From positions 1 to 51,624 of the forward strand of contig JBAWZF010000019.1 of NCBI GenBank assembly GCA_037143175.1: DNA of 51,624 nt, read 5' to 3'. Position numbers and translations under genes: made by a program. Shown here one piece after another: positions 1 through 51,624 of this stretch. The notes beneath the pieces were generated by a model. It saw only the letters and a list, made by a program, of their open reading frames with translations, was not told the origin of the DNA and did not search any database. The number at the start of each line of letters is the position of its first letter. The first letter of the stretch is position 1. The DNA comes from a bacterium. Its GTDB lineage: Bacteria > Verrucomicrobiota > Kiritimatiellia > CAIKKV01 > CAITUY01.

Positions 1-65
1 ATCTTGACCCTTTTCATCAGATTTAATTCAGGAACGGCACGCGGTCATAATTCGGTTGGCAACAC
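1..65. repeat. 65-base direct repeat, copy 1
   Basis: This stretch recurs at 229-293 with a single difference (T at 56, C at 284). The match ends abruptly at base 65 because the following bases differ. It starts at the window edge, so this copy may extend further left. On the minus strand a frame through the repeat reads a short tail ending in stop, but nothing shows that it is coding. The family of the repeat is not recognised. Confidence 0.85.
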
Positions 66-228
66 GTAAAGATGACCTGTAACCATAACCGGAGCAGCCT
101 AAAGCAGGAGTGAAACAAAACGATCCACCCATCCTCGTCGTAACTGCCTGAAACTTTTTCGACGGCATTGAAAAATATCGGGAAATTATACGACGGCACT
201 GGGGACTTTTTACGATCAGAGTGCGGAA
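66..228. other. Spacer between the two repeat copies, no gene seen
   Basis: No convincing reading frame or RNA gene was found here. The spacer contains two short near-copies, CGACGGCATTG at 160 and CGACGGCACTG at 191. It looks like decayed intergenic or mobile-element-border sequence, but no transposase or known terminal inverted repeat is visible. Confidence 0.4.
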
Positions 229-293
229 ATCTTGACCCTTTTCATCAGATTTAATTCAGGAACGGCACGCGGTCATAATTCGGTCGGCAACAC
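229..293. repeat. 65-base direct repeat, copy 2
   Basis: Second copy of the repeat at 1-65, 64 of 65 bases identical. Its right end at 293 abuts the first recognisable codon of a broken GH20 hexosaminidase at 296. The repeat edge therefore coincides with a gene breakpoint. Confidence 0.85.
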
Positions 294-295
294 TT

Positions 296-478
296 TGGAC
301 CGAATATATAGCCGACAGGGATTACCTTGACTACATGGGCTTTCCCCGTATTTGCGCGCTTTCTGAAGTACTCTGGCTGAACGCGGAGAAGAAGCACTAC
401 GCCGGCTTTCTGGAGCGACTGCGCCTCCATCGTGAACGTCTCACCGCACTGGGTGTCAATGCACACCCGAGACCTTAG
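296..478 (+). pseudogene. C-terminal fragment of a GH20 beta-N-acetylhexosaminidase
   Basis: An open frame of 60 codons ending in TAG translates as the tail of a GH20 beta-hexosaminidase. It begins WTEYIAD, continues through YMGFPRICALSEVLW, then a helix, and ends in LTALGVN with a short tail. In intact family members the WTEY tryptophan and tyrosine belong to the active-site barrel near the C-terminus. The upstream ~400 residues, including the catalytic Asp-Glu pair, are absent because the frame meets the repeat ending at 293. There is no start codon or ribosome site, so this is a remnant. It is convergent with the YhcH-type gene. The minus-strand frame over the same bases is a shadow. Confidence 0.75.
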
Positions 479-592
479 TGCTGCGGAGCGAGCATGCACT
501 AAAGGCGGTTCATCCGTGCTAAGTGGCGGCAATGGTGGCGGAGGAAGATTTCCGGTTTTTCAATGATCTATGTCTTATGCATCGTCAGTATC

Positions 593-1045
593 CTATTTCA
601 CCAACACCTTGACCACGACCTTGAGCACCGGCGAGGGCTGGTCGTGCGCCAGGCAAGGCATGTGGGCATCTTCCGGAAAGAAGACCAGGAAGTCACCGGC
701 GCGCGCGGTCACAACGTCACCGGAGCCGGCGAGCAACAGACAGTCCTTTTCCGCCGAATAGGGCTGCGTCTCCGTCAGGTTGCCGAGCTGTGCCCAGCCT
801 AGGCTCTCGATCCCGGACGCCACGAACTGGACGTCGATGTAACGGCGATGCGCCTCCCATAGCCCCTTCTCCCGGGGTTTGGTATCATACCGCTGCACCA
901 GGGCAAAAACCGTGTCGCCATCGATGTCGTAACGCCCGGACTCCATGGCGGAGAAATCGTGGGCGGCAAGATAGTCGAACGCCTTCTTGAGGTTTTCGCC
1001 CAGCCCCTTATAGAGCCCGGCATGCTTCAGTTGGTCTATGATCAT
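593..1045 (-). CDS. YhcH/YjgK/YiaL family protein (DUF386)
   Basis: A 150-residue cupin-fold protein of the YhcH/YjgK/YiaL family, which includes the EbgC-type subunit. Family landmarks are the central WEAHRRYIDVQF segment, the acidic GDFLVFFPEDAHMP loop with its metal-binding residues, and the C-terminal KVVVKV strand. Members usually sit in sugar operons and are thought to act as sugar anomerases or accessory enzymes in sialic acid and uronate use. The exact substrate here is unknown. The start is supported by GAAAGGAA about 8 bases upstream of ATG. It lies downstream of the Gfo/Idh/MocA gene after a 138-base gap, so it may be the last gene of the operon or have its own promoter. Confidence 0.9.
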   Translation of the reverse strand: MIIDQLKHAGLYKGLGENLKKAFDYLAAHDFSAMESGRYDIDGDTVFALVQRYDTKPREKGLWEAHRRYIDVQFVASGIESLGWAQLGNLTETQPYSAEKDCLLLAGSGDVVTARAGDFLVFFPEDAHMPCLAHDQPSPVLKVVVKVLVK

Positions 1046-1183
1046 GGTTTGTTTCCTTTCAATGATTTAATTGATACGCGTACTACACCATGTGATATAT
1101 CAGCATCAAGGTCATTTTTCTTGCCTATTATTAGTTCATGCGGATTTTGTTAATATAACACCAGACGTTTAGGAGACGCTACA
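1046..1183. other. Intergenic gap with short palindrome
   Basis: This 138-base AT-richer gap is the largest in an otherwise tightly packed operon. It contains a perfect 10-base palindrome TGATATATCA at 1093-1102 and TTGATACGCG at 1071-1080. The latter resembles the TGATATGC repeats near the AraC gene. No strong -35/-10 pair was identified with confidence. Confidence 0.4.
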
Positions 1184-2242
1184 CTAGAGTTTCCAGACGA
1201 CATCTACCGCCTGGCCACTCCTTGAACTCTGCTGGATATGGGCAATCAACTCATCCACGTCATACCCCGTTGTTCGCCATTGGGCTCCCTGTGTTCCTCC
1301 CTCGATATTCTTGCAGAAGAACTGAACCGCCCCGTCAAAGGGCGAGACCGCCTCATAACGGTATTCGGTGGTATTGCCGCTGGCGATATCATAATGAAGC
1401 AGGAGGGACGCCTTGTTGTAGGGGTTGTCCCATTGGGCACTGAAGATCTCCAGTCGCCCGCCGGTGCCGTTGATCTCCACCCGCTCGTCCCAACCGTCGC
1501 GCAGGAAACCGATGTGCTTGAGCGGATGCGCCCAGACCTCGAAATCCACCAATCCATTTTGCGTTTCCATCAGCGCCATGGCGTGCAGGTCATAGTCGCG
1601 GTCATCCGGCATATGGACTTTCCCGTAGACATTGTGCGGCCGCCCCAGCAGGAAGCAAATCAGGTCCAGGATATGACTGCCCCCACAGACCAGAATACCG
1701 CCGCCATAGTTCTTCCGGACCTGCGATATCCCACCCGGCGGGGTGTGGAAGAAGCCGGAGGCAGGATTGCCATCCCACACATCCCCCCAGCATTGATGGG
1801 ATCGGATGTGCGTGGAGACGATTGTACCCAAGCCAGGCAACAGCTCCTTCGCCTTGGCAACCGCCGGAATGAACCGCTTCATGTAGGAGGTATAGAATAT
1901 TGTTCCTTTCACCTCCGCGGCTTTCACGATTTCCAGGGAGTCGGCGGGGTTCTCCGTCAGGGTCTTCTCGCAGATCACAGCCTTTCCGGCGGCGATCGCC
2001 GCCAGACAGATGGCCTTGTGCACCGATGATAAGGCCGTGATGACCACGGTATTCACCTCCGCATCCGCCACGATCTCCTTCCAGTCCGCCGTGTAACGCG
2101 CCTTGAATTTCTCCGCGTAGGGCCGGGCATTCGGCTCGACGAGGTCGCAGACCCACCTGACCTCTGCCCCGGCCTTCTCCAGCCCGGAAAAATGAAACTT
2201 CGAAATATTCCCGCACCCGATAACACCCGCTATAACTTTCAT
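1184..2242 (-). CDS. Gfo/Idh/MocA family NAD(P)-dependent oxidoreductase
   Basis: A 352-residue sugar oxidoreductase. The N-terminal Rossmann fold shows the GVIGCGNISKFH nucleotide loop at residues ~5-16. The usual EKP catalytic lysine region appears as CEKTL, with threonine in place of proline. The C-terminal alpha/beta domain has a GGILVCGGSHILDL helix with the usual active-site histidine. Such enzymes act on inositol, hexoses, uronates or aminosugars; the substrate here cannot be read from sequence. I chose ATG at 2242 because GGAGAG lies 8 bases upstream; a GTG five codons earlier would overlap that site. It follows a URO-D gene by 18 bases and is co-transcribed with it. Confidence 0.9.
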   Translation of the reverse strand: MKVIAGVIGCGNISKFHFSGLEKAGAEVRWVCDLVEPNARPYAEKFKARYTADWKEIVADAEVNTVVITALSSVHKAICLAAIAAGKAVICEKTLTENPADSLEIVKAAEVKGTIFYTSYMKRFIPAVAKAKELLPGLGTIVSTHIRSHQCWGDVWDGNPASGFFHTPPGGISQVRKNYGGGILVCGGSHILDLICFLLGRPHNVYGKVHMPDDRDYDLHAMALMETQNGLVDFEVWAHPLKHIGFLRDGWDERVEINGTGGRLEIFSAQWDNPYNKASLLLHYDIASGNTTEYRYEAVSPFDGAVQFFCKNIEGGTQGAQWRTTGYDVDELIAHIQQSSRSGQAVDVVWKL

Positions 2243-2260
2243 ATTCTTGCTCTCCACTGA

Positions 2261-3412
2261 TTACCCGGTCACTTTTCCCAATTTCCTGCCCATATTGATC
2301 ATGGCGGCAATGTTCTCTTCCGTTGTCTCCCGGCCGACCTGGTCGCCCGTCCCTAGGATCAACCGCCGCTTGTCCGGCCCCCATTGCCTGAAGATCTCCG
2401 CCACCTCCCGCTCGACATCGGCGGGCGTGCCGCGGATCAAGGTTTCCACCGTATGGACATTGCCGTTGACGGTCACCCGGTCTCCCAGGATCCGGCGTAC
2501 CTCGCCAAGGTCGGCAATGTCCCCGCCCGGGGCGCGCTCGAAGGGGCACACGCAATCGGCCCCGCAGTCGGCGAGATCGGCCAGCACGGCATGGCTCTTG
2601 CCGTGAAAATGGATATGTAGCAGTTTCCCTGCGGCGTGGAGCTCATCGGCCACGGCCCGGATGACCGGCTTGTCCCAGCGTCGCCAGAGGTCCGGCCCGA
2701 TCAAGGACACACATGACCAGGCGCAACCGATGCAGAAGGACTCGGCCGTCGTCCGTGCTGCCGCCACCCGCGCCAACCGGCACATCCACTCAATGTACTC
2801 CTCGTGCAGTTGCTCGAAGAAGGCCTCATGCTCCATCAGATCGAAGATTCCCTGCTCCAGTCCGCCTTCGCGCGGCAGGGCGATGTAGTCGAAGAACGGG
2901 AACCCGAGCCACAACTCCAGCAGGTAGTCCTCCCCGACGGCATCCACCGCCTGGTTCACTGGCCGCCAGTCCGCCTCCTCGACACAGCCCAGGCTGACCG
3001 CCTTGTAGGCGGGCCAGTCCCGGATAAAATCCTTGATGGGCCGTTCCATCGCCCACGACGGTTCATGGCGGTCGTAGACCTGGCTTGACGTGAGAGTCCC
3101 GTGAGGCGTGACATGGGTCATCCGCGACTCGAACCGTCCCTCGGCCAGTTCCGTCCAGCGTTCCGTGCTCTTGACGTCAGGCGCGGGGATGCTGGTGAAG
3201 ACAGCCCCCCACCCTTCCGTACCGTAGTGACGGAAGGTCTTCAGCAGGGCCTCCCAGAGCGGAATCTCCCGCTCGAACCGGATCATGTCCACGCCCAGTA
3301 ACCGGGCGGGCAGATAGTACCAGAACTCCGGGGCCACCGGCACGGTATCGGCCAGTTCCCCGCGATAGGCGGCCAACATGCGTTGTTTCGGGGTCATTGT
3401 CATCGCTTTCAT
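2261..3412 (-). CDS. URO-D superfamily protein A (methyltransferase-like)
   Basis: A 383-residue member of the uroporphyrinogen decarboxylase superfamily, of the MtaA/CmuA-like type rather than the heme enzyme. It opens with MTPKQRMLAAYRGELADTVP, the usual N-terminal motif of these proteins. The position that holds the His-x-Cys zinc ligands in MtaA reads HIHFHG (H266, H268, H270). It is followed by GADCVCPFE and VNGNVHTVETLIRGTP, and then a GTGDQV turn. Such proteins move methyl groups to or from corrinoids or thiols; no substrate is known here. ATG at 3412 has AAAGGAG eight bases upstream and overlaps the preceding stop as ATGA. An upstream in-frame extension of 45 codons lacks family similarity. 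Confidence 0.85.
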   Translation of the reverse strand: MKAMTMTPKQRMLAAYRGELADTVPVAPEFWYYLPARLLGVDMIRFEREIPLWEALLKTFRHYGTEGWGAVFTSIPAPDVKSTERWTELAEGRFESRMTHVTPHGTLTSSQVYDRHEPSWAMERPIKDFIRDWPAYKAVSLGCVEEADWRPVNQAVDAVGEDYLLELWLGFPFFDYIALPREGGLEQGIFDLMEHEAFFEQLHEEYIEWMCRLARVAAARTTAESFCIGCAWSCVSLIGPDLWRRWDKPVIRAVADELHAAGKLLHIHFHGKSHAVLADLADCGADCVCPFERAPGGDIADLGEVRRILGDRVTVNGNVHTVETLIRGTPADVEREVAEIFRQWGPDKRRLILGTGDQVGRETTEENIAAMINMGRKLGKVTG

Positions 3413-4446
3413 GGTGTCAACTCCTTTACCGCCGAATACATTGCCTCGACATTGGCAATAGGCGTATCCCGGTCGAAGGACCAGGCGCAGAGCGTCGTGG
3501 CGGGTGCGGGAGCACAGTCGGTCACCATGACACGTGTCAACGCACAAATCGCATCCGGGCTCGCATTGCGCATCACCAAAGGGTCAACCAGCGGGCGCAT
3601 GGCAACGCCAGGCAGATGGCGGACCGCCAGAGGCAGGTTGGTGCCCGGGCCCAACTCGATGGACTTGACTCCCGGAATGTCGGCGAAAGCTTCAAGCAAA
3701 TGACTGGAGGATCCGCAGGAGTGATAGTTTGCCCGAGTGAATTTTGCCGCAATGGCCTGGTTGGCCGGCAGCACCACCTCACGATACTGCTCGGCGGAAA
3801 TCAGGCTGGCCGAGCAATCCCCCAGATTCACCCGAGACAACGGCGGGGCGCCGATTTCAGCCCGGAGGCGCGCAAAGACCGCCTGGTAGAGCGCCCAGAT
3901 CTTGTCGAAAATCAGCCGCGCCCCTTTCGGGTCGTCCACTAGCAGGTAGAACAGTGTTTCCCCACAGAGCTGATGGGCGGTGGTAAAGGGGGCGTGAAGA
4001 TTCATCATCCCTGACTTGAGACCGAAGAGGTCGGCCTGATCGCCGTAAAGACGCTGCAGCTCATGATACTGACCAAGCAGGGTGTCAACAAACGGATGAT
4101 GCGCGGCCGCGCGCGGGTCGAGCCGCTCAATTTCCGCGACGCTCAAGTCCGCCCAGGCATGGCCCCGGGTCTCCAGCGTGGCATCCAACGGGCAGCATAC
4201 GGGTGTTCCCTGTGTGGCCTTGAGCAGGTCAATCGGCTGGATGAAGAGGCTGGGCGAAGGAGACGGGGTCGGACTCCCCACTCCGAAGCGACCCAGAACC
4301 TCGTAGAGGAACCGGCTCTCGGCGCGCTCCACATTAGCGCGATGGCCGGGATCGAAATAGAACGCGTCGCCATACGTCACACCAAGGTGCTTGCGGAAAA
4401 AAGCCGGCATGAAGTTCAGGCTGATGTCAACGGGATGGGAAGTCAT
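3409..4446 (-). CDS. URO-D superfamily protein B (methyltransferase-like)
   Basis: A 345-residue URO-D superfamily protein. The candidate metal site is YHSCGSSS with H242 and C244, matching the His-x-Cys-Gly pattern of corrinoid methyltransferases such as MtaA. It is distinct from its neighbour protein A, so this is not a recent tandem copy. It lacks a signal peptide and should act in the cytoplasm. ATG at 4446 is preceded by GAAAGAG. The longer in-frame upstream stretch is arginine-rich antisense-like sequence and is left out. It follows the SGNH gene by 14 bases and overlaps the next gene by 4 bases. Confidence 0.82.
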   Translation of the reverse strand: MTSHPVDISLNFMPAFFRKHLGVTYGDAFYFDPGHRANVERAESRFLYEVLGRFGVGSPTPSPSPSLFIQPIDLLKATQGTPVCCPLDATLETRGHAWADLSVAEIERLDPRAAAHHPFVDTLLGQYHELQRLYGDQADLFGLKSGMMNLHAPFTTAHQLCGETLFYLLVDDPKGARLIFDKIWALYQAVFARLRAEIGAPPLSRVNLGDCSASLISAEQYREVVLPANQAIAAKFTRANYHSCGSSSHLLEAFADIPGVKSIELGPGTNLPLAVRHLPGVAMRPLVDPLVMRNASPDAICALTRVMVTDCAPAPATTLCAWSFDRDTPIANVEAMYSAVKELTP

Positions 4447-4460
4447 CGCGGCTCTTTCAT

Positions 4461-5024
4461 TTATAAGTATTGCAGGATGGTTCGGGAAACGGCGTCGGCA
4501 CACGCGGTTCGCCCGATTGACGAAAGGTGTACGCCGTCCACGTCGAGGCAATCGTCCATTCGCTCCCGGATAACCGATCCCAGATCGTGGCAGGGGATCC
4601 CCTCTTTCTCCATCAACGATTGTGCCGCCTCATTATAGCGGTCAACATCCTTCGGCTCGAACAACCAGTTGTCTCGCCAGCCACGGGCTGCGCTCACCGG
4701 GGTGATCGTCCGCCAGATGATCTGGGCGTTGGTTTCCCTCAACCGTTGAAGAAGCACTCCCAGATTGCCCGCGAAGTCGGAAATCGGGATTTGGTTTGGG
4801 AAGCGATGGGGACACTGGCCCAGATCCCACAGACCATTGTTCCAGTAAATCACATCCGGCTTTCCACATTCAGCCAGCCAATCGCCCAACCGCATCAACG
4901 TGTAGAGGGCAAAGCGCCCATTGTCCGACGGTCCGAAGACCCGTGCCCGGCCCTCGAGCCGTTCCGCGACCAGGGGCTGATAACTCAGGCGGATCGAATC
5001 TCCCAGCAACAATACGGTTTTCAC
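4461..5024 (-). CDS. SGNH/GDSL hydrolase
   Basis: A 187-residue SGNH-fold esterase. Block I is LLLGDSIRLS with the nucleophile serine at residue 10. The WNNGLWDLG stretch corresponds to the block III asparagine region. The C-terminal DVDGVHLSSIG carries the Asp-x-x-His dyad of block V. There is no signal peptide. The family includes carbohydrate O-acetylesterases and lysophospholipases; the sugar operon favours a deacylating role on a glycan or its breakdown product. The start is GTG at 5024, preceded by GGAGG six bases away and overlapping the previous stop as GTGA. Confidence 0.85.
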   Translation of the reverse strand: MKTVLLLGDSIRLSYQPLVAERLEGRARVFGPSDNGRFALYTLMRLGDWLAECGKPDVIYWNNGLWDLGQCPHRFPNQIPISDFAGNLGVLLQRLRETNAQIIWRTITPVSAARGWRDNWLFEPKDVDRYNEAAQSLMEKEGIPCHDLGSVIRERMDDCLDVDGVHLSSIGRTACADAVSRTILQYL

Positions 5025-5956
5025 AAATGCCTCCGCCCGCAGTACTCACGGAATACGTCCAGCATATATTCGTAGTGCGCCAGTGGCATGCCGGGGAAAA
5101 TCGTGTTCGACGTGCCGAAGATATACCCGCCGCCGGGCGAGGCGTTTTCCAGGCAGTAGAGCGCGGATTTCCGGATCGCCTCCAGAGGGCCGTCCTGAAG
5201 CAGGTTGCATTGAACATTGCCCATCAGCGCCATCTTGCCGTAGCAGCGCTTCTTCGTCTGCGCGATATCCATCCCGGCCATCGGGTCCACAGACTGGAAG
5301 CAGGCGGCGCCCAATGACAGGTAGTCGTCCAGGATGGAATCAATATTGCCATCGGTGTGGACAAACGGAATGCAGCCCTGCGATTTGATAAAGTCCACCT
5401 GCCGCTTCAACTGCGGCGTGATGAATTCAGAGAACTGCGCGGGGGAGATGAAGGGGCCGGCATTGAAGGCGACATCGTTGACGAGATGAATGAACTCGGC
5501 ACCGGCATCAATGAGCTTCCCGATCTTGTCGATGGCGATGCGCGTCTTCTCGTCCGCAATGCGATGGATCTCATCTGGCTGCTCCATCAACATCACAGCG
5601 AACTCCGTCCAGTCCGTGAGGCCCTCGATGGACCAGATGGATTGCCCCACAATGCTTCCGATGAGAATGTCATCGCCGAATGTTTTCCTGGCCGCCACCA
5701 CTCCGTCAGGATCGCTCCAGGGCCAGAAGACTGCCAGGGCGTCCCACTGGTAGCGCTCGACGATTTTCTGATAGATATCCATGCACTGGCCGATCATCCG
5801 ATCCTTGTCGGCAGCGGAACAGCCGTCCCAGGCCCGGCGGTCGGGAAATTGCAGACCGAAGGCCTCCTTCTCCAGTTCGAACATGATCTCGAAATGGGGC
5901 GGCCGATCCGGCTCCTCGAAGCGCAAGGCCTTCAACATCCGTTCCTTGCCGGTCAT
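5021..5956 (-). CDS. URO-D superfamily protein C (methyltransferase-like)
   Basis: A 311-residue URO-D superfamily protein starting MTGKERMLKALRFEEPDRPP, the hallmark N-terminus of the family. The candidate metal site is FVHTDGN (H200, D202), where aspartate replaces the cysteine seen in MtaA-like enzymes. MALMGNVQCNLL and a GGGYIFGTSNTIFPGMP C-terminal loop follow. HxDG-type members are common in PVC genomes and their reaction is unknown. ATG at 5956 has AGAGAGG upstream and overlaps the preceding stop as ATGA. An in-frame 80-codon upstream extension is an antisense artefact inside the beta-helix gene. Confidence 0.85.
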   Translation of the reverse strand: MTGKERMLKALRFEEPDRPPHFEIMFELEKEAFGLQFPDRRAWDGCSAADKDRMIGQCMDIYQKIVERYQWDALAVFWPWSDPDGVVAARKTFGDDILIGSIVGQSIWSIEGLTDWTEFAVMLMEQPDEIHRIADEKTRIAIDKIGKLIDAGAEFIHLVNDVAFNAGPFISPAQFSEFITPQLKRQVDFIKSQGCIPFVHTDGNIDSILDDYLSLGAACFQSVDPMAGMDIAQTKKRCYGKMALMGNVQCNLLQDGPLEAIRKSALYCLENASPGGGYIFGTSNTIFPGMPLAHYEYMLDVFREYCGRRHL

Positions 5957-8064
5957 GTGAGGCCTCTCTTCTCCTGCGGCCTTGGGCCGACGTTCGACAG
6001 GTCGATGGGTTTGATTCCTATGGCGAAGGCCGGGCTCTCCGGCAGGAGCCGGAAGTCCCGGGCCGCGAAATCCGCGAAACACGGATCGGCGACGACGGAG
6101 TGGCCGTCGAGGCCGTGGGCCCGGAGCGCTTCCAGGTCCAGTTTGTCCTCCTCCTTTGGACCGCTCTTGTTCCATGGCGCGCCCGCTGTCGACCACAGCA
6201 AGTTATGATCCGACATGAAGCCGGGCTTACGCAGGTCGCTGCCGTAGTTGGTGGCGAACAGCGGCGCGCCGTCGCTGACCACGATGTTGTTCTGGAAGGT
6301 AAAGCCGCGCCATTCGGGAAGTGTCTTGGCCATGGTAACCTGCCCGCCCGCGCCGGCCGCGAAGATGTTGTTGCGGACGATGTTCTCGCGGCCGTAATGC
6401 TGGAAGAAGCCCTCGGTGTTGGTGTCGTACGTGACGTTGTCCTCCACGACGATATGCGAGCTGCCCTCGTCCAGGTAAATGCCCCAACCCCCATAGTTGG
6501 CACATTTGACGTCGTGAATCCGATTGCCGCGGATGGTCGTCCCGGGTTGGACTCCGAGAGTGTAGATCCCGCCCATGTCGCTAAGCCAGCCGGACCCGAG
6601 GTGGTGGATGTGGTTGTATTCGATATGGTTGTCGCGGCAGACCGACTCCATGAATCCCCATTTCCAACCGCAGGAGATGCCACTGTAGAAGAGGTCGTGG
6701 ATGTGGTTGTGGGCAACGACATTGCCGTAACTGTGCTGGATGAAAACACCCACCGCCTGGTGGAATACCCGCCCCGCGTGGTGGATATGGTTGTCGGTAA
6801 CCACGTTATTGCCGGTCCGCCGCGCACGGGGACCGTCCACGTCCGAGCCGCCAACCTTGACACCACCGGCGCCGAGATCGCGCAGTTCGTTGCCAACGAT
6901 GCGGATGGCGTGGCAGGCGTCGGCGATCTCGATGGCGCACCAGCCGACATGCTCGACGACGCACTCCTCGAAGGAGCAGTTCCGCGCGGCCTCGAGGCGG
7001 ATCACACCGGGGATGTTGAAGGCGGCCTGGGGGGCGGACGCGTAATTCCCGTCATTGGGCCAACTGCGCATGCCCTCGCCCGGGTTACAGGCGTTCGGAT
7101 CCCAGCCGCCGGGCGGCAGGGGCGCGTCGGTGTGGCGGAAGGTCAGCCCCGTGAACCGCAGGTTCTGGGCAAGCTGCCCGGCGTCCGCGTCGCCAGTGAT
7201 GGTCAGCAGTTGGCTCATCCGCGGGGCGAAGATCTCCACCGTCTCGAGGGTCTCCCCCTCCAGCGGGATGTAGTAGATCATCCCGGCGTGCCGATCAAGA
7301 TACCATTCCCCTGGCTCGGTCAGGGCCTCGAACACGTTCTGGACATAATACTTGGCGAAGCGGGGCTGATGATCGTCCGTGAGGCGGAAGATGCTCGGAC
7401 GGTCGCAGACGACCCGGCGCGTCCGCTCATCGAAGGCAACGACGTCCATGTGCTCGTCGTTCCAGTAATGCATTACCACCACTTCGACATCCGCCAGGTT
7501 CCGCCAGTTATGGAAATCACCCTCCTTGGCGACGAAGCAGGCGCTCCCCTCGTGGAACTCCGCCTTCAACCCCTTGCCCGGGACATCCTCGATCCAGAAC
7601 CAGTCGGACTTCGGCAGTTTCGGGCGCTGGGCACGGCGGCCATTGACGAACAGCGAGCGGAACCGCCATTCGCCGCGGGCGACCTCCGGCAATTCCAGCG
7701 TCCAGCACGGACGGCCATTCACCTCGCCGGGCTTCCACCCCTCCAGCTTGCGGCCGCCATCCAGAATCGGCGTCTCGCCCGGAAAGGCAGTGAAGTGGAT
7801 GCCGGATGCGTCCTCGGGCCCGAAGGTCAGCGGCTCCTTGAGCGCGTAGACCCCGCCGCGCACCCGCACGGCGGCCTGCCCGGAGACGCCTTGGGGCCTC
7901 CAAGCTCCATTCTGATAGGCAGGCGGCTGCGAACGGTGGCGCACGCGGTTGCGCGCGCCCACCAAGGTAGCGAGCGGGCCATCCGTCCCGTCCGTATTCG
8001 GCTCGGGCAGACGCCCGGTCCAGTTATCATTGCCGATCGTAGAGACATAGAGCGTGTCTTCCAT
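5953..8064 (-). CDS. Right-handed parallel beta-helix repeat protein, likely glycan-active
   Basis: A 703-residue protein with an N-terminal LYVSTIGNDNWTG segment typical of pectate-lyase-like beta-helix enzymes. A beta-sandwich-like insertion follows, then many short helix turns containing DNHIHHAGR, HNHIHDLFYSGI and EYNHIHHLGSG. The overall layout is reminiscent of GH141- or GH120-type proteins, but I cannot assign a family with certainty. No signal peptide is seen, so action on imported oligosaccharide is likely. ATG at 8064 has GGGGAG upstream. ATG at 8082, overlapping the previous stop, is the alternative start and would add six residues. It is the longest gene of the operon and probably provides the glycan-cleaving step. 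Confidence 0.82.
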   Translation of the reverse strand: MEDTLYVSTIGNDNWTGRLPEPNTDGTDGPLATLVGARNRVRHRSQPPAYQNGAWRPQGVSGQAAVRVRGGVYALKEPLTFGPEDASGIHFTAFPGETPILDGGRKLEGWKPGEVNGRPCWTLELPEVARGEWRFRSLFVNGRRAQRPKLPKSDWFWIEDVPGKGLKAEFHEGSACFVAKEGDFHNWRNLADVEVVVMHYWNDEHMDVVAFDERTRRVVCDRPSIFRLTDDHQPRFAKYYVQNVFEALTEPGEWYLDRHAGMIYYIPLEGETLETVEIFAPRMSQLLTITGDADAGQLAQNLRFTGLTFRHTDAPLPPGGWDPNACNPGEGMRSWPNDGNYASAPQAAFNIPGVIRLEAARNCSFEECVVEHVGWCAIEIADACHAIRIVGNELRDLGAGGVKVGGSDVDGPRARRTGNNVVTDNHIHHAGRVFHQAVGVFIQHSYGNVVAHNHIHDLFYSGISCGWKWGFMESVCRDNHIEYNHIHHLGSGWLSDMGGIYTLGVQPGTTIRGNRIHDVKCANYGGWGIYLDEGSSHIVVEDNVTYDTNTEGFFQHYGRENIVRNNIFAAGAGGQVTMAKTLPEWRGFTFQNNIVVSDGAPLFATNYGSDLRKPGFMSDHNLLWSTAGAPWNKSGPKEEDKLDLEALRAHGLDGHSVVADPCFADFAARDFRLLPESPAFAIGIKPIDLSNVGPRPQEKRGLT

Positions 8065-8078
8065 TGTTTGCTCCCCGG

Positions 8079-8813
8079 TCATAATCCTATTGCCTGTTTG
8101 GTGGTTTCAGACATGAGATTCCCCACCGTTTTCAGTCCCGCATAACTCCAATGATACGTATCCCGCAGGGCGGCCCCGCTGGAATCCACAGCGAACACAT
8201 TGGCCTCACTGGCGGCGATTTCGGCAATGGCCTGGTTGAACTCCACCATGGAGACACCCCCTGTCATGGACTGGAATTGCGTCATGACAATGAGGGCGCC
8301 AGGAAGCTCCGCCTTGATCTTGTTCAGATGCGCAATGGTGTTCGTCTTCCACACGCTGACCGGAGTCCCCGCGATGGCATCATTGATGCCGAGACTGAAC
8401 CAGACCACCCACTGGCGATCGGACGGCAACTGCGTCTTGCCGGCGTTGACCCGCCGGAGGAACTTGGTCCAATAGCCGGACGGCGCCCCAACGGCCCACT
8501 CCGAAATTACAGAGCCCCCCTGCCCGGTCTTGATGAGGTACACCTGCGAGTGGTTCTTGAACACTCCTGACTCAACTGAATTCGCCAGGGCATTCTCTAA
8601 TCCGTGACAGGTGTCGTAGTGGGACTCCAACCCCGTATGGTCGCGCAGATTATTGACCCCCAGTTGCAGGGACTCGAACCCGAACAGGCCGCTCGTCAGA
8701 TTCATGATCTGCAAGCACGAGTTCGCCGCAAGCTCCGCCGGGGTGGCATCGGAGTTCAATCCGATGCCGCCCGAATTGCTTTCGCCGTTAAGGACAATGG
8801 CCAGCGCCGTCAC
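8079..8813 (-). CDS. SGNH-fold carbohydrate esterase (sialate O-acetylesterase-like)
   Basis: A 244-residue esterase. Block I is IVLNGESNSGG, matching the G[QE]SN pattern of the SASA/CE6-type sialate and xylan O-acetylesterases. The WFSLGINDA block supplies the Gly/Asn pair. DTYHWSYAG near the C-terminus supplies the catalytic Asp and His. It lacks a signal peptide. It is translationally coupled to the dehydrogenase before it through a GTGA overlap at 8810-8813. The likely role is removing acetyl groups from a sugar processed by the same operon; the substrate is inference only. Confidence 0.83.
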   Translation of the reverse strand: MTALAIVLNGESNSGGIGLNSDATPAELAANSCLQIMNLTSGLFGFESLQLGVNNLRDHTGLESHYDTCHGLENALANSVESGVFKNHSQVYLIKTGQGGSVISEWAVGAPSGYWTKFLRRVNAGKTQLPSDRQWVVWFSLGINDAIAGTPVSVWKTNTIAHLNKIKAELPGALIVMTQFQSMTGGVSMVEFNQAIAEIAASEANVFAVDSSGAALRDTYHWSYAGLKTVGNLMSETTKQAIGL

Positions 8814-9814
8814 GGCACCACCACCACTTTCACGGCGGAGCTGTCAGTCTGCGCCACTTTGATGGCCTCCGCGATCCGATCCAATCCAAAGGTGTGGGTG
8901 ACGATGGCCTTGCCGTCAATGACCCCTTCCCTCAGGTAGCGCAAGGCCTGCGGCCCGAACTGGGCCGGCGACGCGAAGGAAGCGCGGAGCTGGAGTTTCT
9001 TGAAGTGGAATTCATTCGCATCAAAACTGATTTTCGCGCCGTCCCCAATGCCAATGCCGATGAAGGAGACGATGCCGCCCTTGCAGGCAATATTGAAGGC
9101 GGAAGGGAGGACCTTGGGGGGGGCCGTGACAAGAATGCGGTCAATCTTGCATCCGAAATCAAACCGCTCAAGATCCGTTTCCGCTGGATCCAGACACTTG
9201 TCAGTGCCGAATTTCAAGGAGAGTTCAATGCGTTTCTGGCGGGATTTCAACTCCGTGGTGAAGACACGGCGGGCACCCATGTTCCGGACAAGCGCTGTCG
9301 CCATCAGTCCGATTGGTCCCTGTCCCAGAACCAGGACATTGGATTCCAGCGTGATGTCCGAGAGCCGGACGAGGTCAATCGCCACGCCCAGCGGTTCCTG
9401 CAGACAGGCGATTTCCGGCGCGAGGTCCGCGCAGGGAATGGCACAGATGGCCGGGGCCACCATCTCGTCGGAGAAGCCAAACGAGTCGAGGAAGAAGAAA
9501 CTGCGGATATCGCTGCAGAGTTCCTGCCGGGCGTTGCGGCAGGCATCGCAGCGGCCACAGGGAGTCGCCGAGTCCAGCACGATCCGCTGCCCCAAGGCCA
9601 GTCCGTTAACTGCCGCACCCAATTCCACAATGTCACCGGCAATCTCATGTCCGGTCAGGACCTTTTCCTCAGCCAGCGACGCCGCATCGGCATGAATATC
9701 CGTCCCGCAGACACCGCAGGCCAGGACCTTCACCCGGATCTCGTCCGGCTTCAACGCGCGCCTGTCGAGAGTCTTCAAATACACCTGCCCACCCTTGCGA
9801 AATCCTGTCTTCAT
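8810..9814 (-). CDS. Zinc-dependent medium-chain alcohol/polyol dehydrogenase
   Basis: A 334-residue MDR-family dehydrogenase of the sorbitol/threonine dehydrogenase type. The catalytic zinc ligands lie in ACGVCGTDIHAD and TGHEIAG. The structural zinc cysteines lie in PCGRCDACRNARQELC. The LVLGQGPIGLMA loop binds NAD(P). It should oxidise a sugar alcohol or the hydroxyl of a sugar derivative. AGGAG lies six bases before ATG at 9814. It is the first gene of the minus-strand operon and faces the AraC gene across a 162-base divergent promoter region. Confidence 0.9.
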   Translation of the reverse strand: MKTGFRKGGQVYLKTLDRRALKPDEIRVKVLACGVCGTDIHADAASLAEEKVLTGHEIAGDIVELGAAVNGLALGQRIVLDSATPCGRCDACRNARQELCSDIRSFFFLDSFGFSDEMVAPAICAIPCADLAPEIACLQEPLGVAIDLVRLSDITLESNVLVLGQGPIGLMATALVRNMGARRVFTTELKSRQKRIELSLKFGTDKCLDPAETDLERFDFGCKIDRILVTAPPKVLPSAFNIACKGGIVSFIGIGIGDGAKISFDANEFHFKKLQLRASFASPAQFGPQALRYLREGVIDGKAIVTHTFGLDRIAEAIKVAQTDSSAVKVVVVP

Positions 9815-9894
9815 GGATCACTCCTATCATGCTTTTGGTTTGTCCCTGACACTACCATTCCACCGGGCATTCCGCCATACACGGAACTGATCCT

Positions 9895-9917
9895 TGATAT
9901 GCACGATTCTGATATGC
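9895..9917. promoter_or_regulatory. Two direct TGATATGC boxes, putative AraC operator
   Basis: TGATATGC occurs at 9895-9902 and again at 9910-9917, 15 bases apart, in the divergent region between the dehydrogenase operon and the AraC gene. Tandem direct half-sites near the target promoter are what AraC-family activators usually bind. The spacing is shorter than the 17-21 bases typical of well-studied members. No binding evidence exists beyond position and repetition. Confidence 0.4.
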
Positions 9918-9976
9918 GAGCGACTTTCCCCTTGCCTTTGTGTTGCCTGAACTGCTAACAAAAGCATACTAAGTTG

Positions 9977-10801
9977 ATGAAAACAGCTGCGACATTACTT
10001 CATTTTTTTGATGACTCCCTATGGAGCGGGAGCGTCTTTCACGTACGATCGCCGGAATGCTCCCCCCTGTATGTCGACCGGTATGACGGGCCGCGTCTGA
10101 GTTCCGCGCAGGATGCCCATGCCTGGTGGGAACTGACGGCCGTGGTGGACGGCGGCATCCGGCTTGGCGGTAAGCCGCTGGTGACGGCCGACAAGTTCGA
10201 TTGCGTTCTGATTACGCCGGGAGCGCGACATTGCGAGGAAACGAAAAGCGCTGAAACGGTCTGGGTAGGGTTCCGGGGGACACGCCTAAAGGGTCTGGAG
10301 CGGCGGCTGGCGCCCATTACCGTTGTACGGAGCCCGTTGCTGACGGAGGCCGTCGAGCACCTGTGGCTGGTGGCCCGTCAACAGGGCGGCGCCATCGGCC
10401 CCGAGTTGGACGCCCTGACTGCGCGATTGGTGGCGATGTTTCTCCGCCTGGCGACCGAACCGCCCATGACGCGCGCCAGCCACGACTGGATCGCGGCGGC
10501 GGTGGCGCATATTGAGAACCATCTGATTGAACCTCTACACTTGCCTGATCTGGCGCACCGGTTTGGCTGCAGCGAAGGCCACTTCTGCCGGGTTTTCCGG
10601 GCACGCACGGGTTACCCGCCGATCCTCTACATTCTCCGGGCACGTATTGGCAGGGCCATGCATCTCCTTCAGCACACCCAATGGCCGGTGGCTGAAATCG
10701 GACAGGCGGTGGGGTTCGACAATCCCTTCTACTTCAGCCGCGTGTTCCGGCGCTTCCAGAACTGCAGCCCCCTGCAATACCGCCATAGACTGGGTTGGTA
10801 A
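9977..10801 (+). CDS. AraC family transcriptional regulator
   Basis: A 274-residue regulator. The N-terminal half (about 1-165) is a cupin-like sugar-sensing domain. The C-terminal ~100 residues hold two helix-turn-helix motifs. The first runs through LPDLAHRFGCSEGHFCRVFR and the second is the signature VAEIGQAVGFDNPFYFSRVFRRF. It is divergent from the nine-gene carbohydrate operon and is the obvious candidate to control it. ATG at 9977 was preferred to the TTG one codon earlier; the ribosome site is weak. Its stop codon overlaps the breakpoint of a truncated SGNH gene on the other strand. Confidence 0.92.
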   Translation: MKTAATLLHFFDDSLWSGSVFHVRSPECSPLYVDRYDGPRLSSAQDAHAWWELTAVVDGGIRLGGKPLVTADKFDCVLITPGARHCEETKSAETVWVGFRGTRLKGLERRLAPITVVRSPLLTEAVEHLWLVARQQGGAIGPELDALTARLVAMFLRLATEPPMTRASHDWIAAAVAHIENHLIEPLHLPDLAHRFGCSEGHFCRVFRARTGYPPILYILRARIGRAMHLLQHTQWPVAEIGQAVGFDNPFYFSRVFRRFQNCSPLQYRHRLGW

Positions 10802-10884
10802 GCATTGCAAACCTCCTCCGGCTTGCGAAACGCATTGGTAATGGAATCGCCCTGAAAAAGAATCAAATCACAATCCTGAATCAT
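10795..10884 (-). pseudogene. N-terminal fragment of an SGNH/GDSL hydrolase
   Basis: Thirty codons from ATG at 10884 read as the start of an SGNH hydrolase. DLILFQGDSITNAFRKPEE carries the block I Gly-Asp-Ser. After NAYQ the frame runs into the antisense of the AraC 3' end and family similarity is lost, including the rest of the fold and the catalytic His. AAAGGTAG lies upstream of the ATG. The fragment sits directly downstream of the fourth URO-D gene, so it was probably that operon's next gene before a recombination event. Confidence 0.6.
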
Positions 10885-10933
10885 GGTTCGGCTACCTTTC
10901 AAAAAGACAGCGATGAAGTTCATGGGGCGCTTG

Positions 10934-12175
10934 TCAGCCGCGCACCATCTCCATGACAATCTTTTCCCATTCGAAAATGTTTTCCGGCCGTCCGTTGCAG
11001 GTACTGATGTCCTTGAGCACGATATCGCACGGACAGCCATACCGCCGGACGGCGTCGAGGATCTTGCCGATCTCCTTGCGGAGCTGGACGGGATCGAGCC
11101 GGTTAACGGCGACCGCCGCCGGATTCGGCTTCGACGAGAGCACGTAATTCCCGCCAATGGCCTCGGCCGCGACATGGACATCCGCCCAGGGCGTGACCGA
11201 GATCTTGCGCAGGTGCGGGATTTTTTTCACGATGTCCATCTTGCGGTCAAGTGGCTCGCAGCAACCGTAATAGACCAGCCCGCAACAGGCCATGGCGTCC
11301 TTGATGTAATTGATGTCAAACTCCTCATGCATCGCCCCCGATACCGAGGCGAAGATCTGCGCAACAGCCCTCCCCCAGACATCCTTGAGCCGGACCTGCG
11401 CGCCGTCAAAGCCCGGCCCCGGCAGGTCGCTGGCCAGGATGGGGGTGCAGTGCAGCGATTGCGGATCATTGTCGAGCAGTCCGAGCGCCTCATACTGCTT
11501 GCTACTGTTCCATTGAACATCATGCAACCGGCGCACCGTGCGGTGCATGAACTCCGGGCGGTCCGCCAGATCAAGCAGCAGATTGTCCACACCGCGGTAC
11601 ATGGCTATGCGATCCCAGGTACCCAGCCAGACATGATCCATCCCCTTGAGACGCACCGGCAGGATGTCGCCGATGGCATCGCCGACAAGCTGGTAGTTGC
11701 GCAGGGTGGCTTCGTGGTCGTAGGTAATCACCTCGTCATGAATCTTGTCGAGATCGGCGTCGGTGGCAAGCTGGTCATGGTACGCATGCGACCGGATCGT
11801 ATCACATCCCTCCGCGACCAGGGTTTCCTCCTGGACCTGAATACCAATTCCGGTAGAATGGATGATCTTGGAAACCGGAACGTAGGGCGAAATGATCATG
11901 TCGGCGGGGAAATGCCGGGCCTTGTAGAGAGTCGTGCGCAGATGCCATTCGACACTGCGCAGGATCGGGTCGGTGCAACGCAGGGTCAGTTCGCCATCCA
12001 GGTTCATCTCACCCCAGGGCAGCTCATCGATCAACACCACCGGTCGTACCGGCTTCAAATCGTTGACGGCACGATGCAGATGCCGGTTGTTACGAAAACG
12101 TTCCTCCTGGGCCAGGAGAAAATACTCACCCGCCAGTTGGCGTAACAGATTCCGTTCAGTCGTATCCATGTTCAT
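10934..12175 (-). CDS. URO-D superfamily protein D (methyltransferase-like)
   Basis: A 413-residue protein of a URO-D branch common in PVC genomes, distinct from the other three here. Recognisable stretches are LIDELPWGEMN, ELTLRCTDPILR, and the YYGCCEPLDRKMDIVKKIP segment with C305, C306 and E307 at the usual metal-site position. KISVTPWADV follows. The reaction is unknown; corrinoid- or thiol-linked methyl transfer is inferred from superfamily membership. ATG at 12175 has AGGAAGG upstream; ATG at 12169 is an alternative. Its downstream partner is broken, so it may now be transcribed alone. Confidence 0.82.
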   Translation of the reverse strand: MNMDTTERNLLRQLAGEYFLLAQEERFRNNRHLHRAVNDLKPVRPVVLIDELPWGEMNLDGELTLRCTDPILRSVEWHLRTTLYKARHFPADMIISPYVPVSKIIHSTGIGIQVQEETLVAEGCDTIRSHAYHDQLATDADLDKIHDEVITYDHEATLRNYQLVGDAIGDILPVRLKGMDHVWLGTWDRIAMYRGVDNLLLDLADRPEFMHRTVRRLHDVQWNSSKQYEALGLLDNDPQSLHCTPILASDLPGPGFDGAQVRLKDVWGRAVAQIFASVSGAMHEEFDINYIKDAMACCGLVYYGCCEPLDRKMDIVKKIPHLRKISVTPWADVHVAAEAIGGNYVLSSKPNPAAVAVNRLDPVQLRKEIGKILDAVRRYGCPCDIVLKDISTCNGRPENIFEWEKIVMEMVRG

Positions 12176-12237
12176 TTGTCCTTCCTGTTGATTTCTAGCT
12201 ATAAACCGTCTCATCAGTCGGTTCTGCAAGCGCAGTA

Positions 12238-12852
12238 TTACCGGATACTGAGGCCAACGCCTGCGTACAGGCCATCAACGTAGTTCGCTTCTGTGAAGAG
12301 GGAAAAGCTATCGTTGAACTGATACGACAGGCCCAGTGAGAAGGCAGGATTGATTTCAGACTGGGAGGAACTGGCGCCCCATTTGGTATCAATCGATTTA
12401 TAGACGACATCCAACCCGGCTCCACCGTACAGGAAAAGATGATCCAGCAGCGTCTCATCGCTGAACACCAGCATACCGTTAGCCCCTGTCAGTCCCAGCA
12501 AATCCGAGCTCATGTAGTAAACAGCCCCACGGATACCAAGATCCACAAGATCATTTCGTGAGAGCGAATAGAGTGCTCCGCCCTGTGCACCATAGCCGGA
12601 GTCAGCCTCAGTAAGATCCACCTGCCCCACATCGAAAAACAGACGGAGGTCATCCACCACGGCAACGGTGACACGGGCCCCGTAAAAATCCATATCTTGC
12701 CCCAACATGACGCCCGGGGTTATTTCCAAATTCCCCTGGTCACGCGGCGAGGCAGTATCCATAACCGGCAAGCCGACCATCTGCGCGAACCCGGTCTGGC
12801 CACACACCATACCCACCGCAAACCATCCAACGACTAACGTCTTCATTTTCAT
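12238..12852 (-). CDS. Putative outer-membrane beta-barrel protein
   Basis: A 204-residue protein of unknown function. It begins with a clear signal peptide (MKMKTLVVGWFAVGMVCG, cleavage probably after GFAQ). Alternating strands follow, such as DFYGARVTVAVVDDLRLFFDVG, and it ends with YVDGLYAGVGLSIR, a typical barrel closing strand. ATG at 12852 has GGAGG eight bases upstream. A 42-codon in-frame extension upstream covers the rplT terminator region and is rejected. It is transcribed in the same direction as the ribosomal protein genes but beyond their terminator. Confidence 0.65.
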   Translation of the reverse strand: MKMKTLVVGWFAVGMVCGQTGFAQMVGLPVMDTASPRDQGNLEITPGVMLGQDMDFYGARVTVAVVDDLRLFFDVGQVDLTEADSGYGAQGGALYSLSRNDLVDLGIRGAVYYMSSDLLGLTGANGMLVFSDETLLDHLFLYGGAGLDVVYKSIDTKWGASSSQSEINPAFSLGLSYQFNDSFSLFTEANYVDGLYAGVGLSIR

Positions 12853-12933
12853 AATACCACCCTCCGTGATTAAACCCTCTTCGTTCAAATGTTCAGACCA
12901 GGTCAATATACAGGAATCAGGATTCAGAGTCCC

Positions 12934-12966
12934 ATAAAAAACGGCCGCCCTTTCGAGCGGCCGTTT
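12934..12966 (-). terminator. Rho-independent terminator after rplT
   Basis: A perfect 10-base stem (12939-12948 with 12957-12966, core ACGGCCGC/GCGGCCGT) has an 8-base loop. On the minus strand it is followed by a run of Ts. It lies 28 bases past the rplT stop and closes the thrS-infC-rpmI-rplT operon. Confidence 0.9.
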
Positions 12967-12994
12967 CAAGACTTTCACCGACGGTCAGACTGAC

Positions 12995-13366
12995 TTAAGC
13001 AGCCGTCTTAGTGGCAAGTGCCTTTTTCGCCAACAAGACGATCTGGATGAATCCATCCGGATCATTGAAGGCGATTTCTGACATCATCTTGCGATTCAAC
13101 TCGATGCCAGCCGCTTTCAGGCCCTCAATGAGCCGGCTGTAAGCCAACCCCTGCTCACGGCAGGCGGCGGACACACGGACCGTCCACAGGCGACGATAGT
13201 CACCCTTGACGTTTTTGCGATGAACATACGCCAACCGCATCGCGCGATCAACAGCCTCTGTGGCTTGGCGGAATAATTTGCTGCGTGACCCGCGGAAACC
13301 GCTGGCCGCTTTTAATCTTACTTTCCGGCGCTTACGCGACGCCGGTGCATTGGTTGCTCTGGGCAT
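12995..13366 (-). CDS. rplT: 50S ribosomal protein L20
   Basis: A 123-residue L20, full length. The basic N-terminal helix (PRATNAPASRKRRKVRLKAA) and the KGDYRRLWTVRVSAACR core are typical. The protein binds 23S rRNA early in large-subunit assembly and in many bacteria also represses its own operon. AAGGACGAG precedes the ATG. It lies 21 bases after rpmI and is followed by a strong terminator. Confidence 0.98.
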   Translation of the reverse strand: MPRATNAPASRKRRKVRLKAASGFRGSRSKLFRQATEAVDRAMRLAYVHRKNVKGDYRRLWTVRVSAACREQGLAYSRLIEGLKAAGIELNRKMMSEIAFNDPDGFIQIVLLAKKALATKTAA

Positions 13367-13387
13367 AGTCTCGTCCTTTCAATTCGT

Positions 13388-13597
13388 TCAGATCATTTCC
13401 GCAATACGCTTGTGGTCGGTATCATGGATGACTTTTCCGCCACGCATGTTGCGTTTACGTTTTCTTGATTTGCTGCTCAGAAGATGACCACTACCGGGAC
13501 GCTGAAAAATAAGTTTCCCTGTGGCTGTCACTTTCACCCGCTTCGTCACCATCTTCTTCGTTTTTTTCTTAATCTTCTTCGTTTTTTTCTTAGCCAT
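13388..13597 (-). CDS. rpmI: 50S ribosomal protein L35
   Basis: A 69-residue L35 with an unusually lysine-rich start (MAKKKTKKIKKKTKKMVTKR). The family core includes TGKLIFQRPGSGHLLSSKS and the C-terminal DHKRIAEMI. ATG at 13597 has GAGGAG four bases upstream. ATG at 13609 is in frame but lies at the Shine-Dalgarno position. The gap from infC is 120 bases. Confidence 0.95.
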   Translation of the reverse strand: MAKKKTKKIKKKTKKMVTKRVKVTATGKLIFQRPGSGHLLSSKSRKRKRNMRGGKVIHDTDHKRIAEMI

Positions 13598-13717
13598 GAT
13601 GCTCCTCATTCCGGGGTCGGCGCCACGTACTGGCACAACTCTTCCGCCTTCCGGAAAAACAAGGGGGGGACTCTACCTGAGAGACCCGATCCCGTAAAGC
13701 TTTTTCAAAAAATATCC

Positions 13718-14359
13718 TTAACGCGGCGGAATCGGCTTGGGTGCCATCACCGGAGCAGCTGGCGTTGAAACGCCGGTTACCGAAGGTGGAATAGGCAATC
13801 CAGTTCCCATTCCAGCCGGGCGTGCCGCCCCTGCCGTAACAGGTTTTCCCGACCGCGGGCCCAAGACCATGACGATACTGCTTCCGATCAATTTCGGGGG
13901 CATATCCGGCTGAGCCACCTCTTCACAACTCTTCATCACGCGATTGATGACTTCAAACCCAAGCTCGCGATGCGCATTCTCACGGCCCCGGAAGTAAAGG
14001 GAACATTTCACCTTCATCCCCTTTTCCAAGAACCCGTGAATGTGATTCACCTTCGTCAGGAAATCATGATCCGCAACGTTCGCATGGAATTTCACTTCCT
14101 TCATCTCAGCCGCATGCTGATGTTTGCGAGCCTCACGTTCCTTGCGAGCCTGCTCATACTTGAACTTCCCAAAGTCCATGATGCGACAAACGGGCGGCTC
14201 AGCATTGGGCGAAACCTCGACTAAATCCAGACCTGCACGAACGGCCATGGACATGGCCTCACTGACGGTGAGTACACCGAGCATATTCCCCTGCGAGTCA
14301 AGCAACCTGACTTGCGGACACCGAATCCGGTGATTCACTCTGATAGCTTGCGGACGAAT
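13718..14359 (-). CDS. infC: Translation initiation factor IF-3, starting at AUU
   Basis: A 213-residue IF-3. The N-domain starts RVNHRIRCPQVRLLDSQGNML. The linker region carries CRIMDFGKFKYEQARKERE. The C-domain includes KVKCSLYFRGRENAHRELG. A Pro/Gly/Ala-rich tail of ~45 residues follows the usual end. I place the start at ATT (14359): the perfect Shine-Dalgarno AAGGAGGT at 14365-14372 lies five bases before it. The GTG at 14338 has no ribosome site. An AUU start is the known basis of IF-3 autoregulation in E. coli. The ribosome site lies across the end of thrS, coupling the two genes. Confidence 0.93.
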   Translation of the reverse strand: MRPQAIRVNHRIRCPQVRLLDSQGNMLGVLTVSEAMSMAVRAGLDLVEVSPNAEPPVCRIMDFGKFKYEQARKEREARKHQHAAEMKEVKFHANVADHDFLTKVNHIHGFLEKGMKVKCSLYFRGRENAHRELGFEVINRVMKSCEEVAQPDMPPKLIGSSIVMVLGPRSGKPVTAGAARPAGMGTGLPIPPSVTGVSTPAAPVMAPKPIPPR

Positions 14360-14362
14360 TTC

Positions 14363-16126
14363 CTACCTCCTTGTTGCGGGGCTTTCTACGGCCCCTCGTT
14401 TACCACCCACGGCCTTGCTTACCACTTCCTCGCGCAGCATGCCAACCAACTCCTCGATTTTCATGGTGCCGAGATCCCCGCCGGTCCGGCTCCGGACTGA
14501 GACCAGTCCGGCTTCCGCTTCACGGGCACCCAATATCAACATATAAGGGATCTTTTCGACCTGGGCATTACGAATCTTGGCACCCAGTTTATCAGAACTT
14601 CGATCCACGCTAACCCGGAAAAGTTCCTCACCCAACGTCTCGGCAAGTTTCTCCGCGGCGGACAAGACCTTATCACTGATAGGAAGCACACGAATTTGCT
14701 CCGGCGCCAGCCACAGCGGAAAGGCCCCGGCATAGTGTTCAATCAGAACGCCAAAGAACCGCTCCAGGCTGCCCAACAGAGCCCGATGAACCATATAGGG
14801 TTGATGCTCTTTGCCATCATCCCCATGATAGGCCAGTTCAAAGCGTTCTGGAAGGTTAAAATCAAACTGGATAGTGCTCATCTGCCATTCACGACCGATC
14901 GCATCCTTCACTTTCAAGTCAATCTTAGGACCGTAGAAAGCCCCGCCCCCATCATCCAGCACAAAGGGAATATTTTCAGCCTCAAGGGCTTGTTTGAGAG
15001 ATTCGGTGGCCTGTTCCCAGCGGGCGGGATCGCCAACGGCTTTGGCCGGCTTGGTGGCCAGATAGGCCGTAATTTCCGTAAATCCGAAGGAACGCCAGAT
15101 CTTAAGCGCAAACTTCACCGTCCGCTTAATTTCATCCACGATCTGATCCGGGGTACAGAAAATATGAGCATCATCCTGTGTGAAGCCACGCACCCGCAAC
15201 AGGCCATGCAAAACACCCGTCTTCTCGTAGCGATAGACCGTGCCCATCTCCGCCCAGCGCAGGGGCAAGTCCCGATAGGAGCGCTTGTGACTCTTATAGA
15301 TCTGGATATGGAACGGGCAATTCATTGGTTTGGCGTAATACGACACGTCGTCCACCTTCATGGGCGCGTACATATTCTCCGAATAGAACCCCAAATGACC
15401 CGAAGTCTCCCAGAGTCCGGCACGACCGATATGCGGGGTATAGAGAAGTTCGTAGCCGCCCTTGAAATGTTCCTGGCGCCAGTAATCCTCGATGATCGAA
15501 CGGATACGGGCACCTTTAGGATGCCAATGCACAAGCCCCGGTCCGACATCTTCCTGGATACTGAACAAATCCAGTTCTTTGCCGAGTTTGCGATGATCGC
15601 GTTTCAGCGCCTCTTCCTGTTGGAGAATCTGGGCCTCCAGATCCGCCTGCGACAAGGCCACCATACCGTAGACGCGCTGGAGCATCGGATTGGTCTCGAT
15701 CCCGCGGAAGTAGGAACCGGCCACAGACAAAAGCTTGAAGGCCTTGATTTCCCCGGTATAGGCAACATGGGGGCCACGGCATAAATCCATGAAATCACCG
15801 CAGCGGAAGAACGTAATGGTCTCCCCTGCCGGAATGTCACTTAAACGTTCCAACTTGTAGCGTTGCCCCTTGGCTTTCAAGGCCTCTTCCGCCTGGGCGC
15901 GATCCATTTCGAGCCGCTCAAAAGGTGCATTTTCAGCAACGATACGGGCCATTTCGGCTTCGATTTTGGGAAAATCTTCAGGAGTGAGACGATTCGACAG
16001 GTCGAAATCGTAATAGAACCCGCTCTCGATAGCCGGTCCAATGTCCAACTGGACGTTCTCATACAGCCGGCAGATCGCAGCGGCCATGACATGCGCCGTA
16101 CTATGGCGCAGAGTTTCTAAATCCAA
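14363..16126 (-). CDS. thrS: Threonyl-tRNA synthetase lacking the TGS domain
   Basis: A 587-residue class II synthetase, about 55 residues shorter than the usual ~640 because the N-terminal TGS domain is missing. It starts directly in the editing domain, with [11 protein letters not shown] (HxxxH) and [12 protein letters not shown]. The catalytic core has zinc ligands in MNCPFHIQ, the DDAHIFC motif and [10 protein letters not shown]. The anticodon-binding domain follows. The start is TTG at 16126, with AGAGGT about 8 bases upstream. No in-frame upstream TGS sequence exists before the divergent gene. It heads the operon with infC, rpmI and rplT, the order seen in E. coli. Confidence 0.96.
14365..14372 (-). 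promoter_or_regulatory. Shine-Dalgarno deciding the AUU start of infC
   Basis: AAGGAGGT on the minus strand, five bases before ATT at 14359, overlaps the thrS stop codon (14363-14365). No ATG, GTG or TTG lies at a suitable distance, so this site selects the AUU codon. Confidence 0.8.
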
Positions 16127-16144
16127 GTGTATTACCTCTTCCGA

Positions 16145-16194
16145 AAATGATTAACAAGGGAATCATTTAACAGAAACACAAGCCCTTCTGTCAA
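16145..16194 (-). promoter_or_regulatory. Putative thrS promoter with overlapping inverted repeat
   Basis: On the minus strand TTGACA (16189-16194) and TTAAAT (16165-16170) are separated by 18 bases, a fair sigma-70-type pair. An 8-base inverted repeat, AAATGATT/AATCATTT (16145-16152 and 16161-16168), overlaps the -10 and start region. It could be an operator or a leader hairpin. Confidence 0.5.
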
Positions 16195-16231
16195 CTTATA
16201 TAAAGACAGCGCAGCTAAAATCAAAATATAG

Positions 16232-16261
16232 TTGTTCATTGCCCCTGACCGGAACTATCAT
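16232..16261 (+). promoter_or_regulatory. Putative promoter of the first GT4 gene
   Basis: TTGTTC (16232-16237) and TATCAT (16256-16261) are 18 bases apart. Transcription would start near 16268, only about five bases before the ATG at 16273. No Shine-Dalgarno is present there, so a leaderless message is possible. Confidence 0.3.
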
Positions 16262-16272
16262 GCGCGCAGTCT

Positions 16273-17352
16273 ATGAAAGTATTACTTGTTGCTGGAGTTG
16301 GAGAACGCCCGGAAGCACGCCTTTTCCCGGAATTGGCGGCCCGGGGCATTCAGGTTGATCTCCTGTGCGACACCTCCTCCCCTTACTTTGATCCGCTCAA
16401 AGCGGCGGGGTTCCCCATGACCCACTTGAAGATGAAGGCCAGGCTGGATTTCACGGCCATCAAAGCCATTCGCCACCTGCTCAAAACCGGTTCCTATGAC
16501 ATTGTCCATGCCTTCAACAGCCGCGCCCTTTCCAACAGCCTGATCGCCTCCACGGGAGTCTCTGCCAAGACTATCGGGTATTGCGGCACCATGGGGCATC
16601 TCCGCTCCTGGGATCCCTCCTCCTATCTGGCCGTCTTAAATCCCAGGGTTGATCGCATTGTCTGTATTTCCCTGGCAGTCCAAAACTATCTCGAATCCAT
16701 GGGGGTCCCCAAAAGCCGGCTGACTCAAATCTATAAGGGGCACGATCCTACCTGGTTCAAAGCAGCCCCCCGTGCGAGTCTGAGCGAATTCGGCATCCCG
16801 GACGATGCCGTGGTCATCGGGTGCATTGCCAATATGCGCCCGATCAAAGGCGTGCCCATCCTGATCGAAGCAGTTCGCCGGCTTGCGCCGCACCTGCCGG
16901 TTCACCTCCTCCTGGTAGGCCAGAACGGGGATGCTGAAGTGAACAAACTTGTTGGCAACAGCGCCATTCGCGAACGCATTCACCTGGCGGGTTTCCGCAT
17001 GGATGCCCCTCAACTCATGGGGGCCTGCGATTTATTCGTCATGCCTACCCTTAAAAATGAAGGATTTTCCAAGGCCGTCGTGGAAGCCATGTGCATGGGA
17101 GTCACCTGCATCGTCTCCGCTGTCGGCGGCATGGTGGAATTGGTTGAGCAGGACAAAACGGGGAAAATCATTCCGCCGGGGGATCCCATCGCTCTGGCCA
17201 GTGCCATAGAGGCTTATGCCATTAGCAGTACCCTTCGCAGACAACATGGCCAAAATGGACTCCAGCGCATTGTGGATCATTTTTCATTTTCAAAAATGGT
17301 GGATGAAACCATTTTAATGTATCGAACTCTTCAACCTGACATCGGCATCTGA
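16273..17352 (+). CDS. GT4 family glycosyltransferase
   Basis: A 359-residue GT-B fold glycosyltransferase. The N-terminal acceptor domain begins MKVLLVAGVGERPEARLFPEL. The C-terminal donor domain has GCIANMRPIKGVPILIEA and the family E-x7-E motif in NEGFSKAVVEAM. It probably adds a sugar to a lipid-linked or surface glycan at the inner face of the membrane. No clear ribosome site is seen. It is divergent from thrS and 97 bases before the DedA gene. Confidence 0.85.
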   Translation: MKVLLVAGVGERPEARLFPELAARGIQVDLLCDTSSPYFDPLKAAGFPMTHLKMKARLDFTAIKAIRHLLKTGSYDIVHAFNSRALSNSLIASTGVSAKTIGYCGTMGHLRSWDPSSYLAVLNPRVDRIVCISLAVQNYLESMGVPKSRLTQIYKGHDPTWFKAAPRASLSEFGIPDDAVVIGCIANMRPIKGVPILIEAVRRLAPHLPVHLLLVGQNGDAEVNKLVGNSAIRERIHLAGFRMDAPQLMGACDLFVMPTLKNEGFSKAVVEAMCMGVTCIVSAVGGMVELVEQDKTGKIIPPGDPIALASAIEAYAISSTLRRQHGQNGLQRIVDHFSFSKMVDETILMYRTLQPDIGI

Positions 17353-17449
17353 AAAGTTGTCATGTTGTTAGGTGTTAATTATTCTCTCTGCTTGCATTGA
17401 CCTGCGGGCTTATGTCACTAATACGCACTTACATTAAGGAGATTGAATT

Positions 17450-18085
17450 ATGGAGTTTTTAGCGCATTTGTTCCAGGCCAACGTCGACATTATCGAACGC
17501 ATGGGTTATCCCGGAATTGTCTTCCTGATGACCTTGGAAAGCTCCGTCTTTCCAATACCCAGTGAACTCGTTATGCCACAGGCTGGATACCTCGTTTCCA
17601 TGGGCACCATGAGTATGCCGCTAGTGATCATTCTGGGCGTTTTAGGAAGTTGGCTGGGAGCCTTACTTAATTACACCGTCGCCATGTGGCTCGGACGCCC
17701 CTTTTTTCAAAAATACGGCAAATATTTCTTCTGTCCGCAGGATAAGTTCGCCATGGTGGAACGGTTCTTTCAGGCTCATGGCGAAATCAGCACCTTCACC
17801 GGCCGTTTAATACCTGTCGTCCGACACCTCATTTCCATTCCGGCCGGCTTGACTCGCATGAAAATGTCGCATTTTCTGCTTTATACCGGTATTGGCTCCG
17901 CGATCTGGGTCAGTATTCTGGCGTATATCGGCTTTCTATGCGGAAAGAACATGGATCTCATTAAAAAATATTCCCATATCTGCACCATCGGTGTGATCAT
18001 CGGGTGCGTGGTTATCATCGTCGTCTATACGTGGCTCCACAAACGTCGTCAGGCAAAATACGGAAAAGCGTCCGCCCAACCATGA
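17450..18085 (+). CDS. DedA family membrane protein
   Basis: A 211-residue inner-membrane protein of the DedA/VTT family. It has the ESSVFPIPSELVMPQAGYL re-entrant motif, a GSWLGALLNYTVAMWLGR helix, the conserved FTGRLIPVVRHLISIPAG segment and C-terminal membrane helices. Family members act in lipid carrier (undecaprenyl phosphate or phospholipid) flipping and membrane homeostasis. AAGGAG precedes ATG by about 9 bases. Its stop overlaps the next start as ATGA. Confidence 0.93.
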   Translation: MEFLAHLFQANVDIIERMGYPGIVFLMTLESSVFPIPSELVMPQAGYLVSMGTMSMPLVIILGVLGSWLGALLNYTVAMWLGRPFFQKYGKYFFCPQDKFAMVERFFQAHGEISTFTGRLIPVVRHLISIPAGLTRMKMSHFLLYTGIGSAIWVSILAYIGFLCGKNMDLIKKYSHICTIGVIIGCVVIIVVYTWLHKRRQAKYGKASAQP

Positions 18086-20085
18086 CCCCCCTTCCCGTCA
18101 TTCCCAAAGAGAAATGCCAGGAACTCCACACTTCATTACGCAGTGAGTGGTTGGAGACAAATGGTAACGGAGGGTACGCCTCCAGCACGATTCACAACTG
18201 TAACACCCGGAAATATCACGGCTTACTTGTTGCAGGCCTGGCCAACCCCGCCGGACGGTTTACACTGCTCTCCAAGTACGAGGATTCAATCATTACCGCC
18301 ACCGGCGAGTACCCGCTTTCCAGCAATTGCTATCCGGGCGTCATGCATCCGGACGGCCATCGCTACTTGACGGAATTCCGCCTCGAGGAAGGCCCGGTCT
18401 TCCGCTATCAGTTCGAAGGCATGGTCATCCAAAAGCGCCTTCTCATGGTACAGGGCGAAAACACCGTGCTGGTCGAATATCAATTGGAACAGAGCCAGGT
18501 TCCCGTCCGGCTGAGGCTGAAGCCCCTGCTCGCCTTCCGCCGCCATCACGAACTCAAGCAGGAAGACACGTTGATCCACACCCAGTCTGCAGAAGCCCCC
18601 GACGGGTTCAGTATCCATCCCTACGATGGCTTGCCCCCGCTTTACATTCAGGCCAGTCAACCACCGCGCTTCGAGGCTCAACCGGTATGGTACCGGAATC
18701 TCGAATATTTCATGGAAGCGGAGCGGGGCTATGATTATCACGAAGACTGCTTCTGCCCGGGCACCCTGGAGCTCACGCTACCCCCGCAGGGACGCGTGAT
18801 TGTCTCCGCATCACTTTTATCCCAACAGGATCTTCCCGCCACCTGGGACAAGGAACACGCCCGGCGCCAGGCCTGTGCCAGGGAAGCCGAGGCGGTGGCC
18901 CTTCATTCCGGGGATCCCGACATGGTCGAGCCCTTGCCCGCCCTTATCCGAAGTGGCCTCCACTTCACCATTCGTACGCCGGGTTCCGCTCGTGCCACCA
19001 TCATTGCCGGTTATCCCTGGTTTGATGACTGGGGCCGCGACACCCTGATCAGTCTGCCGGGACTCACCTTTTATTCCGGCCGTCCGGAGCTCGGGATTGA
19101 AATCCTGAAAGCCGTCGCACCCCACGAGCGGGATGGCCTAATACCCAATTGCTTCGCGGCCGATCCGGAACATCACGCCTATAATTCGGTGGATGCCTCC
19201 CTTTGGTATTTCTGGGCTGTTCAGCAAATGCTGGAATGCACCGGCGACCGAAAAACCCTGCACGACACCCTCTGGCCCGTACTGAAACGTATTGCCACCC
19301 GCTTCATGGCCGGAACCCATTACGATGTCTTTATGACGCCTGAAGGGCTCCTGCATGCCGGCAACCGGAATACGCAATTGACCTGGATGGATGCAACATC
19401 ACACGGTCAGCCGGTGACCCCGCGCTACGGTTTTGCCGTGGAACTCAACGCGCTCTGGTTCAACGCCCTGGTCTTCTGCGAAACTTTAGCCACCAGTTTT
19501 CATGAAAAACTGCCCTGGCCGGCGGATCTCACCAAACGATTAAAGACCGCTTTCACCTCCACCTTCTGGCTGGAAGGCCCCGGCTATCTGGCGGATTCGT
19601 TTGCCGAAGGAATCTTGAACGAATCGATTCGTCCAAACCAGATTTTTGCAGCCTCCCTCCCCTTCTCTCCCCTGACCGCCCGTCAGCGCAAAAGCGTCGT
19701 GGAAACCGTACGGCGGGATTTATTCACTCCGTACGGATTACGGACCCTCGCCCCGCATGATGTTGCCTACCGGGGCCGATACGAGGGAGACCAGCCCACC
19801 CGCGATGCAGCCTACCACCAAGGCACCGTATGGCCCTGGTTGCTGGGGCATTACGGAGAAGCGGTCTTGAAAACCAGCAGTACCCCTGCCCAGGCGGCCC
19901 TGGAATTATCCCAACAGCTGCGGCCCCTTCTGGACTACAGCCTGAAAGGCCGGGGGTTAATCAATGTCCCCGAAATCTTCGATGGAGATTCGCCTCAACG
20001 CCCGAATGGCTGTCCCGCACAGGCCTGGAGCAGTGCCGAATTGATCCGACTTTTTACGCTTTGCGGTCGCACCTGTTCCCGCTAA
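18082..20085 (+). CDS. Glycogen debranching enzyme (amylo-alpha-1,6-glucosidase, GH133 type)
   Basis: A 667-residue archaeal/bacterial-type debranching enzyme. The N-terminal GDE_N domain shows SEWLETNGNGGYASSTI and NTRKYHGLLVA. The C-terminal (alpha/alpha)6 domain contains GYPWFDDWGRDTLISLPGL with the acidic catalytic-site residues, NSVDASLWYFWA, and the GTVWPWLLGHYGEA motif. It hydrolyses alpha-1,6 branches of glycogen in the cytoplasm. The start is ATG at 18082, overlapping the DedA stop. It begins a glycogen-related group with the downstream GT4 and GH57-type genes. Confidence 0.94.
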   Translation: MTPLPVIPKEKCQELHTSLRSEWLETNGNGGYASSTIHNCNTRKYHGLLVAGLANPAGRFTLLSKYEDSIITATGEYPLSSNCYPGVMHPDGHRYLTEFRLEEGPVFRYQFEGMVIQKRLLMVQGENTVLVEYQLEQSQVPVRLRLKPLLAFRRHHELKQEDTLIHTQSAEAPDGFSIHPYDGLPPLYIQASQPPRFEAQPVWYRNLEYFMEAERGYDYHEDCFCPGTLELTLPPQGRVIVSASLLSQQDLPATWDKEHARRQACAREAEAVALHSGDPDMVEPLPALIRSGLHFTIRTPGSARATIIAGYPWFDDWGRDTLISLPGLTFYSGRPELGIEILKAVAPHERDGLIPNCFAADPEHHAYNSVDASLWYFWAVQQMLECTGDRKTLHDTLWPVLKRIATRFMAGTHYDVFMTPEGLLHAGNRNTQLTWMDATSHGQPVTPRYGFAVELNALWFNALVFCETLATSFHEKLPWPADLTKRLKTAFTSTFWLEGPGYLADSFAEGILNESIRPNQIFAASLPFSPLTARQRKSVVETVRRDLFTPYGLRTLAPHDVAYRGRYEGDQPTRDAAYHQGTVWPWLLGHYGEAVLKTSSTPAQAALELSQQLRPLLDYSLKGRGLINVPEIFDGDSPQRPNGCPAQAWSSAELIRLFTLCGRTCSR

Positions 20086-20121
20086 GATGGCCTCAAGTTA
20101 TAACCAAAGGAATACGCAGAG

Positions 20122-20442
20122 ATGAAAGTTGCCAAGCCCAAGACCGTTACAAAAGCCAAACCCAAAGCCCCGGCAGTCGCAGCGAGCAAGCTGAAAAAAG
20201 CCAAGCCGGCGCCCGTCGCTTCCAAACCGGTTTCCGCCGTTTCCAAAAAAGAAAAAGCAGGGCTTAACCTCGCGGAAATCAAAGCCAAGGCCAAAGCACT
20301 GGGCGTCACCGCGGACAAACTGGAAAAGGCAGAACTTATTTTAGCCATCCAACGCGCTGAAAAAAACACGCCTTGCTTCGGCACCGGCACCCTCGCCTGC
20401 CCCCATTTCGTCTGTTGCTGGAGAGTCGACTGCATCATCTGA
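20122..20442 (+). CDS. Small SAP/Rho-N-like DNA-binding protein with Lys/Ala/Pro tail
   Basis: A 106-residue basic protein. Residues 1-45 are a histone-H1-like stretch rich in Lys, Ala and Pro. Residues ~48-85 form a SAP/Rho-N-like helix-extended loop-helix (LNLAEIKAKAKALGV, then KLEKAELILAIQRAE). This is followed by a four-cysteine cluster, CFGTG, then C, then CCWRVDC. The Cys-containing end recalls a family of short SAP-domain proteins ending CLWREDC. It probably binds nucleic acid; the purpose is unknown. It lies between the debranching enzyme and a GT4 gene. Confidence 0.75.
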   Translation: MKVAKPKTVTKAKPKAPAVAASKLKKAKPAPVASKPVSAVSKKEKAGLNLAEIKAKAKALGVTADKLEKAELILAIQRAEKNTPCFGTGTLACPHFVCCWRVDCII

Positions 20443-20455
20443 GGTATAATCCCTT

Positions 20456-21730
20456 ATGCGTATCTTGATGTTCGGCTGGGAGTTTCCACCTCACATCAGC
20501 GGAGGCTTGGGAACAGCGTGTTATGAAATTACACGAACGCTATCACATCATGGCGCGAAGATTACTTTTGTGGTGCCGCGAGCGGAATCGCCAGTTGCAG
20601 AATCACATGTGCAACTGGTGGCTGCCTCCGCCTCACCTTTCGCCTATCCTCCCACGGCTGATGAATTTTTCGAGCACCTCGACATCAAGCCGTTTGATTC
20701 GATTCTACGTCCTTATCTCAATGACGCTGAATACCAGACCGTCCTGAACGCCACGGCCGAACGGGCCCTTGAGCGTCCGAATCGTACGAGTGTCATCGAG
20801 TCCACCGGACATTACGGCCAGAACCTGATGGCCGAGGTCGCCCGCTACAGCGAAGTGGGCGAGGATCTTGCGCAACATGGTGACTTCGACCTGATCCATG
20901 CCCATGACTGGATGACTTTTCTGGCAGCTATCCGGGCGAAACGCGTAACAGGGAAGCCCCTGGTCGTTCATGTCCATTCGGTTGAATATGACCGCAGTGG
21001 CGACCACACCAATCAAAGCATCTTCGACATTGAAAAGCTCGGCATGCAGGAGGCCGATCATGTCATTGCGGTCAGTCATTACACCCGCAACCTGATATTG
21101 GATCAATACGGCATCGCCCCGGAAAAGGTCAGCGTCATCCATAATGCGGTATCCCGTCGGAACATCGAGAAGGTCTACCACGTCGCCCGCCCCCGCAACG
21201 ACAAAATCGTTCTTTTCCTGGGCCGTGTCACATCACAAAAAGGGCCAGATTTCTTTGTAGAAGCGGCCGCCAGGGTTCTTGAAAAGATGTCCAACGTCAC
21301 CTTCGTCATGGCCGGTTCCGGCGATATGCTGCCCCGGATGATCGAACGCGTCGGGGAGCTTCGACTGGGGCGCCATTTCCATTTCACGGGATTTCTCAAT
21401 GGCCATGACGTGGAACGTATGTACGCCATGAGCGACCTGTACGTCATGCCCAGCGTTTCAGAACCCTTCGGGCTCTCCCCCTTGGAAGCCATGCTTTATG
21501 ATGTCCCCGTCATTCTGTCCAGACAGGCAGGCGTCAATGAAGTCCTTCCCCACGCCCTCACTGTGAATTTCTGGGATGTTGACGATATTGCCGATAAGAT
21601 CCTGGCCGTCCTCAAATATCCCGTGTTGACAAGAGAACTGCTCCGAAGTGGCCGAAAATCGCTTCGCAATGTACGGTGGGAAGTTGCCGCCGCACGCATT
21701 CAACTCCTCTACAATAAACTTCTAAGTTGA
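20456..21730 (+). CDS. GT4/glycogen-synthase-like glycosyltransferase
   Basis: A 424-residue GT-B glycosyltransferase with a glycogen-synthase-like N-terminus (MRILMFGWEFPPHISGGLGTA) in which the GGLG loop contacts the nucleotide sugar. The middle has the HAHDWMT motif. The donor domain has LFLGRVTSQKGPDFFVEA and the EPFGLSPLEAM E-x7-E motif. Such proteins often pair with a GH57 gene, as here with 8 bases between them. They are implicated in alpha-glucan synthesis. The activity is inferred, not shown. Confidence 0.88.
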   Translation: MRILMFGWEFPPHISGGLGTACYEITRTLSHHGAKITFVVPRAESPVAESHVQLVAASASPFAYPPTADEFFEHLDIKPFDSILRPYLNDAEYQTVLNATAERALERPNRTSVIESTGHYGQNLMAEVARYSEVGEDLAQHGDFDLIHAHDWMTFLAAIRAKRVTGKPLVVHVHSVEYDRSGDHTNQSIFDIEKLGMQEADHVIAVSHYTRNLILDQYGIAPEKVSVIHNAVSRRNIEKVYHVARPRNDKIVLFLGRVTSQKGPDFFVEAAARVLEKMSNVTFVMAGSGDMLPRMIERVGELRLGRHFHFTGFLNGHDVERMYAMSDLYVMPSVSEPFGLSPLEAMLYDVPVILSRQAGVNEVLPHALTVNFWDVDDIADKILAVLKYPVLTRELLRSGRKSLRNVRWEVAAARIQLLYNKLLS

Positions 21731-21738
21731 GGCGAATC

Positions 21739-22917
21739 ATGCCCTCCGTATGTCTCATCCTCAAGGTTCATGAGCCGCACCGCTTGCGACATTATTCCTT
21801 CTTTGATATCGGAGAATCCATAAGCTATGCCGACGATGTCGCTGACTTTGCCCATCTGGACAAAGTCACCCGCCACTGCTACCTCCCCGCAACCCGGATT
21901 CTATTGAAGCAAATCAAGGAATACAAAAATGATTTCCGGTTTTCTATTTTGCTGTCCGGTGTAGCCATCGACCAGTTCGAACGTTTTCAACCGGAACTTC
22001 TCACCCAGTTCAAACAGTTGGCCGATACCGGTTGTGTCGAGTTCATCTGTGAACCCTACTTCCATTCCCTTGCGTTTATTTTCTCCAAGCCGGAATTCAG
22101 GGAACAAATTGAACTTCATCAGCAAAAGCTGAACAGTCTTTTTGGGCAAACACCTGAAACCTTTCACTATCATGCATTGGGCTACAATAATGATATCGCG
22201 CACGAAGCCAATTCTTTCGGCTTCAAGGTCATGCTTGCTTCTGGTGCCGACCACATGCTGGGAGGTCGTTCACTGAACCGCCTGTATGAGTCCGCCCCTC
22301 ACCCTGCCCTCAAACTCCTTCTTAAAAACCCCTTGCTTGCCGATAATATCGCCCGGTTTTCGCCCACAGCAGGGCTATCATTAGCCCCCTTAACCCCCAG
22401 CCAATTTATGAGTCGCCTGATTGAGAAACAAGGCGAGATCATCACCCTGACCAGCGATCTCAATGCTTTTGAAGAACATCCCCTCGGTGAAGTTGGCGCG
22501 CTGGAGTTTCTAGATCAATTCCCGGGCACGTTACTTTCACATAAAGGGTTTATGCTTGAAACCCCAGCCCAAGCGGTTAACACCAACACAACCTGTGGAT
22601 CCATCTCCATCCCCGGATTTAAATCCTGGGAGGATGCCGAACAGGAATCCCAAGACTGGATGGGGAATGAAATGCAAAAAGACGCCATTCACGGGCTATA
22701 TCTGATCGAGCAGGAAGTCAAGGCACACCCGGATCCCGCCTTACTTCACGCGTGGCGGTACCTGCAGGTTTCCGACCATTTCCTTTACATGAACACGAAG
22801 CAACTCACCGTTGATAGCGAAAACGGCAAATTGAGTCCTTACCATTCTCCCTACGACGCCTATATCAACTTCATGAACATTCTGACCGATTTTTCCGAGC
22901 GCCTTGCCGCCCGCTAA
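21739..22917 (+). CDS. GH57 family protein with substituted catalytic nucleophile
   Basis: A 392-residue GH57 (alpha-amylase/branching superfamily) protein. Motif 1 appears as HEPHRLR (usual HQP), and motif 2 as SGVAIDQFE. In motif 3, where active amylase-type members have a TELIY-like stretch with the nucleophile glutamate, this protein reads HALGY, with alanine at residue 146. In motif 4 the acid aspartate is kept (SDLNAFEEH, D240). It may be a catalytically silent or altered paralogue that binds alpha-glucan, perhaps regulating the adjacent GT4. ATG at 21739 has GAGG six bases upstream; an upstream in-frame TTG is less likely. Confidence 0.85.
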   Translation: MPSVCLILKVHEPHRLRHYSFFDIGESISYADDVADFAHLDKVTRHCYLPATRILLKQIKEYKNDFRFSILLSGVAIDQFERFQPELLTQFKQLADTGCVEFICEPYFHSLAFIFSKPEFREQIELHQQKLNSLFGQTPETFHYHALGYNNDIAHEANSFGFKVMLASGADHMLGGRSLNRLYESAPHPALKLLLKNPLLADNIARFSPTAGLSLAPLTPSQFMSRLIEKQGEIITLTSDLNAFEEHPLGEVGALEFLDQFPGTLLSHKGFMLETPAQAVNTNTTCGSISIPGFKSWEDAEQESQDWMGNEMQKDAIHGLYLIEQEVKAHPDPALLHAWRYLQVSDHFLYMNTKQLTVDSENGKLSPYHSPYDAYINFMNILTDFSERLAAR

Positions 22918-22928
22918 AATCAGACGTA

Positions 22929-23876
22929 TCAGCAATCCGCATAATATGGATATCGCGCAGCATCAACACCGGGGAGCCGTCGCTTCCATCGCTTGTAACT
23001 CCACAGCCATCGTCCGGGATTCCTCCGAAGCTCTTCCTCAAGCGTCATGGTGATTTTCGCAGTCAATGCATCAGCACTCATTCCCGCAATCTCTTCCGGG
23101 AGGAACAGCCGACTTGCATAGCTCTTATATCGGCCATCAGGCTGGCATACGCAAAAAGCCATCAAGATGGGGGCCTGGAGTTTGAGGGCAAGACCGGCGC
23201 CAGCCGAGGACACGGGAACGGGAACGCCAAAAAACGGCACAAACGCCCCCCCTTCGGCAGGCAGCGTGTCCTGATCCAACAGCAAGGCAATGACCCCGTC
23301 GTTCTTTAAAGTCCGCACCAGGGCACGCAGGGCCCCGTCCCGGGGTATGATCTGCTGTCCTGACTGCATTCGGATCCGATTAATCTCGGCGTCAATTAAC
23401 GGGTTTTTCACCGGCTTGGCCACGCTCGAAATAGTGGCCCCATGCAAGGCAAAAAGCCAACCCAGCATTTCCCAATTTCCAAAATGTGCGGTAATTCCGA
23501 TCAGCCTTTTACCCGGTTGCATCCACACTCGTGCGGCTTCATCGACCACCACCCATTCGCGCATACGCTGCTCCCGGTCGCGCGAGAACCAGAAATAATC
23601 CAGCCCGGTTTGTGAAAAGGTCGTAAATGCCTGCCGCACAATCACATGTTTTTCACGAACCGTGATGGTATCGCCAAACGCCAGATCCAGATTAGCCATC
23701 GCGATACGCCGATCCCGGCGCGCAAATATCCAACCGAGTCGCCCCCCCAAGCGGGCCAACCGCATGATCGTCTTACGGGAAAGCGTAGGAATCAACCCCA
23801 ATGCCAAGGCAAACACCCACGCTTCCAGTTTATAACGCAGGTACTTTCGCATCGGCATGTTATTCAGGGCACTCAT
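22929..23876 (-). CDS. LpxL/HtrB-type lipid A acyltransferase
   Basis: A 315-residue lysophospholipid acyltransferase-family protein that should add a secondary acyl chain to lipid A at the inner membrane. An N-terminal hydrophobic anchor covers about 15-35. The catalytic HxxxxE motif is AHFGNWEMLGW. Later blocks include RDGALRALVRTLKNDGVIALLLDQD and FFGVPVPVSSAGAGLALK. It ends RRNPGRWLWSYKRWKRR, typical of the family. ATG at 23876 was chosen over the GTG just before it; the ribosome site is weak. It lies just downstream of the OmpA-type gene's terminator. Confidence 0.92.
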   Translation of the reverse strand: MSALNNMPMRKYLRYKLEAWVFALALGLIPTLSRKTIMRLARLGGRLGWIFARRDRRIAMANLDLAFGDTITVREKHVIVRQAFTTFSQTGLDYFWFSRDREQRMREWVVVDEAARVWMQPGKRLIGITAHFGNWEMLGWLFALHGATISSVAKPVKNPLIDAEINRIRMQSGQQIIPRDGALRALVRTLKNDGVIALLLDQDTLPAEGGAFVPFFGVPVPVSSAGAGLALKLQAPILMAFCVCQPDGRYKSYASRLFLPEEIAGMSADALTAKITMTLEEELRRNPGRWLWSYKRWKRRLPGVDAARYPYYADC

Positions 23877-23903
23877 CACTTTTCAAAATGCTTTCAAAGC
23901 CAA

Positions 23904-23936
23904 AATAAAAAAGCCCGAAACATTGCTGTTCCGGGC
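23904..23936 (-). terminator. Rho-independent terminator after the OmpA-type gene
   Basis: GCCCG (23913-23917) pairs with CGGGC (23932-23936). After one mismatch, three more pairs (AAC with GTT) close a six-base loop. The minus strand continues into TTTTTTATTTT. It separates the OmpA-type gene from the acyltransferase. Confidence 0.8.
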
Positions 23937-23955
23937 CTTCAGTAATCATCAATAA

Positions 23956-25347
23956 TTACTTCGTTTCAACAGGCACTACAGCACCCACACTGTTGACTTC
24001 CACTTGCGTCAGGGGAGTCGTAGGCTCAGGTTTACCTGACTTACGGATATAGACCTCAACGCGACGGTTCACCGGGTTCCCGACAATCGGATCATTCTTC
24101 GCTTTCGGGCGGCTGAAGCCATAACCAACCGACGTCATGTTGGCACGATTGATGTTCCACTTGGTCGCCAGATAATTCGCACAGGCCTTAGCACGACGCT
24201 CAGACAGCTGGTCATTGTGCGGCTTGCTTGATTTCTTCTGCTTATCGGCATGCCCCTCAATACGCGCGGTCGCTCCGGGATCACGCTGCAACACCTTCCC
24301 AATGATATCCAGATCCTTGAAATACTCAGGCTTAATGATGTCCTTGTCGTAGTCAAATTGAATGTTCAATTCGAAAAGCTGCAGATCATCAGCCCCGTGG
24401 CCAGCGCGCGGATCAGTTCCATCCTCAATCACTTCATGCCCATCCGCCACTCCACCACCGTCAGTATCACGCATCAACGGCTCGGTATGGTAGTTATACA
24501 CTTCAGCGCCATCCTTCAAACCATCAAAATCGGTATCAGGATTCAAGGGATCAGTCTTGTACTTGCGCACTTCTTCGAAATCGCCAAGCCCATCGTGATC
24601 CGTATCAGGATCGTGGGGATTCGTCCCGTAAGTATTATTCTCCTCATCATCCGTCAACCCATCGGCATCGCTGTCCTTGGGCCCACCGGACACGACAAAT
24701 TTATGAGGCACATCGGCACCGATGACGTAGCGCACACCCACTTCATAGGTCGCATTAACCGTCGCCTTCTTGCCGCCGTCCCCGAAACCCGCACGGTAAT
24801 CAGCACGCAGGCCCCAGGAATCATTAATATTATAGATAACGCCACCGCCGCCCCGCAGACCTACTGCGAAAGTATCATAGTCCTTCATGTCATCGGTAAA
24901 ACCGATACCCTGAAAGCCGATCGCCAGATAAGGATCCACTCGTTTCCAAGGCGTGGGGTGGAAAAGGGCGTCCATGGTAAACCCATAACCCGTTGTTTGG
25001 CTGATCCCCGGATCCCCCGTCTGTTCGCCGAGGAGATTGACATTTTTCCATACCCCGCCCGTTGTCGCATCACGCCGAGGGGTGTATTGCGCTTTTAGCA
25101 CCGGTGCAAGAAAGAGACCACCCTCAAACGACCACCAGTCGTTCATGTCATACCCGAGTTTGACGGAACCCTCAAAACCATCCTTAGTGGGAAAGTCACC
25201 CTCCATGTCAATAAAGCCAGGGGACAAAGAAATATTGAATGGATGCCGATCTCCCGTTTCCTGAGCCTGAGCAGGAAGTGCTTTTGTCATCATACCCGTG
25301 GCCAGCCCAGCAACCATCGCAAACCGAAGAAAATGTCCGTATTTCAT
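23956..25347 (-). CDS. OmpA family outer-membrane protein with TSP3 calcium repeats
   Basis: A 463-residue outer-membrane protein. A signal peptide (MKYGHFLRFAMVAGLATG, ending QAQ) is followed by an ~190-residue beta-barrel. Three or four thrombospondin type 3 calcium-binding repeats follow (DSDADGLTDDEE, PDTDHDGLGDFEE, PDTDFDGLKDGAE, DTDGGGVADGHE). The C-terminal OmpA domain binds peptidoglycan (LNIQFDYDKDIIKPEY, DQLSERRAKACANYL, NRRVEVYI). It links the outer membrane to the cell wall. ATG at 25347 has AAAGGGA eight bases upstream. It is a single-gene unit ending in a terminator. Confidence 0.95.
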   Translation of the reverse strand: MKYGHFLRFAMVAGLATGMMTKALPAQAQETGDRHPFNISLSPGFIDMEGDFPTKDGFEGSVKLGYDMNDWWSFEGGLFLAPVLKAQYTPRRDATTGGVWKNVNLLGEQTGDPGISQTTGYGFTMDALFHPTPWKRVDPYLAIGFQGIGFTDDMKDYDTFAVGLRGGGGVIYNINDSWGLRADYRAGFGDGGKKATVNATYEVGVRYVIGADVPHKFVVSGGPKDSDADGLTDDEENNTYGTNPHDPDTDHDGLGDFEEVRKYKTDPLNPDTDFDGLKDGAEVYNYHTEPLMRDTDGGGVADGHEVIEDGTDPRAGHGADDLQLFELNIQFDYDKDIIKPEYFKDLDIIGKVLQRDPGATARIEGHADKQKKSSKPHNDQLSERRAKACANYLATKWNINRANMTSVGYGFSRPKAKNDPIVGNPVNRRVEVYIRKSGKPEPTTPLTQVEVNSVGAVVPVETK

Positions 25348-25462
25348 AGATATGTCCCTTTTCTCAACTGATAAATAAATCACGACCCCGGAAAATACTC
25401 CAAGGAAACTCTGTTCATATCAAAATTACGCCGTTAAACAAAATAAAAAAACGAACCGGACC

Positions 25463-27211
25463 TCAACCTGCGAACTGCAAATCGTAAAGTCGCTTGTATT
25501 GCCCCTCCAGTTTCAGCAGTTCGTCATGTGTTCCCGATTCAACAATATGCCCTTTATCCAGGACAATAATCCGATCACAATCCGCGATGGTGGAGAGGCG
25601 GTGAGCAATCGCGAACACCGTTCGCCCACTCATCAGTTCATGAAGCGCCGCCTGCACCAGCCGCTCTGATTCGGTATCGAGCGCACTGGTCGCTTCATCC
25701 AAAATCATAATGGGGGGATTTCTGAGCATCGCCCGAGCAATGGCTAAACGCTGTTTCTGTCCGCCGGACAACCGCACCCCGAGATCCCCGATCATCGTCT
25801 CATACTGTTGAGGCATTTCCATAATGAAGGAATGGGCGTACGCGCGTTTGGCCGCGGCCATCATCTCTTCCCGCGATGCCCCCTTTGATCCATAGCTGAT
25901 GTTATTGGCGACCGTGTCATTGAACAGGACCGTGTCCTGCGTCACAATCCCCATCAACCGCCGCAACGAGGGAATGGTGAACTCCCGTACATCCTGACCA
26001 TTGATCATCATGGCTCCTCCCGTCACATCATAAAATCGTGGCAGAAGGTTGACGAGGGTCGTCTTGCCAGCACCCGATCCTCCAACAATCGCAATGCGCT
26101 GCCCTCCACGGACATCAAGCTCCACGCCATCCAGAATATTCCGTTCACGGCCATAGGAGAACGTCACCTTGTCAAACGTGATCGATTGCACAGGACCGGT
26201 GAACTCCACTGCCCCGGCTCGTTCCTGAACATCCACCGGAGTATCAAGCAGGTCAAAAATCCGATCTGCCGATGACAGGGCTTGCTGAACCTGAAGATGA
26301 ATACGGCTGATTTTTTTAACCGGCTCATACATCATAAACAAAGCCATCGCATACGTGAGGAAATCGCTGACCGGCATGCCGCGCGCCCAAACGTAGACCA
26401 ACACCAGACTGCATCCAAAGGAGGAAATGAAAACAATCATCGGTTCCACCGATGTATTGGCTCGCACGCCTTTCATCGTTCGCCCGAAGAAAGCCAGATT
26501 TTGGTCTCCAAAGCGACGCACTTCATAGGCCTCCATCCCGAAAGCCTTGACAACACGTACCCCCCCGATCATCTCCTGTAATACCGACACCAAGTCCGCC
26601 ACACGTTGTTGAGCCTCACGAGTGAAACGTCGCACCTTGCGCCCGAATATGGCAACCGGAATTATGCAAATGGGAAACAATACCAAGCTGATGAAGGCCA
26701 GCCATGGATCAATGTATAAAAGGTACCCCACCGCCCCGATCAAGGTCAGGGGCTGCTTGGCGAGATCCTCCACCACCACGGATACGGCATTTTCTGCCGC
26801 CATGGGGTCGTTAGTGGTGCGGGCAATCAATTCCCCGGAACGGCTAGAAACGAAATAGGACAGAGATAGTTCATTCAATTTTTTGAAAATCGCATTTCGC
26901 AAATCCATCACTACCCGTGAGCCCACCCAGCGGATCTGATAACGGGTGATAAAATCAGCGATCCCCCGGATCAATGCCACAAGCGGCAGGACCAGCGCGA
27001 TCAGAATGATCGTCAGGCGCGGCGTATCGGTCTTGTAAAAATACGGAATCCCCTTATTCACAAAGGCCAGAAGCCCGGTATTCGCCCCGGCACAGATAAA
27101 TCCAAAAAGAACGCCAAGAGTCAACCGCCCCAAATAAGGACGCGCATACCCCAGTAACCTGCGATACGACGCGAGGTCACGGCTCTTTAGTTTTTGTTTA
27201 CGCGATGACAT
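25463..27211 (-). CDS. msbA: MsbA-type lipid A ABC exporter
   Basis: A 582-residue half-transporter with six N-terminal membrane helices followed by an ATPase domain. The ATPase shows Walker A GGSGAGKTT, signature LSGGQKQRLAIARAM, Walker B IMILDEATSALD and switch AIAHRLST. It should flip lipid A-core or a related lipid across the inner membrane as a homodimer. The exact substrate is inferred from family and from the nearby acyltransferase gene. AAGGA lies upstream of ATG. It follows recR by 16 bases, so it is probably the last gene of the dnaX operon. Confidence 0.92.
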   Translation of the reverse strand: MSSRKQKLKSRDLASYRRLLGYARPYLGRLTLGVLFGFICAGANTGLLAFVNKGIPYFYKTDTPRLTIILIALVLPLVALIRGIADFITRYQIRWVGSRVVMDLRNAIFKKLNELSLSYFVSSRSGELIARTTNDPMAAENAVSVVVEDLAKQPLTLIGAVGYLLYIDPWLAFISLVLFPICIIPVAIFGRKVRRFTREAQQRVADLVSVLQEMIGGVRVVKAFGMEAYEVRRFGDQNLAFFGRTMKGVRANTSVEPMIVFISSFGCSLVLVYVWARGMPVSDFLTYAMALFMMYEPVKKISRIHLQVQQALSSADRIFDLLDTPVDVQERAGAVEFTGPVQSITFDKVTFSYGRERNILDGVELDVRGGQRIAIVGGSGAGKTTLVNLLPRFYDVTGGAMMINGQDVREFTIPSLRRLMGIVTQDTVLFNDTVANNISYGSKGASREEMMAAAKRAYAHSFIMEMPQQYETMIGDLGVRLSGGQKQRLAIARAMLRNPPIMILDEATSALDTESERLVQAALHELMSGRTVFAIAHRLSTIADCDRIIVLDKGHIVESGTHDELLKLEGQYKRLYDLQFAG

Positions 27212-27227
27212 GAAATCCGTCCTTCGA

Positions 27228-27830
27228 CTAGAGGCTTTGACGCCCCTTCATGGCACGTGCCAAGGTCATACTATCCGAATATCCAATCCCACTCCCCACC
27301 GGAATGCCGGTTGCCAGGCGGGTGATGCGAAGCTTACGCGGCTTCAGTATCTCGGCAATGTAACTGGCTGTGGCCTCACTCTCCGCGTCCATACCCAAGG
27401 CCATGATGACCTCCTGGAAGCCCTCGGTGTCCAACCGCCTGAGAAGTGCCTGAAGACGGATATCCCCCGGCCCCTCCCCATGCATCGGTGAAATGATGCC
27501 CATCAAGGCATGATACCGCCCCTTATAGGTGCCGGTACGTTCCAAGGCCACAATATCACTGGGATCCTGCACCACACACACCATCATCCCATCACGTGAG
27601 GGATGGGTACAGAGACGGCAGGGCATCTCCGTCACGGTTGTGATACTACCGCAGAGATGACACAGCCGGATATTCTCACGAGCCGCCTGCAAGGACTCAG
27701 ATAGCTCGCGCATGACCCCCTCGGGATCCCCCGCAAGCCGGTAGGCCAGGCGTTCAGCAGAACGGCGCCCAATCCCCGGCAACTTGCTCAGGGCCGTGGT
27801 GATCCGATCCAAATACTCAAGCCCGTTCAT
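27228..27830 (-). CDS. recR: Recombination protein RecR
   Basis: A 200-residue RecR, normal length. The N-terminal helix-hairpin-helix is LSKLPGIGRRSAERLAYRL. The zinc-finger cysteines are in CHLCGSITTVTEMPCRLC. The Toprim domain begins VCVVQDPSDIVALE and includes LGMDAESEATA. It works with RecF and RecO to load RecA at gaps. It is six bases from ybaB in the classic dnaX-ybaB-recR order. Confidence 0.98.
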   Translation of the reverse strand: MNGLEYLDRITTALSKLPGIGRRSAERLAYRLAGDPEGVMRELSESLQAARENIRLCHLCGSITTVTEMPCRLCTHPSRDGMMVCVVQDPSDIVALERTGTYKGRYHALMGIISPMHGEGPGDIRLQALLRRLDTEGFQEVIMALGMDAESEATASYIAEILKPRKLRITRLATGIPVGSGIGYSDSMTLARAMKGRQSL

Positions 27831-27836
27831 GGATAA

Positions 27837-28151
27837 TTAGTGTCCAAAAAGACCCGGCATCCCTATCCCGGCGGTAACTTTCTGCATCTCGGCGGCGGCC
27901 ATTTCACGGCTCTTCTTGATCGCACCGTCCACTGCCGCCAGAACCATATCCTCGAGCAACTCCTTATCGGAAGCTACAATCACACGGGGGTCAATCTTGA
28001 TGCTCGCGACACTTCCATCCCCCGTCGCAACCGCCGTCACCATGCCGCCACCGCAGGAAAACTCAACGCGTTTGAGAACCAACTCAGCCTGCACGCGCTC
28101 CATATCCTTCTGCATCGTCTGCGCCTGCTTCATCATCTTCATAACATTCAT
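27837..28151 (-). CDS. YbaB/EbfC family nucleoid-associated protein
   Basis: A 104-residue YbaB/EbfC protein. It has an N-terminal coiled helix (MKMMKQAQTMQKDMERVQAE), the GGGMVTAVATGDGSVASIKIDP beta core and a C-terminal Met/Gly-rich tail. It binds DNA as a dimer. GGAG lies eight bases before ATG. It lies between dnaX and recR. Confidence 0.96.
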   Translation of the reverse strand: MNVMKMMKQAQTMQKDMERVQAELVLKRVEFSCGGGMVTAVATGDGSVASIKIDPRVIVASDKELLEDMVLAAVDGAIKKSREMAAAEMQKVTAGIGMPGLFGH

Positions 28152-28180
28152 AATCGTTTCTCCAATTTACTATCCTTCGC

Positions 28181-29926
28181 TTACTCCCGGATATCCACAA
28201 TCGAACCGTTGAAAAACTCCAAGGTCTTTCTCACCACAGGCTCCTTGTACCAATCCTGCTTTGACTTTGGCCCCTTCCCCTCGCCAGTTCCGGCCTGATC
28301 CGCAACGTGATCCGCCGGCACATCAGAGGATGCGTCCGTCGCAATCAACTGAAACTCCACATTGACGGGACGCTTCAAAAATGTCGTCAACACCCCTTGA
28401 ATGGCCTTGATGTAATGCGGCAATTGAATCTTCTCTAGATTTTGCGCAAACTCAGGATCAAACCCGATCACAACACGCATGGGCTCCACCAAGAGCGGCC
28501 GGGCGTCCAGCAAAAGATTTCGCGCCAATGCGGCCGTCCCGATCCGGCCGACACGTTCCACAATTTCGCTCCGCCATTGCGCCATCATATGCTCTAATTC
28601 ATTAGCTGGCGGGGCAACTGGTGCCACAGGGGCGGTTGGCGCAGGTTTGGCAGCAGGGGGACGGACAACCGGGGCCGCTGCGGGTGCGGCAGCTGCAGGT
28701 GATGCTGGCGGCGACGGAGGGCGTGCATAGGTTACAGGCGCGTCCCGTAAGGCCACGGGCACCACCGGAACCGCCGCCCCACCACCCAATGACTGACGCA
28801 ACGCATCTACCCGTTGCAATAATTCATCTACTGACACCGTCGTCGAGAGGGCGCACCGAATGAGCGACGTCTCCACCAAGGTCCTGCGTGAAAGTGAATA
28901 GCGCATGCGATCTTCGGTCTGGGACAGCACTTCTGCAATCCGCATCAACCGGTCAGGCGTCGCCAGACTGGCCTGTTTCTTGAAACTTTCCAGCTGACTT
29001 TCAACGATATCCAAACTTGCCGCCGAGGTAGGCGCACAGATAAAAATCAAAAGAGAACGAAACTGATCCAACAGTTCAAGCACCAGACGCTGCATGTCTT
29101 TTCCCGACGCATCCAACTCACCAATGATGCGGACAATCTCCGTGACATCCCCCTTCAACACCGCCATGGCCAGGGTTTCCAGGGTCTGGCGTGACACCAG
29201 ACCGAACACGGCCAGAACATCCGTCTCGGTAATCGTGTCGCCCCTGAAAGCAATCAATTGATCCAGGGCGGACTCGGCATCACGCAGCCCGCCCTCGGCT
29301 CCACGCGCAATCGCCAAGGCGGCATCACTGTCGAGCGTGATCTTCTCTTCCTTCACGATCAGATTTAAACGCTCCACAATCAATTCAGTTCGGATACGAC
29401 GCAGATCAAAACGCTGACACCGCGAAACGATGGTGGGCAGCACCTTGTGCGCTTCCGTGGTGGCAAAGAAAAACTTCACATGAGGCGGCGGCTCCTCAAG
29501 CGTTTTGAGCAGGGCATTGAACGCCGCCGTACTGAGCATGTGAACTTCATCGATGATGTAGATCTTGTATGCGCCATGCACGGGCGCGAATTTCACGTTG
29601 TCCCGCAGATCACGAACCTGCTCGACGCCATTATTCGAGGCACCGTCGATTTCCAGGACATCCATCGACGTACCCGCCACAATCTCACGACAGGAGTCAC
29701 AGGCATCACACGGAGTCACCGTCGGTCCGTTCTTACAATTCAGTGACTTGGCAAAAAGGCGGGCCAGGGACGTCTTTCCCGTACCCCGAGGACCAACAAA
29801 AAGATAGGCGTGGGCAATCCGATTGGCCTTGATGGCATTCTGCAGTGTCTGCGTCACATGCCCCTGCCCGACCACATCCGCAAATTGTTGCGGACGCCAT
29901 TTTCTAGCCAATACTTCGTACGCCAT
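28181..29926 (-). CDS. dnaX: DNA polymerase III subunit gamma/tau
   Basis: A 581-residue clamp-loader subunit. Walker A is GPRGTGKTS. The four-cysteine zinc module lies in LNCKNGPTVTPCDACDSC. The IIDEVHML Walker B and TLEEPPPHVKFFFATTE sensor are present. Residues ~390-435 form an Ala/Pro linker, and a tau-like C-terminus follows. I did not see a clear slippery heptamer for a gamma form. GGGAGG precedes ATG. It is first in the dnaX-ybaB-recR unit, directly after the SRP RNA gene on the same strand. Confidence 0.97.
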   Translation of the reverse strand: MAYEVLARKWRPQQFADVVGQGHVTQTLQNAIKANRIAHAYLFVGPRGTGKTSLARLFAKSLNCKNGPTVTPCDACDSCREIVAGTSMDVLEIDGASNNGVEQVRDLRDNVKFAPVHGAYKIYIIDEVHMLSTAAFNALLKTLEEPPPHVKFFFATTEAHKVLPTIVSRCQRFDLRRIRTELIVERLNLIVKEEKITLDSDAALAIARGAEGGLRDAESALDQLIAFRGDTITETDVLAVFGLVSRQTLETLAMAVLKGDVTEIVRIIGELDASGKDMQRLVLELLDQFRSLLIFICAPTSAASLDIVESQLESFKKQASLATPDRLMRIAEVLSQTEDRMRYSLSRRTLVETSLIRCALSTTVSVDELLQRVDALRQSLGGGAAVPVVPVALRDAPVTYARPPSPPASPAAAAPAAAPVVRPPAAKPAPTAPVAPVAPPANELEHMMAQWRSEIVERVGRIGTAALARNLLLDARPLLVEPMRVVIGFDPEFAQNLEKIQLPHYIKAIQGVLTTFLKRPVNVEFQLIATDASSDVPADHVADQAGTGEGKGPKSKQDWYKEPVVRKTLEFFNGSIVDIRE

Positions 29927-29981
29927 AAACCGACCTCCCCAGACACATTATTCAGCTCAACGAAAAAGTCCGATTCCAAAT

Positions 29982-30113
29982 AAGCCGGGCCCCGGCTCAA
30001 ATCAGAAAAACTACGGCGCCCGGAAACATGGCATACCGTTGCTACCTTCCGGTCCTGGCGGGATTTTGCCCGTCTCCGTCGCATAGCCCCCGACCCTCAC
30101 CGGGTCCCAGCTT
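29982..30113 (-). ncRNA. ffs: Signal recognition particle 4.5S-type RNA
   Basis: The minus strand contains the universal SRP domain IV signature, GACCGGAAGGTAGCAACGG, at about 30035-30055, flanked by the symmetric internal loop helices. The outer helix can be followed: GGGGGCTATG pairs with CGTAGTTTTT (many G-U pairs). The ends, AAGCTGGGACCC (30102-30113) and GGGGCCCGGCTT (29982-29993), also pair. This gives an RNA of about 130 nt, slightly longer than E. coli 4.5S. The ends are inferred from pairing. It binds Ffh to target membrane proteins. Confidence 0.88.
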
Positions 30114-30255
30114 ATCGGGAACCAGATCTTTATCGCTGTTTCAATCAAGCGCATAAGTTACCTGAAATTCAGCCAAAGCGTAAAGAAAAACGTACAAACC
30201 GAGCCCCTCGCGCTTTTCACTTACACTTTCTACAGATTTGTGCTGATATTAACCA

Positions 30256-31374
30256 ATGGTTACGAACAAAATTCCTACGATCGCAGTCGGCCTGAGCGGG
30301 GGCGTGGACTCCTCGGTTGCCGCTTATCTGCTCAAAAAGCAGGGATTTAACATCCTTGGCCTGACCATGCAGATCTGGGATGGCTCACTCCCCCTCCTCG
30401 ACGAAGGCCTTTCGGGGTGTTATGGACCCGGTGAACCCCGCGATATTGCGGCAGCCAAAGCCCTGGCCGACCGCCTGGGCATCCCCCATCACGTGATCTC
30501 TCTGGCCCCGGAGTATAATACTGAAGTGCTTGATTATTTCCGCTCCGAGTACCGCGCTGGTCGCACCCCGAACCCCTGCGTCCGCTGTAACCGCAGCATG
30601 AAATTCGGGCTGCTCCTGGATCGCGCGCGAACCCAGGGAATTGCCTTCGACACCTTTGCCACCGGCCACTACGCCCAGGTTGGACAAGATCCCGCCACCG
30701 GCCGCTGGCAGTTGCGACGCTCCGTGGATCCCGCCAAAGATCAAACCTATTTCCTTTCGCACCTCTCCCAGACGCAACTCAGTCAGGTGCTTTTCCCGCT
30801 CGGCGGCATGACCAAACCGGAAGTCAAAGCGATTGCCCGGGAAATCGGCTGGGAGGACGTGGCTGATAAACCGGAAAGCCAGAACTTTATCGAAAGCAAG
30901 GACTATGGGGTACTGTTTGGTGAGCAGGAACAGAAGCCCGGCCCCATCGTGAACCTTCAGGGCCAGATACTGGGGCAACATCGGGGAATTATTCATTATA
31001 CCATAGGCCAGCGAAAAGGACTCGGCATCGGGGGGGCAGCAGATCCCCTTTACGTGCTCCGGATTGACGCCTGCGCCAACACCGTTGTCGTCGGCGCCTA
31101 TTCGGAACTGTTTTCCAACCGGTTAGTCGCCAAGGACCTGAACTGGATCGGTATTGCGACCCCTCCTGCCCAACCGTTGCGGGTTCACGCCAAGATCCGG
31201 CAACAACACAAAGAAGCTCCGGCCGTGATTCAGTCCGTGCCGGGGACTGACACGATTGAGGCCCTGTTTGATGAGCCCCAAATGTCCATCACCCCGGGCC
31301 AGATTGTCGTCTTCTATGCCGATGACCTGGTGCTAGGCAGTGGGACAATCAATAACGCCCAACCAATACTCTGA
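30256..31374 (+). CDS. mnmA: tRNA 2-thiouridylase MnmA, unusual cysteine set
   Basis: A 372-residue MnmA that thiolates U34 of Lys, Glu and Gln tRNAs. The PP-loop SGGVDSS is at residues 14-20. E. coli MnmA has an Asp-x-x-Cys site and a second catalytic cysteine in a CFI motif. Here the first site is PNPCVRC (C108, C111). The second is PESQNFIES, two residues shorter with no cysteine. Another cysteine lies at SGCYGPGEP (C55). This pattern suggests an iron-sulfur or alternative-sulfur version. No clear ribosome site is seen. Its stop overlaps the next ATG by one base. Confidence 0.93.
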   Translation: MVTNKIPTIAVGLSGGVDSSVAAYLLKKQGFNILGLTMQIWDGSLPLLDEGLSGCYGPGEPRDIAAAKALADRLGIPHHVISLAPEYNTEVLDYFRSEYRAGRTPNPCVRCNRSMKFGLLLDRARTQGIAFDTFATGHYAQVGQDPATGRWQLRRSVDPAKDQTYFLSHLSQTQLSQVLFPLGGMTKPEVKAIAREIGWEDVADKPESQNFIESKDYGVLFGEQEQKPGPIVNLQGQILGQHRGIIHYTIGQRKGLGIGGAADPLYVLRIDACANTVVVGAYSELFSNRLVAKDLNWIGIATPPAQPLRVHAKIRQQHKEAPAVIQSVPGTDTIEALFDEPQMSITPGQIVVFYADDLVLGSGTINNAQPIL

Positions 31375-32111
31375 TGAAATTTCTTCTCTACAATGTTCGC
31401 TACGGCACAGGAATCGGGGCGCGTTTCCATCTGCCTTTTCCCGGTTCCGGCTACCTGAAGCGCACCGGCCCCATGCTGGATCAAATCACCGCCTTTATCC
31501 ATGCTCAGCAACCGGATATCGTGGGCCTGGTGGAGGTGGATGGCGGCTCATTCCGCTCCAACCGCCAGAACCAGGCGGAATTTATTGCGTCTGCCCTGGG
31601 CCATTACCACACCTACAGATCGAAATACGGCGACAGTTCATGGGTTCGCTTCCTGCCCGTTGCCAACCGCCAGATGAATGCCTTTCTTACCCGGGACGTT
31701 ATCAAGGAACAGCGGTTTCTCTATTTTGATCATGGGGTGAAACGGCTGGTCATCCAGCTTGAATTGGAGGAGGTGACCCTCTTCCTGGTGCATCTCTCCA
31801 TAAAATTCCGACATCGCCAGCATCAATTGTGCGAGTTGTATTCGCTGGTGAAGGACATGAAAAAGCCCTATCTGATTGCAGGCGATTTCAATGTATTCTG
31901 GGGCGATCCCGAGATTGAACTCTTCCTCGCCGCCACCGGCCTGAAAAGCGCCAATGCCCACAAAATCGCCACCTACCCAAGCTGGTCACCGAAAATGGAA
32001 TTAGATTTTATCCTGCACAGCCCGGGTATCATCATTCGCGATTTCCAAATGCCCCCCATCACCTTCTCGGACCACCTACCGCTGATATGCCACTTTGATA
32101 TCATGAAGTGA
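31374..32111 (+). CDS. Endonuclease/exonuclease/phosphatase family protein
   Basis: A 245-residue EEP-fold hydrolase. Landmarks are LLYNVRYG at the start, the metal-binding glutamate in IVGLVEVDGGSF, IAGDFNVFWGDPEI, LDFIL and the FSDHLPLICHF Asp-His pair. The family cuts nucleic acid phosphodiesters or phospholipids and phosphoinositides; the substrate here is unknown. No signal peptide is seen. It is translationally coupled to mnmA (TGATG). Confidence 0.88.
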   Translation: MKFLLYNVRYGTGIGARFHLPFPGSGYLKRTGPMLDQITAFIHAQQPDIVGLVEVDGGSFRSNRQNQAEFIASALGHYHTYRSKYGDSSWVRFLPVANRQMNAFLTRDVIKEQRFLYFDHGVKRLVIQLELEEVTLFLVHLSIKFRHRQHQLCELYSLVKDMKKPYLIAGDFNVFWGDPEIELFLAATGLKSANAHKIATYPSWSPKMELDFILHSPGIIIRDFQMPPITFSDHLPLICHFDIMK

Positions 32112-32120
32112 TGCCGCCTC

Positions 32121-32591
32121 TTAATCCGGGATTTTCTGCAGTTTTATGAGCGGCCGTTCCGGCCCGGAACTCCCGCCCACCGTGACGTAGTCATGGTGCC
32201 AGGAAAGGAAAACAAGATCCCCTTTCTTGAGGGAAGCCACCGTTGCCTGGATGGCGGGGGATACTTTGGGACGCTTCATATTATCCTCAAGCATAAAAAC
32301 ATACTGCTCACACTTCGGGTCCCCGTACTCACCCAATTTCTCATAACTCAAGTACTTGGTGATTTTAAAGGATGCCATCGTCCCCGACTGCCCGCACTTG
32401 TCAGGACACAGCGAGGTGAGCCCCATACATTGGTGATAGGAAGTGCCACAAAACTCCGCCACGGTTTCATGCCGGGCCAGGGTGACTACATTAGTCGTCG
32501 TCACCTCACCACTATAAGCCCAACGGGAAAAGATAGATCCCAGAGTGAGCAGCATCAGGAGCCTGAAGATAGGTATTGTGTTCATCACCAT
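32121..32591 (-). CDS. Conserved hypothetical secreted protein
   Basis: A 156-residue protein of unknown function. It has a signal peptide (IPIFRLLMLLTLGSIFSRWAYSG). The mature part is marked by clustered cysteines (CGTSYHQCMGLTSLCPDKCG) and the ending SWHHDYVTVGGSSGPERPLIKL. The five cysteines and the two histidines of SWHHD suggest a metal-binding or disulphide-stabilised fold. I do not recognise a named family. It is convergent with the EEP-family gene. The start could be ATG at 32591 or 32585. Confidence 0.65.
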   Translation of the reverse strand: MVMNTIPIFRLLMLLTLGSIFSRWAYSGEVTTTNVVTLARHETVAEFCGTSYHQCMGLTSLCPDKCGQSGTMASFKITKYLSYEKLGEYGDPKCEQYVFMLEDNMKRPKVSPAIQATVASLKKGDLVFLSWHHDYVTVGGSSGPERPLIKLQKIPD

Positions 32592-32618
32592 CTGCTGGCC
32601 ATTTTGATAATTATTAAC

Positions 32619-32891
32619 TTATCCGAAATTGACTGGATTTGCCGGATGATGCCGGACCCCGTCCGGCGAAATACACGAATTGTCCTCGATCATTATATTT
32701 TTGACCGTCGGCTTGAGACAAGTAAGCTTTGCAGAAAGCTGATCCAGTAGATGGATACGTTCCTTAAGCATGTCCTGGTAGGCTAAAGCCCGTGTGTGGT
32801 TCAGTTCGACTTCGCTGCTCCGCCATTCCTTCTTGACCACAAAATCCAACTCCTGCCATTCTTCATCTGTCAATTCAAGTGTCAGCTTCAT
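32619..32891 (-). CDS. Small hypothetical protein
   Basis: A 90-residue protein beginning MKLTLELTDEEWQELDFVV. Its central helices (LAYQDMLKERIHLLDQLSAKL) are predicted coiled. It is not recognised. The acidic/basic helical pattern would fit a small regulatory or antitoxin-like protein, but no toxin gene lies beside it. It is 27 bases upstream of the secreted hypothetical gene on the same strand. The ribosome site is weak. Confidence 0.5.
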   Translation of the reverse strand: MKLTLELTDEEWQELDFVVKKEWRSSEVELNHTRALAYQDMLKERIHLLDQLSAKLTCLKPTVKNIMIEDNSCISPDGVRHHPANPVNFG

Positions 32892-32996
32892 AAGCTTTTA
32901 TAGCATTCCTCATTCCGATCATCAATTCATTACTCTGTTGGAGTGTAGATATCCATAGCTTGACTCCGGAGGGAATCTTCCGCAATAAAGAGGGCC

Positions 32997-33944
32997 ATGA
33001 GTGCCAAACCTTTCATTGCATTAACTATGGGGGATCCCGCTGGCGTGGGGCCGGAACTATGCCTGCGTATGCTGGCCGACCCCGAGGTGCTGGCCTGCTC
33101 CACGCCCGTCATTTTTGGCGATGGACGACTTCTGCAACGAGTGGCAACCGCGACGGGACTTCCTTTCCCGAAAAACGTATCCCTTCATAACATCCACTGT
33201 GATGGAATGGATTCCGCCCAACCCGGTCAACTCTCCCCCACCTGCGGCGCCGCAGCCACTCGCTGTATCGAGGCGGCCATCCATGAAGCCATGAGCGGCC
33301 AGGTGAAAGCGATTGTCACGGCTCCGCTGAATAAGGAATCCCTCCACCTGGCAGGTGTCCCCTACCCCGGCCACACGGAAATGCTGACCCACCTTACCGG
33401 GGCCAAGCGCACCTGCATGATGCTTAGCTCTGAGAAAATCACAACCAGTCTCGTCACCACTCATATCTCCCTTGCTTCAGTGTCGGGGAAATTGAGCATT
33501 ACCGCCATTCTTGACACCATTCACCTTACGGCCGAAACCATGCGGCGTCTGCGCCGTCATGAACCTCACCTGGTCGTTTGCGCCCTCAACCCCCACGCCG
33601 GGGAGCACGGTTTGTTCGGGGATGAGGAAGCGCGCTTTATCGAGCCCGCCGTAGCTCAAGCCCGTCAATCGGGCTTGAGCATCGAGGGGCCGCTCCCGCC
33701 GGACACCGCTTTTCTGCCTGAGCGGCTGGCCAAAACCACCGCCCACATCTGCATGTATCATGACCAGGGCTTGATCCCCTTTAAGATGCTCGCCTTTGAA
33801 ACCGGGGTCAACATTACCCTGGGTCTGCCCATCACCCGCACCTCGCCCGACCATGGCACAGCCTTCGATATCGCCTGGACCGGAAAGGCCAATCCCACCA
33901 GCATGCGCCAAGCCGTCTTGTATGCCATGAAACTTGCCACTTAA
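32997..33944 (+). CDS. pdxA: 4-hydroxythreonine-4-phosphate dehydrogenase
   Basis: A 315-residue PdxA that oxidises 4-phosphohydroxy-L-threonine in deoxyxylulose-5-phosphate-dependent PLP synthesis. It opens LTMGDPAGVGPEL. The metal-binding histidines appear in YPGHTEML, NPHAGEHG and MYHDQGLIP. It ends with the GLPITRTSPDHGTAFDIAW block. PdxJ, the next enzyme, is encoded at 42373, supporting true PLP synthesis over the PdxA2 sugar-acid role. AAAGAGGG lies just before the ATG. Confidence 0.95.
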   Translation: MSAKPFIALTMGDPAGVGPELCLRMLADPEVLACSTPVIFGDGRLLQRVATATGLPFPKNVSLHNIHCDGMDSAQPGQLSPTCGAAATRCIEAAIHEAMSGQVKAIVTAPLNKESLHLAGVPYPGHTEMLTHLTGAKRTCMMLSSEKITTSLVTTHISLASVSGKLSITAILDTIHLTAETMRRLRRHEPHLVVCALNPHAGEHGLFGDEEARFIEPAVAQARQSGLSIEGPLPPDTAFLPERLAKTTAHICMYHDQGLIPFKMLAFETGVNITLGLPITRTSPDHGTAFDIAWTGKANPTSMRQAVLYAMKLAT

Positions 33945-33965
33945 TTAAAACCATAAGGAGATCCT

Positions 33966-34535
33966 ATGAAAGTCGTTGCGTTTAATGGAAGTCCACGTCC
34001 GGATGGAAACACTGCCTTCCTGATCAAACAGGTTTTCACTGTCCTCGAGCAGGAAGGCATCGAAACCGAGCTCATCCAGGTGGGGGGCAATCTCCTCCAT
34101 GGCTGCGTGGCCTGCTACCAGTGCGGTATCAATAAAAACGGACGCTGCGTCCAGCAGGATCCGGTGAACGACTGGATCGCCTCCATGAGGGATGCCGATG
34201 GAATCATTCTCGCCTCACCTACTTATTTTGCCGACGTGACCTCGGAAATGAAGGCGCTGATTGACCGGGCGGGATTTGTGGCCCGTTCCAATGGAGGATT
34301 TTTCAAGCGCAAGGTGGGGGCCGCGGTGGTGGCTGCACGCCGTGCGGGTGGGATCCATGTATTCGACTCCATCAATCATTTTTTCCTGATCCAGGAGATG
34401 TTGATCCCCGGTTCCTGCTATTGGAACATGGGCTTCGGCCGTGATAAAGGGGAGGTCTCAAAAGATGAAGAAGGCCTGAAGACCATGACCATTCTAGGAG
34501 AGAACATGGCGTGGCTGCTGAACAAGACGCGATAA
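33966..34535 (+). CDS. Flavodoxin-fold NAD(P)H-dependent FMN reductase
   Basis: A 189-residue protein of the NADPH-dependent FMN reductase/iron-sulfur flavoprotein type. It has the FMN phosphate loop NGSPRPDGNT and SPTYFADVTSEMKALIDR. A cysteine cluster, HGCVACYQCGINKNGRC, resembles the Fe-S-binding region of archaeal iron-sulfur flavoproteins. It is probably a cytoplasmic electron-transfer enzyme of an anaerobe. AAGGAG lies about 7 bases before the ATG. It lies 21 bases after pdxA. Confidence 0.88.
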   Translation: MKVVAFNGSPRPDGNTAFLIKQVFTVLEQEGIETELIQVGGNLLHGCVACYQCGINKNGRCVQQDPVNDWIASMRDADGIILASPTYFADVTSEMKALIDRAGFVARSNGGFFKRKVGAAVVAARRAGGIHVFDSINHFFLIQEMLIPGSCYWNMGFGRDKGEVSKDEEGLKTMTILGENMAWLLNKTR

Positions 34536-34614
34536 TTATTGCTGCCCCCTTGTTTACCGGATATAAACAGGAGCGTTTGAAATAATCCGATTTCGGAGTG
34601 AAAGGAATATCCTA

Positions 34615-35205
34615 ATGAGCAAAGCAGTATTGATTGTTCTGGCTGTCGTGGCCGTCATTGTCATCATGGTTATCAGCATTTACAACAAGCTGGTATCGCT
34701 CCGCAATCTTTTCAAAAATGCCTTTGCCCAAATCGACGTTCAACTGAAGCGGCGGTATGACCTGATCCCCAATCTTGTTGAAACGGCCAAGGGGTATCTC
34801 AAACACGAACGAGGCACCCTGGAAGCCGTAATCGCCGCCAGGAATCAGGCCTACTCCGCCAGCCAGAAAGCCGCCGCCAACCCGGCCGATGCCGTGGCCA
34901 TGCAGGGCTTGATGCAGGCGGAAAGCCAGATGGCAGGCGTGCTGGGCCGACTGATGGCTGTCGCCGAAGCCTACCCGGATCTGAAGGCGAACCAGACCAT
35001 GCAGCAGTTGATGGAAGAACTCACCTCCACCGAAAACAAAATCTCCTTTGCACGCCAGGCGTACAATGATTCGGTCATGATGTATAATAACGCGCGGGAA
35101 ACTTTCCCGAATGTCCTGATCGCCAACAACTTCGGCTTCACCGCCGCTCAACTGTTCGAGATTCAGGTCCCTGCCGAACGTGAAGCGACGAAGGTGCAGT
35201 TCTAA
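34615..35205 (+). CDS. LemA family protein
   Basis: A 196-residue LemA protein. One N-terminal membrane helix (residues ~4-22) is followed by a long alpha-helical periplasmic or cytoplasmic bundle. Family blocks are DVQLKRRYDLIPNLVETAKGY, a Leu/Ala-rich middle, FARQAYNDSVMMYNNARETFP and the ending ANNFGF. Function is unresolved across bacteria. A GGA-type ribosome site precedes the ATG. Confidence 0.94.
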   Translation: MSKAVLIVLAVVAVIVIMVISIYNKLVSLRNLFKNAFAQIDVQLKRRYDLIPNLVETAKGYLKHERGTLEAVIAARNQAYSASQKAAANPADAVAMQGLMQAESQMAGVLGRLMAVAEAYPDLKANQTMQQLMEELTSTENKISFARQAYNDSVMMYNNARETFPNVLIANNFGFTAAQLFEIQVPAEREATKVQF

Positions 35206-35209
35206 ATCA

Positions 35210-35253
35210 GGATTCAGAATTCAGTAGACAGAATTTTAAGACAATCTGAATCC
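35210..35253. repeat. Inverted repeat before the copper ATPase
   Basis: GGATTCAGA (35210-35218) and TCTGAATCC (35245-35253) form a 9-base perfect inverted repeat with a 26-base spacer. It extends to 12-base arms with one mismatch. No T-run follows, so it is not a standard terminator. An operator for the downstream metal ATPase is one possibility. Confidence 0.45.
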
Positions 35254-35273
35254 GGACTTCTTTCTCAGCAGAC

Positions 35274-37502
35274 ATGCCTACCGACCCCATTTGCGGAATG
35301 ACTGTTGATGAGGCGACGGTGCTTTCCTGTGTAAAGGAGGGCAAGACGTGGTATTTCTGCCATGAATCCTGTCGTCGGAAATTCCTGGGGCTTCCGCCCA
35401 TCACTTCTCCCGGCAAACCCCATACCGCCGCCTATTTCTGCCCCATGTGCGAAGGGGTCGAAAGCCCTGTTCCCGCGACCTGCCCGAAATGCGGTATGGC
35501 GCTCGAGAGCAGCGGACTCACCGCCGAAGAGGACACCTCTGAATTGGACGACATGACGCGTCGGCTCAAATGGGGTATCTGTTTTGGTCTTCCGCTCTTT
35601 ATCCTCTCCATGGGCCCCATGGTCTTTCCGGCCATGCATGCCTGGATTGCTCCGCATTTCTCCCGTTGGGTAGAAATGCTGCTGGCGATTCCGGTGGTGC
35701 TCTGGTGTGGCCTCCCATTTTTTCAACGCGCCTGGCTCTCGCTCCGCACCCTGAACCTTAATATGTTCACGCTGATCGGACTGGGCACCGGAACGGCCTT
35801 TTCTTACAGCATGCTCGCCATGCTGTTCCCGGGGATTTTCCCCGAGTCCTTCCATCACCATGGCGGCGTTCCCATTTATTTTGAGGCGGCCTCAACCATC
35901 ATCATTCTCGTCCTGCTAGGGCAGGTCATGGAGTTAAGCGCCCGCAGAAAAACCGGATCCGCCATCCGCGAACTGCTCAAACTTACCCCAACCACAGCCT
36001 GCGTGGTTAAGGACGGCGAAGAGCGGGAAATTCCCCTGAGCGACGTACACCCCGGTGACATCCTGCGCGTCCGCCCCGGCGGAAAAATACCGGTAGATGG
36101 CGAAATCCTTGAGGGCCATGGCTCCATCGATGCCTCCATGCTGACGGGCGAGGCCGAGGCCATTGAAGCAGATGCGGGCAGTCCTGTTGCGGCCGGCACC
36201 ATCAATCGCTCGGGTTCCTTCCTGATGCACGCCTCAAAAATCGGCGCGGAGACCCTCTTCGCCCGGATTGTTCAGAGGGTCTCTGAAGCCCAACGCAGCC
36301 GGGCTCCTGTCCAACATCTGGCCGATCGCGTGGCCGCCGTGTTTGTCCCCATTGTAGGCCTGGCCGCTTTACTCACCTTCGCCATCTGGGCCTGGTGTGG
36401 CCCCGAGCCACGAGTTATTTTCGCCATGGTCAATGCCGTCTCCGTCCTCATCATCGCCTGCCCCTGTGCACTGGGTTTGGCCACCCCCATGGCGGTAATG
36501 GTCGGCATCGGCCGCGGGGCCCGCGCCGGAATTCTCATACGCGACGCCACCGTTCTGGAGCAATTACAGCGGGTGGACACCGTAGTGGTGGACAAAACCG
36601 GAACCCTGACCGAAGGCAAACCCACCGTGGTGGCAATGTTCCCTGACGATCAGCCGTTGCTCCAACTCGCAGCTTCACTGGAACACCTCAGCGAACATCC
36701 CATAGGACAAGCCATAGTGCGCTATGCCCGCGCAAAGGGGCTGACACTGAAACCGGCCGAGGGCTTTGAATCAATCGCGGGGGGCGGGGTATCAGGACTG
36801 GTAGGAGGGCAACGCATTGTTGTGGAGAAGGCGGCACCAGGGGAACGGCCTGACAACGCAATAGCCCTTAAAGCAGGCCAGCATCAGACCTTGGTCATCA
36901 TCAGACTCAATGGACAACTGGCAGGTCATATTGCCCTTTCAGATCAAATCCGTACCACCACACCAGCCGCCATCAAGGCCCTCCACGAGATGGGCCTGAA
37001 AGTCATCATGCTTACTGGGGACAACCAGGAGGTAGCCGCCAGGGTAGCCCGCGAACTCGGGATCGATCAAGTCCTCGCGGCCGTCACACCCGAGGGAAAG
37101 CAGAATTTTATCCGGACGCTCAAAGCCAACGGCAACTGTGTCGCCATGGCAGGCGATGGCATCAACGATGCCCCTGCTCTCGCCCTGGCGGACGTGGGAA
37201 TCGCCATGGGAACCGGAACAGACGTTGCCATGGAAACCGCGGGAGTTGTTCTGGTAAAGGGAGATTTGCAGGGCATTGTCCGGGCTATCCGGCTCAGTCG
37301 CTCTGTCCTGAAAAACATCCGCCAGAACCTGTTTTGGGCTTTTGGTTATAATATGATCGGCGTACCCCTGGCCGCCGGCCTTCTCTATCCCTGGACCGGC
37401 TTGCTCATGAACCCCATGCTGGCAGCAATGGCCATGAGTTTCAGTTCAGTCTCAGTGATCGCTAACGCCTTGCGCCTGAATCGCAATAATTTAGATGCTT
37501 AA
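35274..37502 (+). CDS. Copper-type P1B ATPase with N-terminal YHS domain
   Basis: A 742-residue heavy-metal exporter. An N-terminal YHS domain (DPICGMTVD, then YFCHESCRRKFLG) is followed by a short Cys-rich heavy-metal-binding module (FCPMCEG, CPKCGMAL). Eight membrane helices surround the CPC transport motif in IIACPCALGLATP (around residue 395). Catalytic blocks are DKTGTLTEGKP (D near 438), SEHPIGQAI and MAGDGINDAPALA. The CPC motif fits Cu(I) or Ag(I) export. The usual HMBD motif histidine is replaced by cysteine (CPMCEG). Start ATG at 35274. Confidence 0.94.
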   Translation: MPTDPICGMTVDEATVLSCVKEGKTWYFCHESCRRKFLGLPPITSPGKPHTAAYFCPMCEGVESPVPATCPKCGMALESSGLTAEEDTSELDDMTRRLKWGICFGLPLFILSMGPMVFPAMHAWIAPHFSRWVEMLLAIPVVLWCGLPFFQRAWLSLRTLNLNMFTLIGLGTGTAFSYSMLAMLFPGIFPESFHHHGGVPIYFEAASTIIILVLLGQVMELSARRKTGSAIRELLKLTPTTACVVKDGEEREIPLSDVHPGDILRVRPGGKIPVDGEILEGHGSIDASMLTGEAEAIEADAGSPVAAGTINRSGSFLMHASKIGAETLFARIVQRVSEAQRSRAPVQHLADRVAAVFVPIVGLAALLTFAIWAWCGPEPRVIFAMVNAVSVLIIACPCALGLATPMAVMVGIGRGARAGILIRDATVLEQLQRVDTVVVDKTGTLTEGKPTVVAMFPDDQPLLQLAASLEHLSEHPIGQAIVRYARAKGLTLKPAEGFESIAGGGVSGLVGGQRIVVEKAAPGERPDNAIALKAGQHQTLVIIRLNGQLAGHIALSDQIRTTTPAAIKALHEMGLKVIMLTGDNQEVAARVARELGIDQVLAAVTPEGKQNFIRTLKANGNCVAMAGDGINDAPALALADVGIAMGTGTDVAMETAGVVLVKGDLQGIVRAIRLSRSVLKNIRQNLFWAFGYNMIGVPLAAGLLYPWTGLLMNPMLAAMAMSFSSVSVIANALRLNRNNLDA

Positions 37503-37568
37503 ATGTCTCACCTTTGTGTCATTTCGCGTTTTTGACACACAATTCCTGAACTGAAACATAAATATCTG

Positions 37569-37626
37569 ATTCACGACATACGAAATTTTCATATATGCAA
37601 TCAATTCACGACGAAAACGGTATACT
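37569..37626 (+). promoter_or_regulatory. Direct repeats and -10 box before the DUF3570 operon
   Basis: ATTCACGAC occurs at 37569-37577 and 37604-37612, each followed closely by CGAAA or GAAA. A good -10 hexamer, TATACT, lies at 37621-37626, just after the second copy. No matching -35 box is present, which fits an activator-dependent promoter reading the repeats. Transcription would begin near 37633, about 50 bases before the DUF3570 start. Confidence 0.45.
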
Positions 37627-37685
37627 TTAGAAATATGGCATAATAATCGCTTATGACTCTCGGGTTAAGTAATCCAAGGAATATT

Positions 37686-39128
37686 ATGAACACAGAAAAG
37701 TCTTGTAAAAGCTCCCTACATGACACCCGTAAAGCAACCGCGACGGCGATTATTGTATTTGCCCTAACGGTTCTACCCCCTCGGAGGAGTCATGCGGAAG
37801 ATTCTCTGGGCGCCAAGTTCATGTATTATCAAGAGGATAACGATCGTATCAAAGTACTTGCTCCTGAGATTTCGGCGCAGAATGAAACGGATACAGGCTG
37901 GATAATCAAGCTTGATGGTATTTATAATGCTATTAGTGGCGCCACCCCCACCGGGGCCCCACCTGCTGCTGTCGCTCCGGTCAGTATCAATCGGCCCGCC
38001 GCCTCTTCTGGTGGAGGAACGACTAGCAGCACACCGCCGATAACCGTAACTCCCGTGAATAATGGCGGCGCGGAGCAGGAACATGAAGATGACGCCTTTA
38101 TCGGCCGACGCGTCAATTACCCGGCTGCCCGTTATTCAGCGGTGACCGCGGCCACCCCGGCTCCAGCACCAACCCCGGCCCCAACTCCCTCAACGCCGTC
38201 ATCGGCGCCTTCCGCGCCTACCAGCAGCCCCGCTGCCAGCAGCGGATCAGCAGCAGCCTCAACAACTCAACCTGCCGCCCAACCAGCCAACTCCTCGCGT
38301 ATTCCTCTGGCAGATTTCAGCGATACAAGATGGGCATTCAACATCGGCCTATCTAAACGTATGGGCAATCATACACCCAGCATTCAAGCCTCCTACAGTC
38401 AGGAGTCCGATTATCTCTCAACAGGACTCAGTCTTCAGGATACCTTGGATTTCAATAAGAAGAACACCACCCTTGCCTTTGGCGGCGCCTATACCCATGA
38501 CGCGCTGACTCCGGCCAACGGGCGCCCGAGCGAAACCAAGGATTCCATTGATGCCCTGCTCGGAATCTCGCAGGTGCTTACGAAAACAACCGTGTTCACC
38601 GCGAACCTCACCCTTGGCCAGGTTTCCGGATTTATCAGTGACCCCTATAAACTGGCAGAAGTAAACGGTCGACTCATTTATGAAAATCGGCCCGACAGCA
38701 AAACCAAGGAGATTATCTATGTCGGCTTGCAACAGTTCATCACCCCGCTTGATGCCAGCATCGATCTTGGATTCCGGTACTATACTGATTCATTTGGGAT
38801 CAATGCGGAAACGCTCTCACTGGCCTGGTTCCAAAAAATCAACCCGCACTTCATTATCAGCCCCATCATAAGGTACTACACCCAGACGGCGGCAGACTTC
38901 TATGATGTCCGCTTCAGCGGTGCCCCCGAATTCTATAGTTCAGACTACCGGATTTCGGATCTGACCTCGATTTCCTATGGGGTCAAATTCATCTGGATGC
39001 CCACAAGTAAGCTCACCCTGGATGCCGGTGTGGAGCGCTATGAAATGTCTGGAAATGATGGAAAAACAGATGAAGAAATGTATCCCACAGCCCTCCTGTT
39101 TATGGTGGGCGCCCATGTCTCTTTTTAA
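37686..39128 (+). CDS. DUF3570 outer-membrane protein with SGAT flavinylation-type motif
   Basis: A 480-residue protein. A signal peptide ends SHAED. The mature part opens with beta strands (GAKFMYYQEDNDRIKVLAPE), has a Pro/Ala/Ser-rich linker (around 155-225), and closes with a beta-barrel ending LLFMVGAHVSF. The DUF3570 assignment rests on the overall pattern and on the neighbours. Residues 81-90 read NAISGATPTG, with S84-G85-A86-T87 matching the consensus that ApbE flavinylates on threonine in NqrC and RnfG. The usual Asp three residues earlier is Asn here. ATG at 37686 has AGGA upstream. First gene of a four-gene operon. Confidence 0.85.
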   Translation: MNTEKSCKSSLHDTRKATATAIIVFALTVLPPRRSHAEDSLGAKFMYYQEDNDRIKVLAPEISAQNETDTGWIIKLDGIYNAISGATPTGAPPAAVAPVSINRPAASSGGGTTSSTPPITVTPVNNGGAEQEHEDDAFIGRRVNYPAARYSAVTAATPAPAPTPAPTPSTPSSAPSAPTSSPAASSGSAAASTTQPAAQPANSSRIPLADFSDTRWAFNIGLSKRMGNHTPSIQASYSQESDYLSTGLSLQDTLDFNKKNTTLAFGGAYTHDALTPANGRPSETKDSIDALLGISQVLTKTTVFTANLTLGQVSGFISDPYKLAEVNGRLIYENRPDSKTKEIIYVGLQQFITPLDASIDLGFRYYTDSFGINAETLSLAWFQKINPHFIISPIIRYYTQTAADFYDVRFSGAPEFYSSDYRISDLTSISYGVKFIWMPTSKLTLDAGVERYEMSGNDGKTDEEMYPTALLFMVGAHVSF

Positions 39129-39142
39129 GGCGGTTAATTTTT

Positions 39143-40078
39143 ATGGCGGCAAGCGACTATACCAAGCACACGTTTAATGCGATGGGGACTGTCTGTGAGC
39201 TTCAGTTCCAAACTGATTCAACGGCAGCAAGCAATGCGTTCATTAAAAGCGTTACCAGCTGGGTTTCCAGTTTTGAAGCTAAATTCTCACGCTTCCGGCC
39301 CGACAGCCTGATCTCCCGTATCAATGCCGCCGCAGGGGACAGTCCCGTGGAGCTTGATGATGAAGCTGAAAGTCTTTTGGCGCTCTGTGACTGGTTCCAC
39401 TGGTCAACCGGCGGAGTGTTCGACCCGGCGGCCCTGCCCCTGATCAAACTCTGGGATTACCACATCCCCCACGCCACGCGCCCGGAAGAGTGCGCCGTGC
39501 AATCGGCCCTTGTCCTCTGTGGCTGGAAGAAAATTCAACGCCGGAAGGGACAGTTCTTTCTTCCAGAAAAAGGAATGGGGATTGACGTAGGCGGAATCGG
39601 CAAGGAATATGCCGTGGATCGGGTATTTGAAATGGCCAATCAGGCGGGCCTCCAGAATGTCTTGGTAAATTTCGGTCACGATTTACGAGTTCAGGGCGAG
39701 CCCCCTGAGAAGGGACCGTGGCGCATTGGACTGGAAGATCCCAATGACCCCGGACGGTGCTGGGGCGGTGTGGTGGTTCGCAACCGGGCCGTAACAACCT
39801 CAGGAAACTACGCGCGTAACGTAAAAATAAATGGCGAGCAGTTTGGGCACATTCTTGATCCCCGCACCGGCTACCCGGTGAGTAATGGGTGCCAATCGGT
39901 CAGTGTCATTGCGCCCACCTGCACCGAGGCGGGCATTTTGTCCACCACCGCCTTCATCCTCGGTGGGGAGGAGGGGCAACGCTTTCTCGACAGTTACTAC
40001 CAAGTCGAGGGTTGTGTGAATGAAAAGAACAGGCAGTATCTAACCAGGAGATTCCATGAATACCTCATCCGTGATTAA
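39143..40078 (+). CDS. apbE: ApbE-type FAD:protein FMN transferase
   Basis: A 311-residue ApbE. Family blocks are FNAMGTVCELQF, the FSRFRPDSLISRIN region, GMGIDVGGIGKEYAVDRV, NFGHDLRVQG and the HILDPRTGYPVSNG metal/FAD motif. It transfers FMN from FAD to a Ser/Thr in an SGAT-type motif; the neighbouring DUF3570 protein carries one. Most ApbE proteins are exported lipoproteins. Here no signal peptide follows the only plausible start, although the upstream untranslated frame is hydrophobic. It lies 14 bases after DUF3570 and overlaps the next gene by 23 bases. Confidence 0.93.
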   Translation: MAASDYTKHTFNAMGTVCELQFQTDSTAASNAFIKSVTSWVSSFEAKFSRFRPDSLISRINAAAGDSPVELDDEAESLLALCDWFHWSTGGVFDPAALPLIKLWDYHIPHATRPEECAVQSALVLCGWKKIQRRKGQFFLPEKGMGIDVGGIGKEYAVDRVFEMANQAGLQNVLVNFGHDLRVQGEPPEKGPWRIGLEDPNDPGRCWGGVVVRNRAVTTSGNYARNVKINGEQFGHILDPRTGYPVSNGCQSVSVIAPTCTEAGILSTTAFILGGEEGQRFLDSYYQVEGCVNEKNRQYLTRRFHEYLIRD

Positions 40079-40583
40079 TAAAATAACCATACTGGCGGCT
40101 ATCGCATTACTGGCCGCAACAGGTACTACGCAGGCTGGCTGGAAAACAGGCTCCCCGTTACCGGATTTGAATCAGTTCAAATTGGAGGGAAAAGTCCCTT
40201 CAGACCTAAAAGGAAAAGTGATCCTGATCGACTTCTGGGCCTCCTGGTGCGGCCCTTGCAAGGCATCATTCCCCATCCTGAATAACCTGCAAGATCAATA
40301 TAAGACCCGGGGATTTGAAATCATTGCCGTGAATCAGGATCAGACACGTGCGCTCATGAAATCATTTCTTGAAGAACACCCTGCCTCCTTCATCGCCCTG
40401 CGTGATGCAGACAACCTGTTGGTAGCGGCAGCAGATGTACAATCCATGCCCTCCTCCTTCCTGGTCGATCGCTCAGGCAGAATCCGGTTTCTGCATACGG
40501 GTTTCCATGGCGAAAAAACAGCCGCCAAATACAAAGAAGAGATTGAACTATTGCTGAATGAAAAGGATGGGCTGAAAAAATGA
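40056..40583 (+). CDS. TlpA/ResA-type thioredoxin-like protein
   Basis: A 175-residue exported thioredoxin-fold protein. A signal peptide (ITILAAIALLAATGTTQA) is followed by LIDFWASWCGPCKASFP with the active-site C65 and C68, a SMPSSFLVDRSGRI cis-proline loop and a helical end. It should reduce or isomerise disulphides in the periplasm, perhaps the Cys-x-Cys tail of the DUF4266 protein next door. AGGAG precedes the ATG. It overlaps both neighbours. Confidence 0.93.
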   Translation: MNTSSVINKITILAAIALLAATGTTQAGWKTGSPLPDLNQFKLEGKVPSDLKGKVILIDFWASWCGPCKASFPILNNLQDQYKTRGFEIIAVNQDQTRALMKSFLEEHPASFIALRDADNLLVAAADVQSMPSSFLVDRSGRIRFLHTGFHGEKTAAKYKEEIELLLNEKDGLKK

Positions 40584-40801
40584 AACACCGCCTGCTCAAA
40601 CTAGGATTGATATCTATCGGTCTCATTTCGCTTACCGGCTGCGGAACGGTTCAACCCTGGGAGCGGGGAACCCTCTCCGACTATACCATGCGCCAGGATC
40701 GTGATCCCCTGACCGACTCCATGCGGGAACACGTTTACTTTACACGCGAATCCGCCGCCGGTGGACGCGGAGTGGGTGGCGGCGGTTGCGGCTGTAACTA
40801 G
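40580..40801 (+). CDS. DUF4266 lipoprotein with C-terminal CGCN
   Basis: A 73-residue lipoprotein. The lipobox LISLTGC places the lipidated cysteine at residue 21. The short mature part contains WERGTLSDYTMRQDRDPL and ends GGRGVGGGGCGCN, with cysteines at 70 and 72. The TM[RQ]xDRDPL segment and Gly-rich CGCN tail are the DUF4266 hallmarks and strongly conserved in this family. The tail looks like a metal or cofactor ligand, or a modified site. Its ATG overlaps the TlpA stop (ATGA). The function is unknown. Confidence 0.9.
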   Translation: MKHRLLKLGLISIGLISLTGCGTVQPWERGTLSDYTMRQDRDPLTDSMREHVYFTRESAAGGRGVGGGGCGCN

Positions 40802-40839
40802 CCTGTATTGACTCGACACGTGGTGCCGCACGCACCATA

Positions 40840-41685
40840 ATGCGGCCCATGCAACCACAAGAATTTATTGTTCGCCTGGATCAAGCCGGATTGCCTCTGC
40901 AAAACTTTCTGGCCCAACGCCTGAACTTGTCCCGGAACAAGGCCAAAGGACTGCTGGATGAGCGGCTCGTATTTGTCAATGGACGCCGCATCTGGATGAC
41001 CCACCACGAAGTCCGAAAAGGCGACAAAATCGAGGTCATGATCCCCTCCAAACAAGCGGCCAAAAAGGCCAAACCTCTGACCATCCTTTACCAGGACTCC
41101 GAATACATCATTGTTGACAAACAAACCGGTCGCCTTTCCAACGGACCGGACAGCCTTGAGACAGATCTCCAAACACTTCTTAAAATGCCAAGACTCCAGG
41201 CCGTTCATCGGCTTGATCGCGACACCTCCGGCTGCATTCTCATTGCCAAGTCAAAGGAGGCGTTCGATAAAGCGGTTGATCTATTCAAAAAGCAGGAAAT
41301 TTCAAAAGTCTATCACCTGCTTGCCATGGGCGAAATCAAGGAGCGGGAACGCCGCATTGACTACCCTCTTGAGAATGAGCCAGCAGTAACGAAACTCTAT
41401 CACGTCTCATCCAATCCACTGGCCAGCCATCTCAAGGCTTCCCTTGAAACCGGCCGAACCCATCAAATCCGCAAACATCTTGCCTACATCGGGCATCCGG
41501 TTCTGGGCGATAAAACCTATGCCGTACGGGGAGCCATCCCTGAAGAACTCCGCATGATAGACCGGCAAATGCTGCATGCCGCAAGCTTGCGGTTCAACTC
41601 CCCCTTCAATCAACGTGCCATACGAGTTGAATCCCCACTCCCAAAGGATTTCACTCTCTGGATGAAGCGGCTTGGCTTGCGATAA
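40840..41685 (+). CDS. RluA family pseudouridine synthase
   Basis: A 281-residue RNA pseudouridine synthase. An N-terminal S4 RNA-binding domain covers ~10-75 (LDQAGLPLQNFLAQRLNLSR and a DERLVFVNGR turn). The catalytic domain has the HRLDRDTSGC motif whose aspartate forms the covalent adduct. LETGRTHQIRKHLAYIGHPVLGDKTY follows. The target (23S rRNA or tRNA) cannot be told. It begins 38 bases after DUF4266. Confidence 0.92.
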   Translation: MRPMQPQEFIVRLDQAGLPLQNFLAQRLNLSRNKAKGLLDERLVFVNGRRIWMTHHEVRKGDKIEVMIPSKQAAKKAKPLTILYQDSEYIIVDKQTGRLSNGPDSLETDLQTLLKMPRLQAVHRLDRDTSGCILIAKSKEAFDKAVDLFKKQEISKVYHLLAMGEIKERERRIDYPLENEPAVTKLYHVSSNPLASHLKASLETGRTHQIRKHLAYIGHPVLGDKTYAVRGAIPEELRMIDRQMLHAASLRFNSPFNQRAIRVESPLPKDFTLWMKRLGLR

Positions 41686-41699
41686 GGGGCAAAACGATC

Positions 41700-42368
41700 A
41701 TGCGATTCCTCACGTTATTGCTGGGGCTGTTCATCCTGACAGGATGTCGCCCTGCTGCGGAGGCACCACTTGATCCCCTTCGCGCGACAACGGTGGCAGA
41801 GGCCCTGGCGCAATCCAACACGGTTCAAAATCTGGATTTGTTTTATCGCCGCCTCAATGGCTTTCCAACTGATATCCTAGTCCTCAATAACCTCAAGCAG
41901 CTCAACCTCCGAACCTGCACCATCGGACGCCTGCCTGATGAAATCACCGCCCTATCCCAGTTGACCAGGCTGGATTTGGGGCAAACGGGACTGACAAACC
42001 TCCCCCCCGCCATTGGCGAACTCACCCAGCTTACCCATCTCTGGCTCAACGATAACCCGCTGCCGTCCCTGCCGCAGGAAATCCAGAACTTGACCAATCT
42101 CACCTACCTGAATGCCGACCGCACCCAGCTATCACAACTCCTCCCGGGAATCGGACTCCTCTCCAACCTGAGATGGCTCAGACTCAATAACAATCATCTG
42201 ACCGCTATGCCGGCGGATATGGCCGGACTGGCGAAAAACCTTAAAATCCTTTACCTTATGGGCAATCCGATACCCGAGCAGGAACAAAATCGGATCAAGG
42301 CGGCCCTGCCGGGGTGCACCGTGATCTTTCAGCCCGGATCGGGCGTTAAAACCAGCAACAGGAACTGA
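41700..42368 (+). CDS. Leucine-rich-repeat lipoprotein
   Basis: A 222-residue lipoprotein. The signal and lipobox (LTLLLGLFILTGC, lipidated C16) are followed by six or seven LRR units of ~23 residues. Repeats read LTRLDLGQTGLTNLPPAIGEL, LTHLWLNDNPLPSLPQEIQNL and similar. A ligand-binding or structural role at the cell envelope is likely; no partner is evident. The end overlaps nothing and pdxJ follows after four bases. Confidence 0.88.
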   Translation: MRFLTLLLGLFILTGCRPAAEAPLDPLRATTVAEALAQSNTVQNLDLFYRRLNGFPTDILVLNNLKQLNLRTCTIGRLPDEITALSQLTRLDLGQTGLTNLPPAIGELTQLTHLWLNDNPLPSLPQEIQNLTNLTYLNADRTQLSQLLPGIGLLSNLRWLRLNNNHLTAMPADMAGLAKNLKILYLMGNPIPEQEQNRIKAALPGCTVIFQPGSGVKTSNRN

Positions 42369-42372
42369 CAGA

Positions 42373-43119
42373 ATGAAAACAATCAAACTTCGACTTGGGG
42401 TTAATATCGACCATGTGGCCACACTCCGGCAGGTTCGCGGGACCGACTATCCCGACCTTGTTCAAGCTGCACGGGTATGTGAAGTCGCAGGAGCGACCGG
42501 AATAACCGTCCACTTGCGGGAAGACCGTCGCCATATTCAGGATCGCGATGTCTTTGCCCTACGCAAGGCCATCAAAACCCGGCTGAATCTGGAAATGGCC
42601 AATAACCCGGACATCCTTGCTGTCGCCCTGAAGGTCAAACCCGATGAAGTCTGCCTCGTCCCGGAACGACGGCAGGAACTGACGACCGAAGGCGGACTGG
42701 ATGCGGCAGGCCAGGCGCGGCGCTTGCGCCCCACTATTCAAAAACTTTCCGATGCTGGCATTGAAGTTAGTTTATTCATTGCCCCGGATCCACGCCAGAT
42801 CGAGGCCGCCGCCGCACTGGGGGCCCCGGTGATTGAATTACATACCGGTACCTACTGCGATCACACCGGTTCGGCCGCCCGGAAGGAGCTTAAGGCACTC
42901 TGCGAAGGGGCGCGGCTTGCGCACAAACTGGGACTGATCGTAAACGCAGGGCATGGAATCAACACGGCAAATGCGCGCGGCATCCTGGATATTCCCTATC
43001 TCAACACCCTGAATATCGGACACAGCATCATCTGCCAGGCCGTGTTTGTCGGCCTCAACCGGGCGGTCAAAGAGATGCTGGAGGCAATGAAACCCTATGG
43101 GGGAGGCCAAACGTCATGA
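42373..43119 (+). CDS. pdxJ: Pyridoxine 5'-phosphate synthase
   Basis: A 248-residue PdxJ TIM barrel. It starts LGVNIDHVATLRQVRGTDYPD and has GITVHLREDRRHIQDRD, the LCLVPE-like EVCLVPERRQELTTEGGLD segment, and the IELHTGTYCD phosphate loop. It condenses 1-deoxyxylulose 5-phosphate with the PdxA product to make PNP. It heads a tight run pdxJ-acpS-nnr-trmL; the acpS start overlaps the stop (ATGA). Confidence 0.98.
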   Translation: MKTIKLRLGVNIDHVATLRQVRGTDYPDLVQAARVCEVAGATGITVHLREDRRHIQDRDVFALRKAIKTRLNLEMANNPDILAVALKVKPDEVCLVPERRQELTTEGGLDAAGQARRLRPTIQKLSDAGIEVSLFIAPDPRQIEAAAALGAPVIELHTGTYCDHTGSAARKELKALCEGARLAHKLGLIVNAGHGINTANARGILDIPYLNTLNIGHSIICQAVFVGLNRAVKEMLEAMKPYGGGQTS

Positions 43120-43523
43120 CGGAATTTGTCATCGGTACCGGCGTGGATCTGGTTGAAAACGAACGCTTGCGTGTGCTTCTGGACAAGTGGGGTGACCGGT
43201 TTAAATCGCGGGTATTTCTCCCCTCCGAGCAGGCATATTGCGAAAGCAAAGCGTCACCGTGGCTTTATTACGCGGGCCGTTTCGCCGTCAAGGAAGCTGT
43301 GTCCAAAGCCTTTGGTACCGGCATTGGCACCGACCTTAACTGGCTCGATATGGAGGTTGTGAAAAATCCCGCAACCGGAGCCCCCTCCATCGCCCTGAGT
43401 CCGCACGGCCAACTTCTCGCCCGTAAACAAAAGGTACTCCGGGTATTGATCAGCCTTTCCCATACTCATAATTTTGCAATCGCCCATGCGCTTCTGATTG
43501 GTGAAAAACGAGGTGAAGAATGA
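43116..43523 (+). CDS. acpS: Holo-[acyl-carrier-protein] synthase
   Basis: A 135-residue phosphopantetheinyl transferase. Motifs are GTGVDLVENERL with the Mg-binding aspartate, and the YYAGRFAVKEAVSKAFGTG block with its glutamate. The end SLSHTHNFAIAHALL is typical. It primes ACP for fatty acid synthesis. It overlaps both pdxJ and nnr by four bases, which is common pairing for acpS in bacteria. Confidence 0.97.
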   Translation: MTEFVIGTGVDLVENERLRVLLDKWGDRFKSRVFLPSEQAYCESKASPWLYYAGRFAVKEAVSKAFGTGIGTDLNWLDMEVVKNPATGAPSIALSPHGQLLARKQKVLRVLISLSHTHNFAIAHALLIGEKRGEE

Positions 43524-45085
43524 AAGCTGTAACGACCGCTCAGATGAGGGAGCTCGACAAGATCGCAACCACGGAATTTGCCATTCCGGGTTTCGAATTA
43601 ATGCGGCGCGCCGGAGAGGGCATTGCCGGCACGGTGAGCTATCTCGCCGAGCGAATCCGCGGAAGAGATGCCTTTATCCATCTTATCGCTGGACGCGGCA
43701 ACAACGGAGGCGACGCTTTTGCGGCCGCCTTGCTTTTGCACGAGGAAGATTTTGACGTCGAAGTCCTGCTCGCCGGTTCGGCATCGGATATCCGGGGTGA
43801 TGCCCTGCGCCATCTCAGCAAAATGCGTGCGGCAGGCATTCCCCTGATTGAACTCCCCACCAAAGAAGCATGGGCAGATGCCATGCAGACCGCCGGAAGC
43901 GGGGAAATCATCGTTGATGGAGTTCTGGGAATTGGTGCCAGCGGCCCGCCACGTGGTCCAATTGCCGGGGCGATTCATTATATCAACAGTATCTCGGACG
44001 ATAATCTGGTGGTCTCCATTGATATCCCCTCAGGGTTGAACGCCGATACAGGGGAGGCCCCTGGCGAGGTCGTCATTGCAGATGTCACCGCCACCATTGG
44101 AATGCCTAAAATCGGCATGCTTACCCAGCAGGCGCTTCCCTATGTTGGCACCCTGGATGTCATTGGCATCGGCATTCCCATGGAATTAACCTCCACCTAC
44201 GAATCTGCCCGCCACCTGATCACTGGCTGGGACGTCAGGCAGCGCATGCCCAAGCGGTCACGGCTGGCGCATAAAGGGGACTACGGTCATGCCCTGATCA
44301 TTGGCGGCGCCATCGGCTACGCAGGGGCCCCCGCGATGGCGGCCATTGCGGCACAACGCTCCGGTGCCGGCCTGGTCAGCGCCCTGATTCCACGATCCAT
44401 TTATACGATCGTGGCAGGCACCATGCTGGAAGTGATGACTCACCCCGGAGATGAAACCAATACAGGCTCCCTGAATGCGGTAAACTGGGAACAATGGCGG
44501 GGGCGCATTAATGAGTTTTCCTCTATCGTGGCAGGCCCCGGCATGAGCCGGCACCCAGACACCACGTTCTGGGTTCATCAATTGCTCAAAGAATGCCGAA
44601 GGCCTCTGCTGCTGGATGCCGATGCCCTTAACGTCCTTGAAGGCAACCCTGAGCGCATTGCCAAGGCCCAGTGCCCGGTGGTCATCACGCCACATCCCGG
44701 CGAACTGGCGCGCCTGCTAGGCTGTACCACCCAGGAGGTGCAGCAGAACCGTGAGGCGGCCGTTCAGGATGCGGCTGAACGCACGAACGCGGTAGTGATT
44801 CTAAAGGGGGCCGGTACTCTGGTCGCCCAGAAGGGGCAGCCGTTACACATGAATATGACGGGCAATCCTGGTATGGCCACTGGCGGAACCGGCGATATTC
44901 TGTCAGGCTTCATAGGGGGGCTGATGGCGCAAGGCCTCTCTCCATTTGATGCGGCCTGTGTGGGCGTCTTCCTGCATGGACGCGCTGGGGATAATGCCAT
45001 GTGGGTTCGCTCTCAGGCCAGCCTGACGGCAACCGACCTGCTCAAGGAATTCGGTAATGTTTTCCGCGAAGTCACGATCAGGTAG
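43520..45085 (+). CDS. nnr: Bifunctional NAD(P)H-hydrate epimerase/dehydratase
   Basis: A 521-residue metabolite-repair enzyme. The N-terminal epimerase domain (1-210) has ELMRRAGEGIA, AGRGNNGGDAFAAALLL and the VSIDIPSGLNADTG segment. The C-terminal ADP-dependent dehydratase domain has KGDYGHALIIGGAIGYAGAP, VAGPGMSR, ITPHPGELARLLG and the GNPGMATGGTGDILSGFIGGL active-site loop. It repairs hydrated NAD(P)H. It starts with ATGA overlap to acpS and is followed by trmL. Confidence 0.98.
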   Translation: MKAVTTAQMRELDKIATTEFAIPGFELMRRAGEGIAGTVSYLAERIRGRDAFIHLIAGRGNNGGDAFAAALLLHEEDFDVEVLLAGSASDIRGDALRHLSKMRAAGIPLIELPTKEAWADAMQTAGSGEIIVDGVLGIGASGPPRGPIAGAIHYINSISDDNLVVSIDIPSGLNADTGEAPGEVVIADVTATIGMPKIGMLTQQALPYVGTLDVIGIGIPMELTSTYESARHLITGWDVRQRMPKRSRLAHKGDYGHALIIGGAIGYAGAPAMAAIAAQRSGAGLVSALIPRSIYTIVAGTMLEVMTHPGDETNTGSLNAVNWEQWRGRINEFSSIVAGPGMSRHPDTTFWVHQLLKECRRPLLLDADALNVLEGNPERIAKAQCPVVITPHPGELARLLGCTTQEVQQNREAAVQDAAERTNAVVILKGAGTLVAQKGQPLHMNMTGNPGMATGGTGDILSGFIGGLMAQGLSPFDAACVGVFLHGRAGDNAMWVRSQASLTATDLLKEFGNVFREVTIR

Positions 45086-45092
45086 GGAAAGC

Positions 45093-45599
45093 ATGAAACA
45101 TACCCACGAACGCCGGCATGCTTTACCGATGATCTGGCCCAAGCCGTCACTGAATATTGCTTTGGTTGAGCCCGAAATTCCCCCCAACACCGGCAATATT
45201 GCCCGGCTTTGCGCTGCCACAGGGACTCGCCTGCACCTGATCGAACCACTGGGGTTTCAGTTGACCAGCGCGCACCTGAAGCGGGCGGGACTGGATTACT
45301 GGGATTCCGTGGATATCACCCGTCACGCCTCACTTGACGCCTTCCAGCAAAGCCGGGGCAGCCCACGCTGTTTCTACTTCAGCACCCGGGCCAAGCGCTC
45401 CTACACCGAGGTGATCTATCTTCCCGGGGATACTCTGATCTTCGGCAGCGAATCAAAAGGACTACCGGAGGCATTGCTGGATGCTCATGAGGCTCAGACG
45501 CTCGGGATCCCTATCCTGACCGAACATGTCCGTTCCCTCAATCTCGCCAATGCCGTCTCCATCGTTCTGTACGAAGCACTGCGCCAAATTAACCGGTAG
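45093..45599 (+). CDS. trmL: tRNA (cytidine/uridine-34 2'-O)-methyltransferase TrmL
   Basis: A 168-residue SPOUT-fold methyltransferase. Family blocks are LVEPEIPPNTGNIARLCAATG, LKRAGLDYWD, LIFGSESKGLPEALLD and the knot motif SLNLANAVSIVLYEALRQ. It 2'-O-methylates position 34 of leucine tRNAs using SAM. ATG at 45093 with GGGAAA upstream is chosen; ATG at 45129 would drop a short basic leader. Confidence 0.95.
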   Translation: MKHTHERRHALPMIWPKPSLNIALVEPEIPPNTGNIARLCAATGTRLHLIEPLGFQLTSAHLKRAGLDYWDSVDITRHASLDAFQQSRGSPRCFYFSTRAKRSYTEVIYLPGDTLIFGSESKGLPEALLDAHEAQTLGIPILTEHVRSLNLANAVSIVLYEALRQINR

Positions 45600-45627
45600 A
45601 CAGTGAGCAGTTGGCCGTCGCCGCCAT

Positions 45628-46404
45628 TCATTCATCAAAGGTCACGAGCCCGCCTTCTCGCAGGCTGAGATAGTCTTTGGATTTACCCCCCTGCCTTCGC
45701 CCTACAATGATATGATCGAGCACCTTAATCCCGATAACCTGCCCCGCCTGGACCAGCTGCCGTGTCAGCTTCACATCCTCTGCGGAAGGAGATGGATCGC
45801 CGGAGGGATGATTGTGAACGAGCACCAGAGCAGCACCCCCCGCTTGAATGGCGCTTTTAAATACCTCACGGGCATGAACCAAACTTGCATCAAGAATTCC
45901 TTTTGAGATTTCACGCGGGGCCCCTTTCAACCGGTTACGGGTATCCAGATTCAGCGTCCAGAACCGTTCATGATCAAGCCCGCGCGCCTGTTCCCTCATT
46001 AGATCGGCAACATCCTCGGGCGTTCTGACAAATACCCCTCGTTCGTCCCGGGTCTCTTCCGCCATGCGCCTGGCCAGGTCCATCGCCGAACAGAGGATCT
46101 GCGCCTTTACCTTACCCAGTCCTTTGAAAGATTTATCTTGCGACAATTCCTCGACCGTTACACGCGACAATGCCGTCAGGCTACCATACTTGAAAAGAAT
46201 CCGCTCCGCAAGATCCACCACATTAAGGCCACGTGATCCCGTTCTCAACAGGATGGCTAAAATGACTTGGTCGGGAACATTCTCAACGCCCTGCCGCTCG
46301 ATCGCTTCGCGGGGACGCAGCCGCGCTGGCATATCACATATCCGGTAACACAATGCGCCCCCACCTGATTCAGGCAGGGTATAAACCTCACCCTCAGTGC
46401 TCAT
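45628..46404 (-). CDS. radC: RadC family JAB-domain protein
   Basis: A 258-residue RadC/YicR protein. An N-terminal helix-hairpin-helix region (LRPREAIERQGVENVPDQVILAI) is followed by a JAMM metalloprotease-like domain. That domain has the LVHNHPSGDPSPSAED zinc motif and VLDHIIVG. Its role is unclear despite the historical DNA-repair name. It is convergent with trmL. The first residues (MSTEGEVYTLPE) are unusual and the start is not certain. Confidence 0.95.
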   Translation of the reverse strand: MSTEGEVYTLPESGGGALCYRICDMPARLRPREAIERQGVENVPDQVILAILLRTGSRGLNVVDLAERILFKYGSLTALSRVTVEELSQDKSFKGLGKVKAQILCSAMDLARRMAEETRDERGVFVRTPEDVADLMREQARGLDHERFWTLNLDTRNRLKGAPREISKGILDASLVHAREVFKSAIQAGGAALVLVHNHPSGDPSPSAEDVKLTRQLVQAGQVIGIKVLDHIIVGRRQGGKSKDYLSLREGGLVTFDE

Positions 46405-46446
46405 AAAGGGGCACTGTATCAGAATTAAATTATAACTAAAGATAAA

Positions 46447-47397
46447 TTAGCAAATAACGGATTGAGGGCCGTGTTGCTGCCAGTCTGCCGCCACGAGGGC
46501 GGTGGCTGACTCAAAATCGGTGTCCTTCATCGTGATCCATGAAACGTTGATCTGGTGTCGAAACCAGGTCATCTGCCGTTTGGCCAACTGCCGAGTTCGT
46601 TGAATGGTAAGTTGCATAGCCGCCCCCTGGGGTAGCATACCTTGCAGGCAACTCGTGGCCTCGGCATAGCCGATCGCACCGGCGGCGGTACCGGAAAGGG
46701 AGCCATACCGGGCCATCAGCGCCCTGGTTTCTTCCAACAATCCAGCCGCATACATTTGCTGAACCCGGCGTTCAATGCGTTTCACCAATATTTCCCGCGG
46801 CACATCAATCCCCGTCACCACCGACTCCCGTGCCCGATTGCCCCAGGATCGGGGAGGCTCGAAAAAACCGGATTCGATGAGTTCAAGTGCCCGCATCAAA
46901 CGCCGGCTATTGGCAGGATCAGCCAATCCCTGAAACCAGGCTGGGTTTCTCTCTGCCAGCGCGGACTGCAATCCTCCGATGCCGTCACGCTCAAAGATCA
47001 ACTGCCAGCGCGCCCTGACATCAGGAGACGGATTGGGAAGCTCATCTAACCCATTGAGTAACGCCTTGATATAGAGCCCCGTCCCACCGGCAATGATCAC
47101 AGGCACGCCTCGTTCAAGGGCCGATTCGAAACAATGTCGGGCCTCTCGAATAAATCGCGCCACACTGAAAGATCCTGAGGGTTCTACGAGGTCCAGCCCC
47201 CAATAGCGAACCCGGCTTCGTTCTGCAGGAGACGGCTTGGCAGTACCGATATCCATCCCCCGATAGACGAGCATGGAGTCGGCCGAAAGAATATCCGCCC
47301 CCATGGACTCGGCCAGGCGTTGCGCCACTGCGGTTTTCCCCGCCGCCGTGGGGCCGACCAGAAAATAGGCCTGAGCATGACTGACAGAGGGGTTCAT
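46447..47397 (-). CDS. miaA: tRNA dimethylallyltransferase
   Basis: A 316-residue MiaA that adds the dimethylallyl group to A37 of tRNAs reading UNN codons. Walker A is VGPTAAGKTAVAQ. ADSMLVYRGMDIGTAKPS is the DSxQxY-type substrate motif with leucine-valine in place of the usual glutamine-valine pair. IIAGGTGLYIKALLNGL follows. The typical AIGYAE block is present. It begins at the lspA stop (TGATG overlap). Confidence 0.96.
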   Translation of the reverse strand: MNPSVSHAQAYFLVGPTAAGKTAVAQRLAESMGADILSADSMLVYRGMDIGTAKPSPAERSRVRYWGLDLVEPSGSFSVARFIREARHCFESALERGVPVIIAGGTGLYIKALLNGLDELPNPSPDVRARWQLIFERDGIGGLQSALAERNPAWFQGLADPANSRRLMRALELIESGFFEPPRSWGNRARESVVTGIDVPREILVKRIERRVQQMYAAGLLEETRALMARYGSLSGTAAGAIGYAEATSCLQGMLPQGAAMQLTIQRTRQLAKRQMTWFRHQINVSWITMKDTDFESATALVAADWQQHGPQSVIC

Positions 47398-47858
47398 CAG
47401 CTCCGAACCTGATCGTCGTGAGCTAAAAATGAGGAGATCATATAAAGGCCGACACCGACACAGATAGCGGAGTCCGCAACGTTAAAAGCAGGGAAATGAT
47501 GAACCTTCCAGTAGAAATCGAGGAAATCGACAACATACTGCAACCGGATCCGGTCGAATAAATTTCCGGTAATTCCTCCCAGCATCAGTCCCAGGGATAG
47601 GCGGTGAATCAGGCTGTCTGTCAAAAAAGACCGGCGGAAGATAATCAGCAGCAGCAGAACAACTGCGGATAAAGCGACCAGTACACCATTCCAACCACCC
47701 AGCATCCCCCAAGCCGCACCAATATTGCGAACATAGGTGAGGTTGAAGAATCCGGGAATCAGGGCAATGCTATCGCCCAAATGAAATTTGAGCATGACCA
47801 GATACTTGGTGATCTGGTCAAGCACAACAATCACAATACTGAGCAATAACACCTGCAT
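47397..47858 (-). CDS. lspA: Lipoprotein signal peptidase (signal peptidase II)
   Basis: A 153-residue four-helix inner-membrane aspartyl protease that cleaves prolipoproteins. The catalytic aspartates lie in VVDFLDFYW and FNVADSAI. The YVRNIGAAWGML and GGITGNLFDRIR blocks are diagnostic. It is needed for the lipoproteins in this window (DUF4266, LRR). It is coupled to miaA by overlap. Confidence 0.97.
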   Translation of the reverse strand: MQVLLLSIVIVVLDQITKYLVMLKFHLGDSIALIPGFFNLTYVRNIGAAWGMLGGWNGVLVALSAVVLLLLIIFRRSFLTDSLIHRLSLGLMLGGITGNLFDRIRLQYVVDFLDFYWKVHHFPAFNVADSAICVGVGLYMISSFLAHDDQVRS

Positions 47859-47901
47859 AATAAGCCTGTAAGCTTGCCACCACGCAGCAAGGGGGAACCG
47901 G

Positions 47902-48558
47902 TTATTCCGCCTCTTCGGGTTCCGTCACCTCAGGCGTCTGCTCCACGCCCTGCGCCAGAGTATCGCCAAACGGACGGAAACGTGTACGCCCCTTTTCCTG
48001 TTCGGACTGACACCGGATGCACATCCGGGCGAACGGCAGGGCATGCAGGCGCGGCTTCTCAATCGCACAGCCACAACCATCACAGAACCCGTAGTTGCCT
48101 TCGGCAATACGACGGAGCGCATTGTCGATTTCAAAAATTGAATCATGCTCACTACTGACCAGCGTTAGAGCGAACTCTTTGTCGAAATCATCCGTGCGAT
48201 CCTCGGACGAAGTGTCGTCGACATACTTGAGCGAATCATCCGACTGGGAAGAAATCTGCCCCGTCAACCGATCCCTCATCTTGATCATGGCGTCCTTTAA
48301 CTGCTGAAGCGCCTTCGCGTCAACAGGCGAGACGCGCAAGGGGCGTGATTCGGTTTTGGATGCGGAGACCTTGACAGGAGCAGCCTTTCCAGCGACAGGC
48401 TTCACCGCTGCTTTGGATGTGGGCGCAGGTTTTGACACGGGTTTCTTGGAACTTACCACCGGCTTGGCAACGGGTTTGACAGTCTTTTTAACTGCAACCC
48501 CTTTAGCTTCAACCGATTTTTTCAGCACTTTTCTTGTCTTAACTGCTTTATTTACCAT
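47902..48558 (-). CDS. DksA/TraR family zinc-finger protein with basic N-terminal tail
   Basis: A 218-residue protein. Residues 1-75 are Lys/Ala/Pro/Val-rich like histone H1 tails (KPVAKPVVSSKKPVSKP). A coiled-coil region (VDAKALQQLKDAMIKMRDRL) is followed by an acidic DDTSSEDRTDDFD stretch and a four-cysteine zinc finger (CDGCGCAIEKPRLHALPFARMC). A C-terminal acidic tail ends it. It may bind RNA polymerase in the secondary channel as DksA does. It lies next to the giant GreA gene. Confidence 0.88.
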   Translation of the reverse strand: MVNKAVKTRKVLKKSVEAKGVAVKKTVKPVAKPVVSSKKPVSKPAPTSKAAVKPVAGKAAPVKVSASKTESRPLRVSPVDAKALQQLKDAMIKMRDRLTGQISSQSDDSLKYVDDTSSEDRTDDFDKEFALTLVSSEHDSIFEIDNALRRIAEGNYGFCDGCGCAIEKPRLHALPFARMCIRCQSEQEKGRTRFRPFGDTLAQGVEQTPEVTEPEEAE

Positions 48559-48654
48559 AAGTCAATAACACCCTTTCAACCCAGTTCAACCTTTATTCCC
48601 GCAGAAAAAAGCACGCCTAGATATCAAACGGTTCCTGCGCTGTCAATCTTCCCC

Positions 48655-50829
48655 TCAGGTTCCTTTGGCCCAGGCGAGAATATCTTCTGAAAGAGCCCCA
48701 ACTTCAACAATGCGACATTTCTCATTTCCCTTATCGCCGGGAATTTCAAGTTCATCCCCACCCCGATGGCCCGTGAGGACTTTGCCCAACTTACTGCTAC
48801 AGGAAATAATCCCTTTTTCCGTATCCTGATCCCATTCGCCCAGAATACTGAATGTATTTTTCTGACCGTTTTCAAGCTGAAGCACAACCGTCGTTCCCAT
48901 CCCCGCGACCTCATGGGTGCAGGTGGTAAAGTCTGTCCCATGGACGATCTTTAGATCGAGTTCCAACTCGGCACTGCGATGCATCAGGATACCTTGCTGT
49001 TCCTTGGCCGTCTTATATTCGAAATTCTCACGCAAATCGCCATAGCTCCGGGCCACACCGATATCGCGACTATTCTTCGGAATATCCTCGTTCACGATCT
49101 TTTCGAGCAATTTCTGCCGTTGCCGGTAGGAACGCCAGGACGTCAGACCATTCTTGGGGGCTGCCGCCTCCTCCGCTTCGGACCGCTTGTCGATCAACAA
49201 GGACACCAAGTCAGGATAGACTCTGACAATACGCCCGATCATCGCCTGCGTATCGACAGGGATCTTGCCCATGACTGCGCGCAGGTAGCGGATAAAGCTG
49301 GTCCGCTGGACATCATTCATGGCATTTGCGGCGGCCTCGAGGAACTCCCGCTGCTGGACCATCTCGCCCAATTGATTGGCGGCACGCAACCGCTCCCCGT
49401 TGTAAGTCTTCTCCATCGCCGGCAGGATATGGAACAGCAGATCTCCGGTGGAGCCCAAACCCCACGCTTCAAGGCGATCCGGGCGTTTGGCCAACCACAA
49501 CAGCAATTCCACCCCAGCCTTGCGCATTCCGACGTACTCTTTGAATACCGCGGCACAGGCCGCTTCCTGGCCGGACTCCATCATAAAGGCAACGCAGGTA
49601 TTAAGGATATTCATGAACATCGAAGGAATGGCCCCGAGGATCGTATCGTACAAGCGTGCGCTATCCCGATCTGCCAACAACTTCAAAAGGGCCTCAAGGC
49701 GTTTGGAACTGATCGCCGTGGCTGCCGCCATGAAGTTTTCAGGCTCAATCAGGAGATCGGCTTCCCGAACCCAATCGACCTGTGTTACAGGCACATTCCA
49801 CTGCCGTGCGGCCACGACAATCTGGACCCGGATATTCATATCCTTGTCACCAAAGCCAAGCATCAGAAAGGCCAGACGATCCCCGACAATACGCAGGTTG
49901 TCAGGCGCCAACTCTTCGGGTTTGGCATTGTCAGCCAACTCGCCAAGGCGTGCAAAAATTCCTTCTGCAGTCCGCTCACTGGCAAGTGAGGCAAACCAAG
50001 TACTGTCATAGGCCTGGGCTTTTTCAAGCAGAACAATGGGCTCGCTTCGTTTTGAGGGGATGACAACCAGAGGGTCGGCCTTCAGGGCCTTCCGGGCGGA
50101 ATCCCAAAATGTTTTCCATGCAGCAGGCTTGATGATTCCATCAGAGAGAATTTCCTGCAAACGCACCACCGTCAGAGGCCCGTAACTGCGAAGCGCGATG
50201 CGCACCAATTCCGCAGCTTCTGTCTCTGCCAGGGCGGCCAAGGTCACGGCATCGCGATATTTACGGGCAAGTAAATGCTCATCGCCCACCGGCTGAAGCG
50301 ATTCGGCCGCATAGGCAAAGGACATCTCATGCCCCATTTTACGGGTGAAATCGATGGTTACCCGTTCATAAAAAGAATCGACGTTCTTGATGGCACCCAC
50401 GCCCCACGTCTTATCAATGCAAAGCATGCCGGGAGTGAGACGAAGCAAGATACTCAACCTCCGGAACCCCTCAATCAACCCGACCCCTTTATCCAAGCCA
50501 AGATTGTTTACGAATTTCTTCCGGACGGGATCGTTCCGGTAAATATAAGCAAGTCGCTTGATGCAAGCCTCGCGGAAAGCCGGAACCCCGCTGTTCCAGT
50601 AGGCACGCATCGCCAGCACATTGACGGCGGCTTCAAGCTTGCCCTGCTCAATCAGAGCATCTTCCATCATTTCAGCCCAGCCACTGGTTTTGGCGCCCAT
50701 TCCGCCCCGGTTCAATTCCCGCAATGCATTCTGCATATCATCCACGGGCATATTTTCGTTGGACACCTTGGCTAAAAACCACTCTTCAAACTGGTCTTCC
50801 CCCATGGGGATATGTGCTAATGCTTGCAT
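48655..50829 (-). CDS. GreA/GreB-type transcript cleavage factor with giant N-terminal extension
   Basis: A 724-residue protein, of which only the last ~160 residues are a normal GreA (usually ~158). The Gre coiled coil is SYGDLRENFEYKTAKEQQG, with tip acids D598 and E601 that coordinate the catalytic magnesium in RNA polymerase. The C-terminal FKBP-like domain reads VVLQLENGQKNTFSILGEWD. The ~560-residue N-terminal part is helical, of unknown function. Chlamydiae have GreA proteins of similar size. The 48.6 kb DksA-type gene on the same strand follows it. Confidence 0.92.
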   Translation of the reverse strand: MQALAHIPMGEDQFEEWFLAKVSNENMPVDDMQNALRELNRGGMGAKTSGWAEMMEDALIEQGKLEAAVNVLAMRAYWNSGVPAFREACIKRLAYIYRNDPVRKKFVNNLGLDKGVGLIEGFRRLSILLRLTPGMLCIDKTWGVGAIKNVDSFYERVTIDFTRKMGHEMSFAYAAESLQPVGDEHLLARKYRDAVTLAALAETEAAELVRIALRSYGPLTVVRLQEILSDGIIKPAAWKTFWDSARKALKADPLVVIPSKRSEPIVLLEKAQAYDSTWFASLASERTAEGIFARLGELADNAKPEELAPDNLRIVGDRLAFLMLGFGDKDMNIRVQIVVAARQWNVPVTQVDWVREADLLIEPENFMAAATAISSKRLEALLKLLADRDSARLYDTILGAIPSMFMNILNTCVAFMMESGQEAACAAVFKEYVGMRKAGVELLLWLAKRPDRLEAWGLGSTGDLLFHILPAMEKTYNGERLRAANQLGEMVQQREFLEAAANAMNDVQRTSFIRYLRAVMGKIPVDTQAMIGRIVRVYPDLVSLLIDKRSEAEEAAAPKNGLTSWRSYRQRQKLLEKIVNEDIPKNSRDIGVARSYGDLRENFEYKTAKEQQGILMHRSAELELDLKIVHGTDFTTCTHEVAGMGTTVVLQLENGQKNTFSILGEWDQDTEKGIISCSSKLGKVLTGHRGGDELEIPGDKGNEKCRIVEVGALSEDILAWAKGT

Positions 50830-50907
50830 ACTTCGCTTTCCCTCTCATTAAAGGGCGGAAGTTTTAGCACATCGCTCCACTCGGCACAAGACACAATGAA
50901 CAAATCG

Positions 50908-51624
50908 TCATCCACCGAGTTGGACACCTAGCAAACGCCCGATACCGTAAGTGATTATCGCCGCCGTCAAACCAAAAACCACCTGACGTAATCCGGATCC
51001 CAAAACACCGCGCCCGGTGACCAGCGTGATCGCCGCGCCAATGACGAACAACCCGATACCGCTCAAGGCCCCGCTCCACAGCACAGCCTTCATGCCGCCT
51101 GTGAAAAAGAACGGAACGATGGGAATAATTGCGCCCACTGCAAACAGCAGAAAAGAGGTAATGGCCGCCTCCCAAGCCGAGCCCCCCAACTCATCGGGAT
51201 CCATCCCGAGTTCCTCCCGACTCAAGGTATCCAACGCATGTGCCGGATCCGAAAGTAAATGATCTGCCATTTGTTTGGCCTGTTCCGGGGCTACTCCTTT
51301 GGACTGATAGATCAGGGCTAACTCCTCCCGTTCCGCCTCCGGAGCCTCAGCAAGCTCCTGCCGTTCAATATCCAACTGCTTCTCATACAATTCCCTGGAG
51401 CTCTGAACAGACAACCACTCCCCCAGCGCCATGGAGATCGCACCAGCCAACAAACCCGCCAATCCGGTAATCAGGATCAGATGCGAATCCATCGCCGCCC
51501 CTGCAACACCCATAACCAGACTGAGAATTGAGACCAAGCCATCATTAGCCCCCAACACCCCCGCCCGCAGGGCATTCCCGCCCATGGAGCGGTGCCGCCC
51601 CTCCAAGCGCGCCCCCGCACTCCC
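50908..51624 (-). CDS. VIT1/CCC1 family metal transporter, N-terminus beyond the window
   Basis: At least 232 residues of a VIT/CCC1-type Fe2+/Mn2+ transporter. Membrane blocks include LGANDGLVSILSLVMGVAGA, GLLAGAISMALGEWLSVQSSRE and FAVGAIIPIVPFFF. The reading frame is open to the window's right end (51624) and the first residues (ARLEGRHRSMGGNALRAGVLGAND) look internal. Related proteins often have a ferritin-like N-terminal domain at that place. The true start and any such domain lie outside the window. Confidence 0.87.
   Translation of the reverse strand, partial: GSAGARLEGRHRSMGGNALRAGVLGANDGLVSILSLVMGVAGAAMDSHLILITGLAGLLAGAISMALGEWLSVQSSRELYEKQLDIERQELAEAPEAEREELALIYQSKGVAPEQAKQMADHLLSDPAHALDTLSREELGMDPDELGGSAWEAAITSFLLFAVGAIIPIVPFFFTGGMKAVLWSGALSGIGLFVIGAAITLVTGRGVLGSGLRQVVFGLTAAIITYGIGRLLGVQLGG

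Follow-up and report, generated by a model that had tools for sequence, protein, structure and literature searches.

Gene content and conservation of the locus

The window (the whole stretch of 51,624 nucleotides analysed here) contains four consecutive genes on the forward strand, each with its own Pfam match, which constitute one operon.

37686..39128, + strand (open reading frame from 37653): DUF3570 gene, predicted outer-membrane beta-barrel (Pfam PF12094, 1.3e-72)
37926..37946, + strand: NAISGAT flavinylation-type motif in DUF3570 (residue mapping; compare the motif in PMC12052999)
37950..38306, + strand: predicted long loop L2 of DUF3570, mature residues 52-170 (structure prediction, alignment)
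39143..40078, + strand: ApbE FMN transferase gene (Pfam PF02424, 2e-72)
40056..40583, + strand: exported TlpA/ResA-like thioredoxin gene with a WCGPC motif (Pfam Redoxin/Thioredoxin_8/AhpC-TSA)
40580..40801, + strand: DUF4266 small lipoprotein gene with lipobox LTGC (Pfam PF14086, 4.9e-22; alignment)

The tight packing described in an earlier note on this DNA, with a 14-base gap followed by overlaps of 23 and 4 bases, was reproduced. The module had been drawn from position 37569, but nothing is coded between 37569 and 37652; the first in-frame ATG of DUF3570 lies at 37653, and the start at 37686 is likelier because it is preceded by AAGGAA and agrees with the start of a same-genus orthologue. 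The neighbouring genes had been dismissed as unrelated housekeeping genes, a label that does not suit the upstream gene (35274-37502), which encodes a P1B-type heavy-metal ATPase that contains YHS and HMBD domains and ends 150 bases before the module. Its lack of a general relationship to the module stands nevertheless, since the association is confined to the genus of the window, and the ATPase was therefore not taken as a main clue to function.

The same four families, regarded in the earlier note as an undescribed set, had already been published by Meheust et al. (2021, eLife 10:e66878; PMC8238504) as the "DsbD system", with DsbD beside 285 clusters and a further 316 clusters holding the four families without DsbD. 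The operon of the window is a Verrucomicrobiota (Kiritimatiellae) example of this DUF3570-ApbE-thioredoxin-DUF4266 flavinylation module. The reading of the four genes as one module is upheld: together they encode a barrel of the envelope that bears a flavinylation motif, the ApbE that belongs to it, a thiol partner, and a small lipoprotein with a CxC tail (C-terminus GGGGCGCN). It resembles the published clusters in the four families, the kind of motif and the C-terminal CxC of DUF4266, and differs in its order (DUF3570-ApbE-TlpA-DUF4266), in the absence of DsbD from the cluster, in carrying one clear motif and a degenerate one that lies in a long Pro-rich loop, and in a thioredoxin that matches Redoxin/Thioredoxin_8 where PMC8238504 names PF13899. 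A DsbD gene is present on another contig of the same genome, and DsbD adjoins the module in 14 Chlorobiales loci.

The proposed check of co-occurrence was carried out: DUF4266 was found in 20 of 195 genomes of the phylum, every one of them (20/20) with both DUF3570 and ApbE beside it in the cluster, and the refuting outcome named in the earlier note was not observed. Many genera in several phyla carry the four genes in one fixed order, which argues that the arrangement is not due to chance. A search for the module on plasmids returned only two Hymenobacter records. Many Verrucomicrobiota relatives encode a fifth, Ig-like protein just downstream, with an [SA]GA[ST] motif of its own; a strict regular expression for its N-terminus matched 7 of 84 and was too narrow, so that alignment and a looser flag were used.

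Predicted barrel and motif loops of DUF3570

DUF3570 scores 245 bits against a Pfam cut-off of 25, carries a Sec-type signal (...LTVLPPRRSHA/ED) and ends in VSF. Two separate predictions gave 16 strands, with loops of up to 119 and 33 residues after odd strands and turns of at most 7 residues after even ones. The AlphaFold model has a mean pLDDT of 82, mostly above 90 in the barrel, and its best structural matches are outer-membrane barrels (Z 15-22), the search finding no relative closer than such general barrels. The even strand number, the short turns on one side, the C-terminal aromatic residue and the signal peptide are all traits of outer-membrane beta-barrels. DUF3570 is therefore predicted to be an outer-membrane barrel with its motif loops extracellular, the orientation being assigned by the usual loop-length rule.

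The motif N-A-I-S-G-A-T occupies precursor residues 92-98 (counted from 37653), and its SGAT corresponds to mature residues 47-50, so that the target Thr (mature residue 50) stands at the end of strand 3; the published flavinylation motif is D-x-x-[S/T]-G-A-[S/T] (PMC12052999). Loop L2 is mostly disordered and rich in Pro, Ala, Ser and Thr, and similar inserts occur in relatives of the same class. Within it lies a degenerate second motif, SAVTAAT, with TAAT at mature residues 117-120, at a place where same-class members have AGAT or SGAT and the DUF3570 of the window has no [S/T]GA[S/T]. A second motif was reported for ApbE-associated DUF3570s but is not required for the cluster type (PMC8238504), and single-motif proteins are common in Verrucomicrobiota. 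One Bacteroidota group appeared to be motif-less, an exception that was dropped because in the alignment its proteins have D-x-Y-T-S-A-S and SSAS at the two corresponding positions. The motifs belong to the first loops predicted to be extracellular, and the flavins are accordingly expected to point outward.

A signal-less ApbE with a rearranged active site

Inspection of its N-terminus showed that the ApbE of the window has neither a signal peptide nor a lipobox, and it is therefore predicted to be cytosolic. The shared envelope location claimed for the four products thus fails for ApbE, whose substrate barrel is exported. The start codon has a good ribosome site and lies 10 residues ahead of the conserved core, and the 23 open codons upstream of it contain no start codon. 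The genome search recovered this ApbE only, and no FMN_bind protein, in the genome of the window.

The enzyme keeps the catalytic Ser and His (TSG, GHILDP) and the active-site Lys of canonical ApbE, Ftp and FmnB. It differs from these family members not only in lacking an export signal but also in its active-site columns (GKE..., EAG...), where Gly stands in place of the metal-binding catalytic Asp (Asp301 of FmnB, Asp285 of Vibrio cholerae) and Glu in place of the Gly that follows the conserved Lys. The two changes occurred together in 114 cases, none of them mixed, and the proteins of this swapped class, including that of the window, form one clade with support of 100/99. Judged by hydropathy, a hydrophobic N-terminus was absent from 105 of 107 swapped-class ApbEs (duplicate clusters removed) and present in all canonical controls read in the same way (12/12); stretches of borderline hydrophobicity occur in two members of the swapped class (L045, L173). 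In eight genomes whose clusters lack ApbE, a swapped-class, signal-less ApbE was found elsewhere (8/8), in five alongside signal-bearing ApbEs.

DUF3570-linked ApbEs occupy two distinct regions of the tree, so that a single origin for all of them was not supported. Canonical ApbEs without a signal occur in a separate Bacteroidota group, and other DUF3570 clusters employ ApbEs that bear a signal, indicating that cytosolic loading is no rule for the whole family. The cytosolic ApbE of Klebsiella pneumoniae likewise lacks a signal peptide, but its substrate is a soluble cytoplasmic fumarate reductase (PMC12052999), whereas that of the window is an exported barrel. The main text of PMC8238504 does not take up the absence of a signal on ApbE, the active-site swap or the topology of the barrel. 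As far as the literature compared here shows, the pairing of a signal-less module ApbE with an exported barrel substrate, the swapped-class clade and the outward-facing motif loops are new.

Discussion

Given that the missing export signal and the rearranged active site recur together in nearly every close relative examined, the sequences suggest that the flavin is attached within the cell, ahead of barrel export. We regard it as probable that FMN is attached in the cytosol and that the exported barrel then exchanges electrons with DsbD, TlpA and the CxC lipoprotein. The dedicated ApbE would move FMN from FAD to the SGAT Thr of the unfolded DUF3570 precursor, after which Sec would export the flavinylated chain and BAM would insert the 16-strand barrel. 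Flavinylation of the Chlorobium luteolum DUF3570 by its own ApbE was obtained in E. coli, where signal-truncated proteins were co-expressed and DUF3570 was in the insoluble pellet (PMC8238504), which indicates that an unfolded chain can be modified. The place of the motif in the chain puts it at the junction of predicted strand 3 and loop L2, and the flavin would consequently sit at the extracellular mouth of the modelled barrel. A DsbD-type transporter, whose gene lies elsewhere in the genome, could then supply electrons that travel via TlpA and the DUF4266 CxC tail to the flavin and go on to an acceptor outside the cell, for example ferric iron. Sequence evidence supports the cytosolic loading well, while this electron path and the redox role of the module are what we infer. 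By analogy only, it would resemble MtrCAB-type conduits in having a barrel positioned for electron transfer across the outer membrane, with flavin and thiols instead of haem; MtrB itself is a weak, general barrel match.

The last step could take another form, in which copper or iron is bound by the CGCN end of DUF4266 and reduced at the surface by the flavin barrel, for uptake or detoxification. The upstream ATPase, VIT1 genes near some of our clusters and near 25 published ones (PMC8238504), and CusA-like efflux genes near some Bacteroidota clusters point that way, but the ATPase link belongs to a single genus and no such neighbour is general. Metal handling of this kind is somewhat unlikely, and it is compatible with pre-export loading, being one version of its final step. 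The same parts could also run backwards, with the barrel flavins oxidising DUF4266 and TlpA thiols in Erv/QSOX-like disulphide formation and passing the electrons to an outside acceptor; a CxC tail near a flavin would resemble a sulphydryl oxidase, and TlpA is present in module types A and B. TlpA/ResA-like proteins are usually reductants, however, and Chlorobiales, wide carriers of the module, are anaerobes. The DsbD genes adjoining the module there and in published clusters (PMC8238504) point to a reducing supply, making reversed flow unlikely.

Two further alternatives concern the transferase itself. Where partners of exported substrates have been well studied, they are extracytosolic ApbEs (PMC12052999), and the ApbE of the module might still leave the cytosol, through an unusual route or by way of a non-standard start, and modify the barrel in the periplasm like canonical ApbEs. 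In several relatives (for example L187, L165 and L176), however, a stop codon or the preceding gene stands directly upstream and thus leaves no longer start there, and we consider such export quite improbable. The swapped ApbE might instead be a catalytically dead binding protein, as loss of the Asp greatly reduces or abolishes canonical activity (PMC8906456). Against this, the Ser and His of the catalytic triad and the Lys are retained, and the clade covers Chlorobiales, including a locus (G284) that is likely C. luteolum itself, whose enzyme is active (PMC8238504); a dead protein is thus very improbable. Returning to cytosolic loading, we tentatively propose, at slightly less than even confidence, a cytosolic ApbE class in which the metal carboxylate has moved from the Asp to the Glu beside the active-site Lys, and which would load FMN before export to give surface flavins and, in many Verrucomicrobiota, also load the downstream Ig-like surface protein.

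The literature places the flavinylation of exported proteins outside the cytosol. A widespread module with a signal-less transferase would imply that a protein can receive a covalent redox cofactor ahead of its export by Sec. If true, many bacteria would bear flavins on their outer surface. DUF3570, a domain of unknown function, gains a predicted fold and a predicted place for its cofactor, and the paired Glu/Gly change provides a clear sequence marker of this ApbE class together with a testable claim on how ApbE holds its metal.

Composition and distribution of the module

The four genes lie on the + strand in the order DUF3570-ApbE-TlpA-DUF4266 (type A), and the tight packing described in the earlier note, with a 14-base gap and overlaps of 23 and 4 bases, was confirmed. 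For DUF3570, ATG 37686 is preferred over 37653, given its ribosome site and a same-genus orthologue that begins there, and no coding sequence was found at 37569-37652.

37686 (preferred start), + strand, DUF3570, outer-membrane barrel
39143-40078, + strand, ApbE, FMN transferase
40056-40583, + strand, TlpA-like protein
40580-40801, + strand, DUF4266, small CxC lipoprotein
35274-37502, heavy-metal P1B ATPase, YHS and HMBD domains at the N-terminus; lies upstream, 150 bases from the module

The linkage between this ATPase and the module is restricted to the window's genus. In the window's genome (3.3 Mb, 107 contigs), genome searches returned single copies of DUF3570 and ApbE and no FMN_bind protein, so that the searches paired the sole ApbE found with one known substrate family, DUF3570 (DUF2271 was left out of the search). 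Two DsbD_TM proteins are encoded elsewhere in this genome.

The module had been considered undescribed, which does not stand, since clusters combining ApbE, DUF3570, a thioredoxin-like protein and DUF4266 have been published (Meheust et al., PMC8238504). Among 285 clusters with DsbD, that study counted DUF3570 in 227, thioredoxin in 183 and DUF4266 in 221, and reported a further 316 in which the four families are grouped but DsbD is missing. It also found the C. luteolum DUF3570 flavinylated at two [S/T]GA[S/T] motifs, named the CxC of DUF4266, and termed the function uncertain.

The expected co-occurrence of the four families held. Among 195 genomes of the window's phylum, DUF3570 was present in 21 and DUF4266 in 20, every one within the 21, and all four genes were clustered in 20/20 DUF4266-bearing genomes; the 21st DUF3570 match, on a short contig, was marginal. 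Type A order was found in 18 of the 20 (20 clusters) and DUF4266-DUF3570-TlpA-ApbE in two, the genomes being partly MAGs and the ORFs mechanically called. A DUF4266 search recovered the same gene set at 80 named loci, most of them from Verrucomicrobiota and some from Pseudomonadota, Acidobacteriota and Ignavibacteriota; a few clusters were truncated at contig ends or had no ApbE. DUF3570 was present in 86 of 296 genomes from the phylum to which the Ignavibacteria genome belongs, and nearly all loci fetched from this phylum also carried DUF4266 and ApbE, in the order TlpA-DUF4266-DUF3570-ApbE (Chlorobiales type) or ApbE-DUF4266-DUF3570; the chlorosome protein CsmA was present in all Chlorobiales-type genomes tested (21/21).

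Two or more modules or tandem DUF3570 genes, with differing motif numbers, were seen in single genomes (loci L178, L180, L166, L050, L051 and L080), L180 having four DUF3570 copies. At L040:7079-8487, in a cluster shared with L060, the DUF3570 frame is split, and the search reported a TAG in frame, reflecting either a broken gene or an assembly error; ApbE, TlpA and DUF4266 appear intact there.

A signal-less ApbE with a swapped active site

The window ApbE begins with MAASDYTKHTFNAMGT, ten residues ahead of the core, and the open frame upstream holds no start codon. Signal-less ApbEs were found throughout type A and type B clusters, several of them immediately preceded by a stop codon or by the neighbouring gene. 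Compared with solved ApbEs, the window enzyme retains the triad's Ser and His as well as the active-site Lys; the Mg2+-binding Asp is replaced by Gly, and the Gly following the Lys by Glu. The equivalent Asp is Asp301 in FmnB, where activity is lost or strongly lowered when residues of this kind are changed to alanine (PMC8906456). Across 162 ApbEs the two positions were paired as Glu/Gly in 114 and Gly/Asp in 44, with no mixed case; the remaining four comprised two Gly/Val and two unreadable sequences. Since Glu at the Lys position binds a second metal in E. coli Ftp, the Glu one residue further on could take over a metal in the swapped enzymes.

In the tree, swapped ApbEs form one clade (support 100/99) spanning Verrucomicrobiota, Chlorobiales and Pseudomonadota. 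They occurred 20 times in the 195 genomes (E <= 3e-114; next match 1.5e-66), in precisely the 18 type A genomes, counts that come from related samples and do not equal independent events; the tree places the swap on a single branch. Judged by hydropathy rather than a signal-peptide predictor, a hydrophobic N-terminus was absent from 105 of 107 swapped ApbEs (duplicated clusters removed), the two exceptions being borderline, and present in 12/12 canonical ApbEs read the same way as a control. All eight genomes searched that have an ApbE-less module encode a signal-less swapped ApbE elsewhere, five of them alongside signal-bearing ApbEs.

One genome (G284; 2,364,842 bases, CsmA-positive) carries ApbE and a DUF3570 with two SGAS motifs, adjacent on the minus strand. 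Its ApbE is swapped and signal-less, with VMDIFRFGFTAM immediately after a stop. This genome is probably that of C. luteolum DSM 273, in which case the enzyme active in the 2021 experiments was itself signal-less and swapped. The cluster criterion of that study demanded a signal on just one target gene per cluster, and its main text is silent on the missing ApbE signal (PMC8238504). Signal-less ApbE with a cytosolic substrate is known (PMC12052999); for an exported substrate, no report was found in the searchable literature. Some Bacteroidota DUF3570 clusters (L200-L220) combine a signal-less ApbE, a canonical Gly/Asp site and DUF3570 motifs TSAS/SSAS, possibly an independent second case.

Predicted outward-facing flavinylation sites and a possible mechanism

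AlphaFold predicted 16-strand barrels for the window DUF3570 (mean pLDDT 82; below 50 only at residues 80-166) and a Chlorobiales homologue (90.6), and the structural matches of DUF3570 were outer-membrane barrels. In both models every long loop follows an odd strand and no turn after an even strand exceeds 7 residues, so the odd loops are taken as extracellular, on this usual sign. The window SGAT motif is predicted at the end of strand 3, opening loop L2; in Chlorobiales, two motifs flank L2 or sit in L1 and at the end of strand 3, and the Bacteroidota variants TSAS and SSAS align with both ends of L2. The attachment sites would thus face outward in all types observed. Members of the window's class have an extra Pro/Ala/Ser/Thr-rich L2 insert of ~120 residues carrying a second site, degenerate in the window.

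In the most economical account, FMN would be attached to DUF3570 in the cytosol, the protein would then be exported via Sec and inserted by BAM, and electrons would be exchanged via DsbD, TlpA and DUF4266. Modification of unfolded DUF3570 finds support in the published experiment, where the protein lay in the insoluble pellet of co-expressing cells (PMC8238504). DsbD neighbours the module at 14 Chlorobiales loci, and a Rieske protein or VIT1 transporter neighbours Bacteroidota clusters at 9 loci each (e.g. L200:7771-8346, L201:3674-4447). These neighbours, none universal, are compatible with reductive electron flow towards metal.

A fifth gene in Verrucomicrobiota

Many Verrucomicrobiota that do not belong to the window's class have, immediately after DUF4266, a fifth gene encoding ~300 to 2000 residues, which the window lacks.

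Examples: L086:4562-10639, L085:8257-10095, L088:8223-11522, L051:15939-18962, and ~40 further loci

In the product, a long N-terminus containing an LLQRTPVLR-like stretch is followed by [DHN]-x-[VL]-[SA]-G-A-[ST] and, after that, by Ig-like domains. The motif is kept in 37/41 aligned members, and the protein could be a second substrate of ApbE; the [SA]GA[ST] motif comes after a hydrophobic stretch, and could alternatively represent an A-x-A-type signal-peptidase site. By manual count, a similar ORF occurs in ~48 of the 84 clusters whose flanks are long enough.

Follow-up and report, generated by a model that had tools for sequence, protein, structure and literature searches.

A four-gene module that probably serves protein flavinylation lies complete in the window (by which we mean the whole stretch of 51,624 nucleotides analysed), and our overall reading, which we regard as likely, is that the ApbE-family enzyme encoded within it puts FMN on Thr87 of the outer-membrane barrel protein encoded by the adjacent gene. 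The barrel is a DUF3570 protein of 480 aa (37686–39128, forward strand; PF12094, E = 1.3e-72, 245 bits against a cut-off of 25; AlphaFold2 barrel model). Its open reading frame, which encodes ...GIYNAISGATPTGAPP..., spans 37653–39128 on the forward strand in its longest form, where an in-frame ATG at 37653, 33 bases before the ATG at 37686, gives 491 aa. It is followed on the same strand by genes for an ApbE homologue and putative transferase (39143–40078; PF02424, E = 2e-72, covering profile positions 1–263 of 266), a secreted TlpA/ResA-like thioredoxin with a CGPC active site (40056–40583; Redoxin and Thioredoxin Pfam matches, signal peptide by inspection) and a small DUF4266 lipoprotein with an LTGC lipobox and a CGCN end (40580–40801; PF14086, E = 1.6e-21). 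The four genes are tightly packed, with overlaps or, between the DUF3570 stop codon and the apbE start, a spacing of 14 bases.

That a DUF3570 barrel can be flavinylated is already known in principle from Méheust et al. 2021, who reported DUF3570 to be an ApbE substrate (PMC8238504); no other paper naming DUF3570 was found in the literature searched. In that study a Chlorobium luteolum DUF3570 protein was flavinylated when co-expressed with its own ApbE, labelling being abolished only when both of its [S/T]GA[S/T] motifs were mutated, and clusters of ApbE, DUF3570, thioredoxin-like and DUF4266 genes were often found with DsbD, while 316 had no linked DsbD (PMC8238504). An earlier note on this DNA, made from the letters alone, had remarked that a covalently flavinylated outer-membrane barrel would be unusual, which was a fair comment although such a barrel had already been described; its underlying proposal, an ApbE-type flavinylation site in an outer-membrane barrel, is supported here and demonstrated for another DUF3570 protein. 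The window system shares with that of Méheust et al. the protein family, the type of motif ([S/T]GA[S/T]) and the four-gene cluster, but differs from the C. luteolum pair in both partners. In the C. luteolum experiment serines were mutated at two sites and the ApbE was called signal-peptide-truncated (PMC8238504), whereas the window barrel has one strong Thr site and one degenerate site, Asn in place of Asp, and a long acidic, Pro-rich loop, and the window ApbE has neither a signal peptide nor the metal-binding Asp; the C. luteolum pair is possibly of another subtype. What is new is the Asn-type barrel with two motifs and, more than that, the signal-less ApbE dedicated to it, in which a carboxylate is swapped. 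No description of such a Gly264/Glu155 signal-less variant was found in the literature searched (subscription journals lay outside the search).

The module is kept as a unit across loci. A tblastn comparison of eleven window genes with ~116 loci (a number that includes some duplicate records of one genome) found DUF3570 in 114, ApbE in 101, the thioredoxin in 94 and DUF4266 in 100, and each of the flanking genes in only 1–4. The source genome encodes one DUF3570 protein and one ApbE, and searches of it for FMN_bind and DUF2271 matches returned none. Thus no other known ApbE substrate was found in the genome, which makes flavinylation of Thr87 likely; with the motif evidence given below we rate FMN on this residue as very probable, and we infer that the neighbouring ApbE is the enzyme that modifies it. 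No match to the DUF3570 protein was found among viral contigs, and a plasmid search returned only two distant Hymenobacter proteins, which served as outgroup. Directly upstream of the DUF3570 gene lies a gene for a heavy-metal P-type ATPase with YHS and HMBD domains (35274–37502), which occurs near DUF3570 in only 4 of the ~116 loci. An NADPH-dependent FMN reductase-like gene (PF03358; 33966–34535), ~3 kb upstream of the module, is shared with one same-genus locus only and therefore lies outside the conserved block.

The primary motif, NAISGATPTG (37926–37955), includes SGAT at 37935–37946, with the codon of the acceptor Thr87 at 37944–37946. The earlier note had placed SGAT at codons 84–87 in this same context, with the ApbE gene 14 bases downstream; all of this is correct, counting codons from the ATG at 37686 (they are 95–98 from the longer start). 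It had also held that lack of conservation among homologues would speak against the site. On the contrary, the motif [DN]xI[STAV]G[AS][TS]P-x-G was kept in 104 of 108 distinct DUF3570 homologues, which come largely from one phylum (mostly Verrucomicrobiota in the GTDB sense, with one plasmid protein). The four others, which alone do not have Gly-[Ala/Ser]-[Thr/Ser]-Pro-x-Gly at this position, form a distinct subtype. The named loci were gathered partly by searching for an SGAT-type motif, while separate family searches were motif-independent. Among the 104 motif-bearing proteins the first position is Asp in 86 and Asn in 18; Ile follows after one residue in 99 (Val in 5), then Ser, Ala, Thr or Val (62, 22, 17 and 3), Gly in all 104, Ala in 101 (Ser in 3), Thr in 90 or Ser in 14 at the acceptor position, which is thus Thr/Ser in 104/104, Pro in all 104, a variable residue (Thr, Asn, Ser or Ile) and Gly in all 104. 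When this Ala/Ser/Thr-rich protein was shuffled, SGAT appeared in 3.9% of shuffles and [DN]xx[ST]GA[ST] in 1.5%, such that the latter pattern alone would be weak evidence of a site, while the full [DN]xx[ST]GA[ST]PxG appeared in 0 of 20,000; it is the conservation in 104/108 homologues that marks the motif as more than chance.

The window protein departs from the D-x-x-[S/T]-G-A-[S/T] consensus in having Asn, not Asp, at the first position. The earlier note was right that this substitution is present, but it is not peculiar to the window protein, being found in 18 of 104 relatives. The possibility that Asn marks a decayed site was rejected, as in all 18 relatives that have it the rest of the motif is perfect, and from the alignment we take Asn to be a trait of a clade and not a defect. 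Replacing the Asp with Ala in the motif of a model flavoprotein had only minor effects (PMC12052999), and Asn should therefore be tolerated; changing Gly to Ala or Ala to Val left about half of the flavinylation (PMC12052999).

The AlphaFold2 model (57 sequences) is a confident barrel of ~16 strands, with a mean pLDDT of 81 and values of at least 90 over 298 residues. The protein has the features of an outer-membrane barrel, namely a signal peptide, an even-stranded up-and-down barrel and a C-terminal Phe. The signal peptide is predicted at 37686–37796 (forward strand; MNTEK...AIIVFALTVLPPRRSHA, cleavage before EDSLG) from a hydrophobic stretch after RK, its cleavage site having been picked by inspection, and 90 of 108 relatives also have a hydrophobic N-terminus. 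In the model the SGAT motif (mature residues 47–50) forms the last part of strand 3, with pLDDT about 83–90. Connections after even-numbered strands are short (~2–7 residues), while several of the odd-numbered strands are followed by long ones. Barrels of this kind have both termini in the periplasm; with strand 1 near the N-terminus and these loop lengths, the end of strand 3 and the loop that follows should lie outside, and the model accordingly puts the motif at the predicted extracellular end of strand 3, inside and outside being assigned from strand count and loop lengths. Structural searches retrieved porins and further barrels, with Z scores of up to 22. As a source of functional clues these Foldseek and VIA-align matches were set aside, comprising generic barrels only (BamA, CymA, OmpG, FadL and TonB-dependent receptors), and a sequence search for a DUF3570 relative with a solved structure found none.

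The motif is followed by a Pro/Ala/Ser-rich loop of 122 aa (37956–38321), which the model leaves mostly disordered (pLDDT <50 for mature residues 72–164) and which contains an acidic patch, EQEHEDD (38073–38093, forward strand). This loop measures 97–163 aa in Asn-type proteins versus typically 13–18 aa in their Asp-type relatives, and Asn for Asp was found only together with a very long loop, in all 18 Asn-type proteins. Asn-type loops consist of 45–77% Pro, Ala, Ser, Thr and Gly, usually include an acidic patch and are otherwise hardly conserved apart from a segment 59–92 residues after the first acceptor, which is absent from the earlier note. This segment reads, for example, FNSLSGATP, FNAISGATS, FSAVTGATP or WAKAGATP in relatives and YSAVTAATP in the window protein (38133–38159, forward strand), where the candidate acceptor is Thr157 (codon 38154–38156). 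The pattern [WYF]x(2-4)[STA][GA]AT[PSQ] occurs in 18/18 Asn-type loops against 0.11 expected after shuffling each loop, a contrast that is inflated, though not materially, by the pattern having been written after the loops were seen. In some relatives the copy repeats the primary motif almost perfectly; four have an exact SGAT or TGAT here, while the window protein has a single exact [S/T]GA[S/T] motif and, in the loop, the degenerate copy TAAT. The simplest reading of these alignments makes the second motif another acceptor site, which would be strong in some relatives but probably weak in the window protein. Use of Thr157 for flavinylation is possible but a little on the doubtful side; a two-site loop would turn the barrel into a small multi-flavin electron carrier.

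The partner enzyme is unusual in both its N-terminus and its active site. The window ApbE begins MAASDYTKHTFNAMGT, with no export signal or lipobox. Signal peptides were judged by a simple hydropathy test, not a dedicated predictor, and by this test a hydrophobic N-terminus is missing in ~87 of 90 ApbEs at SGAT-type DUF3570 loci, the three exceptions being weak. Such an N-terminus is present in ApbEs next to the other DUF3570 subtype (including Hymenobacter), and 85 of ~110 ApbEs at loci without DUF3570 have both the metal-binding Asp and a signal. The signal-less N-terminus of the window enzyme makes attachment in the cytoplasm the most likely course, one that we favour with moderate confidence. 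A cytosolic ApbE of Klebsiella pneumoniae likewise has no signal peptide, but its substrate is a soluble cytoplasmic fumarate reductase (PMC12052999), whereas the window substrate has a signal peptide and is a predicted outer-membrane barrel.

The window protein resembles the ApbE/Ftp/FmnB transferases (PF02424) in its full-length profile match, in having relatives with solved structures and in its catalytic Ser220 and His236 (Ser241 and His257 in V. cholerae), each kept in 99/99 members of its clade. Besides the missing export signal, it differs from them in two active-site substitutions and in belonging to a separate clade tied to SGAT-type DUF3570. Gly264 (39932–39934) replaces the metal-binding Asp (Asp285 in V. 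cholerae, Asp280 in E. coli, Asp301 in Listeria) at a position that lies 28 residues past the catalytic His, the same spacing as in V. cholerae, and alignment to the solved Ftp of T. pallidum agrees; Glu155 (39605–39607) replaces the Gly of AKG directly after the active-site Lys. Among the alignable ApbEs, 99 are Gly-type and 99 Asp-type at position 264, and position 155 is Glu in every Gly-type protein versus Gly in every Asp-type one. In solved ApbEs the Asp binds the metal and the FAD phosphates, and in E. coli ApbE the backbone of the residue four before the position equivalent to Glu155 binds the metal. Alanine in place of Mg ligands of Listeria FmnB (Asp301 and others) greatly reduced or abolished activity (PMC8906456), and an enzyme with Gly264 could therefore lack activity if Glu155 does not make up for the loss. 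The two swaps, occurring as a pair, suggest that the carboxylate has changed sides at the metal, with the invariant Glu probably taking the place of the lost Asp. If the enzymes of this clade are active, the ApbE active site is more adaptable than crystal structures suggest.

The Gly-type ApbEs form one clade (FastTree support 0.999), and the Gly264 type was found in none of 87 ApbEs from outside SGAT-type DUF3570 clusters in a phylum-wide sample, 84 of which have Asp. All the Gly-type ApbEs encountered come from genomes that also encode an SGAT-type DUF3570 protein, and the checked genomes in which such a protein has no adjacent ApbE all encode a Gly-type ApbE elsewhere or across a contig break. 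What the SGAT motif follows is thus the presence of a particular ApbE clade, rather than adjacency as such. The earlier question of whether SGAT is conserved only beside ApbE must be answered in the negative in its simple form, as the motif is also kept without adjacency, but the link to ApbE survives in that the same type of enzyme is encoded elsewhere in the genome. One genome already having a Gly-type ApbE has a second at locus L169 (G304:C51:58624-59418), ~7 kb from its DUF3570 gene.

SGATPTG might instead be a conserved structural turn of the barrel that is never flavinylated, with ApbE serving another substrate. The segment does lie where strand 3 ends, a place at which the demands of folding can conserve turn residues, and the Pro-x-Gly after the motif is also invariant although the ApbE consensus does not require it. 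We nevertheless consider this explanation improbable: the conserved residues match the ApbE recognition motif with Thr or Ser always at the acceptor position, no other known ApbE substrate turned up in the genome, flavinylation at motifs of this kind has been demonstrated by experiment for a DUF3570 protein (PMC8238504), and a second motif recurs in an otherwise unconserved, disordered loop, where no folding reason for it is apparent.

The other explanations accept a link between barrel and enzyme and concern what ApbE does, or where. The Asp, a ligand of Mg and of the FAD phosphates in solved ApbEs, has been lost, which would suit a neighbouring ApbE that is no longer an FMN transferase and acts for the barrel as a chaperone-like pseudoenzyme or an FAD-cleaving enzyme. 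This too seems improbable, if marginally less so, given that no member of the clade departs from the Ser and His of the triad, that the equally invariant Glu, four residues past the E. coli metal-binding backbone residue, gives the pattern of a relocated ligand, and that the substrate motif is retained wherever a Gly-type ApbE occurs. Flavinylation in the periplasm, by an ApbE exported without a recognisable signal or with a misjudged start codon, has a better claim, but we still think it unlikely. Where an ApbE is known to modify secreted targets, it is exported too (PMC12052999), and some predicted ApbE starts in relatives are uncertain. Against this, no ATG, GTG or TTG was found in the window between the upstream in-frame stop and 39143, and the near-universal absence of a hydrophobic N-terminus from the partner ApbEs stands against the signals seen in ApbEs beside the other DUF3570 subtype and in most beside no DUF3570.

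Flavinylation of the barrel by its ApbE, most likely in the cytoplasm, is our preferred reading. In the mechanism that we propose, the adjacent ApbE would link FMN by a phosphoester bond to Thr87 of N-A-I-S-G-A-T in the cytoplasm, on the unfolded chain and before Sec export. The precursor would then be exported and assembled, which would bring the flavin to the barrel's outer face, at the extracellular end of strand 3; a surface-facing flavin is what the modelled topology favours, though not strongly. The flexible long loop could swing a second flavin, on Thr157. Unlinked DsbD would reduce the TlpA-like thioredoxin and the CxC lipoprotein DUF4266 from the inner membrane, these would pass electrons on in the periplasm, exchanging them with the barrel, and the barrel, once assembled, would take up or give off electrons at the cell surface. 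DsbD-type transporters are indeed encoded in the source genome, unlinked to the module, and the direction of electron flow can be suggested only tentatively. If the ApbEs of this clade are active, covalent FMN would be joined to an outer-membrane protein before export, a sequence of steps unlike the usual one for exported flavinylated proteins.

An analogy, with no claim of homology, may be drawn with the Mtr porin-cytochrome conduits, in which a barrel is likewise tied to electron transfer across the outer membrane; the Mtr complex barrel was among the generic barrel matches to the window model. The window module differs from these in having no haem protein, and its cofactor would be covalent FMN on the barrel itself. 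Taken jointly, a cytoplasmic ApbE with a relocated carboxylate, flavinylation before export, two FMNs (one on the acidic loop) and a haem-free surface wire or reductase, acting for example towards metal ions, make up a speculative picture that is unlikely to hold in every part.

Some further variation was seen among the relatives. In the second DUF3570 subtype (L054:5722-6972, L055:6904-8067, L076:6694-7911 and L158:5611-6897) DYVSSAS or DYYSSAS replaces DAISGAT, an extra SGAS is present in three of the four, and the ApbEs linked to it have signal peptides and retain the Asp wherever that position can be read. Some Verrucomicrobiota have two SGAT-type DUF3570 genes, from a few to ~13 kb apart (L098, L102, L059/L060 and L072/L073), and at L098 and L102 no ApbE lies within the stretch examined. 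At L045:7079-8487 (also L090), in a two-contig Kiritimatiellae genome, the DUF3570 gene is split into three reading frames and adjoins an apparently intact ApbE gene; this broken gene is either a decaying copy or a sequencing error.
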